This document shows positions 1-64,000 of a stretch of DNA of 64,000 bases, piece by piece (the stretch's first letter is position 1; the number at the start of each line of letters is the position of its first letter). Under the pieces are notes generated by a model. It had not been told where the DNA came from, did no database searches, and saw only the letters and a list, made by a program, of their open reading frames with translations. The stretch is from Yoonia sp. (GTDB lineage: Bacteria > Pseudomonadota > Alphaproteobacteria > Rhodobacterales > Rhodobacteraceae), in contig NZ_JACUUJ010000006.1 in assembly GCF_014859355.1 (NCBI RefSeq), positions 1 to 64,000 of the forward strand. Reading direction: 5' to 3'. The position numbers and the translations under genes were made by a program.

Positions 1-110
1 ATGCAGACAAGCAACCGTTAAGGTAAAGACCAACCTCGCTGCGGCAACGCCCCTTGCCGCCACGCGCCAAACGCCTCATATCGCGGGGCATGGAAACACA
101 GGGCCGCAAC

Positions 111-896
111 ATGACACTTCGCCAGAAAACCAACCGGATTCTCGAAACGGCATGGACCCGCAATTTCATCATAGGGGTCATCGTTTTCAACGCGATTATT
201 CTGGGCATGGAAACATCGCAAAGCATCATGTCGCGCGCTGGCGCATTGATCATCTTTCTTGATCGGTTGTGCCTTGCGATTTTCGTGACCGAACTGGCCG
301 CCAAGATGTTTGCCCAAGGCGGCCAGTTTTTCCGCCGCGGCTGGAACATTTTCGATTTCGTTATCGTGGGTGTTGCGCTGGTCCCCGGCAATGGCGGTTT
401 GTCCGTGCTGCGCGCACTGCGTATCCTGCGGGTGCTGCGCGTGATTTCCGTGGTGCCATCCCTACGACGCGTGGTCGAAGGTTTCGTGACCGCCCTGCCC
501 GGCATGGGGTCGGTGTTTCTGCTGATGGGGATCGTGTTCTACATCGGCGCGGTCATGGCGACCAAACTGTTTGGCGACACCTTCCCCGAATGGTTCGGCA
601 CCTTGGGGGCATCGGGCTATTCGCTGTTCCAGATCATGACGCTCGAAAGCTGGTCAATGGGTATCGTCCGCCCCGTGATGGAAGTTTACCCCTACGCCTG
701 GGCGTTTTTCATCCCCTTCATCATGATGACGACCTTCGCGGTGGTGAACCTACTGGTCGGTCTGATCGTCAATTCCATGCAGGACGCCCACGCCGAAGAA
801 AGCAACATCGCCACCGACGCCTATCGCGACGAGGTGCTGGCGAAACTGGCTGCGATCGAGAAGCGGTTGGATGAGAGGGCAAAAGGCGGGCGCTAG
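111..896 (+). CDS. BacNav-type voltage-gated sodium channel (ion transporter family)
   Basis: A single-repeat, six-helix voltage-gated cation channel of the bacterial NaChBac/NavAb kind, which acts as a homotetramer in the inner membrane. From the ATG at 111 the product has 261 residues. The S4 voltage sensor is visible at about residues 98-120 as [12 protein letters not shown] with arginines every third position, and the pore filter reads TLESWSM at about 177-183, the sodium-selective signature of this family. A short charged C-terminal tail follows S6. The ORF track starts at a TTG (54); the ATGs at 90 and 111 are both possible, and 111 is preferred because AGGG lies upstream and family members begin close to S1. 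The gene converges on dxs and their stop codons overlap in CTAG. Confidence 0.9.
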
Positions 897-2806
897 GCCG
901 TTTTTGTGCCAATCTGCGCAATCCCCAGCACATCCAGCACTTTCGCCTCGATATGCTCTGCATTCATCCCCGCCACGTCATACATCGCCTTGGGGCTAGC
1001 CTGATCAATAAACGTATCGGGCAGCACCATAGAGCGGAATTTCAGCCCGTGATCGAACACGCCTTCGTCGGCCAGCAGTTGCGCCACATGTGACCCGAAC
1101 CCACCCACAGCGCCTTCTTCTATCGTGATCAGCGCCTCGTGATCGGCGGCCAGCTGCAGTATCATGTCGCGGTCCAGCGGTTTTGCGAAACGGGCATCGG
1201 CCACGGTTGGTTTGATCCCCTTTGCGCCCAGCGTCTCGCAGGCGGCCAGCACCTCGGCCAAGCGGGTGCCAAACGACAGGATCGCCACGCGCGCGCCTTC
1301 GCGGATCATCCGGCCCTTACCAATTTCCAGCGGCTGCGCATCTTCGGGAATTTCGACACCCACGCCTTCCCCGCGGGGAAAGCGAAACGCAATCGGTCCC
1401 TCGTCATGCGCCGCTGCCGTGGCAACCATGCGCACCAGTTCCGCCTCGTCCGCGGCAGCCATGACGACGAAACCGGGCAGATTTGAAAGAAAAGCCACGT
1501 CAAAAGACCCCGCGTGGGTCGCCCCATCGGCCCCCACCAGCCCTGCGCGGTCAATCGCGAAACGCACGGGCAGACGCTGTATTGCCACATCATGCACAAC
1601 CTGATCGTAACCGCGTTGCAGAAATGTTGAATACAGCGCGCAAAACGGGCGCAGCCCGCCCGCCGCCATGCCCGCGCTAAACGTTACCGCGTGCTGTTCT
1701 GCAATACCTACGTCAAAACAGCGGCTGGCATAGCGCGCCATGAATTTATCCAGCCCGGTGCCGTCCGGCATGGCCGCTGTGACCGCCACGATTTTCGGAT
1801 CGTCAGCGGCATGTTTGATCAAAGCCTCGGCAAAGACAGCTGTGTAAGACGGCGCATTGCTGGGTGTTTTTTTCTGTTTGCCAGTGACAACATCAAACTT
1901 GGCCGTGGCATGCCCCTTGTCGCGCGCACCCTCGGCGGGGCCATAGCCTTTGCCCTTTTTCGTGATTGCATGAATCAAAATGGGGCCATCGGCGCGGGCC
2001 TTGACAGTGCGCAACACCGACAAAAGCTGGTCCATGTCATGCCCGTCAATTGGCCCGACATAGGAAAAGCCCAGTTCCTCGAACATGGTCCCGCCCACGG
2101 TCATGTGTTTCAGCATATCCTTGGCGCGCTTTGCGCCTTCGCGGAACGGGGGCGGCAGCAGCGACACCGCGCCCTTGGCCGCCGCCTTGAATTCCTGAAA
2201 AGGTGCGCCGGCATATAGCCGCGACAAATAGGCCGACATCGCACCGGTTGGCGGGGCAATCGACATTTCATTGTCGTTCAGGATCACGATCAGCCGCTTG
2301 CCCAGATGACCCGCGTTGTTCATCGCCTCGTAAGCCATGCCGGCCGACATCGCACCATCACCGATCACGGCAATCGCATCGCCACCCCCCGCACCAAGAT
2401 CGCGCGCCACAACAAAGCCGAGTGCTGCCGAAATAGACGTGCTGGAATGGGCCGCGCCGAATGGGTCATAGGGGCTTTCGGATCGTTTGGTGAACCCGCT
2501 CAGCCCCCCTTCCATGCGCAGGGTGCGGATACGGTCGCGCCTGCCGGTCAGGATTTTGTGCGGATAACACTGGTGCGACACATCCCAGATGATCTTGTCC
2601 TTGGGCGCATCAAATACGGCGTGCAGCGCCACGGTCAGTTCGACAACACCCAGCCCCGCCCCCAGATGCCCGCCGGTTTCAGACACCGCCGCAATGGTTT
2701 CGGTGCGCAGATCGTCGGCCAGATGGCGCAACTCGTCATCTGACATCGCTTTCATGTCCGCAGGTGTATGAACCCGGTCAAGGGTGGGTGTCTTGGATTG
2801 GTCCAT
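893..2806 (-). CDS. dxs: 1-deoxy-D-xylulose-5-phosphate synthase
   Basis: The cytoplasmic first enzyme of the MEP isoprenoid pathway, joining pyruvate and glyceraldehyde 3-phosphate with thiamine diphosphate. Its 637 residues are the usual length. The TPP/Mg motif [18 protein letters not shown] is visible near residue 150, the catalytic-Glu stretch [14 protein letters not shown] near 370, and the transketolase C-terminal domain follows. It lies immediately downstream of ispA on the same strand (14 nt gap), so deacetylase-xseB-ispA-dxs looks like one transcript. The supply of prenyl precursors fits the carotenoid genes at the other end of the window. The identity is clear; the only open question is whether this genome has a second dxs copy elsewhere. 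Confidence 0.97.
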
Positions 2807-2820
2807 CTCCTGCGGCCTTC

Positions 2821-3702
2821 TTAGTATGTCCGCGCAATCACAAAGCGCGCGGCGTCTTTCATTGTTTCTGCGTCGTCACCATAGACAGATAGCGCATCGC
2901 AGGCCTCTTGCACCAGTTCTGCCGCGCGACTTTTCGCCCCGTCAAGGCCCAGCAGCGACACGAACGTTGCCTTGCCCGCCGCCGCATCCTTGCCCACGGC
3001 CTTGCCCACAGCAGTGGCATCGCCGGTCACATCCAGCACGTCATCCCAAATCTGAAACGCCAGACCCAGCGCGCGCCCATAAATGGCCATGGGTTCGCGC
3101 GCCGCGTCTGCCATGTGCGGCCCAACCAGCGCCGACCAAGAAATCAGCGCGCCGGTCTTGCCCGCCTGTAATGCGATGATCTGCTCAAGGCTCAGCGGGG
3201 CATCCGCCGTTTCCGCCGCAATATCAGACGCCTGCCCACCGACCATGCCACGCACGCCCGCTGCATGGGCCAGCGTCATGACCAGATGCAGCTTGGCGCG
3301 ATCGGCACATTCTACCTGCGTCAGCAATTCAAACGCCAGGGCCTGCAATCCATCACCGGCCAGAACGGCGGTCGCCTGATCCCACTTTACATGAACGGTC
3401 GGCCGCCCGCGCCGCAGATCATCGTCATCCATGCATGGCAGATCATCATGGATCAGCGAATAGGCGTGAATACATTCGATCGCTGCCGCCGCGCCCGCAG
3501 CCGCCACCGGGCTGATACCATGCAGTCGCGCTGTTTCAAGCGCCAAAAAGGCCCGCAAACCCTTGCCCCCGGCAACCGCATAAAGCATTGCCTCGGGAAC
3601 AATACCGTCCAGCCCGCTTAATGCAAAACCGATGCGCGCTTCGGCCACTTGCGATGCTTGCGCCAATGACTGTTGCAGCCCAAGGCCTAGCGTATCACGC
3701 AT
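2821..3702 (-). CDS. ispA: Farnesyl/geranyl diphosphate synthase (polyprenyl synthetase family)
   Basis: A short-chain trans-prenyltransferase condensing IPP with DMAPP/GPP to farnesyl diphosphate. It carries the first aspartate-rich motif [10 protein letters not shown] near residue 90-100 and the second, [12 protein letters not shown], near residue 210, along with helical sequence typical of IspA. The preferred start is the ATG at 3702 (MRDTLGLG, 293 residues), which overlaps the last codons of xseB; the ORF track extends upstream to 3732 inside xseB without need. It sits between xseB and dxs, the standard alphaproteobacterial order. FPP rather than GGPP as product is inferred from the family context and not from the sequence alone. 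Confidence 0.95.
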
Positions 3703-3928
3703 CAAGCGGGGCCGTTCCTTTGGGTTCACCATTCTCGCCCAATGTGATCTTGGCGACCTTTTCCTCGGCCTCTTTCAACTTCGCTGCACAGCGCGCTTTC
3801 AATGCAGCGCCCCGTTCATAAAGCGCGATACTTTCTTCCAGCGCGACATCACCCCGCTCCAACTGGCCGACCACCGCCTCCAATTCCTTCATGGCGTCTT
3901 CAAAGCTCATTTCATCAACGTCGCTCAT
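3695..3928 (-). CDS. xseB: Exodeoxyribonuclease VII small subunit
   Basis: The small subunit of exonuclease VII, which degrades single-stranded DNA together with the XseA large subunit (not in this window). Its 77 residues are the normal size, with the family pattern SFEDAMKELEAVVGQLERGDVALEESIALYERGAAL forming two helices of a coiled coil. The start overlaps the stop of the upstream deacetylase gene as ATGA, and the 3' end overlaps the ispA start, so translation of the three is probably coupled. The short tail ends in acidic and alanine-rich residues and has no catalytic function of its own. Confidence 0.95.
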   Translation of the reverse strand: MSDVDEMSFEDAMKELEAVVGQLERGDVALEESIALYERGAALKARCAAKLKEAEEKVAKITLGENGEPKGTAPLDA

Positions 3929-4848
3929 CGGCCTCTTTCCTCCAGAACTTTCACATGCGCCGCCGCAGAGGCGCCCAGCGCCCCAAGGTCATAACCACCT
4001 TCCAGCGCGGACACAACGCGGCCCTGACAATGGATATCTGCCAGATCACAAAGTTTTCCAGTCACCCATGCAAAATCATCAGGCGTCAGGTTCATGCTTG
4101 CCAAAGGATCATCGCGATGCGCATCGAACCCGGCGGAAATCAGCAAAAGCTGCGGCGCGAAATCATCGACACGGGGCAAAACCAACCGTTTCATCACATC
4201 GCGAAACACCTTTGATCCGGTGCCTGCGGGCAGGGGCACGTTCAGCACATTACCCACGCCGGTTTCATCCGCCGCCCCCGTGCCGGGATACAACGGCGAC
4301 TGATGCGTCGAACAAAACAGGATGCGCGGGTCGTCTTCAACCTGATCCTGCGTGCCGTTGCCGTGATGCACGTCGAAATCAACGATCGCGACCCGTTTCA
4401 GCCCGTGATGGTCTAGCGCATGTTTCGCCCCGATGGCCACATTGCCAAAGAAACAAAACCCCATCGCCGTTTCGCGTTCTGCATGGTGTCCAGGCGGGCG
4501 GACGGCGGCAAAGGCATTGGCCGCTTCGCCACCCAACACCATATCAACCGCGCGCACCATGCCACCAACAGCGCGAAACGCCGCTTGCAATGTGCCAACT
4601 GACATATGCGTGTCCGCATCCAAAGACCGCCAGCCCAATGCTGGGGCCGCCGAACGGATCGCGGCCAGATGCGCCCTTGGATGGCAACGCAGAATATCGT
4701 CATCGGCGGCCAACGGTGCCTTGACGCGCAGCAGGTCCAACCCTTCAAGCGCACCCAGAACCGCATCAAGCCGGGCCACCTGTTCAGGATGACCGGGCGG
4801 CGTGACGTGGTTCAGACAATCTTTATGCGTCACCAATGCCGTCGTCAT
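3925..4848 (-). CDS. Histone deacetylase family protein (AcuC/acetylpolyamine amidohydrolase-like)
   Basis: A zinc-dependent deacetylase of the arginase/HDAC fold. Visible active-site elements are RPPGHHAE (the HH pair), VDFDVHHGNGTQD (zinc-binding Asp and His) and SAGFDAHRDDPL (zinc-binding Asp). The likely start is the ATG at 4848 (MTTALVTHKDC, 307 residues), since the preceding 26 codons of the ORF are intergenic in character. The substrate cannot be read from the sequence; bacterial relatives act on acetylated polyamines, acetoin-related compounds or acetyl-lysine. It overlaps xseB by ATGA and is the first gene of the deacetylase-xseB-ispA-dxs unit, a position also known in other Rhodobacterales. 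Confidence 0.88.
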   Translation of the reverse strand: MTTALVTHKDCLNHVTPPGHPEQVARLDAVLGALEGLDLLRVKAPLAADDDILRCHPRAHLAAIRSAAPALGWRSLDADTHMSVGTLQAAFRAVGGMVRAVDMVLGGEAANAFAAVRPPGHHAERETAMGFCFFGNVAIGAKHALDHHGLKRVAIVDFDVHHGNGTQDQVEDDPRILFCSTHQSPLYPGTGAADETGVGNVLNVPLPAGTGSKVFRDVMKRLVLPRVDDFAPQLLLISAGFDAHRDDPLASMNLTPDDFAWVTGKLCDLADIHCQGRVVSALEGGYDLGALGASAAAHVKVLEERGR

Positions 4849-4896
4849 CGCCGGACATCCCCCTGTCATTCCAAATGCCCCGCTTCTTCCGAGCAT

Positions 4897-4920
4897 GAAT
4901 ATCCCCGCCGGAGGCAGGCG
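4897..4920. repeat. Short dispersed intergenic repeat copy
   Basis: The sequence AATATCCCCGCCGGAGGCAGG lies between petR and the deacetylase gene. A closely similar stretch, AAATATCACCGCCGGAGGCGG, lies after mtaB at about 35544, and a more diverged one (AAATACCTCGGGGGAGGC) follows the queG start at about 12536. The central CCGCCGGAGG can pair with itself only partly. It is probably a dispersed intergenic element of this group of bacteria; its function is unknown. Confidence 0.45.
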
Positions 4921-4926
4921 CACCAA

Positions 4927-5628
4927 TCATTCAGGGGCCAGCATATACCCCGCACCGCGAACCGTTTGCAAATAGCGCGGTTGCTTTGGGTCTGTTTCGA
5001 TCTTGCGTCGCAGTCGGGTAATCTGCACATCCACCGCACGTTCCTGCGTTTGCTCGCCTGAACGGCTCAACTCCTCGACCAGAAGTGCGCGGGTGACAGG
5101 TTCTCCTGGGCGGCCAGAGAAAATACGCATCAAATGGCTTTCGGTGGCTGTCAGCCGAATAATTTCATCGCCCTGCCACATTTCACCGCGTGCAATATCA
5201 TAGCGGATGGGGCCAAGGTTCAGCACTTTGGGTGCGATGACCACGGGTTCAGCAGCAGGCATCCGGCGCAGGATTGCGTTGATGCGTAACAACAATTCCT
5301 TCGGCTCGAAGGGCTTTGACAAGTAATCGTCCGCGCCGGCTTCCAGCCCTGAAATGCGGTCACCGGTTTCGCCCTTGGCGGTCAACAACATGATCGGGGT
5401 TGTAATGGTCTGGCGCAGGTCGCGGCACAGCGCGATACCGTCTTCGCCCGGCATCATCACGTCCAGCACGATCAGATCAAATTCCAGCCCCGACAAAACC
5501 CGCCTGGCATGGGCGGCATCACGTGCTGTGCTTACCAGAAATCCGCTGCGGATCAGAAACTTTTGCAGCAGGCCGCGAATGCGTTCATCATCATCTACGA
5601 TCAACAGGTGGGCATCATCTGCGCTCAT
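4927..5628 (-). CDS. petR: Response regulator PetR, OmpR family
   Basis: A two-domain DNA-binding response regulator of 233 residues. The receiver domain (about 1-120) shows the acidic pocket IVDDDER, the phosphoacceptor aspartate in LIVLDVMMPGEDG and the lysine in DYLSKPFEPKE. The C-terminal OmpR winged helix (about 140-230) ends in VDVQITRLRRKIETDPKQPRYLQTVRGAGYML. Pairing with a MarR-type gene through an ATGA overlap matches the petPR operon of Rhodobacter capsulatus, where PetR is needed for cytochrome bc1 expression and growth. No histidine kinase is adjacent. Here petABC lies about 45 kb away and is not directly downstream as in R. capsulatus. Confidence 0.88.
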   Translation of the reverse strand: MSADDAHLLIVDDDERIRGLLQKFLIRSGFLVSTARDAAHARRVLSGLEFDLIVLDVMMPGEDGIALCRDLRQTITTPIMLLTAKGETGDRISGLEAGADDYLSKPFEPKELLLRINAILRRMPAAEPVVIAPKVLNLGPIRYDIARGEMWQGDEIIRLTATESHLMRIFSGRPGEPVTRALLVEELSRSGEQTQERAVDVQITRLRRKIETDPKQPRYLQTVRGAGYMLAPE

Positions 5629-6131
5629 TCCGGTTTGTCCTTCATCGCTTCGTATTGACGGCGTGTTTCGTCGTCCATCATCGCCTCCAACACCTGCCGG
5701 AAACCGGCCACCGCTGCGGGGCCAGCGGCGCGGTAAGCGCTGCGCATCCGGTCACGCTGTGCATTGGACAGCTCGCGTTCCAGCGCAGCACCTTTTGGGG
5801 TCAGATGCAAAAGCCGCTCACGCTTGTCCTGCTTCCCAACGGTGCTTGTTACCAAATCGTCTTCGATCAATGCGCGCAAGACACGATTCAGCGATTGCTT
5901 TGTAACGCCAAGAATTGACAAGAGATTGTTCACAGTCGTTCCCGGGCTGCGGTGGATAAAGTGCAGTGCACGGTGATGCGCGCGTCCATAGCCCTGTTCG
6001 GCAAGGATCCGATCAGGATCGGCGGTAAACCCGCGATAGGCGAAAAACATCGCCTCGATCCCTTTGCGCAACTGTTCATCTGTCAAAAACAGCAGGCTTT
6101 GCCCCATCTGCGGCTGCAAACCTTCGGCCAT
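5625..6131 (-). CDS. petP: MarR family regulator PetP
   Basis: A winged-helix MarR-type regulator of 168 residues, with the recognition-helix region LLSILGVTKQSLNRVLRALIEDDLV and the wing DKRERLLHLTPKGAALERELS. The N-terminal SLLFLTDEQLRKGIEAMFFAYRGFTADPDRIL resembles Rhodobacter PetP as I remember it. Its stop overlaps the petR start by 4 nt (ATGA), which is the petPR arrangement. It is divergent from ilvE, sharing a 147-nt AT-rich intergenic region. Identity as PetP rests on the sequence pattern plus the partner gene. Confidence 0.85.
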   Translation of the reverse strand: MAEGLQPQMGQSLLFLTDEQLRKGIEAMFFAYRGFTADPDRILAEQGYGRAHHRALHFIHRSPGTTVNNLLSILGVTKQSLNRVLRALIEDDLVTSTVGKQDKRERLLHLTPKGAALERELSNAQRDRMRSAYRAAGPAAVAGFRQVLEAMMDDETRRQYEAMKDKPE

Positions 6132-6278
6132 CAGGTGTCTCCTTCAATTCTGCCATGACAATAAGTCAGCTTTATTGACATTCCAAGAATCAACTGTTAG
6201 CGATTTACCTCAGATACGCAATATTATGTCTACTTTTGACCATAACGCGTAATAAATGCAAATCCAGAGAGGAACACG

Positions 6279-7148
6279 ATGGCTGGTGCATACGACGACA
6301 GAGACGGCAAAATCTGGATGGATGGCCAATTGATCGATTGGCGTAGCGCCAAGGTCCATATCCTGACCCATGCAATGCACTATGCGTCTTCCGTATTCGA
6401 GGGCGAGCGGTGCTACAACGGTAAGATCTTTAAATCACGCGCTCATTCCGAACGGCTGATCCAGTCAGGCAAGCTGATCGATTTTGACATCCCCTATACC
6501 GTCGATGAAATCGAAGCCGCCAAAACCGCCGCTCTTGAAGCGAATGGTCTGAAAGATGCCTATGTGCGCCCCCTGGCATGGCGTGGTTCCGGCGAAGACA
6601 TGGGCGTTGCGGCTGCACGCAACCCGGTGCATCTGGCTGTCGCCGTATGGGAATGGGGCAATTACTACGGCGACGCAAAAACGCGCGGCGCCAAGCTGGA
6701 CATCGCCAAATGGAAGCGCCCAAGCCCTGAAACGGCCCCGTCACAGGCCAAGGCGGCGGGCCTTTACATGATTGCCACAATGTCCAAACACGCCGCCGAA
6801 GCAAAGGGATGTTCAGACGCCATGATGTTTGACTATCGCGGATATGTGGCTGAAGCGACAGGTGCCAATATCTTTTTCGTCAAGGACGGCGAAGTGCATA
6901 CGCCAAAGCCAGATGCATTCTTGAACGGGCTGACCCGGCAAACGGTTATCGGGATGCTGCAAGCGCATGATATAAAGGTCCATGAACGCGTGATCATGCC
7001 CGATGAACTGGAAGGTTTCCAGCAATGCTGGCTGACCGGCACCGCCGCCGAAGTGACACCAGTGGGCCAGATCGGCGACTATCATTTCGAAGTCGGCCAG
7101 ATGACAAAAGATATTTCGGCCGAATACGAAAAACTGGTGCGGTCCTGA
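6279..7148 (+). CDS. ilvE: Branched-chain amino acid aminotransferase
   Basis: A PLP-dependent class IV aminotransferase that performs the last step of valine, leucine and isoleucine synthesis, using glutamate as amino donor. The 289 residues contain the fold-type IV pattern: an N-terminal DWRSAKVHILTHAMHYASSVFEGERCY, the likely PLP lysine in SQAKAAGLY (about residue 158), and the cofactor-binding stretch GYVAEATGANIFFVKDGEVHTP followed by LNGLTRQTVI. The start at 6279 has a good ribosome site (GAGAGGAAC, 7 nt upstream). It stands alone, divergent from petP, and is followed by a strong 12-bp hairpin. Confidence 0.94.
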   Translation: MAGAYDDRDGKIWMDGQLIDWRSAKVHILTHAMHYASSVFEGERCYNGKIFKSRAHSERLIQSGKLIDFDIPYTVDEIEAAKTAALEANGLKDAYVRPLAWRGSGEDMGVAAARNPVHLAVAVWEWGNYYGDAKTRGAKLDIAKWKRPSPETAPSQAKAAGLYMIATMSKHAAEAKGCSDAMMFDYRGYVAEATGANIFFVKDGEVHTPKPDAFLNGLTRQTVIGMLQAHDIKVHERVIMPDELEGFQQCWLTGTAAEVTPVGQIGDYHFEVGQMTKDISAEYEKLVRS

Positions 7149-7154
7149 TACAGA

Positions 7155-7182
7155 ATACCCGTCCGATTGATCGGACGGGTAT
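7155..7182 (+). terminator. Hairpin terminator after ilvE
   Basis: A perfect 12-bp inverted repeat, ATACCCGTCCGA - TTGA - TCGGACGGGTAT, starts 6 nt after the ilvE stop. There is no clean T run behind it (CGCCTTAA), so it is a stable 3' hairpin and probably a terminator, with termination efficiency uncertain. Confidence 0.7.
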
Positions 7183-7646
7183 CGCCTTAAACTGGCAAGC
7201 GATTCGTCAGACGCCATTCACCAGCCCCAAAATGGCCGGGCCAGCCAATCATGGCGCAATTTTATTGATGCGCCAACCGCAGGAAATGCATGACGCGGGG
7301 TGCCTGCGTGCGCATGCGCGGACGTCGCTGTAACGCGACACTGGCCTTGCTGGGCATGGCACTCAGTTTGATCGCAAACATCCAACCCGGCGCACTGTCA
7401 CGCGGCAAGGTGGCCCGATCCAGTTTATGCTTTTGAATATGCATATCTTCCTCCCTTTCGGTCTGTCATCATAGCACAATGCGCACGAACTTTTTCTGAA
7501 AAATGGCCTGTATACGCCCACACAATGCCACAAATCACCGATATTTGATGATTGTCCGGCATCAACTTTGAAGTGTTTTTTAGATTAAGGTTTGATCTCT
7601 GGCATGTGACTGTGTGATTACCTTTGTTTAACGAGTGTTTGTTTTT
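7183..7646. other. Intergenic stretch between ilvE terminator and next gene
   Basis: About 460 nt with no convincing large gene. The left half may code a 60-residue small protein on the minus strand (separate entry). The right half (7450-7640) is AT-rich, with many short T and A runs, and probably holds promoters for the gene at 7647 and for the small ORF. No tRNA or riboswitch pattern was recognised. Confidence 0.5.
7262..7444 (-). CDS. Possible small basic protein, unknown function
   Basis: A 60-residue ORF (MHIQKHKLDRATLPRD...) that I do not recognise. What supports it is the ribosome site: GGGAGGAAGAT directly precedes the ATG at 7444, one of the stronger Shine-Dalgarno matches in the window. 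The product is very basic (many Arg and Lys), with no signal peptide or membrane segment and a proline-rich middle. It reads toward the ilvE terminator on the opposite strand. It could be a real small protein or a chance ORF, and only conservation in relatives would decide. Confidence 0.35.
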   Translation of the reverse strand: MHIQKHKLDRATLPRDSAPGWMFAIKLSAMPSKASVALQRRPRMRTQAPRVMHFLRLAHQ

Positions 7647-8273
7647 ATGTCCCATCCAACCGCCGAAACGCCGCGTGCGTATCAGGATTCGCCTGCGTCA
7701 TCGATGTCGACGTTATTACGTATCCTGAAATCCGCACCCCAAGACCTTTGGCTTGACACGATTCGTCGTGCCAAACCGCGCGTCCATGACGAATTGGTCT
7801 TTTGGATGCTGAACCAGACAGAATGTGATTTTGCTGTCGCAGCACATGCATTCTATCACAGTGATCCTGCCCATTATCTGGATGACCCGCGCCCGTTGCC
7901 GCCGCACCCGGCACCCGGCCAGACCTTTGCCCAAGTTCTGATCAACTGGGACAAAGGTTATTACCGCACCCACAAACTGCAACTGGAACTGCGCGATGTT
8001 CATCCGCGCACCGTCGCCGGGCTCAATCAAAAATCAATGGCGCGGCCGCGTGGGTCGCTGCCTTTTGCAATTCCGGCCCGGTTTTTGGACCCTTGGGGCG
8101 GCAAACCCATTGCCCTTCCGCCCTATTTGTCGCCCGATGACGCCATTCATCTCTGGCCGATCTATGCTGCACTGCAACTGCGCGTGCCAGATGATCCCCC
8201 AGGCCTGCCGCGCCAGATTGCCAAAGCCCGCAAGGCCATTGGGCTGTTCAGCTTTCGCACACGCCGGTCCTAA
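7647..8273 (+). CDS. Conserved-looking hypothetical protein
   Basis: A 208-residue cytoplasmic protein of unknown function. It has no signal peptide or membrane helix. The segment DELVFWMLNQTECDFAVAAHAFYHSDP followed by LINWDKGYY faintly resembles small DUF4274-type domains, in which a cysteine in a Cys-Asp pair precedes a run of hydrophobic residues, but this is only a visual impression. The second half is proline-rich and basic at the end (RKAIGLFSFRTRRS). The ATG at 7647 is preferred to the GTG at 7635. Its stop overlaps that of the convergent EamA gene by 4 nt (CTAA). Confidence 0.7.
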   Translation: MSHPTAETPRAYQDSPASSMSTLLRILKSAPQDLWLDTIRRAKPRVHDELVFWMLNQTECDFAVAAHAFYHSDPAHYLDDPRPLPPHPAPGQTFAQVLINWDKGYYRTHKLQLELRDVHPRTVAGLNQKSMARPRGSLPFAIPARFLDPWGGKPIALPPYLSPDDAIHLWPIYAALQLRVPDDPPGLPRQIAKARKAIGLFSFRTRRS

Positions 8274-9190
8274 GACCCTGTTCCACCTGTTGCCTTGCGT
8301 TGCTGGGCACGCTGCAAACCCAACTGGCGTTCGCGCCAGATGATCAGAACCCCTGCGGCAATTACAATCCCCGCACCAACCAGCATGGTGCGGGTCGGCA
8401 CCTCGTCAAAGACGAAATACCCGATGATCAGCGCCAGGATCATAGAAGAATAATCAAACGGCGCCACCAATGACGCATCGGCGAAACGATAGCTGGAGGT
8501 CAGGAAAATCTGCCCGACGCCCCCTGCCAACCCGGCCATGATCAGCAGCGCGGCCATTTGCCATGATGGCACCGCCCAACCCCATGGCAGTGTCAACAAA
8601 GACAACAAAGACGACGTGACCGTAAACCAGAACACGATTGCGGCTGTTGTTTCGGTCGCGACCAGTTTGCGCACAAAAACCTGCGCAAGCGCCGCCAAAA
8701 CCGCGCCCATCAGAACGACAACCGCCCCCAGGGTTTCAGATGAATCGAGCGATGCCCCCACCGACAACCGTGGCGACAACACAATCAGCACCCCCACCAT
8801 GCCCAGCGCGACGGCCCCCAGACGAAAGGCCCGCACGTTCTCGTTCAGGAACATCGCCGCAAAAACCACAACCAGCAGCGGCGCTGCATAGCCGATGGCC
8901 GTCACTTCGGGTAGCGGCAACAGGCCAAGGCCGGCAAACCCCAACCCCATTGCGCAGGTGCCCACCAACCCACGCCAGACATGACCCATCGGGTTGTGCA
9001 CTTTCCAGCCGTGGCGCAATTCGCCCCGAATGGCCAGCCAACCCAGGATCACCGGCAATGCGAAAAACGATCGAAAGAACACCGCCTGCCCCGGTGGCAC
9101 CACATCGGACGCAGCCTTGATCAGGCTGGCCATCGCCATGAACATGCAAACAGACATGACCTTGAACAGGATGCCGCGCAACGGTTGCAT
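8270..9190 (-). CDS. EamA/DMT family transporter
   Basis: An inner-membrane drug/metabolite transporter with ten predicted helices in two EamA repeats, 306 residues from the ATG at 9190 (MQPLRGILFKVMSVCMFMAMASLIKAASD). The start is chosen because AAGGA lies 6 nt upstream and the first helix begins there; the longer ORF start (9322) would overlap the divergent desaturase gene. Typical features are the FFRSFFALPV segment after helix 1 and the ETLGAVVVLMGAVLAALAQVFVRKLV start of the second repeat. The substrate is unknown. It is unrelated in position to the second EamA gene at 58397. Confidence 0.9.
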   Translation of the reverse strand: MQPLRGILFKVMSVCMFMAMASLIKAASDVVPPGQAVFFRSFFALPVILGWLAIRGELRHGWKVHNPMGHVWRGLVGTCAMGLGFAGLGLLPLPEVTAIGYAAPLLVVVFAAMFLNENVRAFRLGAVALGMVGVLIVLSPRLSVGASLDSSETLGAVVVLMGAVLAALAQVFVRKLVATETTAAIVFWFTVTSSLLSLLTLPWGWAVPSWQMAALLIMAGLAGGVGQIFLTSSYRFADASLVAPFDYSSMILALIIGYFVFDEVPTRTMLVGAGIVIAAGVLIIWRERQLGLQRAQQRKATGGTGS

Positions 9191-9304
9191 TTTTTTCCTT
9201 TGTTCAGGCGGGTGCGACGATAAAGCTGGTGCAGTGAAACCTTTTTCGCTTGCGACTTCCAGCGCGAACGTGTCGGGTAGACAAAATCGAGCAAGAAGAA
9301 GTGT

Positions 9305-10330
9305 ATGAACGAAAATACCCAAGAGCCGTCAAACATGTCACCCCGCGACTGGGTGCAGGTTCTGGCAAAATATCGCGAACCAAGCAATCTTCGAAGCAGC
9401 TTTGAATTAGGTGTCAGCCTTGTGCCCTTTGTGGTGCTATGGGTGCTGGCCTGCTGGATTGCGCAATACAGTTACCTTGGCGCGTTTCTGATGTCTGCGT
9501 TGAACGGGCTTTTCCTGCTGCGACTGTTCTGTATCCAGCATGATTGCGGGCATGGCTCGTTTTTCGGCAACCGCACCGTCAGCGATTGGATCGGGCGGGG
9601 ATTGGGCGTTGTCACACTGACCCCTTATGATGTCTGGCGGCGCACCCATTCGATCCACCATAGCCATGCGGGTGACCTCGACAAACGCGGTATCGGTGAT
9701 GTGATGACCCTCACTGTCGAGGAATATCATCAAAAGACGCCGTTTGGCCGTTTTCTTTACCGCGCTTACCGGCATCCGCTGGTGATGTTCGGGCTGGGGC
9801 CGACCTATCTGTTCTTCTTGCAAAACCGCCTGCCAACGGGGCTGATGAAACAAGGGCACAAATACTGGATCAGCGCGATGGGCACCAATGCCGCCATCGC
9901 CATCATCCTGGCCATGATTGTCTGGCTCGGGGGCTGGCAGGCGCTGTTTCTTGTATTTTTACCAACAACGTTGATCGCGGCTTCGATCGGGGTCTGGCTT
10001 TTCTATGTCCAGCACCAATTCGAAACGACCCATTGGGAACAAGCCCCGGACTGGCAGTTGCACGACGCCGCACTGCACGGCAGTTCGCACTATGACCTAC
10101 CACCTATCCTGCGCTGGTTTTCCGCCAATATCGGCATCCACCATGTGCATCACCTTTATGCCCGTATCCCGTTCTATCGGCTACCCGAGGTGCTGCGCGA
10201 CCATCAAGAGCTTGTCGAATGTAGCCGCATGACCCTGATCCAAAGCTTTAAATGCGCCAGCCTTGACCTGTGGGATGCAAAATCGCGGCGGTTGGTGTCA
10301 TTCGCAACCGCACGCCGCAGTGCCGCCTGA
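9305..10330 (+). CDS. Membrane fatty acid desaturase
   Basis: An integral-membrane di-iron desaturase of 341 residues. All three histidine boxes are present: HDCGH (about residue 79), HSIHH (about 115) and HHVHH (about 281), embedded between paired hydrophobic helices. The family inserts double bonds in acyl chains or modifies carotenoid-like substrates; the pattern here is that of the FA_desaturase family acting on acyl lipids. The exact substrate and position of the double bond cannot be read. It is a single gene, divergent from the EamA transporter and ending 4 nt before the convergent PQQ-type dehydrogenase gene. A second ATG at 9335 (MSPRDW) is an alternative start. Confidence 0.9.
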   Translation: MNENTQEPSNMSPRDWVQVLAKYREPSNLRSSFELGVSLVPFVVLWVLACWIAQYSYLGAFLMSALNGLFLLRLFCIQHDCGHGSFFGNRTVSDWIGRGLGVVTLTPYDVWRRTHSIHHSHAGDLDKRGIGDVMTLTVEEYHQKTPFGRFLYRAYRHPLVMFGLGPTYLFFLQNRLPTGLMKQGHKYWISAMGTNAAIAIILAMIVWLGGWQALFLVFLPTTLIAASIGVWLFYVQHQFETTHWEQAPDWQLHDAALHGSSHYDLPPILRWFSANIGIHHVHHLYARIPFYRLPEVLRDHQELVECSRMTLIQSFKCASLDLWDAKSRRLVSFATARRSAA

Positions 10331-10334
10331 TATG

Positions 10335-11492
10335 TTAACCGGGCGTCACCCGCAAAACCTCGCCACGGCCTGAATCAATCAGCACCAGCACAGATCCGTC
10401 AGGCAAAACGGCAACGTCACGCACCCTGCCAACATCGGTCAGTAACCGCTCTTCGCCCACGATGCGCCCGTTGGCCAATTTCAGCCGAACAAGCGCACCG
10501 GGGTTCAGCGACCCGATCAACAGATCCCCGTGCCACGACGCATAATCACCATCATAAAACGCCATGCCCCCCGGGGCGATCACCGGATCCCAGTAATACA
10601 CCGGTTCTTCAAATTCCGGCGCGCGCGCTTGCCCCGCACCCACGTCGGACCCACGATAATTGATGCCATAGCTAACCAACGGCCAGCCGTAATTCCCACC
10701 TGCTACGGGCTGGTTCAGCTCGTCCCCGCCGCGCGGGCCATGTTCAACGATCCAAAGCGCACCATCAGGGCCAATCGCGGCCCCCTGAATATTGCGATGC
10801 CCCAGCGACCAGATCTGATCAATGCCATCCCGCCCGACAAACGGGTTATCAGCCGGTGCTGTGCCATCCGCACGGACACGGATCACCTTACCATGCGTCG
10901 TCGCGATATCCTGCACCAATGTCCCGCTATCGCCCGCCCCCCTGTCACCCGTGCTGATCCAGACGGCGCCATCATCCATTGGAATGATGCGGCTGCCAAA
11001 ATGCCGCCCACCGCGCACCGGCGGATCCTGCACAAAAATATCCTGCACGTCGCGCAAATGGCCATCCGGCCCCAAAGTACCACGCGCTGCCGCCGTGGCA
11101 GCCCCACCGCGCAGAGGTTTGGCATAGGTCCAAAAGACCGTGCGATCCTGCGCAAAAGATGGCGACACAGCCACATCCAGCAATCCACCTTGCCCGTTAT
11201 CAAACACCTCAGGCAAACCCATTATCGGGGCGCTCAGGCTGCCATCTGCATGGATAACGCGCATACGGCCCGGGCGTTCCGTGACCAGAAACTGTCCGTC
11301 GGGCATAGGCGCAATCCCCCAAGGGTTTTCCAACCCTGCGGCAAAGACTGACACAGTCACAGGGGTCTGCGCCATAGCAGGCGCGCGCGTCTGTTCTACA
11401 AATGCGGGTGCAAAACCGGCATTGGGCGGTCCCTGTGGCACCTCGGCCCATACCAGTGACGGAACCATTATCACAGCAAGGATACGGATCAT
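10335..11492 (-). CDS. PQQ-dependent sugar dehydrogenase (soluble GDH/Asd family), exported
   Basis: A periplasmic six-bladed beta-propeller oxidoreductase of the glucose/sorbosone dehydrogenase family, 385 residues. The N-terminus [20 protein letters not shown] is a short Sec signal peptide. Propeller signatures include [26 protein letters not shown], the [12 protein letters not shown] strand, [32 protein letters not shown] and [12 protein letters not shown], which are typical of this family. The sugar oxidised is unknown, and several family members have no proven activity. Its start overlaps the queG stop by ATGA, so it is co-translated with queG although no functional link is known. Confidence 0.9.
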
Positions 11493-12535
11493 TTATTTAC
11501 CTCCTTTAACCGGGAGATAGCCCAGCGCGCCGCGTCCGCCACCGCCGGATCCAGGTCCTCAAGCAAAGGTGAAACAGCTTTGATCAACGCACAATTCCCT
11601 GAATTGCCGATGGCATAAACCACGTTGCGCACAAAACGGTCGCGCCCGATCCGCTTGATCGGTGACCCGGAAAACCGGGCACGAAATGCGGCATCATCCA
11701 ATCCCGCCAAATCCGCCAAAGGCGGGGCAAGCAAATCGTTTCGCGCGGCATAGCGCGCATCACGTGCAGTCACCGCAAATTTATTCCATGGACAAACCGC
11801 CAGACAATCGTCGCAGCCATAAATACGGTTGCCCATCAACGCTCGCAGTTCCAAGTCTACCGGACCTTTGTGTTCGATTGTCAGATAGGAAATGCAGCGC
11901 CGCGCATCCAGTTGGTAGGGCGCAGGAAAGGCATTTGTCGGACAGACATCCAGACATGCCGTGCAAGACCCGCAATGGCTGACCTCGGCATCATCCGGTT
12001 CCAGCTCCAGCGTGGTGAAAATCGCGCCCAGAAAAAACCACGACCCCAGATCGCGGCCCAGCAGGTTGGTGTGCTTGCCCTGCCATCCCAATCCCGCCGC
12101 CTGTGCCAGCGGTTTTTCCATGACGGGCGCCGTATCGACAAAAACCTTGATCTCGGCGCCGGTTTGTTCGACCAGCCAGCGCCCGACATGCTTAAGCCGC
12201 TTTTTGACGACATCATGATAATCGCGGCCCTGCGCATAAACGCTGATCGCGGCCCGATCCTTTTGTGCCAAAACCGCCAATGGGTCATGATCCGGCGTAT
12301 ATGTTTCTGCCAGCATGATCACGGATCGCGCGTCAGGCCACAAGGCTGTTGGATCACCCCGCCAGCCCGTCCGTTCGGCCATCCAATCCATCTGCCCGTG
12401 CATCCCCGCCGCCACAAAAGCTGCCAACCGATCCGCCATTTCCGGCACCGCATCGGGGCGACACACCCCAACCTTGGCAAAGCCTGCGTGTCGCGCAAAG
12501 GCCTGAACCTGCGCCTTTATGCTTCTTTTGTTCAT
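11489..12535 (-). CDS. queG: Epoxyqueuosine reductase QueG
   Basis: A cobalamin- and iron-sulfur-dependent enzyme performing the last step of queuosine synthesis in tRNA, reducing epoxyqueuosine to queuosine. In 348 residues the two 4Fe-4S motifs are clear: [16 protein letters not shown] near residue 190 and [13 protein letters not shown] near 245. The N-terminal region ([50 protein letters not shown]) and the [26 protein letters not shown] stretch are those of QueG. A C-terminal HEAT-like segment ([28 protein letters not shown]) is present. It lies just downstream of the GST-fold gene. Confidence 0.95.
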
Positions 12536-12577
12536 AAATACCTCGGGGGAGGCCCGCAGGGCCGGGGGCAGCGCCCC
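12536..12577. repeat. Intergenic GC-rich repeat element between queG and the GST-fold gene
   Basis: AAATACCTCGGGGGAGGC followed by CCGCAGGGCCGGGGGCAGCGCCCCC fills the gap between the two genes. It contains GC-rich self-complementary parts (GGGGGCAGCGCCCCC). I have the impression that such sequences recur between genes in Rhodobacterales. It resembles the shorter copies at 4897 and 35544 in its AAATA-C-GGAGGC part. Confidence 0.45.
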
Positions 12578-13243
12578 CTAAAAATCCAGGTCAGCATATT
12601 GCGCCGAGGGCTGAAAACCGGGCACCTCATCCGCCAGCAATGACCGGAACGCCGGACGCGATTTGATCTTTGCATACCAATCCTTGACCACCTCGTGCCG
12701 GTTCCAGTCCACGTCACTGGTGTAATCAAGGCATGACAGCTGCGCGGCGGCCGCAAAATCAGCCATCGTCATTTCGTTTCCGGCCAACCACCGGCGCTGG
12801 TCCAGCAGATAGGCCATATAATCCAGATGGTATTTGATGGCCCGCGCGCCCGCCTTGACGTTGGCACTGTCAGGATATCCGGTGCCCATTACCTTGCGGT
12901 AAACACGCTCTCCAATCAGTTTGCTTGTGACTTCGTGATAAAACTTGTCATCAAACCACCCCACCAGCCGGCGGGCCTCATACCGGCCTTCGGGGTCGCG
13001 CGGAAACAGCGGCGGGGTCGGAAATGTTTCATCAAGATATTCACAGATAGCTGTGCTTTCTGACATGATCCGGTTGCCCATACGCAGCACCGGCACCTTG
13101 CCTGCAGGGTTGCGACGCAAAAAATCGGTGCCTTGTTCCCAATATCGTTCTTCGACCAATCCGACCTCGATCTTTTTTTCCGCAAGGCACAGTCGGACTT
13201 TACGCGAAAACGGGGATAGCGGATAATGATACAGGGTGTTCAT
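12578..13243 (-). CDS. Glutathione S-transferase fold protein, FzlA-like candidate
   Basis: A two-domain GST-fold protein of 221 residues from the ATG at 13243. The thioredoxin-like N-terminus is MNTLYHYPLSPFSRKVRLCLAEKK, with NPAGKVPVL and the SESTAICEYLDETFP glutathione-site pattern; the helical C-terminal domain carries WLAGNEMTMADFAAAAQLSCLDY. This resembles alphaproteobacterial FzlA, a GST-like protein that binds FtsZ and promotes constriction. The neighbourhood with queG and the peptidoglycan glycosyltransferase mtgA is compatible with that. FzlA identity is an inference from remembered sequence style; a plain GST is the alternative. The ORF-track start (13273) adds ten residues without a clear ribosome site. 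Confidence 0.82.
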   Translation of the reverse strand: MNTLYHYPLSPFSRKVRLCLAEKKIEVGLVEERYWEQGTDFLRRNPAGKVPVLRMGNRIMSESTAICEYLDETFPTPPLFPRDPEGRYEARRLVGWFDDKFYHEVTSKLIGERVYRKVMGTGYPDSANVKAGARAIKYHLDYMAYLLDQRRWLAGNEMTMADFAAAAQLSCLDYTSDVDWNRHEVVKDWYAKIKSRPAFRSLLADEVPGFQPSAQYADLDF

Positions 13244-13305
13244 GGCCAGCTCTCTGATGGGTTTATCCTTCAATGCCGCAAGGGCGTGTCAGGATCAATG
13301 GGGCG

Positions 13306-14082
13306 TCAGCGTTGAAAGCAGGCCGCGCGGCCATCCGCTGCTATTGTCGCGGCGCCGCTCATGATGGCGCGGGTGCGGTTGCGGGTAAAGGTACTGGGAT
13401 TTGACGCAGACCGCGCCTTTGGCGCAGGCAGGATCGCGGCCAGCCTTGCGGCTTGTAGCGCAGACAGATCAGCCGCATCAACCCCGAAGTAATGGCGCGC
13501 CGCAGCTTGCACGCCAAAGACGCCTTCGTCAAATTCGGCCACGTTCAGATAAAGCTCAAGGATCCTGCGCTTGCTCCACACCGCTTCGGTCAGCGGGGTC
13601 CAAATCGCCTCGATCGCTTTGCGCGCCCAGCTGCGCCCATGCCATAGAAACACGTTTTTGACGACCTGCTGGCTGATCGTAGAAGCCCCCCCGCGCCCGC
13701 GATCCATGGCATCGCGGATGGCGTTCACATCCAGCCCCCAATGCAGGCAAAAGTTTGCATCCTCGGCGGCGACAACTGACCGCGCCATGACCGGCGCAAT
13801 CTGTTCCATGCCAACCCATGTCTGGTCTACAGCGCCCAGACGGCGGCTTTCGGAAAACATGTAAGGTGTCGTGGGCGGATTGACGACCGCGTAAAAAAGC
13901 GGCGCAACCACCACAAAGCCAAAGATAGATACGGCCCCCCAAAGCACCGTGCGGCGCAAGATTTGCGCGGCTTTTTGAAACGGTGTTTGTTTTCGCTCTG
14001 CACGTGTCTTTTTACGCGCGGCGGATTTGCTGGGTCGCGCTTTTTTCGAGTCTGTTTTCTGCGGTCTGCTGTGTTCGGCCAT
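13306..14082 (-). CDS. mtgA: Monofunctional biosynthetic peptidoglycan transglycosylase
   Basis: A GT51 enzyme that polymerises lipid II into glycan strands at the outer face of the inner membrane, without a transpeptidase domain. The product has about 258 residues: a basic, Lys/Ser-rich cytoplasmic leader, one membrane helix (VLWGAVSIFGFVVVAPLFYAV), and then the GT51 motifs VAAEDANFCLHWGLD (catalytic Glu), GRGGASTISQQVVKNVFLW and ILELYLNVAEFDEGVFGVQAAARHYFG. The start at 14082 (MAEHS) is preferred; upstream in-frame starts at 14091 and 14118 exist. The leader is longer and more basic than in E. coli MtgA. Confidence 0.93.
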   Translation of the reverse strand: MAEHSRPQKTDSKKARPSKSAARKKTRAERKQTPFQKAAQILRRTVLWGAVSIFGFVVVAPLFYAVVNPPTTPYMFSESRRLGAVDQTWVGMEQIAPVMARSVVAAEDANFCLHWGLDVNAIRDAMDRGRGGASTISQQVVKNVFLWHGRSWARKAIEAIWTPLTEAVWSKRRILELYLNVAEFDEGVFGVQAAARHYFGVDAADLSALQAARLAAILPAPKARSASNPSTFTRNRTRAIMSGAATIAADGRAACFQR

Positions 14083-14127
14083 TTGGCACATAAGCCATGC
14101 ACAGGGCGAACGGGTCAAGCCGCCATC

Positions 14128-14157
14128 CGCCCCCGCACGCTAAGTGATGCGAGGGCG
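14128..14157 (-). terminator. GC-rich hairpin downstream of gltB
   Basis: On the minus strand, 6 nt after the gltB stop, CGCCCTCGCA - TCACTTAGCG - TGCGGGGGCG forms a 10-bp stem with one G-T wobble. No T run follows, so it may be an RNA-stabilising 3' hairpin or a weak terminator between gltB and mtgA. Confidence 0.45.
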
Positions 14158-14163
14158 CGGCAT

Positions 14164-17100
14164 TTATTCTGCCGGAATAGCGGTGTCTGCAACGCTGAGC
14201 GGATAGGGTAGATGCCGCAGCATTTCCTTTGGGCAGACCTGAAGGAAATTGGCCTTTTCGCTGTCCCAATGTTGCAGGATCTCATCAGCTTTGCGGCTTC
14301 CTGTTTCAGCCGCGTGACGCGTGATCAGGGTTTTCAGCTGGCTTTCCCAGTGGTCTACGGTCACCGGGTTGGTCACCAGCGTTTCCATATTGATCAGCGG
14401 CAAAGCAATGCCCTTTGGATCGTAAATATAAGCCATCCCACCGGTCATACCTGCGCCGAAATTGGCCCCGACACTGCCCAGAATCACAGCCACACCGCCG
14501 GTCATGTATTCGCAACCATTGGTACCGCAACCTTCGATCACCACATGCGCACCGGAATTGCGCACTGCAAACCGTTCGCCTGCGCGACCAGCCGCGAACA
14601 GGTAACCAGATGTCGCCCCATAAAGCACGGTGTTCCCGATGATCGTGTTTTCCGATGCGACCAATGGGCTTATCATCGGAGGGCGCACGACAATCGTGCC
14701 CCCCGACAACCCCTTGCCGACATAGTCGTTGGCATCGCCGGATACTTCGAGTTTTAGCCCCGGTGCCGCAAAAGCACCCAGTGATTGCCCCGCGCTGCCG
14801 CGCAGTTTGACCTTCAGGTGATCGGGCTGCAACGCGTTGCGCATCCCGAATTTCTGAACAATGTGGCTGGATGTGCGTGTGCCAATGGTGCGCAGCGTGT
14901 TGTGCACCGCATAATCCAGCTGCATCTTTTCGCCGTCGTTCAGGAAACGCGCAGCGTCCTGCACGATTTGGGCATCCAGTGTGTCGTCGACAGGGTTGCG
15001 CGGCCGGTTGCGGTCATAGCGGATCTTGTGCGCGCCATCGACTGTGATCAGCAGCGGATTGAGATCCAGATCATCAAGATGCGCCGACCCACGGCTGACC
15101 TGCGTCAGCAAATCTGCCCGCCCGATCACGTCGTCCAGCGACCGCGCGCCGATGCTGGCAAGGATTTCACGCACCTCGGTGGCGTAAAAGGTGATCAGGT
15201 TTACGACCTTATCAGCATTCCCAGTGAATTTTTCCCGCAAGGCTGGGTCTTGGGTGCAGACGCCCACCGGGCAGGTGTTCGACTGGCACTGGCGCACCAT
15301 GATGCAGCCCATCGCGATCAGTGCGGCGGTGCCGATGCCGTATTCTTCGGCCCCCATCATTGCGGCCATCACTATGTCACGGCCTGTGCGCAGGCCACCA
15401 TCGGTGCGCAGCGTGATGCGTTCGCGCAGGTTGTTCATGGCCAGAACCTGATGCGCCTCTGTCAGGCCCATTTCCCACGGCAGACCGGCATATTTGATCG
15501 ACGTGCCGGGTGATGCGCCCGTGCCACCGTTGTGGCCTGAAATCAGGATCACATCGGCTTTGGCCTTGGCCACACCGGCGGCAATCGTGCCAACACCGCT
15601 TGAAGACACCAGCTTCACCGTCACCTTGCAGCGCGGGTTGATCTGTTTCAGGTCATAGATCAGCTGTGCCAGATCCTCGATACTGTAAATATCGTGGTGC
15701 GGCGGAGGCGAAATCAGCGTCACACCCTTGGTCGAATGGCGCAGCCGCGCGATCAGGTCGGTGACCTTCATGCCAGGCAATTGGCCGCCTTCGCCGGGTT
15801 TGGCCCCTTGGGCGACTTTGATTTCCAGTTCTTCACAGGCGTTCAGATATTCCGCAGTCACACCAAAGCGGCCCGATGCGACCTGTTTGATCTTGGCTGA
15901 CGGGTTATCGCCATTGGGTTCTGGCACAAAATGCGCAGGATCTTCACCGCCTTCGCCGCTGTCGGATTTCGCGCCGATGCGGTTCATTGCGACGTTCAGC
16001 GTCTTGTGTGCCTCTGGCGACAGCGCACCCAAGCTCATGCCAGGTGTCACAAACCGTTTGCGGATGGATGTAATGCTTTCCACCTCTTCAATCGGAACGG
16101 GCTTGCCTAATGGTTTGATCGCCAGCAGATCGCGCAGATGGATCGGCGGGTTCGACTGCATGGATTTCGAAAACTGCTGCCACAGCGCATAAGATGCATT
16201 GTTGCAGGCGGCCTGAAGCATGTGCATGGTCTGGGCTTCCCACGCATGTTTTTCACCCGACCGGCGGGCCTTGTAGAAACCACCGATCGGCAGGACATCA
16301 ACCTCGTTCTTCCAGCCACGGGCGTGGACCTCTTCCAGCTTGGTCTCGATGCCGTTGATGCCGATCCCGGAAATACGGCTGTGCATCCCGGGGAAATATT
16401 CCGCGACCATAGCACGCGACAGGCCCACCGCCTCGAAGTTGAGGCCACCGCGATAGGACGACAGAACGGAAATGCCCATCTTGGACATGATTTTCAACAA
16501 ACCCGCGTCAATCGCCGCGCGATAGCGCCCGATCGCATCGGCAAGGCTGCCATCGACCAGCCCGCGCCGCACACGATCCGCGATGGAATCCTGCGCCAGA
16601 TAGGCGTTGACCGTGGTCGCGCCACAGCCGATCAGCACGGCGAAATAATGCGGGTCAATACATTCCGCCGACCGCACGTTCACCGAACAGAAGGTGCGCA
16701 GCCCCTTGGCCGTCAGCCCCGAATGCACCGCACTGGTGGCAAGGATCATGGGCATCGGTACACGGTCGGATGATTGGTGTTGATCGGTCAGCACCAGATG
16801 GCCCGCACCGGACCGCACGGCATCTTCTGCCTCGTCGCGGATGCGTTGCAGCCCGGCATTCAGCGCGCCGCGCTCCGGTGCGAATGTGCAGTCGATAAAG
16901 ACAACGCTTTCACCAAAATGTTCAACCATCTTGTTGAACTCGCCATTGGCCACAAAGGGGCTGTCCAGCACCAGAATTTCGGTCTGGCTACTGTCTTCGT
17001 CCAGCACGTTTTTCAGGTTGCCGAACCGTGTTTTCAGGCTCATTACCCGGCTTTCACGCAGGCTGTCGATCGGCGGGTTGGTGACCTGGCTAAAGTTCTG

Positions 17101-18696
17101 GCGGAAGAAATGCGAGAGCGGGCGATAGGTTTGCGACAACACCGCAGCAGGCGTATCGTCACCCATTGACGCGATCATTTCCTTGCCGTCCTCGGCCATA
17201 GGGGCCAAAACCTGTTCCAGATCTTCAATGGAATAGCCCGCGGCGACCTGACGTTTGCGCAATTCGGCGGCCTCATACAGGGGCTTTTCGGGCACATCAC
17301 CCATCAGGCTGCTTAGATCAATGACCTTTTCAACCCATTCACCAAACGGCTGTGCGGCGGCCAGTTTATCTTTCAGTTCTGTGTCGCGATACAACCGGCC
17401 TTCCTGCATATCCACGGCAATCATCTGCCCCGGACCCAGCGCGCCCTTTTCGACCACGGTGGATTCGTCCACCGGCACCATACCCACCTCGGACCCGGCG
17501 ACCAGCAGGCCATCGCCCGTCACGACATAGCGCAGGGGGCGTAACCCGTTGCGGTCCAGACCGCCGCAAACCCAGCGCCCATCGGTCATGGCCAGGGCAG
17601 CAGGGCCATCCCACGGTTCCATCACAGCGTTGCAATAGCCATACATGTCCTGCCAGGCCTGTGGCATTTCCACCGCTTGCTGCGACCATGCCTCTGGCAC
17701 CATCATTGTTTTGGCCATCGGCGCATTGCGGCCCGCGCGCACCAGAACCTCGAAAACAGAGTCTAACGCGGCGGAATCCGATGACCCCGACGGGATGATC
17801 GGTTTGATGTCTTCGGCTTTTTCGCCAAACGCACTCGACGCCATGCGAATTTCATGGCTGCGCATCCAGTTGATATTGCCCTTCAGTGTGTTGATTTCAC
17901 CATTATGGGCCAACATGCGGAACGGTTGCGCCAGCGCCCACTGCGGGAAGGTGTTTGTGGAATACCGCTGATGATAAATCGCAAAAGCCGATTCAAACCG
18001 TTCGTCCAGCAGGTCGGGGTAGAACACGGCGACCTGTTCGGCCAGCATCATGCCCTTATAGATCACCGACCGGCAGGACAGTGAACACAGATACATGCCA
18101 TTGATCTGCGCGGCGGCGGCTGCCTTTTCGATGCGGCGGCGGATAATATAGAGTTCGCGTTCAAACTGTTCCTTATCCAGATCCTTATCGCAACGGATCA
18201 GGATCTGTTCAATCTCTGGCCGTGTGGCGTTTGCCTTGTCGCCCAGCACCTCAGTGTTTACCGGCACGTGGCGCCAGCCGTAAATATAGTGGCCCATCCG
18301 CAGCACTTCGGATTCCACGATCGTCCGGCAGCGTTCTTGCGCTGCAAAATCCGTGCGCGGCAAAAACACCTGACCGACCGCGATCAACTTGTCCTGTTGC
18401 GGTTCATGGCCCGTGCGGCGGATCTGATCCTGAAAGAAGGGCACGGGGATCTGCACGTGAATGCCAGCGCCATCACCTGTCTTTCCATCGGCATCGACAG
18501 CGCCGCGGTGCCACACGGCCTTGAGAGCGTTGATCCCTTTTTCGACGACATCGCGCGACGGCGTGCCGTCAATGGCAACCACAAGGCCGACACCGCAAGA
18601 TGCGTGTTCATCATCATCGCGATACATGCCGTTCTCGGCCATCCATACGCGCTTGGCTTCTTCTGCCGCGACCCAGGTTTCGTCATAGGTTGTCAT
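14164..18696 (-). CDS. gltB: Glutamate synthase (NADPH) large subunit
   Basis: The alpha subunit of GOGAT, which converts glutamine plus 2-oxoglutarate to two glutamates with electrons from GltD. The product has about 1510 residues, the normal length. A short propeptide precedes the N-terminal nucleophile Cys of the glutaminase domain (HASCGVGLVVAIDG, Cys about residue 34). The FMN/synthase domain contains SLGALSPEAHKTLNVAMNRIGAKSDSGEGGEDP and the 3Fe-4S cysteines CIMVRQCQSNTCPVGVC; the C-terminal GXGXG beta-helix follows. The start at 18696 is chosen because AAGGAG is 7 nt upstream; the ATG at 18702 lies too close to that site. The 5' end overlaps the upstream secreted-protein gene by 14 nt. 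Confidence 0.96.
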   Translation of the reverse strand: MTTYDETWVAAEEAKRVWMAENGMYRDDDEHASCGVGLVVAIDGTPSRDVVEKGINALKAVWHRGAVDADGKTGDGAGIHVQIPVPFFQDQIRRTGHEPQQDKLIAVGQVFLPRTDFAAQERCRTIVESEVLRMGHYIYGWRHVPVNTEVLGDKANATRPEIEQILIRCDKDLDKEQFERELYIIRRRIEKAAAAAQINGMYLCSLSCRSVIYKGMMLAEQVAVFYPDLLDERFESAFAIYHQRYSTNTFPQWALAQPFRMLAHNGEINTLKGNINWMRSHEIRMASSAFGEKAEDIKPIIPSGSSDSAALDSVFEVLVRAGRNAPMAKTMMVPEAWSQQAVEMPQAWQDMYGYCNAVMEPWDGPAALAMTDGRWVCGGLDRNGLRPLRYVVTGDGLLVAGSEVGMVPVDESTVVEKGALGPGQMIAVDMQEGRLYRDTELKDKLAAAQPFGEWVEKVIDLSSLMGDVPEKPLYEAAELRKRQVAAGYSIEDLEQVLAPMAEDGKEMIASMGDDTPAAVLSQTYRPLSHFFRQNFSQVTNPPIDSLRESRVMSLKTRFGNLKNVLDEDSSQTEILVLDSPFVANGEFNKMVEHFGESVVFIDCTFAPERGALNAGLQRIRDEAEDAVRSGAGHLVLTDQHQSSDRVPMPMILATSAVHSGLTAKGLRTFCSVNVRSAECIDPHYFAVLIGCGATTVNAYLAQDSIADRVRRGLVDGSLADAIGRYRAAIDAGLLKIMSKMGISVLSSYRGGLNFEAVGLSRAMVAEYFPGMHSRISGIGINGIETKLEEVHARGWKNEVDVLPIGGFYKARRSGEKHAWEAQTMHMLQAACNNASYALWQQFSKSMQSNPPIHLRDLLAIKPLGKPVPIEEVESITSIRKRFVTPGMSLGALSPEAHKTLNVAMNRIGAKSDSGEGGEDPAHFVPEPNGDNPSAKIKQVASGRFGVTAEYLNACEELEIKVAQGAKPGEGGQLPGMKVTDLIARLRHSTKGVTLISPPPHHDIYSIEDLAQLIYDLKQINPRCKVTVKLVSSSGVGTIAAGVAKAKADVILISGHNGGTGASPGTSIKYAGLPWEMGLTEAHQVLAMNNLRERITLRTDGGLRTGRDIVMAAMMGAEEYGIGTAALIAMGCIMVRQCQSNTCPVGVCTQDPALREKFTGNADKVVNLITFYATEVREILASIGARSLDDVIGRADLLTQVSRGSAHLDDLDLNPLLITVDGAHKIRYDRNRPRNPVDDTLDAQIVQDAARFLNDGEKMQLDYAVHNTLRTIGTRTSSHIVQKFGMRNALQPDHLKVKLRGSAGQSLGAFAAPGLKLEVSGDANDYVGKGLSGGTIVVRPPMISPLVASENTIIGNTVLYGATSGYLFAAGRAGERFAVRNSGAHVVIEGCGTNGCEYMTGGVAVILGSVGANFGAGMTGGMAYIYDPKGIALPLINMETLVTNPVTVDHWESQLKTLITRHAAETGSRKADEILQHWDSEKANFLQVCPKEMLRHLPYPLSVADTAIPAE

Positions 18697-19384
18697 TGGC
18701 ATGCTCCTTCAGAATATCGGCAGAGGAAATCGCAACGCCACAGCCGTGTTTGGGCTGCGCGCTCAAGAAACCCGGATCACCGGGAAAGATGAATTCGACC
18801 GGGCGGTCGTCTGTTTCGAATGTGCCGTTCGGCGTGGTGACGGTGCTGGTGCCTGACAAAAACATCCGCCAGTCGCGGCTGATGAATTCGTTGCCCTGCG
18901 ATTCCCAAAGCACATCGCCCGCCCCGTCATAGGCCGTGATCTGATAGGCGGTTTCATCCAAGGTCACGCCATCAATGATCACCTGACGGCCGGTCAAACT
19001 GTCCTGCCCAACATAGCGGGTTGTGCCAATTTCATCGGACAGTGTTTCAAAATCGTAAGTGTCAACGCCCGTTGCGATCAGGTCACTGATCGAGGCCGGA
19101 TCGGTCGCATCAGGGGCCAGCCGTTCTGAATGACCGGCGCGCAGATGCACGCTATTGATCCATTGCGTTTCTGCGTCAATCTCGCCGACATAACTCACGC
19201 CGCCGTCGTCAATGCTGACGCGGCGTTGATGACCGGCAGGGTCGCCTTGGCAGGTGAAATAATGCTCGACCTGACAACTGGCGCTTTGCACCGTTAAATA
19301 GGCGTTGCAGCCTTCAGGTAGCGCAAAGAGGCTTTGCCCAGAGGCCGGTGCGGCAAGACAAACCAGGGCAAGCGCTAATCTCAA
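18683..19384 (-). CDS. Secreted protein of unknown function (paralogue 1 of the glt-locus pair)
   Basis: An exported protein of about 233 residues that I do not recognise. Starting at the TTG at 19384 gives MRLALALVCLAAPASGQ, a compact signal peptide, and makes a TTGA overlap with the upstream paralogue's stop; the ATG at 19414 would add a charged leader (MQSDGNGIPA) and overlap the neighbour by 34 nt. The mature part begins SLFALPEGCNAYLTVQSASC and contains a CEHYFTC-like pair of cysteines, a GRQVIIDGVTLDETAYQITAYDGAGDVLWESQGNEF region and VEFIFPGDPGFLSAQP near the end. It is clearly homologous to the next gene. Location inside the glt cluster suggests co-transcription with gltB. Confidence 0.8.
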   Translation of the reverse strand: MRLALALVCLAAPASGQSLFALPEGCNAYLTVQSASCQVEHYFTCQGDPAGHQRRVSIDDGGVSYVGEIDAETQWINSVHLRAGHSERLAPDATDPASISDLIATGVDTYDFETLSDEIGTTRYVGQDSLTGRQVIIDGVTLDETAYQITAYDGAGDVLWESQGNEFISRDWRMFLSGTSTVTTPNGTFETDDRPVEFIFPGDPGFLSAQPKHGCGVAISSADILKEHANDNL

Positions 19385-20052
19385 GGCTGGTATCCCGTTT
19401 CCATCTGATTGCATTCATAAATCGGTTGATTGCTGAAAAAACCCGGATCACCGGGAAAGATGAAATCGACCGGCGACATATCTGTCACTTGATCCGGCGT
19501 CGCAGCATCCCAGCTTTCGCCAAAGAAAAACAGGCGCAGATCCTGACTGACGTATTGCCGCCCGGCGCTTGCTTGAATCTCGTTACCTTCCGCATCAAGC
19601 GTGCGGCCATCATAGTTCGTGATGAACAGCGTCACGCCATCAATGACTGTCGTTTCCCCTGTCAGCATATCATAGCCCACGTTCCGCTCTGGCCCGTCAT
19701 CGGTCAGAATTGTGAAATCCCATGTGTCGATCTGATTTTCAAACAGCTCTGTCAGGGACGCCGGATCAGGCGCGGGCACCTCAAGCATTTCATTTCCCGT
19801 GATCTTATACGCCTCAAGCCATTGAAATTCATCATCAACCTTCTGAACACTGAACAACCCGCCCTGTCCAATCAGCGCAAGCCATTGGTCGCCGGGGTTG
19901 TCGGCCTCGCAGGACCAGACGTTGACCAGCACGCATCCCTTTTGCTGCAGGGTCAGCGTGCCGGTGCAGCCTTCGGGCACGGCAAAGGTTTGCTGTGCGG
20001 TTGCTGGGGTCGCCAGGGTCAGCGCGCTCAGGATCATCAGTGGCTTTATCAT
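19381..20052 (-). CDS. Secreted protein of unknown function (paralogue 2 of the glt-locus pair)
   Basis: A 223-residue exported protein with the signal peptide MIKPLMILSALTLATPATAQ. It matches its downstream neighbour along the whole length: QTFAVPEGCTGTLTLQQKGC against SLFALPEGCNAYLTVQSASC, then a Trp-Ser-Cys or Phe-Thr-Cys element, TGETTVIDGVTLFITNYDGRTLDAEGNEIQ, and VDFIFPGDPGFFSNQPIYEC. Two conserved cysteine pairs suggest disulfides in the periplasm. It is a tandem duplication lying between gltD and gltB. The function is unknown, and no enzyme motif can be seen. Confidence 0.85.
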   Translation of the reverse strand: MIKPLMILSALTLATPATAQQTFAVPEGCTGTLTLQQKGCVLVNVWSCEADNPGDQWLALIGQGGLFSVQKVDDEFQWLEAYKITGNEMLEVPAPDPASLTELFENQIDTWDFTILTDDGPERNVGYDMLTGETTVIDGVTLFITNYDGRTLDAEGNEIQASAGRQYVSQDLRLFFFGESWDAATPDQVTDMSPVDFIFPGDPGFFSNQPIYECNQMETGYQP

Positions 20053-20140
20053 TCATATACCTTTCGGGTCAGCCGGGCCGACCTATCAGTTTGTGGGTGC
20101 GTGTGGACGCAATATGCATATGCTGCCTGTGCGCGTCACA

Positions 20141-21568
20141 TCACTCTGCCGCGACGTCCGCCGCCTGCCCGAGATAATCCAAAATCGCCGTCGCCGCATC
20201 GCGTCCATCGCGGATAGCCCACACGACAAGCGACGCGCCGCGCACAATGTCACCCGCGGCATAAACGCCGTCCAGACTGGTTGCGCCGGTGCCGAAATCG
20301 GCCTTGATGGTGCCCCAGCGGGTCACTTCCAACCCGTCAACGCCCCAAAGTTTGGGCAGATCTTCGGGTTCGAACCCCAGCGCCTTGATCACCAGATCAG
20401 CGGGTTCGACATAATCGGCCCCTGCGATCAGTTCAGGCGCGCGGCGGCCTGTCGCATCAGGGGCGCCAAGGCGCATTTTCTGCACTTTTACGCCTGTGAC
20501 AGGGTCGCCTTCAAACCCGTCAGGGGCCGCCAGCCAGACGAATTCAACGCCTTCTTCCTCGGCATTCTGCACCTCGCGTTGCGATCCGGGCATATTGGCA
20601 CGGTCACGGCGATACAGGCATTTCACGCTTTGTGCGCCCTCGCGGATCGACGTGCGCACACAGTCCATCGCAGTGTCACCGCCACCGATCACAACAACCT
20701 GCTTGCCAGCGGCGTTCAATTCACCGCTGTCATATTCGGGCACATCATCGCCAAAACTTTTGCGGTTGCTGGCGGTCAGGAAATCAATGGCGTTCACGAT
20801 CCCTTCGGCAGCGGAATCAGGCAGATCGCGCGTTTTGTAAACGCCGGTGGCAATCAGCACAGCGTCATGCTTGCCGCGAATGGCGTCAAACGACAGGTCG
20901 TCGCCTACGTTACAGTTCAGGACGAATTGCACGCCGCCATCTTCCAGTTGGGCCATGCGCTGCATGACGATATCTTTTTCCAGCTTGAAGCCAGGTATGC
21001 CATAGGTCAGCAACCCGCCGCCACGATCATAACGGTCATAGACCGTGACTTGCACACCCTGACGGCGCAGCATGTCAGCGGCAGCAAGCCCACCGGGGCC
21101 AGCGCCGATGATGCCAACACTTTCGCTGCGCTCGGCATAGGGGCGGATCGGCTTGACCCAGCCGTTTTCAAATGCGGTGTCAGTGATGTATTTTTCGACC
21201 GACCCGATTGTCACTGTGCCATGGCCGGATTGTTCGATCACGCAGTTGCCTTCGCACAGGCGATCCTGCGGGCAGATGCGGCCGCAGATTTCGGGAAAGG
21301 TGTTGGTATCCTGACTGATTTCATAAGCTTCTTGCAGCCGCCCCTCGGCGGTCAGGCGCAACCAGTCGGGGATGTTGTTATGCAAAGGGCAATGCGTCTG
21401 GCAATAGGGCACGCCGCACTGGCTGCAACGGCTGGCCTGTTCGGCGGCCTTTTCGCTGGCATATTCTGCATAGATTTCGTGGAAATCCTGCTTGCGCAGA
21501 TTGGGCGGTCGTTTTTCCGGCATGTCCCGGCCCACGGTCGTAAACTTCAGCATTTTCTGACCAGCCAT
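20141..21568 (-). CDS. gltD: Glutamate synthase (NADPH) small subunit
   Basis: The beta subunit of GOGAT; it takes electrons from NADPH via FAD and passes them through 4Fe-4S clusters to GltB. The product has 475 residues from the ATG at 21568, with GGGGGAT upstream. Cysteine clusters CSQCGVPYCQTHCPLHNNIPDW and CGRICPQDRLCEGNC lie in the N-terminal third, the FAD dinucleotide fold VGIIGAGPGGLAAADMLRRQG follows, and the NADPH fold is QVVVIGGGDTAMDC. The C-terminal SLDGVYAAGDIVRGASLVVWAIRDGRDAA is the usual FAD contact. It is the first gene of the glt cluster, separated from gltB by two secreted-protein genes. Confidence 0.96.
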   Translation of the reverse strand: MAGQKMLKFTTVGRDMPEKRPPNLRKQDFHEIYAEYASEKAAEQASRCSQCGVPYCQTHCPLHNNIPDWLRLTAEGRLQEAYEISQDTNTFPEICGRICPQDRLCEGNCVIEQSGHGTVTIGSVEKYITDTAFENGWVKPIRPYAERSESVGIIGAGPGGLAAADMLRRQGVQVTVYDRYDRGGGLLTYGIPGFKLEKDIVMQRMAQLEDGGVQFVLNCNVGDDLSFDAIRGKHDAVLIATGVYKTRDLPDSAAEGIVNAIDFLTASNRKSFGDDVPEYDSGELNAAGKQVVVIGGGDTAMDCVRTSIREGAQSVKCLYRRDRANMPGSQREVQNAEEEGVEFVWLAAPDGFEGDPVTGVKVQKMRLGAPDATGRRAPELIAGADYVEPADLVIKALGFEPEDLPKLWGVDGLEVTRWGTIKADFGTGATSLDGVYAAGDIVRGASLVVWAIRDGRDAATAILDYLGQAADVAAE

Positions 21569-21784
21569 AAATAATCCCCCAACATTCGCGTCAGCCATCT
21601 TTTAAAACAGCTTCGATCCGAATAAAAGGCATTAATACTGACCTATATTGATGAATTTTCACACACGAAATGCTCTGATTGGAAAAAATGATGATATTTA
21701 GGTCCGTATTGATACATAAATATCCGCTTCCCCCTGAATCGCAACGGTTTAGGTTGTTCTTACCGAATCAGTTTTGCGGGTATT

Positions 21785-22588
21785 ATGACAGTCTTTAACC
21801 TTCTCCTTGTGGCGCTGATCCAAGGCATCACCGAATTTCTGCCCATTTCGTCATCCGGGCACCTGATCCTGTTGCCTTCGCTCAGCGGCTTGGAAGATCA
21901 AGGCCAGATCATCGACGTCGCCGCCCATGTCGGCACACTCTGCGCGGTTATGCTGTATTTCTGGCGCGATGTGCGCATGGCACTGGTGGGCAGCCTGCGT
22001 CTTTTGCACGGCAAAGTTGATACCAAAGGCGCGTTTCTGGCGCTGTGCCTGCTGATTGCCACTGTGCCGGTAATCGTGATCGGGCTGGTGTTGAAAGTGA
22101 CGGGCCTGTCGGAAGCGATGCGCGGAATCGCGGTCATCGGATGGGCCATGATCATTTTCGGGATTGTACTGTACTGGGCCGACCAGACCGGGCCAATAAA
22201 TAAAACAGCCGATCAGTGGACGATGAAGCATGCCCTGAACATGGGCCTATGGCAGGCTGTCGCGCTGATCCCCGGCACGTCGCGGTCTGGTATCACGATC
22301 ACCGCCGCGCGTATGCTGGGCTATAACCGCACCGACGCCGCGCGCCTGTCGATGCTGATGTCAATCCCGACGATCATCGCATCCGCCACTTTGCTGGGCC
22401 TTGACGTGATCGGCACCGCCGACGCAGGCGCGCTGCGCGACATCGGGATCGTTGCGACGATGACATTTGCGGCAGCATTACTGGCGTTGACACTTATGAT
22501 GCGCCTGCTGCGCGCGGTCAGTTACACGCCCTATGTCATCTATCGGCTGGGGTTGGGCAGCGTCCTGCTCTGGATCGCCTACACCTAG
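21785..22588 (+). CDS. uppP: Undecaprenyl-diphosphatase
   Basis: A polytopic inner-membrane phosphatase that recycles undecaprenyl diphosphate to the monophosphate carrier for peptidoglycan and polysaccharide synthesis. The 267 residues are the normal length for BacA/UppP. The two catalytic motifs are present: ITEFLPISSSGHLILLPSL near residue 20 and PGTSRSGITITAARMLGYNRTDAARLS near residue 170, set among about eight hydrophobic helices. It is a single gene facing away from gltD across a 186-nt AT-rich gap. Its stop overlaps the convergent NDUFA9-like gene in CTAG. Confidence 0.95.
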   Translation: MTVFNLLLVALIQGITEFLPISSSGHLILLPSLSGLEDQGQIIDVAAHVGTLCAVMLYFWRDVRMALVGSLRLLHGKVDTKGAFLALCLLIATVPVIVIGLVLKVTGLSEAMRGIAVIGWAMIIFGIVLYWADQTGPINKTADQWTMKHALNMGLWQAVALIPGTSRSGITITAARMLGYNRTDAARLSMLMSIPTIIASATLLGLDVIGTADAGALRDIGIVATMTFAAALLALTLMMRLLRAVSYTPYVIYRLGLGSVLLWIAYT

Positions 22589-23565
22589 ACTTTCAGGTTC
22601 TTGGCGGATTCCTTGATCGCGTTATACTGACCTGACGGGCGGAACCGCCACAGATAATCCGGCAGAACGGCCTCCATCGCGGTTGGGGTGATCCCCAGGG
22701 CATCAAAGCCCTGTGCGCCATCCGCGACGACATTATCGACCGCAAGGTTACGCACCTGATCCGCTGTGACCGGCCCCTTGATCAGCCCCAGCGAAAGCCT
22801 GCGGACCAGACCGAATGTTCCCGCCATGATCCGGGCCACCCAGAACGGAATGTTCATGATCAGACGGCGGCGGCGCACCACCCCAAGCATCAGCTGCATC
22901 AATTCACGGAAACTGTGCACATCAGGACCGCCCAGTTCGTAGACACCGGGCTGCACGTTCCCCATCACGCCCTTGACCGCAGCAGCAGCAACATCGTCAA
23001 CGTAAACCGGCTGAAACCTGGTACTGGCCCCGACAATCGGCAGAATCGGCCCAAACCGCGACAGCCCCGCAAACCGGTTAAAGAACTGATCTTCGGCCCC
23101 GAAAACAATTGACGGACGCAGAATGACCGCGTCAGGGAAATTCGCCAGCACAGCCGCCTCACCTGCCGCTTTGGTGCGGGCATAAGCGCTGGCCGAACCT
23201 GCATCGGCGCCAATCGCCGAAACATGCACCATCCGCGCCACGCCCATTTCAGCTGCGATGCGGGCAATGCGCCCCGGCGCTTCGGCCTGAACAGCGGCAA
23301 AGGTGTTCTTGCCCACTTCGTCCAGAACACCCACGCAATTGACCACCGCATCGGCCCCTTGGGTCACAGCTGCAACGCTGGCATCATCACGGATATTGCA
23401 GAAAACAGGCTCTACTTGCCCCACTGCGCCGTAGGGGCGCACGAACATCGCTTCGTTCACATTGCGCACAGCGACCCGCACGCGCCAGCCTTCCTTGGCC
23501 AGACGCCGCGCAATATACCGCCCGACAAAACCGGAACCGCCGAATATGGTGACAAGCTTGGACAT
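22585..23565 (-). CDS. NAD(P)-binding protein, complex I NDUFA9-like
   Basis: An atypical short-chain dehydrogenase of 326 residues with the N-terminal Rossmann motif VTIFGGSGFVGRYIARRLAKEGW. The pattern MVHVSAIGADAGSASAYARTKAAGEAAVL, with the YxxxK pair, and ILRPSIVFGAEDQFFNRFAGLSRFGPILPIVG match the NDUFA9/39-kDa subunit family found in alphaproteobacteria. Mitochondrial members are accessory subunits of complex I; bacterial ones may bind NADPH for a role in quinone or lipid metabolism. The exact role is unknown here, and the main nuo operon is not in the window. Confidence 0.88.
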   Translation of the reverse strand: MSKLVTIFGGSGFVGRYIARRLAKEGWRVRVAVRNVNEAMFVRPYGAVGQVEPVFCNIRDDASVAAVTQGADAVVNCVGVLDEVGKNTFAAVQAEAPGRIARIAAEMGVARMVHVSAIGADAGSASAYARTKAAGEAAVLANFPDAVILRPSIVFGAEDQFFNRFAGLSRFGPILPIVGASTRFQPVYVDDVAAAAVKGVMGNVQPGVYELGGPDVHSFRELMQLMLGVVRRRRLIMNIPFWVARIMAGTFGLVRRLSLGLIKGPVTADQVRNLAVDNVVADGAQGFDALGITPTAMEAVLPDYLWRFRPSGQYNAIKESAKNLKV

Positions 23566-23684
23566 GATCGCGCCTCTTTACTGGATAGCCACGGTTTACA
23601 GGCCACCCCGCAGTCAGACAAGGCGCAATCCGGCAGATTCAACTAGCGCGCCATGACATCAGCACATTTTCCATTCGAATCGCG

Positions 23685-23713
23685 TTGACAGCACCCCAAA
23701 CCCGCATTATTGC
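23685..23713 (+). promoter_or_regulatory. Probable sigma-70 promoter of tRNA-Leu
   Basis: A perfect -35 hexamer TTGACA is followed after 17 nt by TATTGC, ending 15 nt before the tRNA-Leu gene. The -10 is poor, as is common in alphaproteobacteria. The same layout (TTGACC, 17 nt, TAAGTA) precedes tRNA-Lys on the other strand. Confidence 0.6.
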
Positions 23714-23728
23714 GCCCCTAGCTCACCT

Positions 23729-23815
23729 GCCCAGGTGGCGGAATTGGTAGACGCGCTAGCTTCAGGTGCTAGTATTGGCAACGATGTGGAGGTTCGAGTC
23801 CTCTCCTGGGCACCA
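23729..23815 (+). tRNA. tRNA-Leu (CAG)
   Basis: An 87-nt class II tRNA with acceptor stem GCCCAGG/CCTGGGC, D-arm GCGGAATTGGTAGACGC, anticodon stem CTAGC/GCTAG around the loop TTCAGGT (anticodon CAG, reading CUG), a variable arm, the T-arm GGTTCGAGTCC and an encoded CCA end. The long variable arm and the D-loop pattern fit leucine. Confidence 0.95.
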
Positions 23816-24044
23816 AAAAATAAGCGATTGAAATAGCATGTTTAATGTTTTTCTGTCGGATATTTTTAAACAGTTACACGCTTCGCCACATAAGTCTGCC
23901 GAACGGGTTTCAGCGCAAATCTTATGACAGAGCGCGCCTTTCTTATCCCTACGAAAATCGCAAACGCGACCGCCAGAACGATACCACCAAAATACGGCTG
24001 CCCAAGATCACGCATTTTCAAAAGCATCAGTATGTTTCCGTTGA
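23816..24044. other. Intergenic region after tRNA-Leu
   Basis: 229 nt without a supported gene. The 73-codon plus-strand ORF at 23845 has no ribosome site and no recognisable features. No copy of the tRNA-Leu 3' end was noticed that would mark an integration site. Confidence 0.5.
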
Positions 24045-24770
24045 TCAGGTGGCAGGTTTGGCTTGAACACCGGAAAATGCGATGATCGCATCTGTCAGGA
24101 CGTCGAGCGTGTCCAGAATTGGCACAGAGGACCGCACCTGCTTACTGATCAAGGAAAACTCCGAGCATCCAATGATCACGCGGGCGGCACCGGCTTGAAC
24201 AAGTTTGGCGGCTTCGCGCTCCAGCAGGGCGATATCCGCACTGTCCGGGCCCAGTTTTTTAATCTTGCGGATAGATGCCAGAATATCCGTTTCGTCAGCG
24301 GGAAAAGCCGCCTTGACCCGATTTTTTGCCAGCAGGCCGCTGAACAGGCCCGTGCCGTTGGTCGCAGGAGATGCTAGAATCCCCACAATATCGCCGGCTG
24401 CAAGGCCAGATGCGGCCTGCGCGCAGGCAAGTGCGGGCATGTTCAGCAACGGGATGCCAGCCGCCTGCGTGATCTGGGACGCATAAAGATGGGCGGTGTT
24501 GCAGGGCATCGCCAGGGCCTGCGCTCCTGCGGTTTCCAGCCGTGCGGCCATCTGCGCAAGGACCGGGCCGGGGTCCGGCCCGTCCTGCGCGATGATATGG
24601 CGGATGCGTGACGGCACCTGCGGGTTCATGTCCACGATCATCGGCACATGATCCTGATCGTCCTCGGCCGCTGTCGCCGCAAAGACCCGCTGCATCAGCG
24701 CGATCGTCGCCTCGACGCCCATGCCCCCAAGAACGCCAATGCGCCGGAACTGGCCTGCGTTATCCGTCAT
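24045..24770 (-). CDS. Aspartate/glutamate racemase family protein
   Basis: A cofactor-independent racemase-fold protein of 241 residues (PF01177 type). The N-terminus RRIGVLGGMGVEATIALMQRV and the two catalytic cysteine regions, ALAMPCNTAHLYA (about residue 90) and RVIIGCSEFSLIS (about 200), are both intact, so racemase activity is likely. The actual amino acid is not determinable from motifs. It lies 12 nt downstream of the desulfhydrase/cysteate-lyase-like gene on the same strand, so a shared pathway such as interconversion of amino-acid enantiomers is suggested. Confidence 0.88.
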   Translation of the reverse strand: MTDNAGQFRRIGVLGGMGVEATIALMQRVFAATAAEDDQDHVPMIVDMNPQVPSRIRHIIAQDGPDPGPVLAQMAARLETAGAQALAMPCNTAHLYASQITQAAGIPLLNMPALACAQAASGLAAGDIVGILASPATNGTGLFSGLLAKNRVKAAFPADETDILASIRKIKKLGPDSADIALLEREAAKLVQAGAARVIIGCSEFSLISKQVRSSVPILDTLDVLTDAIIAFSGVQAKPAT

Positions 24771-24782
24771 GTTAACAGCCAG

Positions 24783-25796
24783 TCACGACCAGCGGTCAGA
24801 AAAGTCGAACGCAGCATCATAACCAAACAGGGCCACAGACCCGCCGGTGTGCAAAAACACCACCCGCTCGCCTTTTTTGAAATGCCCCTTGCGAATCAAG
24901 TCGATAAAGCCTGCGGCACCCTTGGCCGAATACACCGGATCAAGCAGGATCGCCTCAAGTTCTGCAAACATGCGGATCGCTTCAAGTCCGCTTTCAGTCG
25001 GGATACCATAACCTTCGCCGACGTAATCGGTGTTGGCGACCACGTCTTCGCGCAATACCACGCCCGGGCAGCCCAGCTTTTCCGCTGTCTTGCAGGCAAG
25101 GTTATATACGTTTTCCTCTTGTTTGGCCTTGGGCGCGCGCACCCCGATTCCCAAAAGCGGGATTTGGGCGTTCATCGCCTTGAGACCTGTAATCAGACCG
25201 GCCTGCGTGCCGGCGCTGCCTGTGGCGTGCACGATATGGTCGATCTGCATGCCGCTGTTGTTGACCTGACCCAGCAGTTCAAAGGCGCAGTTGACATAGC
25301 CCAGCGCACCCGTCGGGTTCGAGCCGCCGCCGGGGATGGTGTAGACCTTTTTGCCGTCGGCGCGCATTTCATTGGCGACATCTTCGATGACGGCGTTGAA
25401 ATCCGGGCCAGAGGGGCGCTTTTCAGTCGTCGCGCCATGCAGGTGGTCCAGCAGCACGTTGCCGTTGTTGTTGTAGTTGGCATTATTCGACCCGGTCCGG
25501 TCCTCTAGCACGATATGGCACCCCATGCCCATCTTGGCCGCGAAGGCCGCAGTCTGGCGGGCGTGGTTGGATTGGGTCGCACCTTGGGTGATGACCATCT
25601 CCGCGCCCTGCAACTCTGCCTCGGCCATCAGGAATTCCAGCTTGCGCGTCTTGTTGCCCCCGGTGGACATGCCGGTGCAATCATCCCGTTTAATCCAGAT
25701 TTCCGGCCCTCCCAGTTCTTTGGTCAGACGATCAAGGCGTTCCAGCGGTGTCGGAAGGTGGGCGAGAAAACGGCGGGGGAAACGGGATAAGTGCAT
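24783..25796 (-). CDS. D-cysteine desulfhydrase / L-cysteate sulfo-lyase family PLP enzyme
   Basis: A fold-type II PLP enzyme of the ACC deaminase/D-cysteine desulfhydrase family, 337 residues from [10 protein letters not shown]. The PLP lysine lies in [19 protein letters not shown], followed by [20 protein letters not shown], a glycine-rich phosphate loop [12 protein letters not shown], and a C-terminal [15 protein letters not shown]. The N-terminal sequence strongly recalls CuyA of Ruegeria pomeroyi, which splits L-cysteate into pyruvate, sulfite and ammonia, but D-cysteine desulfhydrases look very similar. No sulfite exporter or sulfite dehydrogenase is adjacent, which weakens the cysteate reading. 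A LysR gene is divergent from it. Confidence 0.88.
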
Positions 25797-25862
25797 TTTG
25801 TGATCCTTCATTTGCTTGAAACTGTCTTTACTCCGCCTAAAACCGCGAATCTAATGCAAATT

Positions 25863-25903
25863 AGCACGGTTAAATTGCGTAATATGCAATTTATGATCGT
25901 GCT
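25863..25903. promoter_or_regulatory. Nested inverted repeat, probable LysR operator
   Basis: In the 120-nt gap between the desulfhydrase-like gene and the divergent LysR gene, TAAATTGC - GTAATAT - GCAATTTA is a perfect 8-bp inverted repeat (25871-25893) of the T-N11-A kind bound by LysR proteins. Around it a second pair, AGCACG and CGTGCT, forms an outer inverted repeat. The position suits autoregulation of the LysR gene and control of the PLP-enzyme gene. Confidence 0.65.
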
Positions 25904-25916
25904 GCAGGAGCATGAG

Positions 25917-26861
25917 ATGCGTTTAGAGTGGATTGAGGATATTCTTGCGGTGCTGGACACCGGGTCGCTTGCGCGTGCGGCCGAACGGCGGATGCTAACG
26001 CAATCCGCCTTTACGCGCCGTGTCCGCATGATCGAAGACACCATCGGGACAGAATTATTTGACCGGCGGCGCAAACCAATCAGGCTGTTGCCTGGCGTAG
26101 AGGCCCTGGCACCTGAGCTTCGGGATCTGAGCCTGCGCCTGCGCAAGATGCGATACAGGTTAAAGGTATCGACAAGCCGCACAGGCGGCACTCTCAGGTT
26201 TGCCTGTCAGCACGCGATCACGACAACCGTTTCGCCCTGGATCGTGCGGGCCCTGATGCAGCTAGAGGATATCTCGGTCAGGGTCCGGTCTGGAAACCAG
26301 GACGAATGCATGGTCCAGTTGCTGGCGGGCGAGGTTGATTTCGCCGTGATGTATACCGTTCCCGGCGACCAGACAGTCACCTTCAAACGTGCATTCGAGG
26401 CGCGGCAAATCGGAAGCGATGTTCTTGTGCCAGTTTGCGCGCCGGGGTTGAAGCGCGGCGATCCGCTGTCTGAAATTCCAACTATCAGCTATCCGTCTGA
26501 CGTGTTTCTGGGGCAGGTTTTCGACCGCAAGATCGCGCCACGCCTGCCAAGTGACATCACGTTCATCACCAAGGCTGAAAGCGCACTGACGCTGGCTGCC
26601 TACGAATTTGCGCTGGGCGGCATCGGTGTGGCTTGGCTGCCCCGGTCACTGGCCGCGGATGCCATTGCACAAGAAAGGCTGATCAGTCTCGCGGCAGATT
26701 TACCTGTCCAGCCGCTTGGGATCAGCGCGATCCGGCTGCAAGAAGGACAGGATGCGCGGGACGATATGATCTGGCAGGCGATTGTGGCCGATCTGACGCT
26801 GCCCGCGCATTTACAAAGCGTCCCAGACCTTTCGACCGGTCGCATCCAGGCGATCGAGTGA
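25917..26861 (+). CDS. LysR family transcriptional regulator (divergent from desulfhydrase-like gene)
   Basis: A 314-residue LysR-type regulator from the ATG at 25917, which has AGGAG 8 nt upstream; the ORF-track start (25791) lies inside the neighbouring gene and the operator. The N-terminal helix-turn-helix reads WIEDILAVLDTGSLARAAERRMLTQSAFTRRVRMIEDTIGTELFDRRRKPIRL. The effector-binding domain follows from about residue 90. By position it probably controls the PLP lyase-racemase pair, perhaps with the substrate as inducer. Its last 51 nt overlap the 3' end of the second LysR gene on the opposite strand. Confidence 0.9.
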   Translation: MRLEWIEDILAVLDTGSLARAAERRMLTQSAFTRRVRMIEDTIGTELFDRRRKPIRLLPGVEALAPELRDLSLRLRKMRYRLKVSTSRTGGTLRFACQHAITTTVSPWIVRALMQLEDISVRVRSGNQDECMVQLLAGEVDFAVMYTVPGDQTVTFKRAFEARQIGSDVLVPVCAPGLKRGDPLSEIPTISYPSDVFLGQVFDRKIAPRLPSDITFITKAESALTLAAYEFALGGIGVAWLPRSLAADAIAQERLISLAADLPVQPLGISAIRLQEGQDARDDMIWQAIVADLTLPAHLQSVPDLSTGRIQAIE

Positions 26862-27695
26862 ACAGAAAACCGACAGGGTCAATGTTGCTTCCCATGTGCC
26901 TTTGCCCACCTGAATCAGCTTTCCGTCAGCGATTTCATCACTTACGGCGCTTTCCGGCAACCATGCCACACCGCTGCCGGATAACACCCGCCTTTTGATC
27001 GCCTCTGTCAGCGCATCCATATACCGCAGTTTCAGCGGCGGTTTTCGCGTGCCGATGGTCTGATCGACGACGGTGCCCAGAAAGCTGCTGGGATCATATC
27101 CCAGATAGGGAATTTCCCTGGCATCGGTGCCATCCAGATACCATTCCCCCGCAGTCGCGGCAGTCGTTTCAGCGACGGGAATGAACGGATCGGTGCCGAT
27201 ATCCTTGCGCGCGAACACGTTGCCATCAAAGTTGGGCGCCACGTCCTTGTAGTTGTAATACAGCAGAAAGTCGCAGTTCGCCTCCAGCAGCAGTTGACAG
27301 CAGGTGCTCAGGTTGTCGGAATAGACCCGCACGCGCAGGTCAGGAAATTTCTGCTCCAGATCGGCAATGCGACGCGAAAGATAGTTGACCGAGATCGTAT
27401 GCAACACAGCGAATCGCTGAAATGCAGTGCTGCCGCGTTCCTCGGCGCGAATGCTTTGGCGGATGTCGGTCAGGTTTGCGATGGTTGCGCGCGCAACCGG
27501 CAAAAACTGCTGTCCCGCATCAGAAAGCTGAACCGGATAGGTCGACCGCTTGATCAGCGGCACGCCCAGCCAGATTTCAAGCGACTTGATCCGTCGGCTA
27601 AAGGCCGGTTGCGTGATATTTCGTTCTTCGGCCGCCCGCGTAAAGTTCAAAGTGCGGCCTAAACAGGCAAAGTCCTGTAACCAATTCAGATCCAT
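26811..27695 (-). CDS. LysR family transcriptional regulator (divergent from TRAP operon)
   Basis: A second LysR regulator of about 294 residues (MDLNWLQDFACLGRTLNFTRAAEERNITQPAFSRRIKSLEIWLGVPLIKRS). The typical order is HTH, linker helix, then the periplasmic-binding-like effector domain. It converges on the other LysR gene with a 51-nt coding overlap and is divergent from the TRAP genes, which makes it their probable regulator. The ATG at 27710 would add five residues. It is only distantly similar to the first LysR and so not a recent duplication. Confidence 0.9.
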   Translation of the reverse strand: MDLNWLQDFACLGRTLNFTRAAEERNITQPAFSRRIKSLEIWLGVPLIKRSTYPVQLSDAGQQFLPVARATIANLTDIRQSIRAEERGSTAFQRFAVLHTISVNYLSRRIADLEQKFPDLRVRVYSDNLSTCCQLLLEANCDFLLYYNYKDVAPNFDGNVFARKDIGTDPFIPVAETTAATAGEWYLDGTDAREIPYLGYDPSSFLGTVVDQTIGTRKPPLKLRYMDALTEAIKRRVLSGSGVAWLPESAVSDEIADGKLIQVGKGTWEATLTLSVFCSLDRLDATGRKVWDAL

Positions 27696-27717
27696 TGGGA
27701 AATGATACAAGCCTAAG

Positions 27718-27746
27718 TCATTGCTGTATAGTAACTATGCAATATC
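27718..27746. promoter_or_regulatory. Palindromic site between LysR and dctP
   Basis: ATTGC - TGT - ATAGT - A - ACTAT - GCAAT contains an inner 11-nt palindrome ATAGTAACTAT with flanking ATTGC/GCAAT half-sites. It is a candidate LysR binding site near the LysR promoter. TATGCAAT also occurs in the operator at 25871, which suggests related regulators. Confidence 0.5.
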
Positions 27747-27939
27747 AGTATGATTTAATTCCATGTTTGAATTGGCCTCATGTAAACTTCCCTCAATACC
27801 CTTGGATTCAGGTTGAGGCGGCAAAGAAACCATCGCAAGGTCGAAGTTCACCATATTCAACCGCCCAAAATCGCCAAGAGGCGCCAGTTTCGGAGTTTTT
27901 GTTCTGTCTAGGCGCTCAATGACAACATGGAGACGAAAA

Positions 27940-28932
27940 ATGAAGACGATCCTAAAAACAACCTGCGCTCTGACGGCCTTGGGTTTGGCCGTGACCTCGG
28001 GTGCGGCAAGCGCCCAGACAACATTGCGCCTGTCCACCTATGTGAACGAATCCGACATCCGCTATCAGGGCTTTGAATATTTTGCGGAACGAGTCGCCGA
28101 AAAAACAAACGGCAGCGTCAAGGTGGAAATCTTCCCGTCAAGCACGCTGCACGGCTGGTCCGAAGGCGTGGATTCGGTGCAGGGCGGCGTCTCTGACATC
28201 AGCTGGATCAACGCAGACAACCGCCTGCCCTGCTATGCGGTGACATCGCTTTACCCCGCCGAGGTAAACCTTGAAAATCAGGTAGCCATGGATGCAGCCT
28301 ATGCCGAACTGATCCGCGAAGAGGCGGCGAATGTGAACCTCGTGCCTTTGATCAACTCAAACTATTCCTACGATCAGGAATGGTGGTTCGAAGAACCGAT
28401 TGATGACATCGGAAACCTCAATGGCAAACTTGTCCGGTCTATCGGGCCGCTGGTCAGCACGATGATCGAAACTTGGGGCGGTGAACCGGTATTCGTCGCC
28501 CCCAAGGAAGTGTTCCAATCCGCCGAACGTGGCGTGGTTGACGGCATCAACATGGGTGTGGCGACCTATAGTTCGTGGAAGCTGTGGACAGTCATGCCCT
28601 ATATGGTCAACGCCAACCTGTTCTACGGCAACATCCAATACATGATGAACAAGAACAAGTTCGATTCCCTGACGGCAGACGAACAGGCCGCGCTGACAGC
28701 CGCCGCAACAGAAACCGAAACATGGTTGCAGCCGCGTTACGAAGGCTGGGTTGACCAGCAGGTGGGCAATGCCGTCATGCAGGGCGGCGGTTCGGCTGTG
28801 TCGATCGCGAAGAATCAGCGCGCCAGCCTGATTGCCAGCGTCAAGGACAAATGGGATCCCACTGTCGATGCGGCCTGCGGTGCCGATCTTGCAGGCGACA
28901 TTCGGGCCCTGCTGGCCAGTAACGCGCCATAA
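27940..28932 (+). CDS. TRAP transporter substrate-binding protein (DctP family)
   Basis: A periplasmic solute receptor of about 330 residues with the signal peptide MKTILKTTCALTALGLAVTSGAASAQ. The mature protein begins TTLRLSTYVNESDIRYQGFEYFAERVAEKTNGSVKVEIFPSSTLHG, and the carboxylate-contact region GKLVRSIGPLVSTMIETWGGEPVFVAPKEVFQSAERGVVDG, with its conserved Arg, is present, so the ligand is probably an organic acid or amino-acid-like anion. The start at 27940 has GGAGACG upstream. It is the first gene of the dctP-dctQ-dctM-hydrolase operon. Which substrate is bound is unknown. Confidence 0.93.
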   Translation: MKTILKTTCALTALGLAVTSGAASAQTTLRLSTYVNESDIRYQGFEYFAERVAEKTNGSVKVEIFPSSTLHGWSEGVDSVQGGVSDISWINADNRLPCYAVTSLYPAEVNLENQVAMDAAYAELIREEAANVNLVPLINSNYSYDQEWWFEEPIDDIGNLNGKLVRSIGPLVSTMIETWGGEPVFVAPKEVFQSAERGVVDGINMGVATYSSWKLWTVMPYMVNANLFYGNIQYMMNKNKFDSLTADEQAALTAAATETETWLQPRYEGWVDQQVGNAVMQGGGSAVSIAKNQRASLIASVKDKWDPTVDAACGADLAGDIRALLASNAP

Positions 28933-29013
28933 TCTTGGCGTGACCATGGTGCGGCGGTCGGCATGCGATGTGCGGACCGCCTGCCTTTTGACATGACAGA
29001 ACAGGGCTTTGGC

Positions 29014-29511
29014 ATGGACCAGAAACTTGACCGATTGATCGGTGCCTTCGAACGTATCGTCGTTTGGGTCGCCGGGGTAGGCGGCGTTATCGTCCTGATC
29101 CAGATGGTCTGGATCACCTATGGTGTCTTTATGCGCTACGGGATCGGAAAACCCGACCGGATGGTGACCGAGGCGACCGCCCTTTTGCTGTTTCCGGTGG
29201 CTTTTGCCGGTCTCGCCTATGCGATGCGCGAAGACGCCTATCCCAAGGTCACGATGCTGACCGACAGGTTCGGGCCCGCCGCCCGAAAGGTTTTCGATGT
29301 GATCAACCATGTGTTGATGCTGGGGGTCGGGCTCTTTCTTTCCTACGCCGGAATCAGTGCCACAATCCGGGCTTTCAACTCCGGCGTTGCCTCGGAAATC
29401 CTGCATTGGCCGCGCTATTTTTTTTGGGCACCGGGCGCCTGCGCACTGAGCCTGTTTTCCCTTTATGCCGCGCTGCGGCTCGTTCGGTTGGTCCGAACAC
29501 CGGCCATCTAA
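29014..29511 (+). CDS. TRAP transporter small permease (DctQ family)
   Basis: A four-helix inner-membrane subunit of the TRAP transporter, about 165 residues. Helices lie at VVWVAGVGGVIVLIQMVWITYGVFMRYG, ATALLLFPVAFAGLAYAMRE, VFDVINHVLMLGVGLFLSYAGI and FFWAPGACALSLFSLYAALRL. The MRYG-to-PDRMVTEA stretch after helix 1 is typical of DctQ. The start is uncertain: ATG 29014 has CAGGG 8 nt upstream, while ATG 28993 (MTEQGFG) is also possible. It stands between dctP and dctM and works with them in sodium-driven uptake. Confidence 0.9.
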   Translation: MDQKLDRLIGAFERIVVWVAGVGGVIVLIQMVWITYGVFMRYGIGKPDRMVTEATALLLFPVAFAGLAYAMREDAYPKVTMLTDRFGPAARKVFDVINHVLMLGVGLFLSYAGISATIRAFNSGVASEILHWPRYFFWAPGACALSLFSLYAALRLVRLVRTPAI

Positions 29512-29521
29512 GGAGACCGCC

Positions 29522-30823
29522 ATGGAATGGTATACTGTTGGTTTGGGTCTGCTTGGACTCTTGATGCTGTTTATCGTGATCGGGCTGCCGATCCCCTTTG
29601 CGCTTGCGGCCGCCTCGCTGCCGTTTTTGTGGGACATCCAAGGTTGGAACACCTCGATCGTCTCGACCGAGCTGAAGCTTTGGGGCGTGTGGATTGACTA
29701 TATCCTGCTTGCTGTTCCCTTGTTCGTTTTCCTGGGTGAGTTGATAGGCAAGTCGAATATCGGCCCGAATCTCTTTCAATTCCTGCACCAGGGCGTGCGG
29801 ATCAAGGGATCGGCGGCATATGGGTCGATCGGGGCCAGCGCGGGCTTTGGGGCCGTTTGCGGGTCGTCGATGGTCGGGGCGCTGACAATCGGTGGCGTCG
29901 CCCTGCCGGAAATGCTGCGGCTTGGCTATGGCAAACGCCTGTCCAGCGGGGTGCTTGCTGCGGGGGGAACGCTGTCTGTCCTGATCCCGCCCAGTCTGAT
30001 CCTGCTGTTTTACGGGATCGTGACCGACCAGAGCATCGGTGATCTGTTCATTGCGGGGGTGATCCCGGGGATTTTTCTGGTCACAAGCTTTGTCGTCGTC
30101 GTGCTGGTCTGGGGTATCCTGAAACCCGAAGATATCCCAAGCCGGGAAGAAGCAACCAAAATGCCCCTGCTGATGATCTTGAATACCGTCGGGCCGGTCC
30201 TTCTGATCGGTCTGGTGATTACCGTTGCCATCTACGCCGGGATCGCCACCCCGACAGAGGCAGCCGCCGTCGCGGCCTTGTTGACTGTCGTGCTGGCGTT
30301 TGGGGTCGGCGGCCTGACATGGCAGGGGTTTAAAGCGGCACTTTATTCCACCATGCGCACCATGGGTTATCTTGGGTTGCTATTGTCAGCCGGGGTTCTT
30401 TTCGGTTTCGTGCTGACCTATTATCGGGTGCCGCAGCAATTCACCGCATTATTCCTGTCGTTCGACTTGTCCCCGACAACGGTGCTGATGATCGTGCTGG
30501 TGTTCTACATCATCCTTGGCATGTTCCTTGAACCCGTTTCGATGACCTTCATTACCTTGCCGACGATCTATCCGCTGATGGATGCCGCGGGGTTCGATCT
30601 GATCTGGTTCGGGGTCGTCTATACAATCACCATGGAAATCGCGGTGCTGACCCCACCGGTCGGGCTGAACCTTTATGTCATTCAGGCGATCAGTCGCGAT
30701 CAGGTCACCATTGGCGACGTGATCATGGGGTGCCTGCCGTTCATCGCGATGATGGTGCTGCTGATCGCAGTGCTGATTGCCATGCCGGATCTGGCGCTCT
30801 GGCTACCGGAGCAGATGCGGTGA
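29522..30823 (+). CDS. TRAP transporter large permease (DctM family)
   Basis: The transport-catalysing membrane subunit, about 433 residues with some twelve hydrophobic segments. The start at 29522 has a strong AGGAG site 7 nt upstream. Family signatures include the AGFGAVCGSSMVGALTIGGVALPEMLRLGYGKRLSSGVLAAGGTLSVLIPPSLILLFYGIVTDQSIGDLFIAGVIPG block and ATPTEAAAVAALLTVVLAF, followed by the C-terminal EIAVLTPPVGLNLYVIQAI. Its stop overlaps the start of the hydrolase gene as TGATG, pointing to translational coupling of transport and hydrolysis. Confidence 0.94.
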   Translation: MEWYTVGLGLLGLLMLFIVIGLPIPFALAAASLPFLWDIQGWNTSIVSTELKLWGVWIDYILLAVPLFVFLGELIGKSNIGPNLFQFLHQGVRIKGSAAYGSIGASAGFGAVCGSSMVGALTIGGVALPEMLRLGYGKRLSSGVLAAGGTLSVLIPPSLILLFYGIVTDQSIGDLFIAGVIPGIFLVTSFVVVVLVWGILKPEDIPSREEATKMPLLMILNTVGPVLLIGLVITVAIYAGIATPTEAAAVAALLTVVLAFGVGGLTWQGFKAALYSTMRTMGYLGLLLSAGVLFGFVLTYYRVPQQFTALFLSFDLSPTTVLMIVLVFYIILGMFLEPVSMTFITLPTIYPLMDAAGFDLIWFGVVYTITMEIAVLTPPVGLNLYVIQAISRDQVTIGDVIMGCLPFIAMMVLLIAVLIAMPDLALWLPEQMR

Positions 30824-31587
30824 TGTCTGCGACCTTGTTACCGCATCAACGCGCCGGGGCGGGTGTGCCGCTGGTGCTGGTTCATGGATATCTTGGCGGA
30901 TCACAGCAGTGGGCGCAGGAAATCGCCCATTTCAGCACCCGTTTCGACGTGATCGCGCCAGCGCTTCCAGGTTTTGCCGATGCAGCGGAATTGCATGCCA
31001 AAAACCGGATCAGTGACATGGCTGACGCTATCATCACATTGCTGGATGACCTCAAGCTGACCCGGTTTATCCTGATGGGTCATTCGATGGGCGGCATGGT
31101 CGCGCAGGAAATCGCCGCCAAGGTCGGGGACCGCGTGCTAGGTTTGATCCTTTATGGAACGGGCCCAATCGGATTGTTGCCCGACCGATTCGAACCCATC
31201 GAAGTTTCGCGACAGAGGCTCATCGCCGATGGCGTGGAAAAGACATCCCGGCGCATCGCTGCGACCTGGTTTCGCGATGGAGAAGCGGCAACCGGATATG
31301 AACTGGTGGCTAAAATCGGATCTTCAACCAGCCGTGAAGCCGCCCTTGCAGGTCTTGATGCCATGGCGCATTGGGATGGCCGCAGTGCGCTGCCGTTCCT
31401 CACGATGCCGACTCTCATCTTGTGGGGGGAATTGGATCGCACCTATCACTGGAGCCAGATCGAACTTCTTTGGCGGATGCTGCCCAATGCGCAGTTGGCC
31501 GTCATTCCGGGGGCGGCCCACGCAACCAATCTGGAAAAGCCACACCTTTTCAACACGGTTCTCGAAGACTTTCTGAAAAACTTTTGA
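30823..31587 (+). CDS. Alpha/beta-fold hydrolase
   Basis: A 254-residue hydrolase with the oxyanion-hole HGYLGGS, nucleophile elbow GHSMGG (Ser about residue 88), an acid in LWGELD and the catalytic His in PGAAHATNLEKP. The likely substrates are esters or lactones related to the TRAP ligand, but this is inference from the operon. The start at ATG 30823 overlaps the dctM stop by TGATG, and the ORF-track start (30730) lies inside dctM. It resembles 3-oxoadipate enol-lactonase-type proteins in organisation, without proof of that activity. Confidence 0.9.
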   Translation: MSATLLPHQRAGAGVPLVLVHGYLGGSQQWAQEIAHFSTRFDVIAPALPGFADAAELHAKNRISDMADAIITLLDDLKLTRFILMGHSMGGMVAQEIAAKVGDRVLGLILYGTGPIGLLPDRFEPIEVSRQRLIADGVEKTSRRIAATWFRDGEAATGYELVAKIGSSTSREAALAGLDAMAHWDGRSALPFLTMPTLILWGELDRTYHWSQIELLWRMLPNAQLAVIPGAAHATNLEKPHLFNTVLEDFLKNF

Positions 31588-31953
31588 AGTTACAAATCTT
31601 GCAAGTCCAGCACGCATATTTGCATGGAACGCAGGCCTGACCCTCGGTCTCGACCTGAACGGGACAGACTTGCCGGGGCCAATCAGTCAGAACAGAGGCA
31701 TCGGACAAGGCATGATCCAACAAGAAATCATCAAATCGACAACCGAACCACCTTTTTAGGCCGCTGAAGATACAGGTTGATCGACCATCCATCGCGTTGG
31801 GCGCAAAACCTGGTGACGCCGGATCAGGCACCTCTTACGACGTATCAAACATCCCGGGGCGACTGCGGATCAGGTCACGCGAAAAGCCTTCACCGCGCCT
31901 GCGCACTAAATGCAACCGAAATCTCAACTGCAACGGCGATGTTTGGCGACGCG
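31588..31953. other. Intergenic region without recognisable genes
   Basis: 366 nt between the hydrolase and glycosyltransferase stops, which converge. Short ORFs on both strands have no ribosome sites, and their translations look random (rich in Cys and Trp). I saw no strong hairpin or repeat. It could be decayed coding sequence, but no family is recognisable. Confidence 0.5.
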
Positions 31954-33111
31954 CTAAAAGTTTCGCAAGAAGTCAGCTGCGTTCCAAATTTGTTTATGCG
32001 CTGCATCGCGGGCTTTTGGTGTCTGCGCCTGATAATCCTGAAAATTGTGCAGCACCTCCATGATCTTTGGGGCAAAGTCCGATGTCGTCACCGCGGCCGC
32101 AGCGTTGCCAAATCCTAAAAAGCTGCTCATCCTGATACCCTGCGTGTGAACGATCGGCTTTCCGGCAAGCACGCCATCAATGATAATCCCCGATCCCCGC
32201 GCCGCATAAGCGTTCAGGTCATATGGCACCAAAAGAAGATCAACCGCGTGCAACGCTGCGATAAACTGTTCAGGGGGCAGGGTTTTATCCAGCAAGATTA
32301 TATTGATCCGCCGGTTGGCGCGCGAAAGAGACCACCCGCTCTTGCGCATTTCCCATTCGTAACGCAAACGTTTACGACCAGATCGCCCCCCTCGATGCTG
32401 CGCGACAAACTCAACCGTCACTGCCGGGTCACAATCGCGCAGTAAAACCTTAAGGTCCTGCAAAATAGCCGGAATTTTTTCCGCGCCTTTTTCCAGACGA
32501 TAGCCGCCAAGATATCCAATTCTGAAATGGTTCGTCTTGCGCGGCACAGCGGCTTCTTGCGGCGGGCTTTCCGGGTTGATGGAACAGGGTAACAAAAGCG
32601 TATTCAACGCCTTTAACCCGAAACGCGCGTTCAGCAGCTTCGCCAGCGATCCGGTTTCCGTGACAATTGTAATCGCGCCGCTTTGCACATGACGGTCAAG
32701 GTCCGCGCGTTCGGCGTCCGTAAGAGCATCAATCGTTTGAAATATCAAAATACGCAGCGCAAACCGCGCTGTGCCGGGGTGTCTGTCAAGAAATCGCACA
32801 CATAAACCAATGTCATTGTGCTGAACTGTCGGAAAGAGAATGGAAACTGGGACAGACGGCACACCAATGACCGTCTCTAATGCCGCAAGATCGTTTTCAA
32901 ATGCTTGCGACGGATGTTTTCGATAATCGCGGCCGGTTGACAGCACACAGTGAACGTTCGGATTCTCCACCAAAGCCGGGTTGTCACTGCGCATCGTGAT
33001 GATGCGCTTTGGACGGCCGCCCGCCAATTGGTCAATTGCGCCAATGACAGTATGATGGTGCCCAACGGCCTCATCAATATGTCGCTCAACAATCGTCAGC
33101 ACATCCGCCAT
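31954..33111 (-). CDS. Putative glycosyltransferase (GT-B fold, GT4-like)
   Basis: A protein of about 385 residues from MADVLTIVERHIDEAVGHHH. The C-terminal half has GT-B features: HFRIGYLGGYRLEKGAEKIPAILQDL, then LPPEQFIAALHAVDLLLVPYDLNAYAARGSGIIIDGVLAGKPIVHTQG, where an acidic or small residue near ARGSG and the VLAGKPIV segment match donor-binding regions of GT4-like enzymes. There is no signal peptide. The acceptor and sugar are unknown; it stands alone with no other polysaccharide gene beside it and lies next to tRNA-Lys, transcribed in the same direction. The ORF-track start at 33258 adds 49 residues of non-coding character. Confidence 0.75.
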   Translation of the reverse strand: MADVLTIVERHIDEAVGHHHTVIGAIDQLAGGRPKRIITMRSDNPALVENPNVHCVLSTGRDYRKHPSQAFENDLAALETVIGVPSVPVSILFPTVQHNDIGLCVRFLDRHPGTARFALRILIFQTIDALTDAERADLDRHVQSGAITIVTETGSLAKLLNARFGLKALNTLLLPCSINPESPPQEAAVPRKTNHFRIGYLGGYRLEKGAEKIPAILQDLKVLLRDCDPAVTVEFVAQHRGGRSGRKRLRYEWEMRKSGWSLSRANRRINIILLDKTLPPEQFIAALHAVDLLLVPYDLNAYAARGSGIIIDGVLAGKPIVHTQGIRMSSFLGFGNAAAAVTTSDFAPKIMEVLHNFQDYQAQTPKARDAAHKQIWNAADFLRNF

Positions 33112-33282
33112 CTTACGAAATCGTCCTTTGCACGCCGTCGTCAATGTTTTTGCCTGAGCCACAGTTACAGACACCCACCTTACCAAGACAAGAGCGTAAC
33201 AAGTCAGATAAGCGCCTTGCTTGCCCTGCAACGAACGCATCATCGCTGCGCGCAGCAAAACTAACCTGAATAAGTGAGGAAG

Positions 33283-33358
33283 TGGTGAGCCGTGCTGGGT
33301 TCGAACCAGCGACCTACTGATTAAAAGTCAGTTGCTCTACCAACTGAGCTAACGGCCC
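33283..33358 (-). tRNA. tRNA-Lys (TTT)
   Basis: A 76-nt tRNA on the minus strand: GGGCCGT acceptor, TAGCTCAGTTGGTAGAGC D-arm, anticodon loop CTTTTAA (anticodon TTT), T-arm GCTGGTTCGAACCCAGC, ACGGCTC acceptor return and an encoded ACCA end. One G-T pair is present in the acceptor stem. Confidence 0.96.
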
Positions 33359-33369
33359 ACATGACGGGC

Positions 33370-33398
33370 TACTTAGAAAGACCAGAGCGGGCGGTCAA
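33370..33398 (-). promoter_or_regulatory. Probable promoter of tRNA-Lys
   Basis: On the minus strand TTGACC, a 17-nt spacer and TAAGTA precede tRNA-Lys, with the -10 ending 11 nt before it. It lies inside the upstream extension of the dapF ORF, which supports the later dapF start. Confidence 0.6.
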
Positions 33399-33453
33399 CC
33401 CCCAAATGATGTCGCGACTGGATAAGTCGTATGCCATTGTCTATATCGCCGCT

Positions 33454-34269
33454 ATGACCACACGCGAATTGACATATTTACCTTTCATGAAGATGCATGG
33501 GTTGGGCAACGACTTTGTCGTGATTGACGAACGGGGCATGGCGCCGCGCGTCGATGCCAGCCTTGCCGTCGCCATGGCCGACCGGCACAGAGGCGTGGGA
33601 TTTGACCAGCTTGCCGTGCTGTCAGACAGCGCCGATTCGGATGTCTATCTGACGTTCTGGAACAGCGACGGGTCATTGTCAGCGGCCTGTGGAAATGCCA
33701 CGCGCTGCATCGCCCGGTATCTGATGGACCAGACCGGCCAGACAGACCTGGCCATTACAACAGATCGCGGCAGGCTATTTGCACGAGACGCTGGCGATGG
33801 GCTAACGGCGGTCAACATGGGGCAGCCGCAACTGGATTGGCAGGACATCCCCCTCGCGCAGCATGTTGACACATTGCATTTGCCTATCGCCGGTGACCCC
33901 GTCGCCACGGGCATGGGCAACCCGCACTGCACGTTTTTTGTCGATGATGCGGATGCCGTCAATCTGGCCACGCGTGGTGCGGCAACGGAACATCACCCCC
34001 TGTTTCCACAACGCACCAACGTGCAATTCGCCAGCCTGACCGGCCCTGACCGTTTGCGCATGCGCGTCTGGGAACGCGGGGCCGGGGTTACGCTGGCCTC
34101 TGGGTCGTCTTCCTGTGCCACGGCTGTTGCCGCCGCACGACGCGGGCTGACGCGGCGTAACGTGCGCATTGATCTGGATGGTGGCACGCTACACATCGCA
34201 TGGCGCGATGATGGTGTGTGGATGACAGGACCGACGGCACATGTGTTTGACGGGCGATGGTGGATGTGA
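33454..34269 (+). CDS. dapF: Diaminopimelate epimerase
   Basis: A PLP-independent epimerase converting LL- to meso-diaminopimelate for lysine and peptidoglycan. The product has about 271 residues. The two active-site cysteines lie in [23 protein letters not shown] (about residue 80) and [21 protein letters not shown] (about 222), with the N-terminal [15 protein letters not shown] motif and [11 protein letters not shown]. The start at 33454 ([21 protein letters not shown]) agrees with the family; the ORF-track start at 33361 is inside the tRNA promoter region. It overlaps mtaB by TGATG. Confidence 0.95.
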
Positions 34270-35528
34270 TGGATCGCAAGGCCCCCATCTTTTCCAACCA
34301 CGGCTGCCGCTTGAACGCCTATGAAACAGAGGCGATGAAGGAACTGGCCCATGCGCACGGGGTGGATAACGCCGTAATCGTGAACACCTGCGCCGTCACA
34401 GCCGAGGCCGTGCGCAAGGCCCGCCAGGATATCCGCAAGCTGCGGCGCGACAACCCAAATGCCAGGCTGATCGTCACCGGCTGTGCGGCGCAGACCGAAC
34501 CCGACACTTTTGCCAATATGCCCGAGGTCGATGTGGTGCTGGGCAACACCGAGAAAATGAACCCGGCCACATGGGCGGGCATGACCCCCGACCTGATCGG
34601 ACAAACCGAACCGGTGCAGGTCGATGACATCATGTCGGTGACCGAAACCGCCGGTCACCTGATCGACGGGTTCGGCACCCGCAGCCGCGCCTATGTGCAG
34701 GTGCAAAACGGGTGCGACCATCGTTGCACGTTCTGCATCATTCCCTTTGGTCGGGGCAATTCACGGTCTGTCCCGGCGGGCGTTGTCGTGGACCAGATCA
34801 AGCGGCTGGTCGATACCGGCTATAACGAGGTCGTGCTGACCGGCGTTGACCTGACAAGCTGGGGCGCAGACCTGCCTTCTGCCCCGAAACTGGGCGATCT
34901 GGTGATGCGCATCCTGCGGCTGGTGCCAGACCTGCCGCGCCTGCGGATCAGTTCAATCGACAGTATCGAGGTCGATGACAACCTGATGGCAGCCATCGCC
35001 ACCGAACCACGCCTGATGCCGCATCTGCACCTGTCGCTGCAACATGGCGATGACATGATCCTGAAACGAATGAAGCGGCGACACCTGCGCGACGATGCGA
35101 TCCAGTTCACGGAAACGGCCAGCAAACTGCGGCCCGACATGACCTATGGCGCGGATATTATTGCTGGCTTTCCAACGGAAACCGATGCGATGTTTGAAAA
35201 CGCGCTGGCGCTTGTGGCCGATTGCAACCTGACATGGCTACATGTGTTTCCCTATTCCCCCCGCCCCGGCACACCAGCCGCGCGGATGCCGCAAGTGAAC
35301 GGCAAGCTGATCAAATCCCGCGCGGCAAAGTTACGCGCAGCAGGCGATACACAGGTCGCCCGCCACCTGTCGGCACAACTGGGCAAAATCCACAACATCC
35401 TGATGGAAAGCCCGCGCATGGGCCGCACCGAACAATTCACCGAAGTCACATTCACCAGTGACCAACCCGAAAGCCGGATCGTGCGCGCCCGGATCACTGG
35501 GCAATCAGGCCAAACCCTGACCGCATAA
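34269..35528 (+). CDS. mtaB: tRNA (t6A37) methylthiotransferase MtaB
   Basis: A radical-SAM methylthiotransferase that turns t6A37 into ms2t6A in ANN-decoding tRNAs. The product has about 419 residues. The N-terminal UPF0004 domain has its three cluster cysteines in SNHGCRLNAYE, VNTCAVT and VTGCAAQ; the radical-SAM motif CDHRCTFCIIPFGRG is near residue 150; a TRAM-like C-terminus (FTEVTFTSDQPESRIVRARITGQ) follows. The lack of an RNA-modification MiaB-type leader and the GCRLN start fit MtaB rather than MiaB. It is translationally coupled to dapF through TGATG. Confidence 0.93.
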   Translation: MDRKAPIFSNHGCRLNAYETEAMKELAHAHGVDNAVIVNTCAVTAEAVRKARQDIRKLRRDNPNARLIVTGCAAQTEPDTFANMPEVDVVLGNTEKMNPATWAGMTPDLIGQTEPVQVDDIMSVTETAGHLIDGFGTRSRAYVQVQNGCDHRCTFCIIPFGRGNSRSVPAGVVVDQIKRLVDTGYNEVVLTGVDLTSWGADLPSAPKLGDLVMRILRLVPDLPRLRISSIDSIEVDDNLMAAIATEPRLMPHLHLSLQHGDDMILKRMKRRHLRDDAIQFTETASKLRPDMTYGADIIAGFPTETDAMFENALALVADCNLTWLHVFPYSPRPGTPAARMPQVNGKLIKSRAAKLRAAGDTQVARHLSAQLGKIHNILMESPRMGRTEQFTEVTFTSDQPESRIVRARITGQSGQTLTA

Positions 35529-35543
35529 CGCGTCTTCCGCGCC

Positions 35544-35568
35544 TAAATATCACCGCCGGAGGCGGCAC
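35544..35568. repeat. Short dispersed intergenic repeat copy
   Basis: AAATATCACCGCCGGAGGCGG, 16 nt after the mtaB stop, resembles the copy at 4897 (AATATCCCCGCCGGAGGCAGG). CCGCCGGAGGCGG can form a small imperfect hairpin. Confidence 0.45.
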
Positions 35569-35737
35569 TTGATCTTGGCTCGGTCAACATCGCCTGACGG
35601 CAGGAGCATTGACACAAATCAATGTTCATTATCGCCCTTCGGATCAGAATACCATTTATCATGCTGGGACGCATCACCTGAAGGTCAGGGCCGACGGAGT
35701 GCCGGGGTGATTAACCGCTTCTCAAATGGAGAACCCG

Positions 35738-36967
35738 ATGCACAGATCCAAAAATTTTCTTGCCGCTATGCTCGTGAGCACCGCAATGGCGCATCCCGCG
35801 ATAGCTGAAACGAATTTGAACGCGCTCTTCATGGCGCAAGCCGCCTATAGCGAGGCCGACGTGCGGGCGATGACCGATGCGTTCACCGCCGCGAACCCGG
35901 ATATCAAGGTCAGTCTGGAGTTCGTTCCTTACGAGGGGCTGCATGACAAGACATTGCTCGCCCGCGGGTCGGGATCAGGCTATGATGTCGTGCTGTTCGA
36001 CGTGATCTGGCCGGCAGAGTTCGCCGAAAACAATGTGCTTCTCGACGTGACCGACCGCATCACACAAGAGATGAAGGACGGTGTGCTGCCCGGTGCATGG
36101 ACGACCGTCGAATATAACGCCAAGCGTTACGGAATGCCGTGGATCCTTGACACCAAGTATCTTTTTTACAACATGGAAATTCTCGCGCAGGCCGGTATCG
36201 CGGCACCGCCGACAACTTGGGCTGAACTGTCAGAACAGGCCAAGGCGATCAAGGATCAGGGTATTCTCGACCATCCCATTGTCTGGAGCTGGGCGCAGGC
36301 CGAGGCGGCGATCTGCGACTATACCACCCTCGTCAGCGCCCATGGCGGCGCATTCATCGTCGACGGCGCGCCAGCCTTTCAGACGGGCGGTGGACTCGAT
36401 GCACTGGAATACATGGTCGACAGCTACAATTCGGGCCTGACGAACCCCAACTCGAAGGAATATCTGGAAGAGGACGTCCGGCGTGTCTTTCAGAACGGCG
36501 AGGCCGCCTTTGCGCTGAACTGGACGTATATGTACAACCTTGCCAACGATCCGAATGAAAGCAGGGTCGTGGGTAAAATCGGCGTCGCGCCTGCCCCCGG
36601 GGTTGCGGGGAAAAGCGCCGTCTCGGCGGTCAATGGTTCGATGGGGCTTGGCATTACGGCGACCAGTCAGAACCCCGACGCGGCATGGAACTACATCACC
36701 TTCATGACGTCACAGCCAACGCAGAACGCCTATGCCCGTCTGAGCCTGCCGATCTGGGCCAGTTCCTATGATGACCCGGCCGTGACCGCCGGGCAGGAAG
36801 ACATGATCGCGGCGGCGAAGGTTGGGCTTGCCGCGATGTATCCGCGGCCAACGACGGCGGGATATCAGGAAATGTCGGCGACGCTCCAGCAGGCGATCCA
36901 AGAGGCTTTGCTTGGCCAGGCAAGCCCGGCCGACGCGCTTGCCATGGCCGCGGAGGGCGGGCTTTGA
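35738..36967 (+). CDS. Sugar ABC transporter substrate-binding protein
   Basis: A periplasmic binding protein of about 409 residues, of the sugar-binding family 1 (maltose-type cluster). The signal peptide is MHRSKNFLAAMLVSTAMAHPAIAE. Family pattern: TAANPDIKVSLEFVPYEGLHDKTLLARGSGSGYDVVLFDVIWPAEFAENNVLLDVTD, RYGMPWILDTKYLFYNMEIL, and PDAAWNYITFMTSQ. The ATG at 35738 is chosen because GGAG lies 6 nt upstream (the ATG at 35726 lacks a site). It is the first gene of a six-gene operon; the partner genes suggest a glycated amine or amino-sugar ligand (FrlO role), an inference only. Confidence 0.92.
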   Translation: MHRSKNFLAAMLVSTAMAHPAIAETNLNALFMAQAAYSEADVRAMTDAFTAANPDIKVSLEFVPYEGLHDKTLLARGSGSGYDVVLFDVIWPAEFAENNVLLDVTDRITQEMKDGVLPGAWTTVEYNAKRYGMPWILDTKYLFYNMEILAQAGIAAPPTTWAELSEQAKAIKDQGILDHPIVWSWAQAEAAICDYTTLVSAHGGAFIVDGAPAFQTGGGLDALEYMVDSYNSGLTNPNSKEYLEEDVRRVFQNGEAAFALNWTYMYNLANDPNESRVVGKIGVAPAPGVAGKSAVSAVNGSMGLGITATSQNPDAAWNYITFMTSQPTQNAYARLSLPIWASSYDDPAVTAGQEDMIAAAKVGLAAMYPRPTTAGYQEMSATLQQAIQEALLGQASPADALAMAAEGGL

Positions 36968-37049
36968 GGCCAGCAGAAACGGCGGGTGGCGGCGTTGTTC
37001 GCCGCCATCTTCTCGACTGCGCGCACCTTTGGTCCGGAAGATTACGCCG

Positions 37050-37934
37050 ATGAATGCAGGCTGGACGGCGACGCGGGCATGGCTTCTCATGCTGCCGCTT
37101 CTTATCGTCATGCTGTCCGTGATCGGCTGGCCGTTCTTTGACACGGTGCGGCTGTCCTTCACCGATGCGCGGCTGGTCGGCACCGGCGGCGACTTTGTCG
37201 GGTTCGCGAATTACGAACGTCTTTTCTCCAGCCGCGCGTTCCGGCGCGCATTTCTTGTCACGACGCAATTCGCGGTCGTCTCGGTCCTTGTCGAGGTGGT
37301 GCTGGGTGTGCTGGTTGCGCTTCTTCTTTATCAGAACTTCCGGGGGCGCAACGTTCTGCGTGCGCTTTTGATCTTGCCATGGGCGCTGCCCACGGTCGTC
37401 AATGCCCTTCTCTGGCGGCTTATCTACAACCCCGAATACGGCGCGCTGAACGCGTTGCTGGTGCAGATCGGGCTGCTTGACGCCTATCGGTCGTGGCTTG
37501 GCGATCCGAACAGTGCGCTTGTTGCGCTGATCGTCGCGGATGCCTGGAAAAACTTTCCGCTCGTGGCGCTGATCTCGCTCGCTGCGCTGCACGCGGTGCC
37601 GCATGACATCAAGGCGGCGGCCATCGTCGATGGGGCGGGCGCCCTTGCGCGTTTCCGCTTCGTGATCCTGCCCTATCTTGCCGGGCCACTGATGGTGGCC
37701 CTGGTGTTGCGCACGATCGAGGCGTTCAAGGTCTTTGACATCATCTGGATCATGACGCGCGGCGGTCCGGCCAATAGCACGCGCACGCTGTCGATCCTCG
37801 TCTATCAAGAGGCGTTTTCATTCCAGCGGGCAGGATCCGGGGCATCGCTCGCCCTCATTGTCACACTGGCGATCACGGTGCTCGCGGTCGTCTATGTGGC
37901 GCTGATCCGTAAATCGGCGGGGGCGCAGTTCTGA
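37050..37934 (+). CDS. Sugar ABC transporter permease (MalF/UgpA type)
   Basis: An inner-membrane permease of about 294 residues with six hydrophobic segments and the EAA loop AAAIVDGAGALARFRFVILPYLAGPL that docks the ATPase. It begins MNAGWTATRAWLLMLPLLIVMLSVIGWPFFDTVRLSFTDARLVG, the usual first-helix pattern. The ORF-track start at 36822 lies in the binding-protein gene and is rejected. There is a gap of 82 nt after the binding protein, then a TGATG overlap with the second permease. FrlN-like position in the operon. Confidence 0.92.
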   Translation: MNAGWTATRAWLLMLPLLIVMLSVIGWPFFDTVRLSFTDARLVGTGGDFVGFANYERLFSSRAFRRAFLVTTQFAVVSVLVEVVLGVLVALLLYQNFRGRNVLRALLILPWALPTVVNALLWRLIYNPEYGALNALLVQIGLLDAYRSWLGDPNSALVALIVADAWKNFPLVALISLAALHAVPHDIKAAAIVDGAGALARFRFVILPYLAGPLMVALVLRTIEAFKVFDIIWIMTRGGPANSTRTLSILVYQEAFSFQRAGSGASLALIVTLAITVLAVVYVALIRKSAGAQF

Positions 37935-38779
37935 TGGAGCGGCAAAACCTTGGCTTCACAATCTTCCTTTATGTCTGCGCGGCGCTGCTTGCGTTGATGA
38001 TCCTCGCGCCCTTCGCCTGGCTTTTCATCATGAGCATCTCTTCGACCAACGACCTTGTTTCGAAGCCGCTGCGCTGGTGGCCGGTCGAAACCGACTGGTC
38101 GCGCTACCGCATCCTTACTGACTTTACGCCCAATTCCCACGGTGCCGCCCTGATGTCGGCGCTTGGCAATAGCATCAAGATCGCTGCGATCGCGACAGTG
38201 GCTGCGCTTATGGTCTCTGTGCCGGCGGGATGGGCCGTTTCGCGCACGCCAGCGGTCGGCTGGTCGCTATGGCTGGTTATCGGCACTTACATGTTGCCAC
38301 CGGTCGCATTGGCGGTGCCGCTCTATATGGGCCTCGCCGGGCTTGGGATGCTGAACACCAAGATCGGTCTGGCGATCGTGTATCTGACGGTTCTTGCGCC
38401 ATTCACCACATGGCTTTTGAAATCCGGCTTCGATCCGATCCCGCGCGATCTTGAAAAGGCCGCCGCGATCGACGGCGCGCGGCTTGACCAGATGTTGAGG
38501 ATCATCATCCTGCCATTGGCCGCGCCGGTGATCGGCACGGCGGCACTCTTTGCCTATCTGCTCGCCTGGGACGAATTCTTTTATGCGCTTCTTTTCACCT
38601 CGGACTATCGCGCCAAGACTGTCACCGTTGCCATCGCCGATCTTGCCGGTGGCAGGGTGGCCGATTACGGGCTGATCGCAACGGCAGGGGTCATCGCCGC
38701 GCTGCCGCCGGTGATCTTTGGCCTCGTCATGCAGCGAATGCTGATTTCCGGCCTGACGACAGGCGGCGTGAAAGGATGA
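37934..38779 (+). CDS. Sugar ABC transporter permease (MalG/UgpE type)
   Basis: The second permease half, 281 residues and six helices. The EAA motif is EKAAAIDGARLDQMLRIIILPLAAPVIGTAALF, and the first helix is ALLALMILAPFAWLFIMSISSTNDLV, typical of the MalG subfamily. The start overlaps the previous stop by TGATG, and its own stop overlaps the SIS-domain gene by ATGA. FrlM-like position in the operon. Confidence 0.92.
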   Translation: MERQNLGFTIFLYVCAALLALMILAPFAWLFIMSISSTNDLVSKPLRWWPVETDWSRYRILTDFTPNSHGAALMSALGNSIKIAAIATVAALMVSVPAGWAVSRTPAVGWSLWLVIGTYMLPPVALAVPLYMGLAGLGMLNTKIGLAIVYLTVLAPFTTWLLKSGFDPIPRDLEKAAAIDGARLDQMLRIIILPLAAPVIGTAALFAYLLAWDEFFYALLFTSDYRAKTVTVAIADLAGGRVADYGLIATAGVIAALPPVIFGLVMQRMLISGLTTGGVKG

Positions 38780-39798
38780 AACCACCGATGCCAAACGCAA
38801 AACCACCCGGCCTTGTCGCGATCGAACGGGAAATGGCCCGGCAAGGCAAAGACGCGCTCGCCAGCTTTTCCGATGTCGCAAAGCGCGCGGGTGCTGTCGC
38901 CGCATCGATCCGGCAGACGGGCCGGCTTCTTCTGCTTGGGATGGGCGCGTCACACGGGCTGAACCGCGCGGTCGCGCCGCTTTTTCGCGCCCATGGCGTG
39001 GATGCCCTGGCGCTGCCGCTGTCCGAGCAACTCGACCAGCCGCTTGCATGCAATGGGCGGACGGTGATCGTCACGTCGCAGTCGGGCGAAAGCATCGAGG
39101 TGGTGCGCTGGCTTGCACTGGCGCACCCCGGCACGGATGTCTTTGGGCTGACGATGGACGCCGGTTCCACGCTCGCGCGGTCATTACCCTGCATGATTGG
39201 CGCGGGCGGGGTCGAAACCGGGTTCGCCGCGACCCGCAGCGCCTTTGTTGGCGTGGCGATCTACGCGGCGGTCCTGTCGGCGCTGGGCACCGATCCGGCG
39301 CCATTTCTGCGGGTCTTGCGCGCACCCACAGAGCCAGACATCGCGGACGCGGTGGCGGCACTTGCGGGCGTGCGCACCATCGTGACCTCGGCGCGCCGGC
39401 TTCAGGGGCTGGCCGAGGTGCTGGCGCTCGGTTTGACGGAACTCGCCCGGCTGCCCTGTTTCGCGCTGGAAGGCGGCCAGTTCAGGCACGGGCCGATGGA
39501 GATGCTGGGGCCGGATGTCGGCACCGTGTTCCTGCGCGGGGCGGACGTGACCGGCGATCGTGTGCGCGGTCTTGCCGAAACGGTCGCTGTGACGGGCGCG
39601 CCGACCGTTGTCCTTGATGCCTCGGGGCGTGCGCCCGCGACTGGGGCGGTCACAGTCGTTGCCGGGCAGCATGAAGGCATCGCCGCGCTTGCCGCCCTCC
39701 TTCCTGTTGCGCAGCGACTGATGATCGGCTGCGCGATCATGCGCGTTGCCGACCTTGGAACGCCTGTGCGCACGCAGAAGATCACCCGAACCGAATGA
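38776..39798 (+). CDS. SIS-domain sugar isomerase/deglycase (FrlB/GlmS-C-like)
   Basis: A cytoplasmic tandem-SIS protein of 340 residues, like the isomerase half of GlmS, AgaS and fructosamine deglycases. Phosphosugar-binding loops appear as LLLLGMGASHGLNRAVAPLF and VIVTSQSGESIEVVRWL in SIS1, and TIVTSARRLQGLAEVLALGLTELARLPCFALEGGQFRHGPMEML in SIS2, where the late Glu and His are the usual catalytic positions. With a PfkB kinase next door, the best guess is cleavage of a phosphorylated fructosamine into glucose 6-phosphate and an amine; amino-sugar isomerase is the alternative. It overlaps both neighbours by ATGA. Confidence 0.88.
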   Translation: MKPPMPNAKPPGLVAIEREMARQGKDALASFSDVAKRAGAVAASIRQTGRLLLLGMGASHGLNRAVAPLFRAHGVDALALPLSEQLDQPLACNGRTVIVTSQSGESIEVVRWLALAHPGTDVFGLTMDAGSTLARSLPCMIGAGGVETGFAATRSAFVGVAIYAAVLSALGTDPAPFLRVLRAPTEPDIADAVAALAGVRTIVTSARRLQGLAEVLALGLTELARLPCFALEGGQFRHGPMEMLGPDVGTVFLRGADVTGDRVRGLAETVAVTGAPTVVLDASGRAPATGAVTVVAGQHEGIAALAALLPVAQRLMIGCAIMRVADLGTPVRTQKITRTE

Positions 39799-40739
39799 CC
39801 CAGCCCACACCCCTTGCCGTCGTCGGCAACGTCAACATAGATCTGGTCATGGGGCCAGTCGCGCCTTGGCCGCAGCCGGGCACCGAAATCATCGTGGACG
39901 GCACCGACCTGAGATACGGCGGCGCGGCTGGCAATGTTGCCCTGACCTGGCGTGCGCTTGGCCACGCTTTCCAGATCGCCGCGAACACTGGCCGCGACAC
40001 CTTTGGCGATTGGCTGCGCGACGGCTTTGCGCCGCAGTCCGATGGCTGGCCGGTGTCCGAAGCGGCAACCACGATATCGGTCGGCCTGACACATCCCGAC
40101 AGCGAAAGGACATTCTTTACCACGCGTGGACATGTCGCCGAACTGACCTGGCCCGAAGTGCGCGCGATGATTGACTGGCCCCGGCTGTCTGGCGGCGGGC
40201 TTCTTGTCTGCGGATCTTTCATTACCGATGATCTGGCCGGGGACTACGACGCGCTTTTCGCCCACGCGCGCAGCCACGGCGCCCGCATCGCGCTTGATAC
40301 CGGCTGGCCCGCGCAGGGCTGGACAGCCGCGACAGTCAGGCGCGTGCGGCGCTGGCTTGGGCAGTGCGACTATCTTTTGCTGAACGAGGTCGAAACACGT
40401 GCCCTTTCCGGCGGTCACGGCCCAGAGCATGCGCCGTCTGTGTTGCTGCCGTTCATGCCCGAAGGCGCGATCGTCGTCGTCAAGTGCGGTGCCGACGGTG
40501 TTGTTGCGGGTAGCGGCACAGGCGCGGTGCTTAAGGTCCCCGCACCGATCGTCACGGCGGCCGACACGATCGGGGCCGGCGACATCTTTAACGCCGCCTT
40601 TCTTGCCGCGCAGGCCCAGCGACAACCGCTTGCGGCCTGTCTGGAATCGGGCGTGCGCACGGCATCTATCGCGATATCGACCTCTCCGCGCCGCTATGAC
40701 ACCGAAGGGGCTACGCCCGTTAAAGGAGCCCCCGCATGA
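39795..40739 (+). CDS. PfkB family carbohydrate kinase (FrlD-like)
   Basis: A ribokinase-fold kinase of 314 residues. The N-terminal LAVVGNVNIDLVMGPVAPWPQPGTEIIVDGTDLRYGGAAGNVALTWRALG contains the sugar-binding GG motif; the C-terminal ATP/anion-hole signature DTIGAGDIFNAAFLAAQ contains the catalytic Asp. A SIS-domain partner and an ABC importer point to phosphorylation of an imported ketosamine or sugar. The ATGA overlaps on both sides show tight translational coupling. The substrate is not provable from motifs. Confidence 0.9.
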   Translation: MTQPTPLAVVGNVNIDLVMGPVAPWPQPGTEIIVDGTDLRYGGAAGNVALTWRALGHAFQIAANTGRDTFGDWLRDGFAPQSDGWPVSEAATTISVGLTHPDSERTFFTTRGHVAELTWPEVRAMIDWPRLSGGGLLVCGSFITDDLAGDYDALFAHARSHGARIALDTGWPAQGWTAATVRRVRRWLGQCDYLLLNEVETRALSGGHGPEHAPSVLLPFMPEGAIVVVKCGADGVVAGSGTGAVLKVPAPIVTAADTIGAGDIFNAAFLAAQAQRQPLAACLESGVRTASIAISTSPRRYDTEGATPVKGAPA

Positions 40740-41803
40740 GCACGCTTGATCTGATCGGGGTCAGCAAGTCCTTTGGCCGCACCGAGGTTCTGAAGACCAT
40801 CGACATCTCGCTCGCCAGCGGCGAGTTTCTTGTGCTGCTCGGCGCCTCGGGCTGCGGCAAGTCAACGATCATGAACATCATCGCGGGGCTTCTGTCGCCC
40901 ACGTCTGGGGAAATCAGGATCGACGGCAAGCGCATCAACGAAGTTCACCCCAAGAACCGTGACATTGCGATGGTTTTCCAGTCCTATGCGCTCTATCCGA
41001 ACCTGACGGTGGAAAGGAACATCGGGTTCGGCCTGGAAATGCGCGGCGTGCCAAAGACCGAACGGCAAGCTGCCGTCCTGAAGGTCGCCCGCATCCTAAA
41101 GATTGACGGGATGTTGGGCCGCAAACCCGCAGAGCTGTCGGGCGGCCAGCGCCAGCGCGTTGCCATCGGCCGGGCACTGGTCAGGGAACCAAAGATTTTT
41201 CTCTTTGACGAGCCGCTCTCGAACCTTGACGCCAAGCTTCGGATGGAGATGCGGGCGGAATTGAAGCGGTTGCACCGGCTGCTGGGGACAACCGTTGTCT
41301 ATGTGACGCACGACCAGATCGAGGCGATGACCCTTGCCACGCGGATCGCCGTCATGCGCGATGGCCGGATCGATCAGATCGGCACGCCCGAGGAAATCTA
41401 TGACCGCCCCGCGACGGCGTTCGTTGCGGAATTCGTCGGCGCCCCCCCCATGAACATGATCAACGCAATACTGGACGCGAACGGCCTGCGGCTAGAGGAA
41501 TCGGGCCAGCGCGTGGCACTGACCATCGGGGCCGATGCGCCGCGCGAGGTAATTCTCGGCCTGCGACCAGAGGATCTTCACCTTGCCGATGCGTCAGAGG
41601 AACACGCCATCGCTGCGACCGTGGATTTTGCCGAACCGACCGGCCCCACTTTGATTGTGTTCGCCCGCCACGGCGGAAATCCGCTTGTCGCAAGCCTGCC
41701 GCCGCATTTGCAGATCGCGCCGGACAGCCAGATCCGGCTCACTTTTTCTCGGAAGAACATGCACATATTCGACAGGGCCTCCGGCAACCGGATCCAAACT
41801 TGA
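40736..41803 (+). CDS. Sugar ABC transporter ATP-binding protein (UgpC/MsmK type)
   Basis: The ATPase of the importer, 355 residues. Walker A is GASGCGKST, the Q-loop VFQSYALYPNLTVERNIGFGLEMRG, the signature LSGGQRQRVAIGRALV, Walker B IFLFDEPLSNLDAKLRMEMRAELK and the switch VTHDQIEAM. The C-terminal regulatory TOBE/OB domain starts after RPATAFVAEFVGAPPMNMI. It closes the operon and overlaps the kinase by ATGA. A dedicated ATPase in the same operon resembles the frl layout in which the ATPase gene follows the catabolic genes. Confidence 0.94.
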   Translation: MSTLDLIGVSKSFGRTEVLKTIDISLASGEFLVLLGASGCGKSTIMNIIAGLLSPTSGEIRIDGKRINEVHPKNRDIAMVFQSYALYPNLTVERNIGFGLEMRGVPKTERQAAVLKVARILKIDGMLGRKPAELSGGQRQRVAIGRALVREPKIFLFDEPLSNLDAKLRMEMRAELKRLHRLLGTTVVYVTHDQIEAMTLATRIAVMRDGRIDQIGTPEEIYDRPATAFVAEFVGAPPMNMINAILDANGLRLEESGQRVALTIGADAPREVILGLRPEDLHLADASEEHAIAATVDFAEPTGPTLIVFARHGGNPLVASLPPHLQIAPDSQIRLTFSRKNMHIFDRASGNRIQT

Positions 41804-41908
41804 CTATATTCTGCCACATCGAACCCATAATTGTGGGTTTCACTTTCTTTTCAAAGCGTGGCAGTTGGGATACACATTCAAACTTTGCTGGATGTCGAAA
41901 GGAATCAC

Positions 41909-42520
41909 ATGATGGTCAAGAAATTCGGAAAACTCTATTTGGCCGCGGCAATCTGCCTGAGCCTTTCGGCTTGCGCAGAGACGCCCGTCAGCCGTGCGCT
42001 GGGTCTGGACCCGGGCGTGGGTGCCCAAGCGGGTCCGAGCGGACGTTCGGTCGACGTATCAAGGGACTTTTCGGTATATCTAACCGGATACACCTACTGG
42101 GACAACACGCCCCCGGGATCAGCCGCAATCGCCCGTCCGGTCCTGCGCCAACAGGCAGGCGGCACCGGCACCTGGCAAAGCCCGATCACCATCGCCGTGG
42201 GCCACAGCATCGTCAATGGCCGCCAGACGCTTGATTATCCAGCGGGCACACGGTTCTATCTGCCGCGTCTGCGCAAATACGCCATTGTCGAAGATGTCTG
42301 CGGCGACGGCCCGGCCCCGCAAGGCGGGCCGTGCCACACCGGGCACAATGGTCACCCCTGGCTTGACATCTGGCTTGGCGGCAAGACCATGACACCACAG
42401 GAATCGGATGCCTGCGCGCGCCGCATCACCGCCGTTCAGACCGCGATCATCAATCCCCCGCGCGACTTGCCGGTTCATGCGGGCGAAATTGCAACAGGTG
42501 GCTGTCAGGTATTTCTCTGA
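41909..42520 (+). CDS. Putative outer-membrane lipoprotein with double-psi-barrel (3D/RlpA-like) domain
   Basis: An exported lipoprotein of about 203 residues; MMVKKFGKLYLAAAICLSLSAC ends in a lipobox with the cysteine at about residue 22. AAAGGA lies 5 nt upstream of the ATG at 41909. The core YPAGTRFYLPRLRKYAIVEDVCGDGPAPQGGPCHTGHNGHPWLDIWLGG recalls 3D-domain or RlpA-like double-psi barrels in which an Asp carries out glycan cleavage. It converges on the polysaccharide synthase fusion with an 18-nt gap, so a role at the cell wall in that system is possible. The domain call is by eye and moderate. Confidence 0.75.
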   Translation: MMVKKFGKLYLAAAICLSLSACAETPVSRALGLDPGVGAQAGPSGRSVDVSRDFSVYLTGYTYWDNTPPGSAAIARPVLRQQAGGTGTWQSPITIAVGHSIVNGRQTLDYPAGTRFYLPRLRKYAIVEDVCGDGPAPQGGPCHTGHNGHPWLDIWLGGKTMTPQESDACARRITAVQTAIINPPRDLPVHAGEIATGGCQVFL

Positions 42521-42538
42521 CCGTCTTCAGCCGCATCG

Positions 42539-45500
42539 CTATGCTGCCGGCTTGCCGATTCTGCCACGGCGGATAAGTTTACCCCAGCCAGCAATGCGGC
42601 CGACCAGAGCATGGCCCACCGCCCGATATATGGTGATGTAAAGAAGCGGCCGGTAAATCAGCCGCTGGAACGGCACGAGCAGCACCAGCCAAAAGTTTTC
42701 GCGCCTCTCGAACCCGAAGGCAACCAGCAAAACAACAAGATCCAGAACCGGAAGCGCCAGCCATCCGGCGATGATGGCCAAAGACGCCCCACTTCTTTCC
42801 AAGGGGACACCCTGAACAAAGTCAAGCGCAAGGTTGATCAGCACGCCCAGAAAGACCGCGTCGGCCATGGGCGCCAGAAGGCCAAGCATGATACCAGTCA
42901 ACCAGAGATCCGGGATCGAAAAAAATCCGATCCCGCGCGCCGTCTTTGCCGCGCGCCGGTGTTTCCATGCGGTCTGCATCATTCCAAAGCTCCAGCGCAG
43001 CCTCTGCTTCATGAAAGCCGCTAGCGATTCGGGTGCATCCGTGATCGAAAAAGCGCACGGCTCGAATACGACGCGGTAGCCCGCCCTTTGTATCGCGACC
43101 GTCAGATCGGCATCCTCGGTGATCGTATCGGACGAATATAGCCCGACCCCGCGCACCGCCTCGGCGCGCCAGGCCCCGATTGCCCCCGGCACAACGAGCA
43201 TCGCGTTCAGTCGCTCGGCTGCACGGCGGTCGATATTCTGCGCTGCAATGTATTCAAGCGCCTGCAACCGCGCCAGCAGGCCCCGACGATTACCAACCTT
43301 GACGTTGCCCGCGACCGCGCCGATCTGCGGGTCCGCGAAATGCCCCAACAGCTTGCTCACCGCTTCAGGATGCAGCAGCGTGTCGGCATCGACAGCCACC
43401 ACCACCTCGGTCTCGATCTTGGTATAGGCGGCATTGAGCGCCTGGCATTTGCCGCCGTTTTCCTGCCGGATCAGCCGCACGCGCGGGTCATTGCCAAAGG
43501 CCTGTTCGACCGCCGCAGCAGTGCCATCGGTCGATCCGTCATCGATGACGATGACGCACAGGTCGGGATAGTCAGAGGCAAGCGCCGCCGCGATCCCGTC
43601 AACGATTACAAGCTCCTCGTTGTAGGCTGGAATGGTGACCGTCACGCGCGGCGGCGGTTCTGGCAGACTAACGGGATGCTGCCGCCGAAGCAGCGCAAGA
43701 AAAAGCACGAACAGCGACCGGGCGACACCATAGCAGACCGCGGCCCAAAAAACCCAGACCAGCAGGTGACCAAAGGCAGCAGCGGTGGCAAAAGATGCGC
43801 GGTCCAATAGCCTGAACTTGTCCGTGACAAGCGGCATCACCTCATCGCGGGACAGGCCGAGGAAGTCCGAGAGCAGGACAAACCGGTACCCCTCGGCCAT
43901 CAGCCGGTCGATCAGCATCGGCACTGCGGCGACGGTCGCGGCGCGATCGCCACCGGCGTCGTGCATGACGATGACCTCTCCTGCGCCCATCTTCTTTTGT
44001 GTCATCACAAAATCAACGATTCCGTTCGCGGTCATGCCTTCCCAGTCGCGTGGCACGATGTCGGCACCGGCCACCATGTAGCCTGCATTCTCGAAAAGCC
44101 TTTGCTGCGCCGCCTCACCCTCTGTCAGGGGGCCTTCGCTGCGTCCGTAGGGTGTTCTTATCAGATAGGTCGTGCGCCCCGTGACACTGGCAAGCAACCG
44201 CTGGAGCGCGTTCAGTTCAATCTGTGACCGGCGCGGCCCCATATCTTCACCCTCCGGGTGGAAAAACGTGTGCGAACCAACCTCGTGCCCGTCACTGACC
44301 ATGCGGCGGACGATATCAGGGTATTTCACCATGTTGCTGCCGATGACAAAAAAAGTTGCCGAAACATTCTTCGCCTTCAGCGCGTCGAGGATCGCCGTGG
44401 TATAGGCCGGATCAGGCCCATCGTCGAATGTCAGCGCAACAACTTTTTCGTCAACGCCGCCATAGCGTTCAACAGTGGCCGGACGCGGCACACGATCGTA
44501 GATTTCGCCATTGATAAGCCCGGTCGCGGGGTCGGTGAAGAACCGCCGCTGCCCGGTGACCGACGACAGGATAATCTTGCGGAAGGGTCCGTCGCCAACA
44601 TAACTGACATAATCGGGGAAGCTGACCGTTTCCAGCGCACCGGCGCGCGGCGCCTCAAGGCCGTGCCGGAACAGCGACCAGGCGGCCGGATCCTCATAAC
44701 CAACCTGCCACAGAACGACGCCCGCAACGGGCCTTTGCACCAGGGTGACCAGTTGGTTGTGCAGCGAGACGGCATCGAGAATCCAGATCTCGGTCTCATC
44801 GCCGTCATCAGTTGTATAGGTCGCACGGGTGTTCAGCGATCCTTCCTCTACCGTGATGAATGATGTGTGCTGCGCGATGCGGCGCATCGCCTCTGCAAAG
44901 GGCAGGCGCGTCGGTTCGGGGTCGCCCTCTGCCCATAAAAAGGCGAAAGATCCAAGCGCGAACCGGAGCTTTTCGGGCCCTACCGCGGCGACCACATCGG
45001 CAAGCAGCGTTTCAAACCAGTCCTGTGACGCGATCGGGCTTGGCGGCCTGCCGGTTTCGGGTGTGCGAAACGCCTGCACAAGAACCGAATCGACGGCCCC
45101 GACCAGATCGGCGTCGCGCCAAAGCCCCCTATCGGCTTCGGTGACAAGGCAGCTTGTGACACCGGGCGGCAGCGCCGCATCCAACGCCCCCAACAACGCA
45201 CGCAGTCCCGCAAGATGTTGGGGATCGACCTGTTGCGGATAGATGCAAACTCCCGCATAGGGGCCGCCCGCGACTTTCGATATCAGTGCCGCGACGATGC
45301 GCGCGCGGACTTCGCCATGATCAAGCGACGCCGCATCAACCGCTTCTGGCGCAGGCAGCGGCAGCAGCGCCACGAGTTCGAGGTTCACCGCAGGTGTCAC
45401 GCGCTTGAGATCGCGCAAATAGGCATCTGTTCCGCTCTCGGCAAGCCAGTCTACCGTCTGGGACGTGATGTCGATCGTCAGCCATTCCGCCAGGACGCCG

Positions 45501-45898
45501 TTAAGACCGCCGCAGGCGCGGGAAAGGGTTGGAAATGCCCAGTCTGGCCAGACGCGCAGATAGGCAAAGCTTGGAATGTGCGCAATATCAGGCAGCAGTT
45601 TGGTGGCGGCGACCGGTGCGCCGGTGCATGTCGCAGCCACCGGCGCCGGGCCGGGTTCCGCCACGCCATCGTTGACGAAGGCCCCCCCCCGGATCAGATC
45701 AAGCTTTTCGTTCTCCGGCAGGATATCTACGTAGTAGACGCCAAGTGCAAAGGACGACAGCCAGGCCAGACAGAGCATACCCGTCAGAACACCGAGGATC
45801 CTGAGCTTCCGGCCCCGACGATGCGAAGGATCAAGAAAAACGGGATTGCGCATACGCGAGCGCTTTCTCGCAGCCCTTCGCACCTTCCCATCCGCCAT
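42539..45898 (-). CDS. GH18-like/polysaccharide deacetylase/GT2 synthase fusion
   Basis: A 1119-residue inner-membrane protein. Order: membrane helix at 33-55; an exported GH18-like domain at about 100-430 in which the DxxDxE catalytic site has become AGVCIYPQQ (215-223); a NodB deacetylase at about 480-690 with all motifs (TFDDGP 490-495, SHTFFH 542-547, RTPYG 581-585, PRDW 616-619, MHDAGG 645-650); helices near 705-738; a processive GT2 domain at about 750-990 with IDDGS, DADT (837-840), TEDAD (927-931) and QRLRW (965-969); and C-terminal helices. It should polymerise and partly deacetylate a chitin- or PNAG-like glycan. The start at 45898 has AGGA upstream. A G9 tract lies in codons 70-73. 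Confidence 0.9.
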   Translation of the reverse strand: MADGKVRRAARKRSRMRNPVFLDPSHRRGRKLRILGVLTGMLCLAWLSSFALGVYYVDILPENEKLDLIRGGAFVNDGVAEPGPAPVAATCTGAPVAATKLLPDIAHIPSFAYLRVWPDWAFPTLSRACGGLNGVLAEWLTIDITSQTVDWLAESGTDAYLRDLKRVTPAVNLELVALLPLPAPEAVDAASLDHGEVRARIVAALISKVAGGPYAGVCIYPQQVDPQHLAGLRALLGALDAALPPGVTSCLVTEADRGLWRDADLVGAVDSVLVQAFRTPETGRPPSPIASQDWFETLLADVVAAVGPEKLRFALGSFAFLWAEGDPEPTRLPFAEAMRRIAQHTSFITVEEGSLNTRATYTTDDGDETEIWILDAVSLHNQLVTLVQRPVAGVVLWQVGYEDPAAWSLFRHGLEAPRAGALETVSFPDYVSYVGDGPFRKIILSSVTGQRRFFTDPATGLINGEIYDRVPRPATVERYGGVDEKVVALTFDDGPDPAYTTAILDALKAKNVSATFFVIGSNMVKYPDIVRRMVSDGHEVGSHTFFHPEGEDMGPRRSQIELNALQRLLASVTGRTTYLIRTPYGRSEGPLTEGEAAQQRLFENAGYMVAGADIVPRDWEGMTANGIVDFVMTQKKMGAGEVIVMHDAGGDRAATVAAVPMLIDRLMAEGYRFVLLSDFLGLSRDEVMPLVTDKFRLLDRASFATAAAFGHLLVWVFWAAVCYGVARSLFVLFLALLRRQHPVSLPEPPPRVTVTIPAYNEELVIVDGIAAALASDYPDLCVIVIDDGSTDGTAAAVEQAFGNDPRVRLIRQENGGKCQALNAAYTKIETEVVVAVDADTLLHPEAVSKLLGHFADPQIGAVAGNVKVGNRRGLLARLQALEYIAAQNIDRRAAERLNAMLVVPGAIGAWRAEAVRGVGLYSSDTITEDADLTVAIQRAGYRVVFEPCAFSITDAPESLAAFMKQRLRWSFGMMQTAWKHRRAAKTARGIGFFSIPDLWLTGIMLGLLAPMADAVFLGVLINLALDFVQGVPLERSGASLAIIAGWLALPVLDLVVLLVAFGFERRENFWLVLLVPFQRLIYRPLLYITIYRAVGHALVGRIAGWGKLIRRGRIGKPAA

Positions 45899-46061
45899 AT
45901 CGGTTCCTGCTGTTTGCCAGCGCGGTCAATTGATCGCTGTGCACGATCTTATTTATGCTATAGGCTGAGGCTTCGACGTCAAGCCGACGAATTGGCGCTG
46001 CCGGGCGTTCCGCAATGCGCGGCAGGGCGGATTCGGGACGGGCAAAAACCTGAGTGAGTAT
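45899..46061. promoter_or_regulatory. Divergent promoter region of the polysaccharide locus
   Basis: 163 nt between the fusion gene and the DUF3131 gene. It must hold promoters for both. It contains CGATCTTATTTATGCTATAGGCTGAGG, with TATGCTATAGG as a possible -10 region, but no clear operator could be seen. Confidence 0.4.
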
Positions 46062-48467
46062 ATGCGGATCGACCGAAGAAATTTCCTGCGGCTGGTCACA
46101 TCACCGTTGCTTGTGCCCGCCTTGCCTGTTCCGGCAGGCGCCGATGCACCGACGGATGCTGTTTTCATCATCATCGAAGGTATCGGGGCGACGACGCCGG
46201 TTGACCTCTTGCAGCGCTGGGTCGCGCCGTTTCTTGCCGCCAAAATCCCGTTGGCCGTGATCCCCAACCTGGAATCCGACCCAGCCGCTGCGCTAATTGA
46301 AGAGCTTCGCCAGATATTTGCAACCTCTCCGGACCTGACAGAACCGGTGCTGTCGCTTCCCGGTCTTTCTGAACTGCCCCACTATTTTCAGCGGCGAACA
46401 GCCAGCGACGCCTTGCAGCGCATGCGCGGATTGCTTGAAAACGCAGCTGGCGCGCCGCCGTCCTTGCCGGTGACAATCGCGACAAACGCCCCGCTCCTGT
46501 CCAATTTTGATGCCCTGCGCTGTCTTGGTATCCGCAATGTCCTGACCCTCTCGGCGGCGCAGTCGGTGTCCTCGGCGGGTTGCGCCGAACGCGTGGTCTG
46601 CCTGCGGGGCGGCCAGCGCATGGTGGTGGCTGATGTGGCCAACCCCACCCCCTGGATCGAGGGCACCTTTGCCGCGCCGGGCTGGCGGCAGATTGTCTTT
46701 TCGTTGGCCGGAATCGAAAATCTGCCAGCCCCCGATGTCAGATTGCGCGCGCAGCGCGCCGCTGACGCCATCGGTCGCATGCTGAACTCAGGCCGGCACT
46801 TCGCTGCGCTTCCGCGCGACCACGCGCTGTGGTTCGGCGATGACCAGATGCGCTTTGTCGCGGTTCGGATCGCGCCCGGAACAGCCGCGACGGCAGCAGC
46901 GATGACGACGATCAAGGATACACTTCTGGCGCTCGGAATCACCGTAACCGACACCGCGCCACCCGATATTGCGACTGCAACCGACCTTGTGCTTTTGCCC
47001 GGCGCCGGGCACGCGTTTGATGACCGCGGGCGTTTCATCCGTGGCGAAACTGCGCTGTCGCACGCCGCCGACCTGACGCGCCACCCTAACCTGATGCGCG
47101 ATGCCATCATCACCATCAAACCACAGGATTACGCAACGGTCGCGGCCCGCAAGGCGACCCTCGACACGCTGCGCGCGGTCCAGCAATTGCCGGGGACGCG
47201 GTTCGTCGATATGCCAGCGTTCGTCGCGGCAACGGTCACCCCTGATCCGGTCTTTGACCTCCTGCGCGAGACCCGCCGCGACAGCAAGGACGCATCAGAA
47301 GACCCCGAGGCGCTGACCCATGACGAACTCTTGGCCGATGCCCGTCATGCCTGGACCTACTTCGACCGCTTCACAGTCGCCGCCACGGGGCTTTGCGTTG
47401 ATACCGTGGATGTGCAGGTCGGCTATACGTGGCTGCATCGCGAACTGACAATGTGGGATTTCGGCAGCCTGATTTCGGCTGTCATGGCGGCCCATGAACT
47501 GGGGCTGATCCCCGACACGGAATTCATCGCGCGGTCCGCGCTTTTGGTCGGGGCGCTGCCGGTTGCCCGTATCGGTGGTTTGATGCTCCCGAGCGAGGTG
47601 ATTTCCGCGGATACTACGGCTGCGCTGTCCTCTGATTTCAATGCTTGCGATACGGGCCGGCTCTTGAATGTGCTGCGTGCGTTTGACGCCCATCCGCTGA
47701 TCCGGGGCATTGCAGCGGACAAGATCGCGCGCTGGGATCTGGACGGCGTCGTCGTCGATGGCCACGTTCATTCCGTGGTGAAGGGGCGACTGGTCGATCG
47801 TTTCCGTTCGCAATGCGCGCATTACACCGCGCTCGCGTTCAGGTCGCGCGGCATAGAGGCCGCATCCCCCTATGAGGTGGCGGACGCAGATTCAAAAACA
47901 GACCGCGAGATGCAGCTTCTTCAGTCTCTTATCGGCCTTGATCCACTTGGGGCCGAGCCACTGCTGCTGGAGGCGCTGGAAATTGGGCTGTCGGAACCGT
48001 CGGCCATGCTCGCCGACGTGCTGTTTGGCGCACAACGGCGCGAGTACGAAAGCACCGGCGCCCTCACAAGCATGTCAGAGGCACCGATCAACCGGGAACC
48101 CTGGTTCACCTACCAGGGGCTGAACATCGCATCTTCCGAAGAACGCTGGGTGGTGAACGCCACCTCGGCTAATCCCCGCTTTGCCACGCCGGCCTTCCGG
48201 CGCGAGATCCGGCTGGTCAATACCAAAGCCGCCTATCTTTGGGCCGCGACCCGGCCGAGCGCCTATTCCACCCTGCTTGCCAGACATGTGCGCGACCGCG
48301 CGCGCCTTGATGGCATCGGCTTTTCCCCCGGGGTCTTTGTGGCCACCGGACAGGCGATGCCGGGCTATTCCGACGTCAATACCAACGGTATCGTCCTTGA
48401 GGCGATCGCCTATCTTTTGCGCGGGCGCATGCCACGCAAGGACCTGGTGCCACTGCGGCAGCCATGA
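46062..48467 (+). CDS. DUF3131 protein with Tat signal and NodB-like pseudo-domain
   Basis: An 801-residue exported protein. MRIDRRNFLRLVTSPLLVPALPVPAGADA is a Tat-type signal (RRNFLRL). Residues about 30-380 look like a NodB-fold deacetylase homologue (AVFIIIEGIGATTPVDLLQRWVAPFLAAKIPLAVIPNLESD) without the metal-binding motifs. From about 420 a DUF3131 glycosidase-like domain begins, with ADARHAWTYFDRFTVAATGLCVDTVD and GYTWLHRELTMWDFGSLISAVMAAHELGLI, a pattern seen in alpha/alpha toroid enzymes. It is divergent from the synthase fusion across a 163-nt gap, so the two are probably co-regulated. It may trim or process the exported glycan, an inference. Confidence 0.85.
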   Translation: MRIDRRNFLRLVTSPLLVPALPVPAGADAPTDAVFIIIEGIGATTPVDLLQRWVAPFLAAKIPLAVIPNLESDPAAALIEELRQIFATSPDLTEPVLSLPGLSELPHYFQRRTASDALQRMRGLLENAAGAPPSLPVTIATNAPLLSNFDALRCLGIRNVLTLSAAQSVSSAGCAERVVCLRGGQRMVVADVANPTPWIEGTFAAPGWRQIVFSLAGIENLPAPDVRLRAQRAADAIGRMLNSGRHFAALPRDHALWFGDDQMRFVAVRIAPGTAATAAAMTTIKDTLLALGITVTDTAPPDIATATDLVLLPGAGHAFDDRGRFIRGETALSHAADLTRHPNLMRDAIITIKPQDYATVAARKATLDTLRAVQQLPGTRFVDMPAFVAATVTPDPVFDLLRETRRDSKDASEDPEALTHDELLADARHAWTYFDRFTVAATGLCVDTVDVQVGYTWLHRELTMWDFGSLISAVMAAHELGLIPDTEFIARSALLVGALPVARIGGLMLPSEVISADTTAALSSDFNACDTGRLLNVLRAFDAHPLIRGIAADKIARWDLDGVVVDGHVHSVVKGRLVDRFRSQCAHYTALAFRSRGIEAASPYEVADADSKTDREMQLLQSLIGLDPLGAEPLLLEALEIGLSEPSAMLADVLFGAQRREYESTGALTSMSEAPINREPWFTYQGLNIASSEERWVVNATSANPRFATPAFRREIRLVNTKAAYLWAATRPSAYSTLLARHVRDRARLDGIGFSPGVFVATGQAMPGYSDVNTNGIVLEAIAYLLRGRMPRKDLVPLRQP

Positions 48468-48685
48468 CGGTCAACACCAGATCAGCCGATGCATCAACGG
48501 CCATCCTGTTGCTGTCATCCGTAATGCCTTGCAGGTGACAGGTTCGCTGACGTCCGTCGTGAAACGATCCGGGGCAGGCGGCGGGATTTTGCTGATGTGG
48601 ATGCGCTATATTATAAATGGTGGAATACATTGTTCTTAAAAGTTATTTCCGCCTTGACGATATCCCCGCGGGAGTCTTTCGACCT

Positions 48686-49318
48686 ATGCAACCCCTTCCC
48701 ATTCTTTGGTCCTTTCGGCGCTGCCCCTATGCCATGCGCGCACGGCTTGCCATCAGGGCCAGCGGGCAGAAGGTCGCACTGCGCGAGATCCTTTTGCGCG
48801 CCAAACCCGCCCCATTTCTTGCCAGGTCATCCAAAGGCACCGTGCCGGTGCTGGACACGGGCAATCAGGTCATTGCCGAAAGCCGCGACATCATGCTTTG
48901 GGCCTTGTCCCGCAACGACCCCAAAGGCTGGCTGGATATGCCCGATAACGGGCACAGCCTGATCGACCAGTGCGACGGGCCGTTCAAACGCGCCTTGGAT
49001 CATACCAAATACGCCGTGCGTTTTCCCGACCTTGACCCTGAAACAGAACGGGCAAGGGCGATGGATTTCCTGCGTGACCTGAACAAGCGCCTGACCGCAA
49101 CCCGCCATCTGACAGGCCCTCGGGCCACCCTTGCAGACATGGCGATCCTGCCCTTCGTGCGACAATTCGCAAATATCGACCGGGCCTGGTTCGCCGCCCA
49201 AAGTCTGGACCCACTCAATCGCTGGCTGGATGATTTCCTGCACTCTGACGATTTTGAGGGTGTGATGACAAAATATTCACCTTGGCAAGTCGGACAGGAT
49301 CAGGTCTTGTTCGGGTAA
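48686..49318 (+). CDS. Glutathione S-transferase family protein
   Basis: A GST-fold protein of about 210 residues from MQPLPILWSFRRCPYAMRARLAIRASGQKV. The CPYA motif in the thioredoxin-like domain is glutaredoxin-like and could provide a redox cysteine, as in omega-type or SspA-like GSTs. KGTVPVLDTGNQVIAESRDIM is the glutathione-gamma-Glu site, and the C-terminal helical domain holds ATLADMAILPFVRQFANID. It is followed by a second, different GST gene on the same strand 23 nt later. The ORF-track start at 48617 adds 23 residues with no clear ribosome site. Confidence 0.88.
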   Translation: MQPLPILWSFRRCPYAMRARLAIRASGQKVALREILLRAKPAPFLARSSKGTVPVLDTGNQVIAESRDIMLWALSRNDPKGWLDMPDNGHSLIDQCDGPFKRALDHTKYAVRFPDLDPETERARAMDFLRDLNKRLTATRHLTGPRATLADMAILPFVRQFANIDRAWFAAQSLDPLNRWLDDFLHSDDFEGVMTKYSPWQVGQDQVLFG

Positions 49319-49341
49319 ATCCGTCTTGAAAGGCCCTGGTC

Positions 49342-49947
49342 ATGATGCAACTGCTTATTTCCCCTGCGTCACCATTTGTGCGCAAGGTGCGGGTCTTGCT
49401 GCGGGAAACAGACATGCTGGACAAGGTAGAGGAAGTTCACGTCGTCACATCTCCGCTTGCGTCAGACCCGAGCGTGCTGGCCGCCAACCCGACGGGCAAG
49501 ATACCGGCACTCGTGCGCGCCGATGGCCCTGCCATGTATGACAGTCGGGTGATCACCCGCTATCTGGACGATCTGGCAGGGGGGCATCTGTATCCGCAAA
49601 GCCGCATCTGGGAAATCCTGACGCTTGAGGCGACAGCGGATGCGATCATGGATGCGGCTGTTTTGATGGCCTACGAACTGCGGTTCCGCACCCCCGAACA
49701 GCAATCAACGGCATGGCTGGATGCGCAGTGGGGCAAAGTCAGCCGCAGCGTCACCGCGATCAACAGCCGCTGGGTAAGCCACCTGAGCGGACCACTGACC
49801 ATAGGGCAAATCGCCGTCGGGTGTGCGCTGTCCTATCTGGATTTGCGGCATGACGCGCGCAACTGGCGCGATGGCAACATCACCTTGGCCGCGTGGCACG
49901 CAGATTGGGTGCAACGCGACAGCATGGTCACGACACAAGCCGAATAA
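49342..49947 (+). CDS. Glutathione S-transferase family protein (second)
   Basis: A 201-residue GST. The N-terminus MQLLISPASPFVRKVRVLLRETDMLDKVEEV has the SPFVRKVR motif with a serine in place of the usual Tyr/Cys, then NPTGKIPALV and DSRVITRYLDDLAGG. The C-terminal domain carries GPLTIGQIAVGCALSYLDLRHDARNWRDG. It is similar to small bacterial GSTs of unknown substrate, such as the YibF type. Its stop lies 2 nt from the stop of the convergent outer-membrane protein gene. Confidence 0.9.
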   Translation: MMQLLISPASPFVRKVRVLLRETDMLDKVEEVHVVTSPLASDPSVLAANPTGKIPALVRADGPAMYDSRVITRYLDDLAGGHLYPQSRIWEILTLEATADAIMDAAVLMAYELRFRTPEQQSTAWLDAQWGKVSRSVTAINSRWVSHLSGPLTIGQIAVGCALSYLDLRHDARNWRDGNITLAAWHADWVQRDSMVTTQAE

Positions 49948-49949
49948 AC

Positions 49950-50597
49950 CTAGAAATTAAAGCTGACGCCCAAGTTGACCGCATTGGTGATCACATCGGT
50001 TTCAAGCGTGCCGCCCGTGTCCAGATCAGCGGTGTTTGATGAATAGGTGCCTTTGTATTCACCAAAAACAGACCACCGGTCATTGATCGGGTAACTTGCA
50101 CCTGCAATCACAGTCGCGGCTGGCCCGGTCAGCTGATATCCAAAGGTTTCGGACGTTCCATTCGTCACCTCGACATGCGGAATCGCCACACCCAGCCCGC
50201 CACCAACATAGGGGCTGATTTGACCAAAGGCACTTGGCCAGCGACGGTAGGCATTAACGGTCAACGTATTCAACCCGTCGGTCATTTCCAGCACGGTATA
50301 TCCCGGCGGCAATTCGCCCGGCTTGGGGTATATTTTATTATGTGCGAAATCGAGCCCGAAACCAAAACCGCTTTCCCGCCATTTGGTCGCGCGAATGCCA
50401 TAATAGGGTGGCGCATCACCTGAACGACCTTCCCAAGCAACGGAAAAATCACCGTCCGGGATGGTGCTATCGCCACGGACCGAAACATCTGACGGATTTG
50501 CCGTTTGCACACCGCCATAAAAGCTAAGCTCGACTTCTGCGATGGCGGGTGCTGTCGCAGCCAGGAGCATCACAAATGCAATCGTCGCGCGTTTCAT
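49950..50597 (-). CDS. Outer membrane beta-barrel protein
   Basis: A 215-residue protein with the signal peptide MKRATIAFVMLLAATAPAIAE. The mature sequence alternates short hydrophobic strands with Gly/Asn turns, as in LSFYGGVQTA, YYGIRATKWRESGFGFGLDFAHN, SPYVGGGLGVAIPH, WSVFGEYKGTYSS, and ends in NLGVSFNF, a typical C-terminal aromatic barrel strand recognised by the BAM complex. It probably has eight strands (OmpA/OmpW-like lipid-accessory barrel). Function unknown. It is divergent from petA with a 415-nt gap. Confidence 0.85.
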   Translation of the reverse strand: MKRATIAFVMLLAATAPAIAEVELSFYGGVQTANPSDVSVRGDSTIPDGDFSVAWEGRSGDAPPYYGIRATKWRESGFGFGLDFAHNKIYPKPGELPPGYTVLEMTDGLNTLTVNAYRRWPSAFGQISPYVGGGLGVAIPHVEVTNGTSETFGYQLTGPAATVIAGASYPINDRWSVFGEYKGTYSSNTADLDTGGTLETDVITNAVNLGVSFNF

Positions 50598-51012
50598 CGA
50601 ATCGGTCCTTAAAGCAGGTCGTTATGTCAAAGCATCTATGCCTCTGCCCCGACACTCACAAGTAAACACTAATTCACAGTTAAGCGACACGAGGTATCTG
50701 TGACACAGCTGTCACAACCTTTGCATTAAAAAGGCCGATTTGTCCAATTTTCAGCTGATGCGCGTATTTTAAAGGCAGGTTGCACCCCGCCGGTGCGGCT
50801 TGTCAGGCGTCTGGCCTGCCGATCTGCACGGTCAGAGGGCGCGCACAGCGCGTGATCAAATAACCCCACCCCTTACCAATGGCACCCTGCGCCCGAATGT
50901 CCGCTGGACGTTGCAGGTTTTGATGGCTAAACAGCGGCGGAACAGGCTAACGGCGACGTTCGCCTTATTTTTCGTGTGGGCGCTTAGCCCGAAAAAATCG
51001 GAGATGCACACT
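50598..51012. other. Upstream region of petABC and the beta-barrel gene
   Basis: 415 nt that should contain the petABC promoter and the promoter of the barrel gene. The plus-strand ORF fused to petA in the track (from 50800) has no ribosome site and reads as non-coding, so it is not a gene. The left 150 nt are AT-rich (TTAAGCGACACGAGG, TTGCATTAAAAAGG). I cannot point to a specific operator. Confidence 0.5.
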
Positions 51013-51573
51013 GTGTCACATGCAGATGAACACCAAGGCACACGCCGCGACTTCTTGTATTACGCAACCGCCGGTGCCGGCGCTGTTGTCACAGGTGCCG
51101 CGGTTTGGCCTTTGGTTAACCAAATGAACCCTTCCGCTGATGTTCTGGCGCTTGCCTCGATCCGCGTTGATGTCAGCGCGGTTGACCCCGGCACACAGTT
51201 GACAGTGCTGTGGCAGGGCAAGCCCGTCTTTATCCGTGCCCGAACCGAAGATGAAATCGCTCAGGCCCGCGCTGTCGATATCAGCGCCTTGCCTGACCAG
51301 AAGGCGGAAAACGAAAACCTGACTGCCCCAGCGGATGCATCGGATGAAAATCGCGCCCTATCAGAAGATGGCGTATGGTTGGTTCAGATGGGGATTTGCA
51401 CCCACCTTGGCTGTGTGCCTTTGGGTGAACAAGGTGAATTTGGCGGTTGGTTCTGCCCCTGCCACGGGTCGCACTACGACACGTCAGGCCGTATTCGCAA
51501 GGGGCCAGCGCCACGCAACCTTCTTGTGCCCGTCGCGTCATTCGTTGACGAAACAACAATTCAACTGGGTTAA
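51013..51573 (+). CDS. petA: Ubiquinol-cytochrome c reductase iron-sulfur (Rieske) subunit
   Basis: The Rieske subunit of cytochrome bc1, moving electrons from ubiquinol to cytochrome c1 at the periplasmic face. With the GTG at 51013 it has 186 residues, close to the Rhodobacter proteins, and begins [44 protein letters not shown], an uncleaved twin-arginine anchor. GGAG ends 9 nt before the GTG; the in-frame ATG at 51004 sits directly against that site. The 2Fe-2S ligands are CTHLGC and CPCHGSHYD. It heads petABC. Confidence 0.96.
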
Positions 51574-51585
51574 GGAGAAAGCGCC

Positions 51586-52926
51586 ATGGCTGGTATCCCC
51601 CACGACCATTACGAACCAAAGTCCGGCAGCGAAAAGTGGTTGCATTCACGTCTGCCTATCGTCGGGCTGATCTATGACACCTTGATGCTGCCCACACCCA
51701 AGAACCTGAACTGGATGTGGATCTGGGGCATTGTCCTGACATTTACGCTGGTCTTGCAGATCGCCACCGGCATCGTGCTGGTGATGCATTACGTGCCACA
51801 TGTGGATATGGCCTTTACTTCGGTCGAACACATCATGCGCAACGTGAACGGCGGCCATATGATCCGCTATTTCCACATGAACGGGGCCTCACTGTTCTTT
51901 GTCGCTGTTTACCTGCACATGTTCCGGTCGCTGTACTACGGGTCATACAAGGCCCCGCGCGAAGTGACGTGGATCATCGGCATGCTGATGTATCTGCTGA
52001 TGATGGGCACAGCGTTCATGGGGTACGTGCTGCCATGGGGGCAAATGTCGTTCCACGGTACCGCCGTAATCACCGGCCTGTTTGGCGCCATCCCCTTTGT
52101 TGGCGATTCGGTGCAAACATGGTTGCTAGGAGCGTCCGCCGTGGGCCAACCCGCGCTGAACCGCTTTTTCTCGTTGCACTATCTACTGCCCTTTGTTCTG
52201 CTGGGCCTGACGATCGTGCATATCTGGGCTTTCCACACGACTGGCAACAACAACCCCACCGGGGTTGAGGTCCGCCGCACATCGAAAGAAGACGCACAGA
52301 AAGACACCCTGCCTTTCTGGCCCTACTTCGTGATCAAGGATCTGTTTGCTCTGGCTGTCATCATGGCTGTTTTCATGGCGATTGTCGGGTTCATGCCAAA
52401 CTATCTGGGCCATCCAGACAACTACATCCCTGCAAACGCGCTGGCGACACCGTCGCACATCGTGCCAGAATGGTATTTCCTGCCCTTCTACGCGATCTTG
52501 CGGGCGTTTACCGCTGATGTCTGGATCGTGCAGATCGTGCAATTCCTCAGCTTTGGCATCATCGACGCAAAATTCTTTGGCGTGCTGGCGATGTTTGGCG
52601 CCATCGTTGTGATGGCGTTGGCGCCCTGGCTGGACACATCTTCAGTGCGGTCGGGCCGGTATCGTCCGATGTTCAAATGGTGGTTTGCGTTGCTGGCCGT
52701 TGATTTTATGGTGCTGATGTGGGTTGGCGCGCGGCCTGCCCAATTCCCCTACGACTGGATTTCGCTGATCGCTTCGACTTACTGGTTCGCGTATTTCCTG
52801 GTCATTCTGCCGCTGCTGGGTGTGCTGGAAAAACCACAAACGCCACCAGCCACCATCGAGGAAGATTTCAACGCGCACTACGCGCCGAAAGATGGCGGTT
52901 CTGCTGTCGTCAACCCGGCCGAGTGA
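51586..52926 (+). CDS. petB: Cytochrome b of the bc1 complex
   Basis: The eight-helix membrane cytochrome b with two b hemes and the Qo and Qi quinone sites, 446 residues as in Rhodobacter. The [14 protein letters not shown] motif of the Qo site, [20 protein letters not shown] and the heme-binding histidines in helices B and D ([35 protein letters not shown]) are all present. The start has AAGGAGA upstream and is 12 nt after petA. It is the second gene of petABC. Confidence 0.97.
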
Positions 52927-52942
52927 GAAAGGACAAAACATC

Positions 52943-53800
52943 ATGTTCCGCAAACTCACCCTGACCGCCGCCGCGGCACTTGCACTGTCAACGGTGCAAG
53001 CCCCGGCTGCGGAAATTGAAACCGTCATCACAGACTTTGCGTTCCCTTTCGAGGGGCCGTTCGGCAGCTATGACCAGTTGCAATTGCAGCGCGGTCTGCA
53101 AGTCTACACCGAGGTTTGTTCAGCTTGTCACGGGCTTGACCTGGTCGCATTCCGCACGCTTGCCGACCAAGGCGGCCCCGGCCTGCCCGAGGACCAGATG
53201 CGTGCTTACGCCGAATTCTACGAAGTCTTCGATCCAGAGCTGTTCGACGGTGAAGGCGACTTCCGGCCCGCAACCCCGGCAGACCATTTCCCCGGCTCAT
53301 CGCTTTCCAACGCGCCAGATCTGTCGTTGATGGCCAAGGCGCGCGCCGGTTTCCACGGGCCTGCGGGCACCGGTCTGGCACAATTGGTCAAAGGTATGGG
53401 TGGTGCGGAATACATCGCCTCGCTTCTGAGCGGCTACGTCGATGAACCAGAGTGTGCGCTGGATGGTGAACCGATGGACGGTTATTATAACGTCGCCTTT
53501 GCTGCTGGCGGTTTCCCCGAAAGCTGCATTGATGAACACGGGCATCACATGGTCCCCGGCAGCTATATCGCCATGGCCCCACCACTCTATGGAGATGACG
53601 TGGAATTTGCGGACGGTGCTGCGACCGATCTGGTATCCGTTTCAAAAGACGTGTCCGCATTCCTGATGTGGACAGCCGAACCAAAGCTGGTTGCCCGCAA
53701 ACAAGCCGGCCTGACAGGTGTGCTGTTCCTGACGGTTTTATCTGTTCTTCTATATCTGACGAACAAGCGCCTTTGGGCACCGCACAAGAAAAAGCACTGA
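52943..53800 (+). CDS. petC: Cytochrome c1 of the bc1 complex
   Basis: The periplasmic heme-c subunit of bc1, anchored by a C-terminal helix ([29 protein letters not shown]). About 285 residues with the signal peptide [24 protein letters not shown]. The heme motif CSACHG is near residue 55, and the methionine ligand is in [15 protein letters not shown]. The [10 protein letters not shown]...FPESCID pair corresponds to the redox-tuning disulfide insertion of Rhodobacter c1. The start at 52943 has AAAGGAC upstream. The last gene of petABC, followed by a strong terminator. Confidence 0.97.
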
Positions 53801-53822
53801 CACAACGCAACGCACCTTGATT

Positions 53823-53847
53823 GACCCGCCTCTCTGGCGGGTCTTTT
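53823..53847 (+). terminator. Rho-independent terminator of petABC
   Basis: GACCCGCC - TCTCT - GGCGGGTC followed directly by TTTT is a classic intrinsic terminator, 23 nt after the petC stop, in the gap before the convergent thiQ. Confidence 0.9.
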
Positions 53848-53861
53848 GCGTTTCGGGGGTG

Positions 53862-54566
53862 TTATGCCGGTCCTTGCCCCAGGTAATCAATCAATACGGC
53901 AGGCGGATTGGCAAACAACGCAGATGTCTCGACCGGCGCCGCAGCACGCCCATCCGCTACCAGAACAACATCATCCGCGACATGCCGGGCATCCGCCGGA
54001 TCATGCGTCACCATAATGACAAGCCGGTCAGGCCCGGCCAACTTGCCCCGCACGAGGTCCAGCATTTCCATCTTGAGCCCCGGTCCAAGCGCCGAAAACG
54101 GCTCATCGAGCAAAACCACCGGTTTGTCTGCCAGCAGCACCCGCGCCAGCGCAGCGCGGCTTTGCTGCCCACCAGACAGCGCACCGGGTTTACGTCCACC
54201 CAAACCGGCCAGCCCCACATCTACCAGCGCGGCATTCACGCGCGCGGCGTCCTGCGCAGACAGCCGCAACCGCGGGCGCAGCGCCAGCCCAACGTTTTGC
54301 GCCACGCTAAGATGCGGAAACAGGTTGTTATCCTGAAATAAGATGCTGCTGGGGCGATCGCCGGGGGGTAAATCAGTCAGATCACGCCCGTTCCACATGA
54401 TACGGCCTTTGGCCGGAGGAAAGAATCCCGCAATTGCGGCCAATAGTGTTGATTTACCCGCACCAGAGGGGCCAATCAGGGCAGTCATCCGCCCTTTTGC
54501 CAAGGCCAGATCGGCCCGCAATGCAAAATCGTCTTGCTGCAACAGCAGTTTTTCACAGGTCAGCAT
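53862..54566 (-). CDS. thiQ: Thiamine ABC transporter ATP-binding protein
   Basis: An ABC ATPase of about 234 residues from MLTCEKLLLQQDDF. Walker A is GPSGAGKSTLLA, the signature LSGGQQSRAALARVLLADKPVVLLDEPFSALGPGLKMEM, and the switch VTHDPADARHVADD. The short length without a C-terminal regulatory domain and the operon context identify it as ThiQ. It is the last gene of thiBPQ, overlapping thiP by 14 nt, and the unit is headed by a TPP riboswitch, so it is thiamine-repressed. Confidence 0.92.
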   Translation of the reverse strand: MLTCEKLLLQQDDFALRADLALAKGRMTALIGPSGAGKSTLLAAIAGFFPPAKGRIMWNGRDLTDLPPGDRPSSILFQDNNLFPHLSVAQNVGLALRPRLRLSAQDAARVNAALVDVGLAGLGGRKPGALSGGQQSRAALARVLLADKPVVLLDEPFSALGPGLKMEMLDLVRGKLAGPDRLVIMVTHDPADARHVADDVVLVADGRAAAPVETSALFANPPAVLIDYLGQGPA

Positions 54567-56082
54567 CGCGGCGCGCTCCTTTGTCGCAGATCCAGAAAAT
54601 GACAAATGTCAGCGTCACCAGCACCAAGGCGGCAGCTGCAGCAGTTTCCATACGAAACGCGCCCATCAGCCGGAACATCGCCAGCGGCAGTGTTTCCTGC
54701 GATTGCCCCGCAAACAGCGCGATGACCCCCAGATCACCCATGGACAGCGCCGCCGCAATCCCCGTCCCAAAGCCCAGCGGGCGCCGGACCCGCGGCAGAA
54801 CGACAATGCGCACCCATGCCCAGCCACGCAGGCCAAGTGCTGCACCCAAGCGCCCAAAATCGGCCTGCACATCCGCCACAGCCGGGGCGATAGCCCGCAA
54901 CACAAAAGGCAGAGCCAACGTCGCATTCACCAACGCCGTTACGACCAGCGCAAGGCGTGCAGGGTTGATGAAGGGATAAACCAGCAAAAACGCTCCCGTT
55001 CCCACAACCAGCCCCGAGGCAGCCAGCGGTAAAACCCCCACGACTGCGATGACAGGCCCCCCCCACAGCGCCAGCGCCAGCGCCAAGACGGAACACAACG
55101 CCGCAGAAACAACCGCCACCGCGATCGACCGCGCCGCGGCGTGCCAGATGCTTGGCGGTAGATCAGCCAGCCCCGGCAACCCCTTCAGCACAATCATGCT
55201 TAGCGGCAGAACAAGAAACAACGCCGCCAACGTGATGGCCAGCGCATCTACTACGGCAGAGGCTCTATCCCAACGCTGCACGCTGCGGTCCAGCCCGGCA
55301 CCCATCGCAGCAGGGCCCGTGACGCGCCACGCGACCACAGCCGCCACGGCGCACAGCCCGAATTGCACACAGGCCAGCAGCGCCGCGCGTCCCAGATCGA
55401 AATCAAATCGCAACGCCTGATAGATGGCCAGTTCAACAGTTGTAGCCCTTGGCCCGCCGCCCAGCGTCAGCGCCACGGCAAAACTGGTCAGGCAGATCAG
55501 GAAAATAACAAGGAACACGCCAGGCACGACTGCGCGCAGCATCGGCCACTCCAGCAAGCGGCCCACAGGGGCATTCAACGTGGCGGCAAGGCGGAACCGT
55601 TCCGCCGGGATCGACAGCCACCCCTGTAAGATCAGGCGGGTCGCCAAGGGCAGATTGAAAAATACATGCGCCAGAACGACACCATGAAAGCCATAGATCG
55701 ACACGGGCGGTATGCCCAAAAGGCCAAGAACGTCATTGATCAGCCCGCTACGCCCGAACACCGCCAACAGCCCAAAGATGGCCACGATCACTGGCAAAAG
55801 GAACGGCGCGCCCAGCAACGTGATCAGCACCTTGCGCCCGAAAAACCGCCGCCGCGCCAGTGCCCGCGCCACCGGAATCGCAAAAATCACGCTTAGTCCG
55901 GCAGACACAAACGCCTGTGTCACGGTAAACCGGATCGCGGACCAATCGGCAGGCGACAGCCCGCCACCCCACTCGGCCCGCCAGCCGACAGCGGCCAGCG
56001 TGCCAAGCGTCAGCACCAGCACCAGCGCCCCGGACAGGGCGCCGGGCCAGCGCGGCGTTAGCGCGACAGGGCGTTGCGCCAT
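54553..56082 (-). CDS. thiP: Thiamine/thiamine pyrophosphate ABC transporter permease
   Basis: A two-repeat permease of 509 residues with about twelve helices, formed by fused permease domains as in ThiP/CysT-type systems. EAA-like loops are visible in both halves (RLAATLNAPVGRLLEWPMLRAVVPGVFLVIFLICLTSFAVALTLGGGPRATTVELAIYQALRFDFD and LGAALGLRGWAWVRIVVLPRVRRPLGFGTGIAAALSMGDLGVIALF). Its 5' end overlaps thiB by 25 nt, and its 3' end overlaps thiQ. An 8-C run lies near 55050. Confidence 0.92.
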   Translation of the reverse strand: MAQRPVALTPRWPGALSGALVLVLTLGTLAAVGWRAEWGGGLSPADWSAIRFTVTQAFVSAGLSVIFAIPVARALARRRFFGRKVLITLLGAPFLLPVIVAIFGLLAVFGRSGLINDVLGLLGIPPVSIYGFHGVVLAHVFFNLPLATRLILQGWLSIPAERFRLAATLNAPVGRLLEWPMLRAVVPGVFLVIFLICLTSFAVALTLGGGPRATTVELAIYQALRFDFDLGRAALLACVQFGLCAVAAVVAWRVTGPAAMGAGLDRSVQRWDRASAVVDALAITLAALFLVLPLSMIVLKGLPGLADLPPSIWHAAARSIAVAVVSAALCSVLALALALWGGPVIAVVGVLPLAASGLVVGTGAFLLVYPFINPARLALVVTALVNATLALPFVLRAIAPAVADVQADFGRLGAALGLRGWAWVRIVVLPRVRRPLGFGTGIAAALSMGDLGVIALFAGQSQETLPLAMFRLMGAFRMETAAAAALVLVTLTFVIFWICDKGARRDADL

Positions 56083-57047
56083 TCTTCAACGGCGACGGCG
56101 CGCGCATCGGCTGCGCCACGTGGATCAAACAGCAATGCCTCTTGTGGCGTCACCAGCGTTTCAAACCCGGCGGGCAAGCCGCCTGCGGGAACGACAGCAG
56201 GATACATCCAGTTTGTCGTCGGTATCACGCTTTGAAAGGCATCCGACACCATGAAGGCCAGAAACTGTTCGACCAATTCCGGCTGGTCGGTGCTGGCAAC
56301 CTTACCCGCGACCTCGATTTGCAAATAATGGCCCTCATCGAAGGACCACGCGACTTTGCTGGCGTCATCCTCGGCAATCAGGTGATAGGCGGGCGATGTG
56401 GTGTATGACAGCACCGCGTCCGCCTCTCCATCCAGAAACAATCCATAGGCCTCGGACCAGCCGGGGGTAACAGTGACAATGTTATCTGCCAGATCGGTCC
56501 AAAGTGCGGCAGCGTCATCACCATACGCGGCCTTGACCCACATCAGCAGGCCCAGACCGGGCGTGGATGAACGGGGGTCCTGGATCACGATGGAAATATC
56601 GCTATCGGCCAGCGCACGCAGGGAGGCGGGCGCAGGTTCACCGGCATTGCCGACAAAGGCAAAGTAACCCCAGTCAAACGGCAGGAAATCCGGGTCGGTC
56701 CACGCCAGCGGCAGGTCAAGATCCGCCGAGACCCCATGCGGCGCGAACAAGCCAGTGGCGCGGGCGGCCTCTGTCAGGTTGGTATCCAATCCCAGCACGA
56801 TATCGGCGTCGGTGCTTGGCCCTTCCAGTTGCAGACGCGCTAAAAGGGCAGCCCCGTCGCCTGCGCCGATGAATTGCAAATCACAGCCGCAAATTTCTTC
56901 AAATGCGGCCTCAATCGCGGGGCCGGGCCCCCATTCGCTGGTGAAACTGTCATAGGTCAGAATTTGCAGCACCGGGGTCTGCGCCATAGCACCAGAGGCA
57001 CAAAGGGCAAATCCCGCGACAACTGGCAGATAGATCGGTTTTTTCAT
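56058..57047 (-). CDS. thiB: Thiamine ABC transporter substrate-binding protein
   Basis: A periplasmic thiamine-binding protein of about 329 residues with the signal peptide MKKPIYLPVVAGFALCASGAMAQ. TPVLQILTYDSFTSEWGPGPAIEAAFEEICGCDLQFIGAGDGAALLARLQLEG is the TbpA/ThiB start, and DADIVLGLDTNLTEAARATGLFAPHG follows. The C-terminal TTNWMYPAVVPAGGLPAGFETLVTPQEALLFDP is also typical. The first gene of the riboswitch-controlled thiBPQ operon. The ATG at 57059 (MEDTMKK) is an alternative, but 57047 gives the better signal peptide. Confidence 0.93.
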   Translation of the reverse strand: MKKPIYLPVVAGFALCASGAMAQTPVLQILTYDSFTSEWGPGPAIEAAFEEICGCDLQFIGAGDGAALLARLQLEGPSTDADIVLGLDTNLTEAARATGLFAPHGVSADLDLPLAWTDPDFLPFDWGYFAFVGNAGEPAPASLRALADSDISIVIQDPRSSTPGLGLLMWVKAAYGDDAAALWTDLADNIVTVTPGWSEAYGLFLDGEADAVLSYTTSPAYHLIAEDDASKVAWSFDEGHYLQIEVAGKVASTDQPELVEQFLAFMVSDAFQSVIPTTNWMYPAVVPAGGLPAGFETLVTPQEALLFDPRGAADARAVAVEEWRNALSR

Positions 57048-57094
57048 CGTATCCTCCAAATGCGACGGGCGGATTGGGGATAGCGCGATTGCGA

Positions 57095-57178
57095 TACCTT
57101 CCCTCCGCCGGTCTTAACCGGTTCAGGTTCAACGGGTCTGCGTGACGCATCTCAGCCAGTGAAGGCCCCCCGAGGTGG
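57095..57178 (-). promoter_or_regulatory. TPP riboswitch (THI element) upstream of thiBPQ
   Basis: Read on the minus strand: CCTCGGGGGGCC, then GGCTGAGATGCG, ACCCGTTGAACCTGAACCGG and TTAAGACCGGCGGAGGGAAGG, which match the conserved THI-box elements in order and spacing. It ends about 48 nt before the thiB start, so it probably controls the expression of thiBPQ by thiamine pyrophosphate. It is the only riboswitch I recognised. Confidence 0.95.
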
Positions 57179-57272
57179 GGCAAGTGTTAGGGTTTCTTGG
57201 GGTTGATGACAAGGGAAACCTCTTGAGCATGCAAGGCCTGCCCGCTAGACCCATCAGGCAAAGGGGAACGCC

Positions 57273-58376
57273 ATGTCATTCAACAGCTTTGGTCATCTTT
57301 TCCGCGTCACCACATGGGGCGAAAGCCATGGGCCTGCCTTGGGTGCCACCGTTGATGGTTGCCCGCCCCGGGTGCCTCTGGAACCGGCGATGATCCAGCA
57401 ATGGCTGAACAAACGCCGCCCCGGTCTGAACAAGAACACCACCCAGCGGCAGGAACCTGACGCGGTTGAAATCCTGTCAGGCGTGTTTGACGGGCAAACC
57501 ACCGGCACGCCGATCCAGTTGATGATCCGTAATACCGACCAGCGGTCAAAGGATTACGGCGATATCGCCAATACCTTCCGGCCCGGTCACGCCGATATCA
57601 CTTATCACCAAAAATACGGGATCCGCGATTATCGCGGGGGGGGTCGGTCGTCGGCGCGCGAAACCGCGTCGCGCGTGGCCGCGGGCGGTGTCGCCCGCGA
57701 AGCGATCAGGGCTATCGCCCCGGGCGTGCAGATCAAGGGCTACATGACCCGGATGGGCACCAAACCGATTGACCGGTCGCGGATGGACTGGGACCAGATC
57801 GACCAGAACGATTTCTTCTGCCCCGATGCACAGGCCGCAGGCGAATGGGAAGATTATCTGCAATGGCTGCGCAAGGATGATCACAATTCTGTCGGCGCGA
57901 TCATCGAGGTCGTCGCGCGCGGTGTGCCAGCGGGCATCGGCGCACCCATTTATGCAAAGTTAGACACTGATCTGGCCGCTGCAATGATGTCGATCAACGC
58001 CGTGAAGGGTGTGGAAATCGGCGAAGGCTTGGCCGCCGCCGCCCTGACAGGCCGCGACAACGCAGATGAAATTTTCATGGGGCCAAACGGGCCGGAATAC
58101 AGTTCCAACCACGCGGGCGGTATCCTTGGCGGGATCAGCACAGGGCAGGATATTATCGTGCGGTTTGCCGTCAAACCCACGTCATCCATCCTGAGCCCGC
58201 GCAAATCCATCCGCATGGACGGGACCGCAACCGAGGTGATCACCAAGGGCCGTCATGACCCCTGCGTCGGCATCCGTGCCGTGCCCGTGGGCGAGGCGAT
58301 GATGGCTTGTGTGATCCTTGACCATCTGCTGCTAGATCGCGGGCAAACGGGCGGTGCGCGCGGGGTTATCGGGTAA
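57273..58376 (+). CDS. aroC: Chorismate synthase
   Basis: The last shikimate-pathway enzyme, converting EPSP to chorismate with reduced FMN. 367 residues with [38 protein letters not shown] at the start and the conserved [28 protein letters not shown] and [34 protein letters not shown] precedes the ATG at 57273. A run of eight G encodes the invariant RGGGR. It ends exactly at a 20-nt palindrome shared with the convergent transporter gene. Confidence 0.97.
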
Positions 58377-58396
58377 GATGGGTGATATCACCCATC
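58377..58396. terminator. Bidirectional palindrome between aroC and the EamA gene
   Basis: GATGGGTGATATCACCCATC is a perfect 20-nt palindrome that exactly fills the gap between the aroC stop and the convergent EamA stop. No T run is needed for a symmetric two-way hairpin; it is most likely a shared terminator or mRNA-end structure. Confidence 0.65.
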
Positions 58397-59263
58397 CTAC
58401 GTCTGTTTCGACAGTTGCACCGCTAGAATACCGCCAGCGATGATCACGACGCCGATGATATCCAACACGCCAATCGCCTCGCCCAATATCACTGCGGCGA
58501 TTGCGACCCCCAGAAACGGGTTGAGGAAATGAAAGGTGGATGCCTTGACCGTCCCGATCCGCCCGACCAGCAGGAACCAGACCAGCGTGGCCGCCAGCCC
58601 CGGCACAAGCGTGGTATAGATAAAGGCCACGACCAGCTGCCAGTTCCATATGATGTTATCCAGCGTTTCGAACAGCAGCGCAGGCACCAATAGGATTGCG
58701 CTGCCCACCAGCATTTGCAGCCCCACAATCATCAGCACATTGCCGTTCCATGCGGCACGCCCCACAGCCAGCGTTGCCGCCGTCAGCGACAAAACCCCGA
58801 GCAGCACCAGCACGAATCCGAATGGGTCCACCCCGCCCTGCAACCGCGCGCCCATGATCAGTACAACCCCGAAAACCCCGGCAACCAACCCGCCAACCCC
58901 CAAAGGCCGGACTTTTGTGCCAAAGATCAGCCAGCCCGATAGCGCCACCAGCAGCGGCATGGTCGAGGCGATGATCGCGGCGAATGACGCCTCGACAGTT
59001 TGCATGGCGACGAAATTCAGGCCCAGATACAGCGCGTTCTGGCAGACACCGAACACCACAACCGCCAACCACTGCGCCCGTGTCAGCCGCGCCGACTGGC
59101 CCAGCGCCCATGCGATTGCGACGCCCAGCAAGCCCGAGATAAGGAACCGCAGCGCCAAGGCGCTCAGCGGTGGCGCATATTCGACGATGACCCGCGCAGA
59201 AGTGAACGCCGAGGACCACATCGCCGCAAAGGCGACACCCATCAAAACCGCGCGAATATCCAT
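58397..59263 (-). CDS. EamA/DMT family transporter (second)
   Basis: An inner-membrane transporter of about 288 residues with ten predicted helices in two EamA repeats, starting MDIRAVLMGVAFAAMWSSAFTSARVIVEYAPPLSALALRFLISGLLGVAIAWALG. The second repeat ends in LNPFLGVAIAAVILGEAIGVLDIIGVVIIAGGILAVQL, the usual terminal pair. AGGGGGC lies upstream of the ATG at 59263; the ATG at 59290 is the alternative. The substrate is unknown. It is independent of the EamA gene at 8270. Confidence 0.9.
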   Translation of the reverse strand: MDIRAVLMGVAFAAMWSSAFTSARVIVEYAPPLSALALRFLISGLLGVAIAWALGQSARLTRAQWLAVVVFGVCQNALYLGLNFVAMQTVEASFAAIIASTMPLLVALSGWLIFGTKVRPLGVGGLVAGVFGVVLIMGARLQGGVDPFGFVLVLLGVLSLTAATLAVGRAAWNGNVLMIVGLQMLVGSAILLVPALLFETLDNIIWNWQLVVAFIYTTLVPGLAATLVWFLLVGRIGTVKASTFHFLNPFLGVAIAAVILGEAIGVLDIIGVVIIAGGILAVQLSKQT

Positions 59264-59331
59264 GCTGCCCCCTGCTGTTCGGGGCGACATTTTCTGAAAT
59301 CATTGGCAGAGGCAAGCGATGAACTGACAAA

Positions 59332-59364
59332 GCAAAAGGGCCGCCCGATCAGGCGACCCTTTGC
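59332..59364 (-). terminator. Terminator of the HU gene
   Basis: On the minus strand AAAGGGTCGCC - TGATC - GGGCGGCCCTTT, followed by TGCTTTG, lies about 34 nt after the hup stop. The stem has one mismatch and ends in a short T-rich stretch. Confidence 0.65.
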
Positions 59365-59397
59365 AAATTCCGCATCTGGCCAAAATGGCCGGACCGG

Positions 59398-59688
59398 TTA
59401 GCCGTTTACGCTATCTTTCAGCGCCTTTGCGATCGTCATTTTGACAACCTTGTCAGCGTCTTTCTTGATTTGCTCGCCGGTGGCGGGGTTGCGGACCATC
59501 CGCTCTGGCCGTTCGCGGCAATAGATCTTGCCAACACCGGGCAGGGTCACGGCACCGCCGCCTGCGACTTCTTTGGTGATGATGTCGGTCACGGCATCCA
59601 GTGCTGCGCCTGCAGCTTTCTTGTCCAGACCTGTTTCGTCAGAAAGTGCAGCAACAAGCTGCGCTTTGGTCATTGGTTTTGTCGCCAT
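59398..59688 (-). CDS. hup: HU family DNA-binding protein
   Basis: A nucleoid protein of 96 residues that binds and bends DNA as a dimer. The N-terminal helices read MTKAQLVAALSDETGLDKKAAGAALDAVTDIITKEVAGGGAVTLPGVGKIYCRERPERMVRNPATGEQIKKDADKVVKMTIAKALKDSVNG; the RNPATGE beta-arm tip is the diagnostic HU/IHF motif. The slightly atypical arm (IYCRERPERM) distinguishes it from the canonical HU of E. coli. It is a single gene with its own promoter candidate and terminator. Confidence 0.94.
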   Translation of the reverse strand: MATKPMTKAQLVAALSDETGLDKKAAGAALDAVTDIITKEVAGGGAVTLPGVGKIYCRERPERMVRNPATGEQIKKDADKVVKMTIAKALKDSVNG

Positions 59689-59714
59689 TTTTATGGTCTC
59701 CCTCGTTCGCCCAA

Positions 59715-59742
59715 TTTATAGGGCCTTTGCCCATCTGTTTAA
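59715..59742 (-). promoter_or_regulatory. Possible promoter of the HU gene
   Basis: Minus strand TTAAAC, 16-nt spacer, TATAAA, lying about 27 nt before the hup start. An inverted repeat GTTGTGG - GACA - CCACAAC lies further upstream at 59749-59766. Both are suggestive only. Confidence 0.35.
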
Positions 59743-59821
59743 CGGTATGTTGTGGGACACCACAACGATTAGTAGCGTTTTACAAGGGAAAATTACATCA
59801 TTTCCGGTGTTTTTCGTCACT

Positions 59822-61303
59822 TCACAGGAAAGCTGTCTCTTCAAAGCTACGCAATTTGCGGCTATGGATACGTTCCAGCGGCATTTCGCGCAAGCGTTCC
59901 ATCGCCCTGATGCCGATCATCAGATGCGCTGCCACCTGTGTTTTATAGAAATCTGACGCCATACCGGGCAGTTTCAATTCACCATGCAGCGGCTTGTCAG
60001 ACACGCAAAGCAGCGTGCCATAGGGCACACGGAACCGGAAACCGTTGGCGGCAATCGTGGCACTTTCCATATCCAGCGCAATGGCCCGCGACTGCGACAG
60101 CCGCTGCACGGGGCCTGCCTGTTCGCGCAGTTCCCAGTTGCGGTTGTCGATCGTGGCGACCGTGCCGGTGCGCATGATCCGTTTCAGCTCATACCCTTCC
60201 AGCTCGGTCACATCAGCCACGGCGGTTTGCAGCGCGATCTGAATTTCCGCCAGCGCCGGGATCGGCACCCAGATCGGCAGGTCGTCATCCAGCACGTGAT
60301 CTTCGCGCAGGTAAGCATGCGCCAACACGAAATCGCCCAACCGCTGCGAATTGCGCAGACCCGCGCAATGGCCCACCATCAGCCAGGCATGCGGGCGCAG
60401 CACGGCAATATGGTCGGTTGCGGTTTTCGCGTTCGACGGACCAACACCGATATTCACCAGCGTGATCCCGCTGCCGTTAGCGCGTTTCAGATGATAAGTC
60501 GGCATTTGCGGCAGTTTCGCCGGCAGCGGCAGGGGGGCGTCGGCCTGTGTAATTTCCACATTGCCGGTGCTGACAAAACTTGTGTAGCCGCTGTCGGGGT
60601 CAGCCAACACGTGACGGGCGTAACTTTCAAATTCCTCGACATAGAACTGATAGTTGGTAAACAGCACATGGTTCTGGAAATGTTCGGCCGCCGTGGCGGT
60701 GTAATGCGCCAAACGGGCCAGCGAATAATCAATGCGCTGCGCGGTAAACGGGGCCAACGGGCGCGCGCCGTCAGGGTAGGTAAAGCCTTCACCATTGACG
60801 ATGGCGTCATGTGTCGTGCTCAGGTCCGGCACGTCAAAGGCGTCGCGCAGGTTGAAATCCATCGACCCTTCTTGCGGGACGGTTACCGACGGCACATTCG
60901 CCACCGCGAAATGCACCGGCATCACCGTATCAGAGGCGCCGATAATCACCGGCACCCCGTGGCTGGCAATCAGCAGGCCGATCTGCTGTTCCAGATAGGA
61001 TGCAAACAGATCGGGCCGGGTCACTGTGGTGGCATACACACCGGGCTCGGCCACGTGACCGAACGACAGGCGGCTGTCGGTCTTGGCATAGCTGGTCGTG
61101 GTCAGGCGGATTTCAGGATAAAAAGCGCGCACACGGGCATCTGGCTGGCCATCCGTCAGTGCCGTCATAAAGTTTTCCGTCAGGAACGTCACTGCCGCCT
61201 GATACAACTCTTGCAAGCGCGCCACCGCCAGGACCGGATCGTTGAACGTCTCTGGAGCGGGAATGTCAGGGGTTCTGATGCCCGCGTGTGGTGCCATGTT
61301 CAT
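59822..61303 (-). CDS. amn: AMP nucleosidase
   Basis: An enzyme that hydrolyses AMP to adenine and ribose 5-phosphate, 493 residues as in E. coli Amn. N-terminal regulatory part: FLTENFMTALTDGQPDARVRAFYPEIRLTTTSYAKTDSRLSFGHVAEPGVYATTVTRPDLF; C-terminal phosphorylase-fold part: TLVNIGVGPSNAKTATDHIAVLRPHAWLMVGHCAGLRNSQRLGDFVLAHAYLREDHVLDDDLP, then ALDMESATIAANGFRFRVPYGTLLCVSDKP. The start overlaps the ade stop by ATGA, so the adenine it produces can be passed to adenine deaminase. Confidence 0.95.
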   Translation of the reverse strand: MNMAPHAGIRTPDIPAPETFNDPVLAVARLQELYQAAVTFLTENFMTALTDGQPDARVRAFYPEIRLTTTSYAKTDSRLSFGHVAEPGVYATTVTRPDLFASYLEQQIGLLIASHGVPVIIGASDTVMPVHFAVANVPSVTVPQEGSMDFNLRDAFDVPDLSTTHDAIVNGEGFTYPDGARPLAPFTAQRIDYSLARLAHYTATAAEHFQNHVLFTNYQFYVEEFESYARHVLADPDSGYTSFVSTGNVEITQADAPLPLPAKLPQMPTYHLKRANGSGITLVNIGVGPSNAKTATDHIAVLRPHAWLMVGHCAGLRNSQRLGDFVLAHAYLREDHVLDDDLPIWVPIPALAEIQIALQTAVADVTELEGYELKRIMRTGTVATIDNRNWELREQAGPVQRLSQSRAIALDMESATIAANGFRFRVPYGTLLCVSDKPLHGELKLPGMASDFYKTQVAAHLMIGIRAMERLREMPLERIHSRKLRSFEETAFL

Positions 61304-63093
61304 GTGTTTACCTCAAATAACTCGGTCAGTTCAAATTTATCCACATCCACCAACCCCAGATCAGAAATGCGCAACGATGGGATGACAACAAGCGCAAGTA
61401 ACGAATGTTGCATATAGGCGTTGTTGAGCGTGCACCCGCAGTCTGCCATTGCTTGCACCATGCGGTCGGCAGCTGCCGCGACATCTGCCGCCGGGCTGTC
61501 GGACATCAGGCCAGCGATGGGCAGTTCCACCAACGCCAGTTCCTGCCCGTCTTTCCAGACAGTCACGCCGCCCCCCACATCCGCCAGCCGGTTGGCGGCA
61601 GCGGCCATATTTGCGCGGTCGGTCCCGACGACGATCATGTGGTGGCTATCATGCGCCACGGTCGATGCCATCGCCATTTTGCCGGTATAGCCAAAGCCAG
61701 AGACAAAGCCGTTAACGACCTTGCCCGTGCCCCGATGCCGTTCGACCAGCGCGATCTGATAGGTATCGCCCTGCCCCTTCACACAGCCATCCACCACAGG
61801 CAGTTCCGCCGTCAGAGCCCTTGTCGGCGCCTGATTTTCAACGACCCCAATCACCTTGGCGGTCACGCTGTTGGCCCCTTCGGGCGCGTGAATTTCAAAA
61901 TGTGCGTCGCTCAGCGGTTGCATCCGCACCGTGGCGCGCGCATCAGCGGGCCATGCGTAATGCGGGCAATCCACCGTAATCTTGCCGTCCTGCGCCACAG
62001 TCTGCCCGCGCGCGATGACATGTTCAATTGGCAGTGTCGTCAGGTCAGACGTCAGGATCATATCCGCCCGCCGCCCTGGCGCGATCGACCCAAGTTCGCG
62101 TTCCAACCCGAAATGTGTAGCCGTGTTGATCGTCGCCATTTGCAGCGCGACCAGCGGATCGCAACCGCAAGCAATCGCATGGCGCACGACGCGGTTCATG
62201 TGGCCGTCGTTCACGAGCGTGCCGGAATGGCAATCATCGGTGCACAGGATGAAATTGCGCGGATCAAGGCCCATTTCCGTGACCGCGGTGATCTGGCTTT
62301 CCACATCATACCACGCGCTACCCAGCCGCATCATCGACTTCATGCCGTTGCGCACACGCGCCAGGGCATCCGCCTGTGCTGTGCCTTCGTGATCATCAGC
62401 CGCACCACCAGCGACATAGGCGGAAAACGCGATGCCCTTGTCGGGTGACGCATAATGCCCGCCCACGGTCTTGCCCGCGTTCATCGTCGCCGCCATTTCC
62501 GCCAGCATTTGCGGATCACCGTTGATCACACCGGGAAAGTTCATCATTTCGCCCAGCCCGATAATGCCGGGCCATGCCATCGCCTGCGCCACGTCGTCGG
62601 CTGTAATCTCGAACCCTGTCGTCTCCAGACCCGGCGCAGAGGGCGCGCAGGACGGCATCTGCGTGTAGATGTTGATCGGCTGCATCAGCGCCTCGTCATG
62701 CATCATCCGCACGCCGCGCAGGCCAAGGACATTGGCAATTTCATGCGGGTCGGTAAACATGGTTGTCGTGCCATGCGGGATCACGGCGGCGGCAAATTCC
62801 GCAGGCGTCAGCATGCCGCTTTCGATATGCATGTGTCCGTCGCACAGACCGGGGATCAGGTAACGGCCCTGTGCGTCAATCACTTGCGTCCCGGGGCCAA
62901 TACAATGCGCTGCATCCGGGCCGACATAGGCAAAACGGCCATCGACCACGGCGACCTGCCAATCAAGAATTTCACGGGTGTGAACATTGACCAGCCGCGC
63001 GCCCTGAACGACCAGATTGGCGGTGTCACGGCCTGCCGCAACGGCAACCAGACGGGGGGCAGATTCTGCCCAAGTTTTGATATGCGTATCCAT
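61300..63093 (-). CDS. ade: Adenine deaminase
   Basis: A metal-dependent amidohydrolase of about 597 residues converting adenine to hypoxanthine. Motifs are LVVQGARLVNVHTREILDWQVAVVDGRFAYVG, GLCDGHMHIESGMLTPAEFAAAVIPHGTTTMFTDPHEIANVLG, and the metal/acid site FILCTDDCHSGTLVNDGHMNRVVRHAI; LGSIAPGRRADMILTSDL and a C-terminal composite domain follow. Its stop overlaps the amn start (ATGA). Together they give a route AMP to adenine to hypoxanthine. The ATG at 63108 is the alternative start. Confidence 0.95.
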   Translation of the reverse strand: MDTHIKTWAESAPRLVAVAAGRDTANLVVQGARLVNVHTREILDWQVAVVDGRFAYVGPDAAHCIGPGTQVIDAQGRYLIPGLCDGHMHIESGMLTPAEFAAAVIPHGTTTMFTDPHEIANVLGLRGVRMMHDEALMQPINIYTQMPSCAPSAPGLETTGFEITADDVAQAMAWPGIIGLGEMMNFPGVINGDPQMLAEMAATMNAGKTVGGHYASPDKGIAFSAYVAGGAADDHEGTAQADALARVRNGMKSMMRLGSAWYDVESQITAVTEMGLDPRNFILCTDDCHSGTLVNDGHMNRVVRHAIACGCDPLVALQMATINTATHFGLERELGSIAPGRRADMILTSDLTTLPIEHVIARGQTVAQDGKITVDCPHYAWPADARATVRMQPLSDAHFEIHAPEGANSVTAKVIGVVENQAPTRALTAELPVVDGCVKGQGDTYQIALVERHRGTGKVVNGFVSGFGYTGKMAMASTVAHDSHHMIVVGTDRANMAAAANRLADVGGGVTVWKDGQELALVELPIAGLMSDSPAADVAAAADRMVQAMADCGCTLNNAYMQHSLLALVVIPSLRISDLGLVDVDKFELTELFEVNT

Positions 63094-63132
63094 CCCCAAA
63101 ATTGTCACCCTTTGCGACAGGGTTCAAGGGGG

Positions 63133-63612
63133 TCAGATGTTGGGAATGTCCAGCGGCTTTTGATCCGGGTTCAGGCTGTAGACGGAATAGTTCAGCGCGC
63201 CCGCGATCGTCACCCACGCAAGATAAGGAACAAAGGCCAGACCTGCCCAGAAATCCAGCTGAAAATGCATCACTGTGGCACCAAGCACTGACAGCCATAG
63301 ACCCGCCATAACAACAAGCGACGCCCGAAAGTTGCGCAAGCCAAAGAACACAGGCGTCCACAGTGCGTTGAACGCGATCTGCGCGGCCCAGAACGCCATT
63401 GCGTATTGGTTCCCGCCGATCCCGGCTGCACGTGCACCCGCGAATGCGATCAGCAGATAGATGCTGGTCCACATGATGGGAAACATCCAGTTCGGCGGTA
63501 CCCACGACGGCTTCTTCAGGTTTTCATACCACGCCCCCGTTGGAAACAGCGCGCCCGTCGCCCCCGCACCGACAGTTGCGGCCAAAAACAAGAAGAACAG
63601 CAAGAAATCCAT
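63133..63612 (-). CDS. tspO: TspO/MBR family tryptophan-rich sensory protein
   Basis: A five-helix membrane protein of 159 residues, the bacterial homologue of the mitochondrial benzodiazepine receptor. Family pattern: GALFPTGAWYENLKKPSWVPPNWMFPIMWTSIYLLIAFAGARAAG, FWAAQIAFNALWTPVFFGL and YLAWVTIAGALNYSVYSLNPD. In Rhodobacter sphaeroides TspO regulates pigment gene expression in response to oxygen, and its gene lies by crtB. The same is true here, with phytoene synthase 31 nt upstream on the same strand. Confidence 0.95.
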   Translation of the reverse strand: MDFLLFFLFLAATVGAGATGALFPTGAWYENLKKPSWVPPNWMFPIMWTSIYLLIAFAGARAAGIGGNQYAMAFWAAQIAFNALWTPVFFGLRNFRASLVVMAGLWLSVLGATVMHFQLDFWAGLAFVPYLAWVTIAGALNYSVYSLNPDQKPLDIPNI

Positions 63613-63643
63613 GATGGGGCCCTTTCAAGGTGACCCCCTACAC

Positions 63644-64000
63644 CTAAGCCAAAGGGCGGCCCGTGCCAATGCCTGCATCGCGCGCGCGCAATTCGGCCAG
63701 CACATCCAACACGGCGGTGGACCGGCGCGGATCGGGGCGGGCGCGGCTAGCGGCCTCAACCAGAAAGGCGACTTCGTCCAGCGGTTTGGCATAGATAACG
63801 GCAGATCTGGGCATGATCATCGACACACCGGTGCGCAACGTCGATTGCGCCACCCACCCCAGTTTTTGCGCAGCCGACGTGCGGGCGCGCATGGAAATAC
63901 TGTCATAACCCTGTTTGCGCACCTGCCTGCCAATGCCCGCGTAAATCAGCCGCGCTGCCCAGATGCCTGTGCGTGCCTGCAAGGGCAGCGCGTCAATCCC
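63644..64000 (-). CDS. crtB: Phytoene synthase, C-terminal part (runs off window)
   Basis: The 3' part of a squalene/phytoene synthase gene that continues past the window edge. The reading frame stays open to position 64000 (GIDALPLQARTGIWAARLIYAGIGRQVRKQGYDSISMRARTSAAQKLGWVAQS), matching the C-terminal region of CrtB; the ORF-track start at 63982 is only a TTG inside it. The enzyme makes phytoene from two GGPP, the first step of carotenoid synthesis. The order crtB-tspO is that of Rhodobacter photosynthesis gene clusters. Confidence 0.85.
   Translation of the reverse strand, partial: GIDALPLQARTGIWAARLIYAGIGRQVRKQGYDSISMRARTSAAQKLGWVAQSTLRTGVSMIMPRSAVIYAKPLDEVAFLVEAASRARPDPRRSTAVLDVLAELRARDAGIGTGRPLA

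Follow-up and report, generated by a model that had tools for sequence, protein, structure and literature searches.

Our analysis of a 64,000-nucleotide stretch of a Rhodobacteraceae draft genome (2.98 Mb in 99 contigs, with Defluviimonas as its nearest named relatives; the whole stretch is called the window here) points to a compact synthase-dependent exopolysaccharide system, in which a DUF3131 protein would replace a GH18 domain as the periplasmic enzyme that cuts or transglycosylates a PNAG- or chitin-like polymer. We favour this reading with moderate confidence. It concerns two divergent genes separated by a 163-bp gap, one for a fusion synthase and the other for the DUF3131 protein, and a lipoprotein gene that converges on the fusion gene with an 18-bp gap (Table 1).

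Table 1. Genes and protein features of the locus (window coordinates)
Feature	Coordinates	Strand	Basis
Fusion synthase, 1119 aa, single frame	42539-45898	-	ORF list, Pfam, motifs
N-terminal TM anchor, residues ~32-60	45719-45805	-	Hydropathy
GH18-like exported domain, residues ~100-415, putative pseudo-enzyme	44654-45601	-	PDB profile search, motif
NodB/CE4 deacetylase, residues 482-680, metal and catalytic motifs intact	43859-44455	-	Pfam, motifs
Processive GT2, residues 747-988, nearest PgaC/IcaA, D/DAD/TED/QRLRW intact	42935-43660	-	Pfam, motifs
C-terminal TM helices after GT2, residues ~990-1059	42722-42931	-	Hydropathy
DUF3131 protein, 801 aa	46062-48467	+	ORF, Pfam
Tat-type signal DRRNFLRL	46062-46145	+	Alignment of relatives, Pfam
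Two degenerate NodB/DUF2334-like halves	46158-47261	+	Comparison with rhizobial relatives
DUF3131 domain, predicted (alpha/alpha)6 fold, SGL superfamily; conserved acids D530, E632, E673	47337-48425	+	Pfam, model, HMM-HMM
Lipoprotein, 202 aa, without known family	41912-42520	+	ORF, Pfam

The fusion synthase and its surroundings

Profile searches and hydropathy give the order of the fusion as a TM helix, a GH18-type domain, a CE4 domain, further TM helices, a processive GT2 and C-terminal TM helices. The first-pass annotation had described a pseudo-glycosidase, a NodB deacetylase and a GT2 in one 1119-residue protein, with a Tat-signal DUF3131 gene divergent from it and a lipoprotein gene convergent on it, and the open reading frames, profiles, coordinates and strands all agree with that description. 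Its claim that the deacetylase and GT2 motifs are whole is likewise borne out: those of the CE4 domain (TFDDGP 490, HTFFH 543, RTPY 581, DIVPRDW 613 and IVMHD 643; Pfam Polysacc_deac_1, residues 482-587, 1e-32) and of the GT2 (DDGS 786, DADT 837, TED 927 and QRLRW 965; Pfam Glyco_tranf_2_3, residues 750-972, 5e-35) are all intact in the fusion and invariant among its relatives. The family closest to the GT2 is PgaC/IcaA, with a score of 187 bits that lies far under that family's cut-off of 422. If the N terminus is inside, as we take it to be, the GH18 and CE4 domains would be periplasmic and the GT2 cytoplasmic.

The N-terminal domain is a relative of GH18 in a profile search against the PDB (chitinase 5jh8, 1e-34; YdhD, 1e-30; YaaH). 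The catalytic DxE of strand 4 (motif DGxDxDxE) has become YxQ in the window (GVCIYPQ, residue 216 on), and the domain looks catalytically dead. An artefactual fusion frame caused by a sequencing error, named beforehand as an outcome that would overturn the first-pass reading, can be set aside, since nearly all of 39 sampled fusion loci encode the same three domains without a break in the frame; full-length fusions are present in several bacterial families and also on plasmids.

Beside the lipoprotein gene, at 37934-41803, are genes for a sugar ABC transporter permease, a MalK-like ATPase, a SIS-domain protein and a PfkB kinase, and a Defluviimonas locus (L041) has flanking genes that are similar in size to these. 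A small outer-membrane beta-barrel gene (OMP_b-brl) is found nearby at 49950-50597; it is no obvious polysaccharide exporter, and no outer-membrane exporter was seen adjoining the window locus, which counts against the proposed system. The lipoprotein probably serves as an accessory component of the envelope. Its gene is common to most chromosomal Rhodobacteraceae loci, in variable orientation, and was not found at the Hyphomicrobiaceae loci. By eye, part of its sequence (GTRFYLPRLRKYAIVEDVCGDG...WLDIWLGG) is like that of a 3D/MltA-type double-psi barrel; Pfam, a PDB profile search and HMM-HMM comparison with 19 MltA proteins gave this no support, and the predicted structure has a pLDDT of 35.

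The DUF3131 protein and its fold family

Residues 426-788 of the DUF3131 protein match Pfam DUF3131 (PF11329; 3e-57, 194.5 bits against a cut-off of 20.3, model positions 2-367), which makes it a member of that nearly unstudied family, for which we found no function described in the open-access literature. Both arginines of its Tat-type signal are invariant in 16 relatives, four of which match Pfam TAT_signal weakly. The two N-terminal halves have lost the Asp pair and the HxxxH-type motif that are present in rhizobial relatives.

HMM-HMM comparison of DUF3131 with cyclic glucan synthases gives 97% probability and an E-value of 1.5e-10 (1.1e-9 when repeated with canonical DUF3131s only). In the AlphaFold model the DUF3131 domain is confident (mostly pLDDT >85) and the N-terminal half poor, and the best 18 Foldseek matches, with EeSGL1 on top (3e-9), are all SGL-superfamily chains, comprising beta-1,2-glucanases, cyclic-glucan synthases and related putative glucoamylases. 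By its predicted fold and detectable homology, DUF3131 is thus a member of the SGL superfamily (beta-1,2-glucanase/cyclic-glucan-synthase, (alpha/alpha)6). It is like the known families GH144, GH162, GH189 and GH192-194 (PMC12102758, PMC10834661) in its (alpha/alpha)6 fold and in its homology to GH189, which is significant in the N-terminal half only; it is unlike them in being just 8-14% identical to them in structural alignments and in probably having a different substrate. The signature of the superfamily is a conserved general acid Glu with Phe/Tyr (PMC12102758), and the catalytic half of DUF3131 has no significant alignment in which to place it.

Of the acids, D530 and E673 occur in all 45 DUF3131 sequences aligned and E632 in 43. 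Because the catalytic half fails to align significantly with GH189, these three are candidate catalytic acids only. Spacing alone would equate E1356, E1400 and E1442 of GH189 (PMC10834661) with positions 586, 632 and 673 of DUF3131; the alignment there is not significant, and we treat the correspondence as a lead. At position 586 canonical DUF3131s have the conserved Glu of a GYEQYAA motif, which is mostly Ala, Arg or Gly in the fusion-linked and rhizobial proteins, so that the fusion-linked ones could be inactive themselves.

Most of the canonical DUF3131 loci that we retrieved adjoin a membrane GT2 synthase gene, as in the window. They differ from it in having two or three short DUF3131s, another type of GT2 and no deacetylase that we could see, and in the presence of E586. 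A Klebsiella block, for example, holds a cellulose synthase, three DUF3131s and OpgC (PMC12974863).

GH18 state and DUF3131 across fusion loci

We compared 39 fusion loci that have a GH18-type domain (a non-exhaustive sample, with neighbours scored within ~6-10 kb). DxE is kept in 16 of the 17 fusions without a DUF3131 neighbour; these 16 come from sphingomonads and further alphaproteobacteria, from one genome that shares their phylum but not their class, and from a Deinococcus plasmid and a Prevotella replicon. It is kept in none of the 22 fusions with DUF3131 (21, and one with an IS-associated truncated remnant), among which a disrupted gene, that of L047, has WxE with the Glu retained. A whole-genome search of 11 DUF3131-less genomes at 1e-20 found no DUF3131 elsewhere in them. 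The sole dead GH18 without DUF3131 (L064, SxP) lies in a run of three genes on one strand (L064:5301-11345): first the dead-GH18 fusion, next a Poly_export gene (Wza-like) and then a separate chitinase-type GH18 gene with an intact FDGIDIDWEYP.

The deacetylase shows a parallel pattern. At three rhizobial loci (L081, L083 and L084) the GT2 is unfused and no CE4-like gene was found near it, and DUF3131 is part of a ~940-aa DUF2334/NodB-like-DUF3131 protein that keeps VDDLR and HGWxH, so its deacetylase, metal ligands included, is apparently intact; the protein may be viewed as a PgaB analogue assembled from other parts. In the Rhodobacteraceae, where CE4 is fused to the GT2, the matching region of the DUF3131 protein has lost both motifs. 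From the GH18 and deacetylase patterns together, all of these locus types appear to have a single polymerase, a single deacetylase and a single enzyme that cleaves the glycan, any second copy being dead. The coupling of dead GH18 to DUF3131 is more informative than the CE4-GT2 fusion itself.

In a tree built on the CE4-GT2 part, with the GH18 and DUF3131 trait columns left out, each of the two states changes at least two times, and the Hyphomicrobiaceae (L048 and L049) group beside L064, apart from the Rhodobacteraceae; an AU test does not reject a tree that puts all DUF3131-bearing loci in one clade (p 0.10). The balance between GH18 and DUF3131 thus reflects no more than one or two evolutionary events, and lineage could account for it. 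With so few events, significance cannot be claimed for the correlation once phylogeny is corrected for, and an independent-contrast test of GH18 loss against DUF3131 has too few events to work with. That the pattern may be a single event would suit a DUF3131 that works in this system without catalysis, by binding the polymer or as a scaffold, with the GH18 decay unrelated to it, as would the Ala or Arg that mostly fills the E586 column of the fusion-linked proteins and the degeneracy of their N-terminal halves. We regard this as unlikely, in view of the conservation of E632 and E673 across all DUF3131s and of L064, whose dead GH18 likewise lies beside a hydrolase, the separate intact GH18. It is decidedly unlikely that DUF3131 is a GH189-like retaining transglycosylase which cyclises or caps the polymer to give short cyclic amino-sugar oligomers and no matrix polymer; its nearest sequence relatives are the cyclisation domains of cyclic beta-1,2-glucan synthases and canonical DUF3131s mostly adjoin other GT2 synthase genes, but the top Foldseek match, EeSGL1, is a hydrolase and the nucleophile assignment is not significant.

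Seven of the 121 family genomes contain the full-length fusion, and the long DUF3131 is present in those seven and no others, every time as its neighbour, in tandem or divergent; an eighth (G013) has a match to the GT2 half only and is without DUF3131. This co-occurrence and constant adjacency support the first-pass inference that the genes act together, and the scattering of the two genes over unrelated loci, which would have spoken against it, is not seen in these 121 genomes. The fusion and DUF3131 form a conserved gene set, whose adjacency is kept between loci with fusions <40% identical and in several gene orders, and this variation in order (tandem or divergent) argues for selection and not recent common descent alone. 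The idea that chance or horizontal transfer brought the two together and that each acts on its own would fit the patchiness of the cassette, which is rare in the genus (3/57 genomes, one fragmentary and one with an internal stop codon) and often plasmid-borne, but is made very improbable by that lasting adjacency and by the 4-bp overlap of the fusion and DUF3131 frames in the plasmids of S. indolifex and Sulfitobacter sp. DSM 110093.

In Sulfitobacter and Limimaricola the pair is plasmid-borne and in tandem. All five Sulfitobacter plasmid loci that were examined (L079, L080, L140, L141 and L142) have a DUF995 gene upstream of the fusion, and its product is a possible extra component. On two Sulfitobacter plasmids (L080 and L143) DUF3131 is truncated beside IS21 and IS256 elements; the L080 fusion is likewise split in two frames, and L143 has no remaining fusion.

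A proposed mechanism and its relation to known systems

Motifs and topology suggest that the GT2 would polymerise an N-acetylhexosamine polymer (PNAG- or chitin-like) and thread it through the inner membrane, and that the CE4 domain of the same chain would partly de-acetylate the polymer on its emergence. The dead GH18 domain may still hold the chain as a lectin-like guide. The Tat-exported DUF3131, a putative (alpha/alpha)6 glycosidase/transglycosylase, would then cut or rejoin the chain as the fused GH18 does elsewhere, a step to which its fold, its conserved acids and the complementary occurrence of DUF3131 and intact GH18 point. As the chain-cutting part of the fusion, its GH18 domain, appears dead by mutation, the neighbouring DUF3131 probably took over the cutting; it would have displaced GH18, and its own N-terminal deacetylase-like halves would have decayed because CE4 comes from the synthase. 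Synthase-dependent operons each hold a polymer-degrading enzyme, for which there is evidence of periplasmic clearing (PMC8829089). In most fusions that role presumably falls to the fused GH18, and here it would have passed to DUF3131. GH18 enzymes require an N-acetyl group at the cut site, so that, speculatively, strong de-acetylation of the product would give the advantage to an enzyme that brings its own carboxylates.

More tentatively, DUF3131 may found a new SGL family of glycosidases/transglycosylases for partner membrane GT2s, which displaced the fused GH18 non-orthologously and acts on a de-acetylated amino-sugar polymer. It speaks against the favoured reading that known SGL enzymes work on beta-1,2-glucan and not on amino-sugar polymers. 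The linkages of the polymer would be beta-1,4 (chitin-like) to judge by the GH18 of sister systems, but beta-1,6 to judge by the GT2, which is nearest to PgaC.

The first-pass view that fusing these jobs is unusual does not hold, since CE4-GT2 fusions are known both in MatB and in Gram-negatives. Streptomyces MatB is a CE4-GT2 fusion for PNAG synthesis with an extracellular CE4 and an intracellular GT2 (PMC5972031), and GT-deacetylase (GT-PgaB) fusions have been noted in Gram-negatives without PgaA and PgaD (PMC7112194). By its domains and hydropathy the window fusion is of the MatB type, with CE4 and a processive GT2 TM-linked on one chain and, as predicted, the topology proposed for MatB (PMC5972031), and Streptomyces plasmid matches align to fusion residues 486-1118. 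MatB as described differs in having two domains and no GH18, no DUF3131 partner is mentioned, and MatA of the MatAB system has no known domain (PMC5972031). PgaABCD and IcaADBC are like the window in combining a PgaC-type GT2, a CE4 deacetylase and a polymer-cleaving domain; in PgaB, however, the deacetylase protein itself has the hydrolase as its C-terminal domain, where the window has a dead GH18 and a separate DUF3131 protein. None of PgaA, PgaB and PgaD was found among the flanking genes examined and the PgaC cut-off is missed, which leaves the locus outside PgaABCD.

Our search of the open-access literature turned up no paper that deals with a GH18-CE4-GT2 protein, with what DUF3131 does, or with the coupling of the two. 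The placement of DUF3131 in the SGL superfamily, the complementarity of GH18 and DUF3131, and the rhizobial DUF3131 protein with an apparently intact deacetylase beside an unfused GT2 are new here. That placement, together with a position where the hydrolase is missing, gives DUF3131 a concrete assay, a substrate class and a first testable function. The finding also bears on whether a polymer-cutting enzyme is obligatory in synthase-dependent systems. GT-deacetylase fusions led to the suggestion that it may not be essential in all Gram-negatives (PMC7112194); our observations suggest that the cutting enzyme can be there all along, whether in a GH18 domain or in an adjacent protein from another family.
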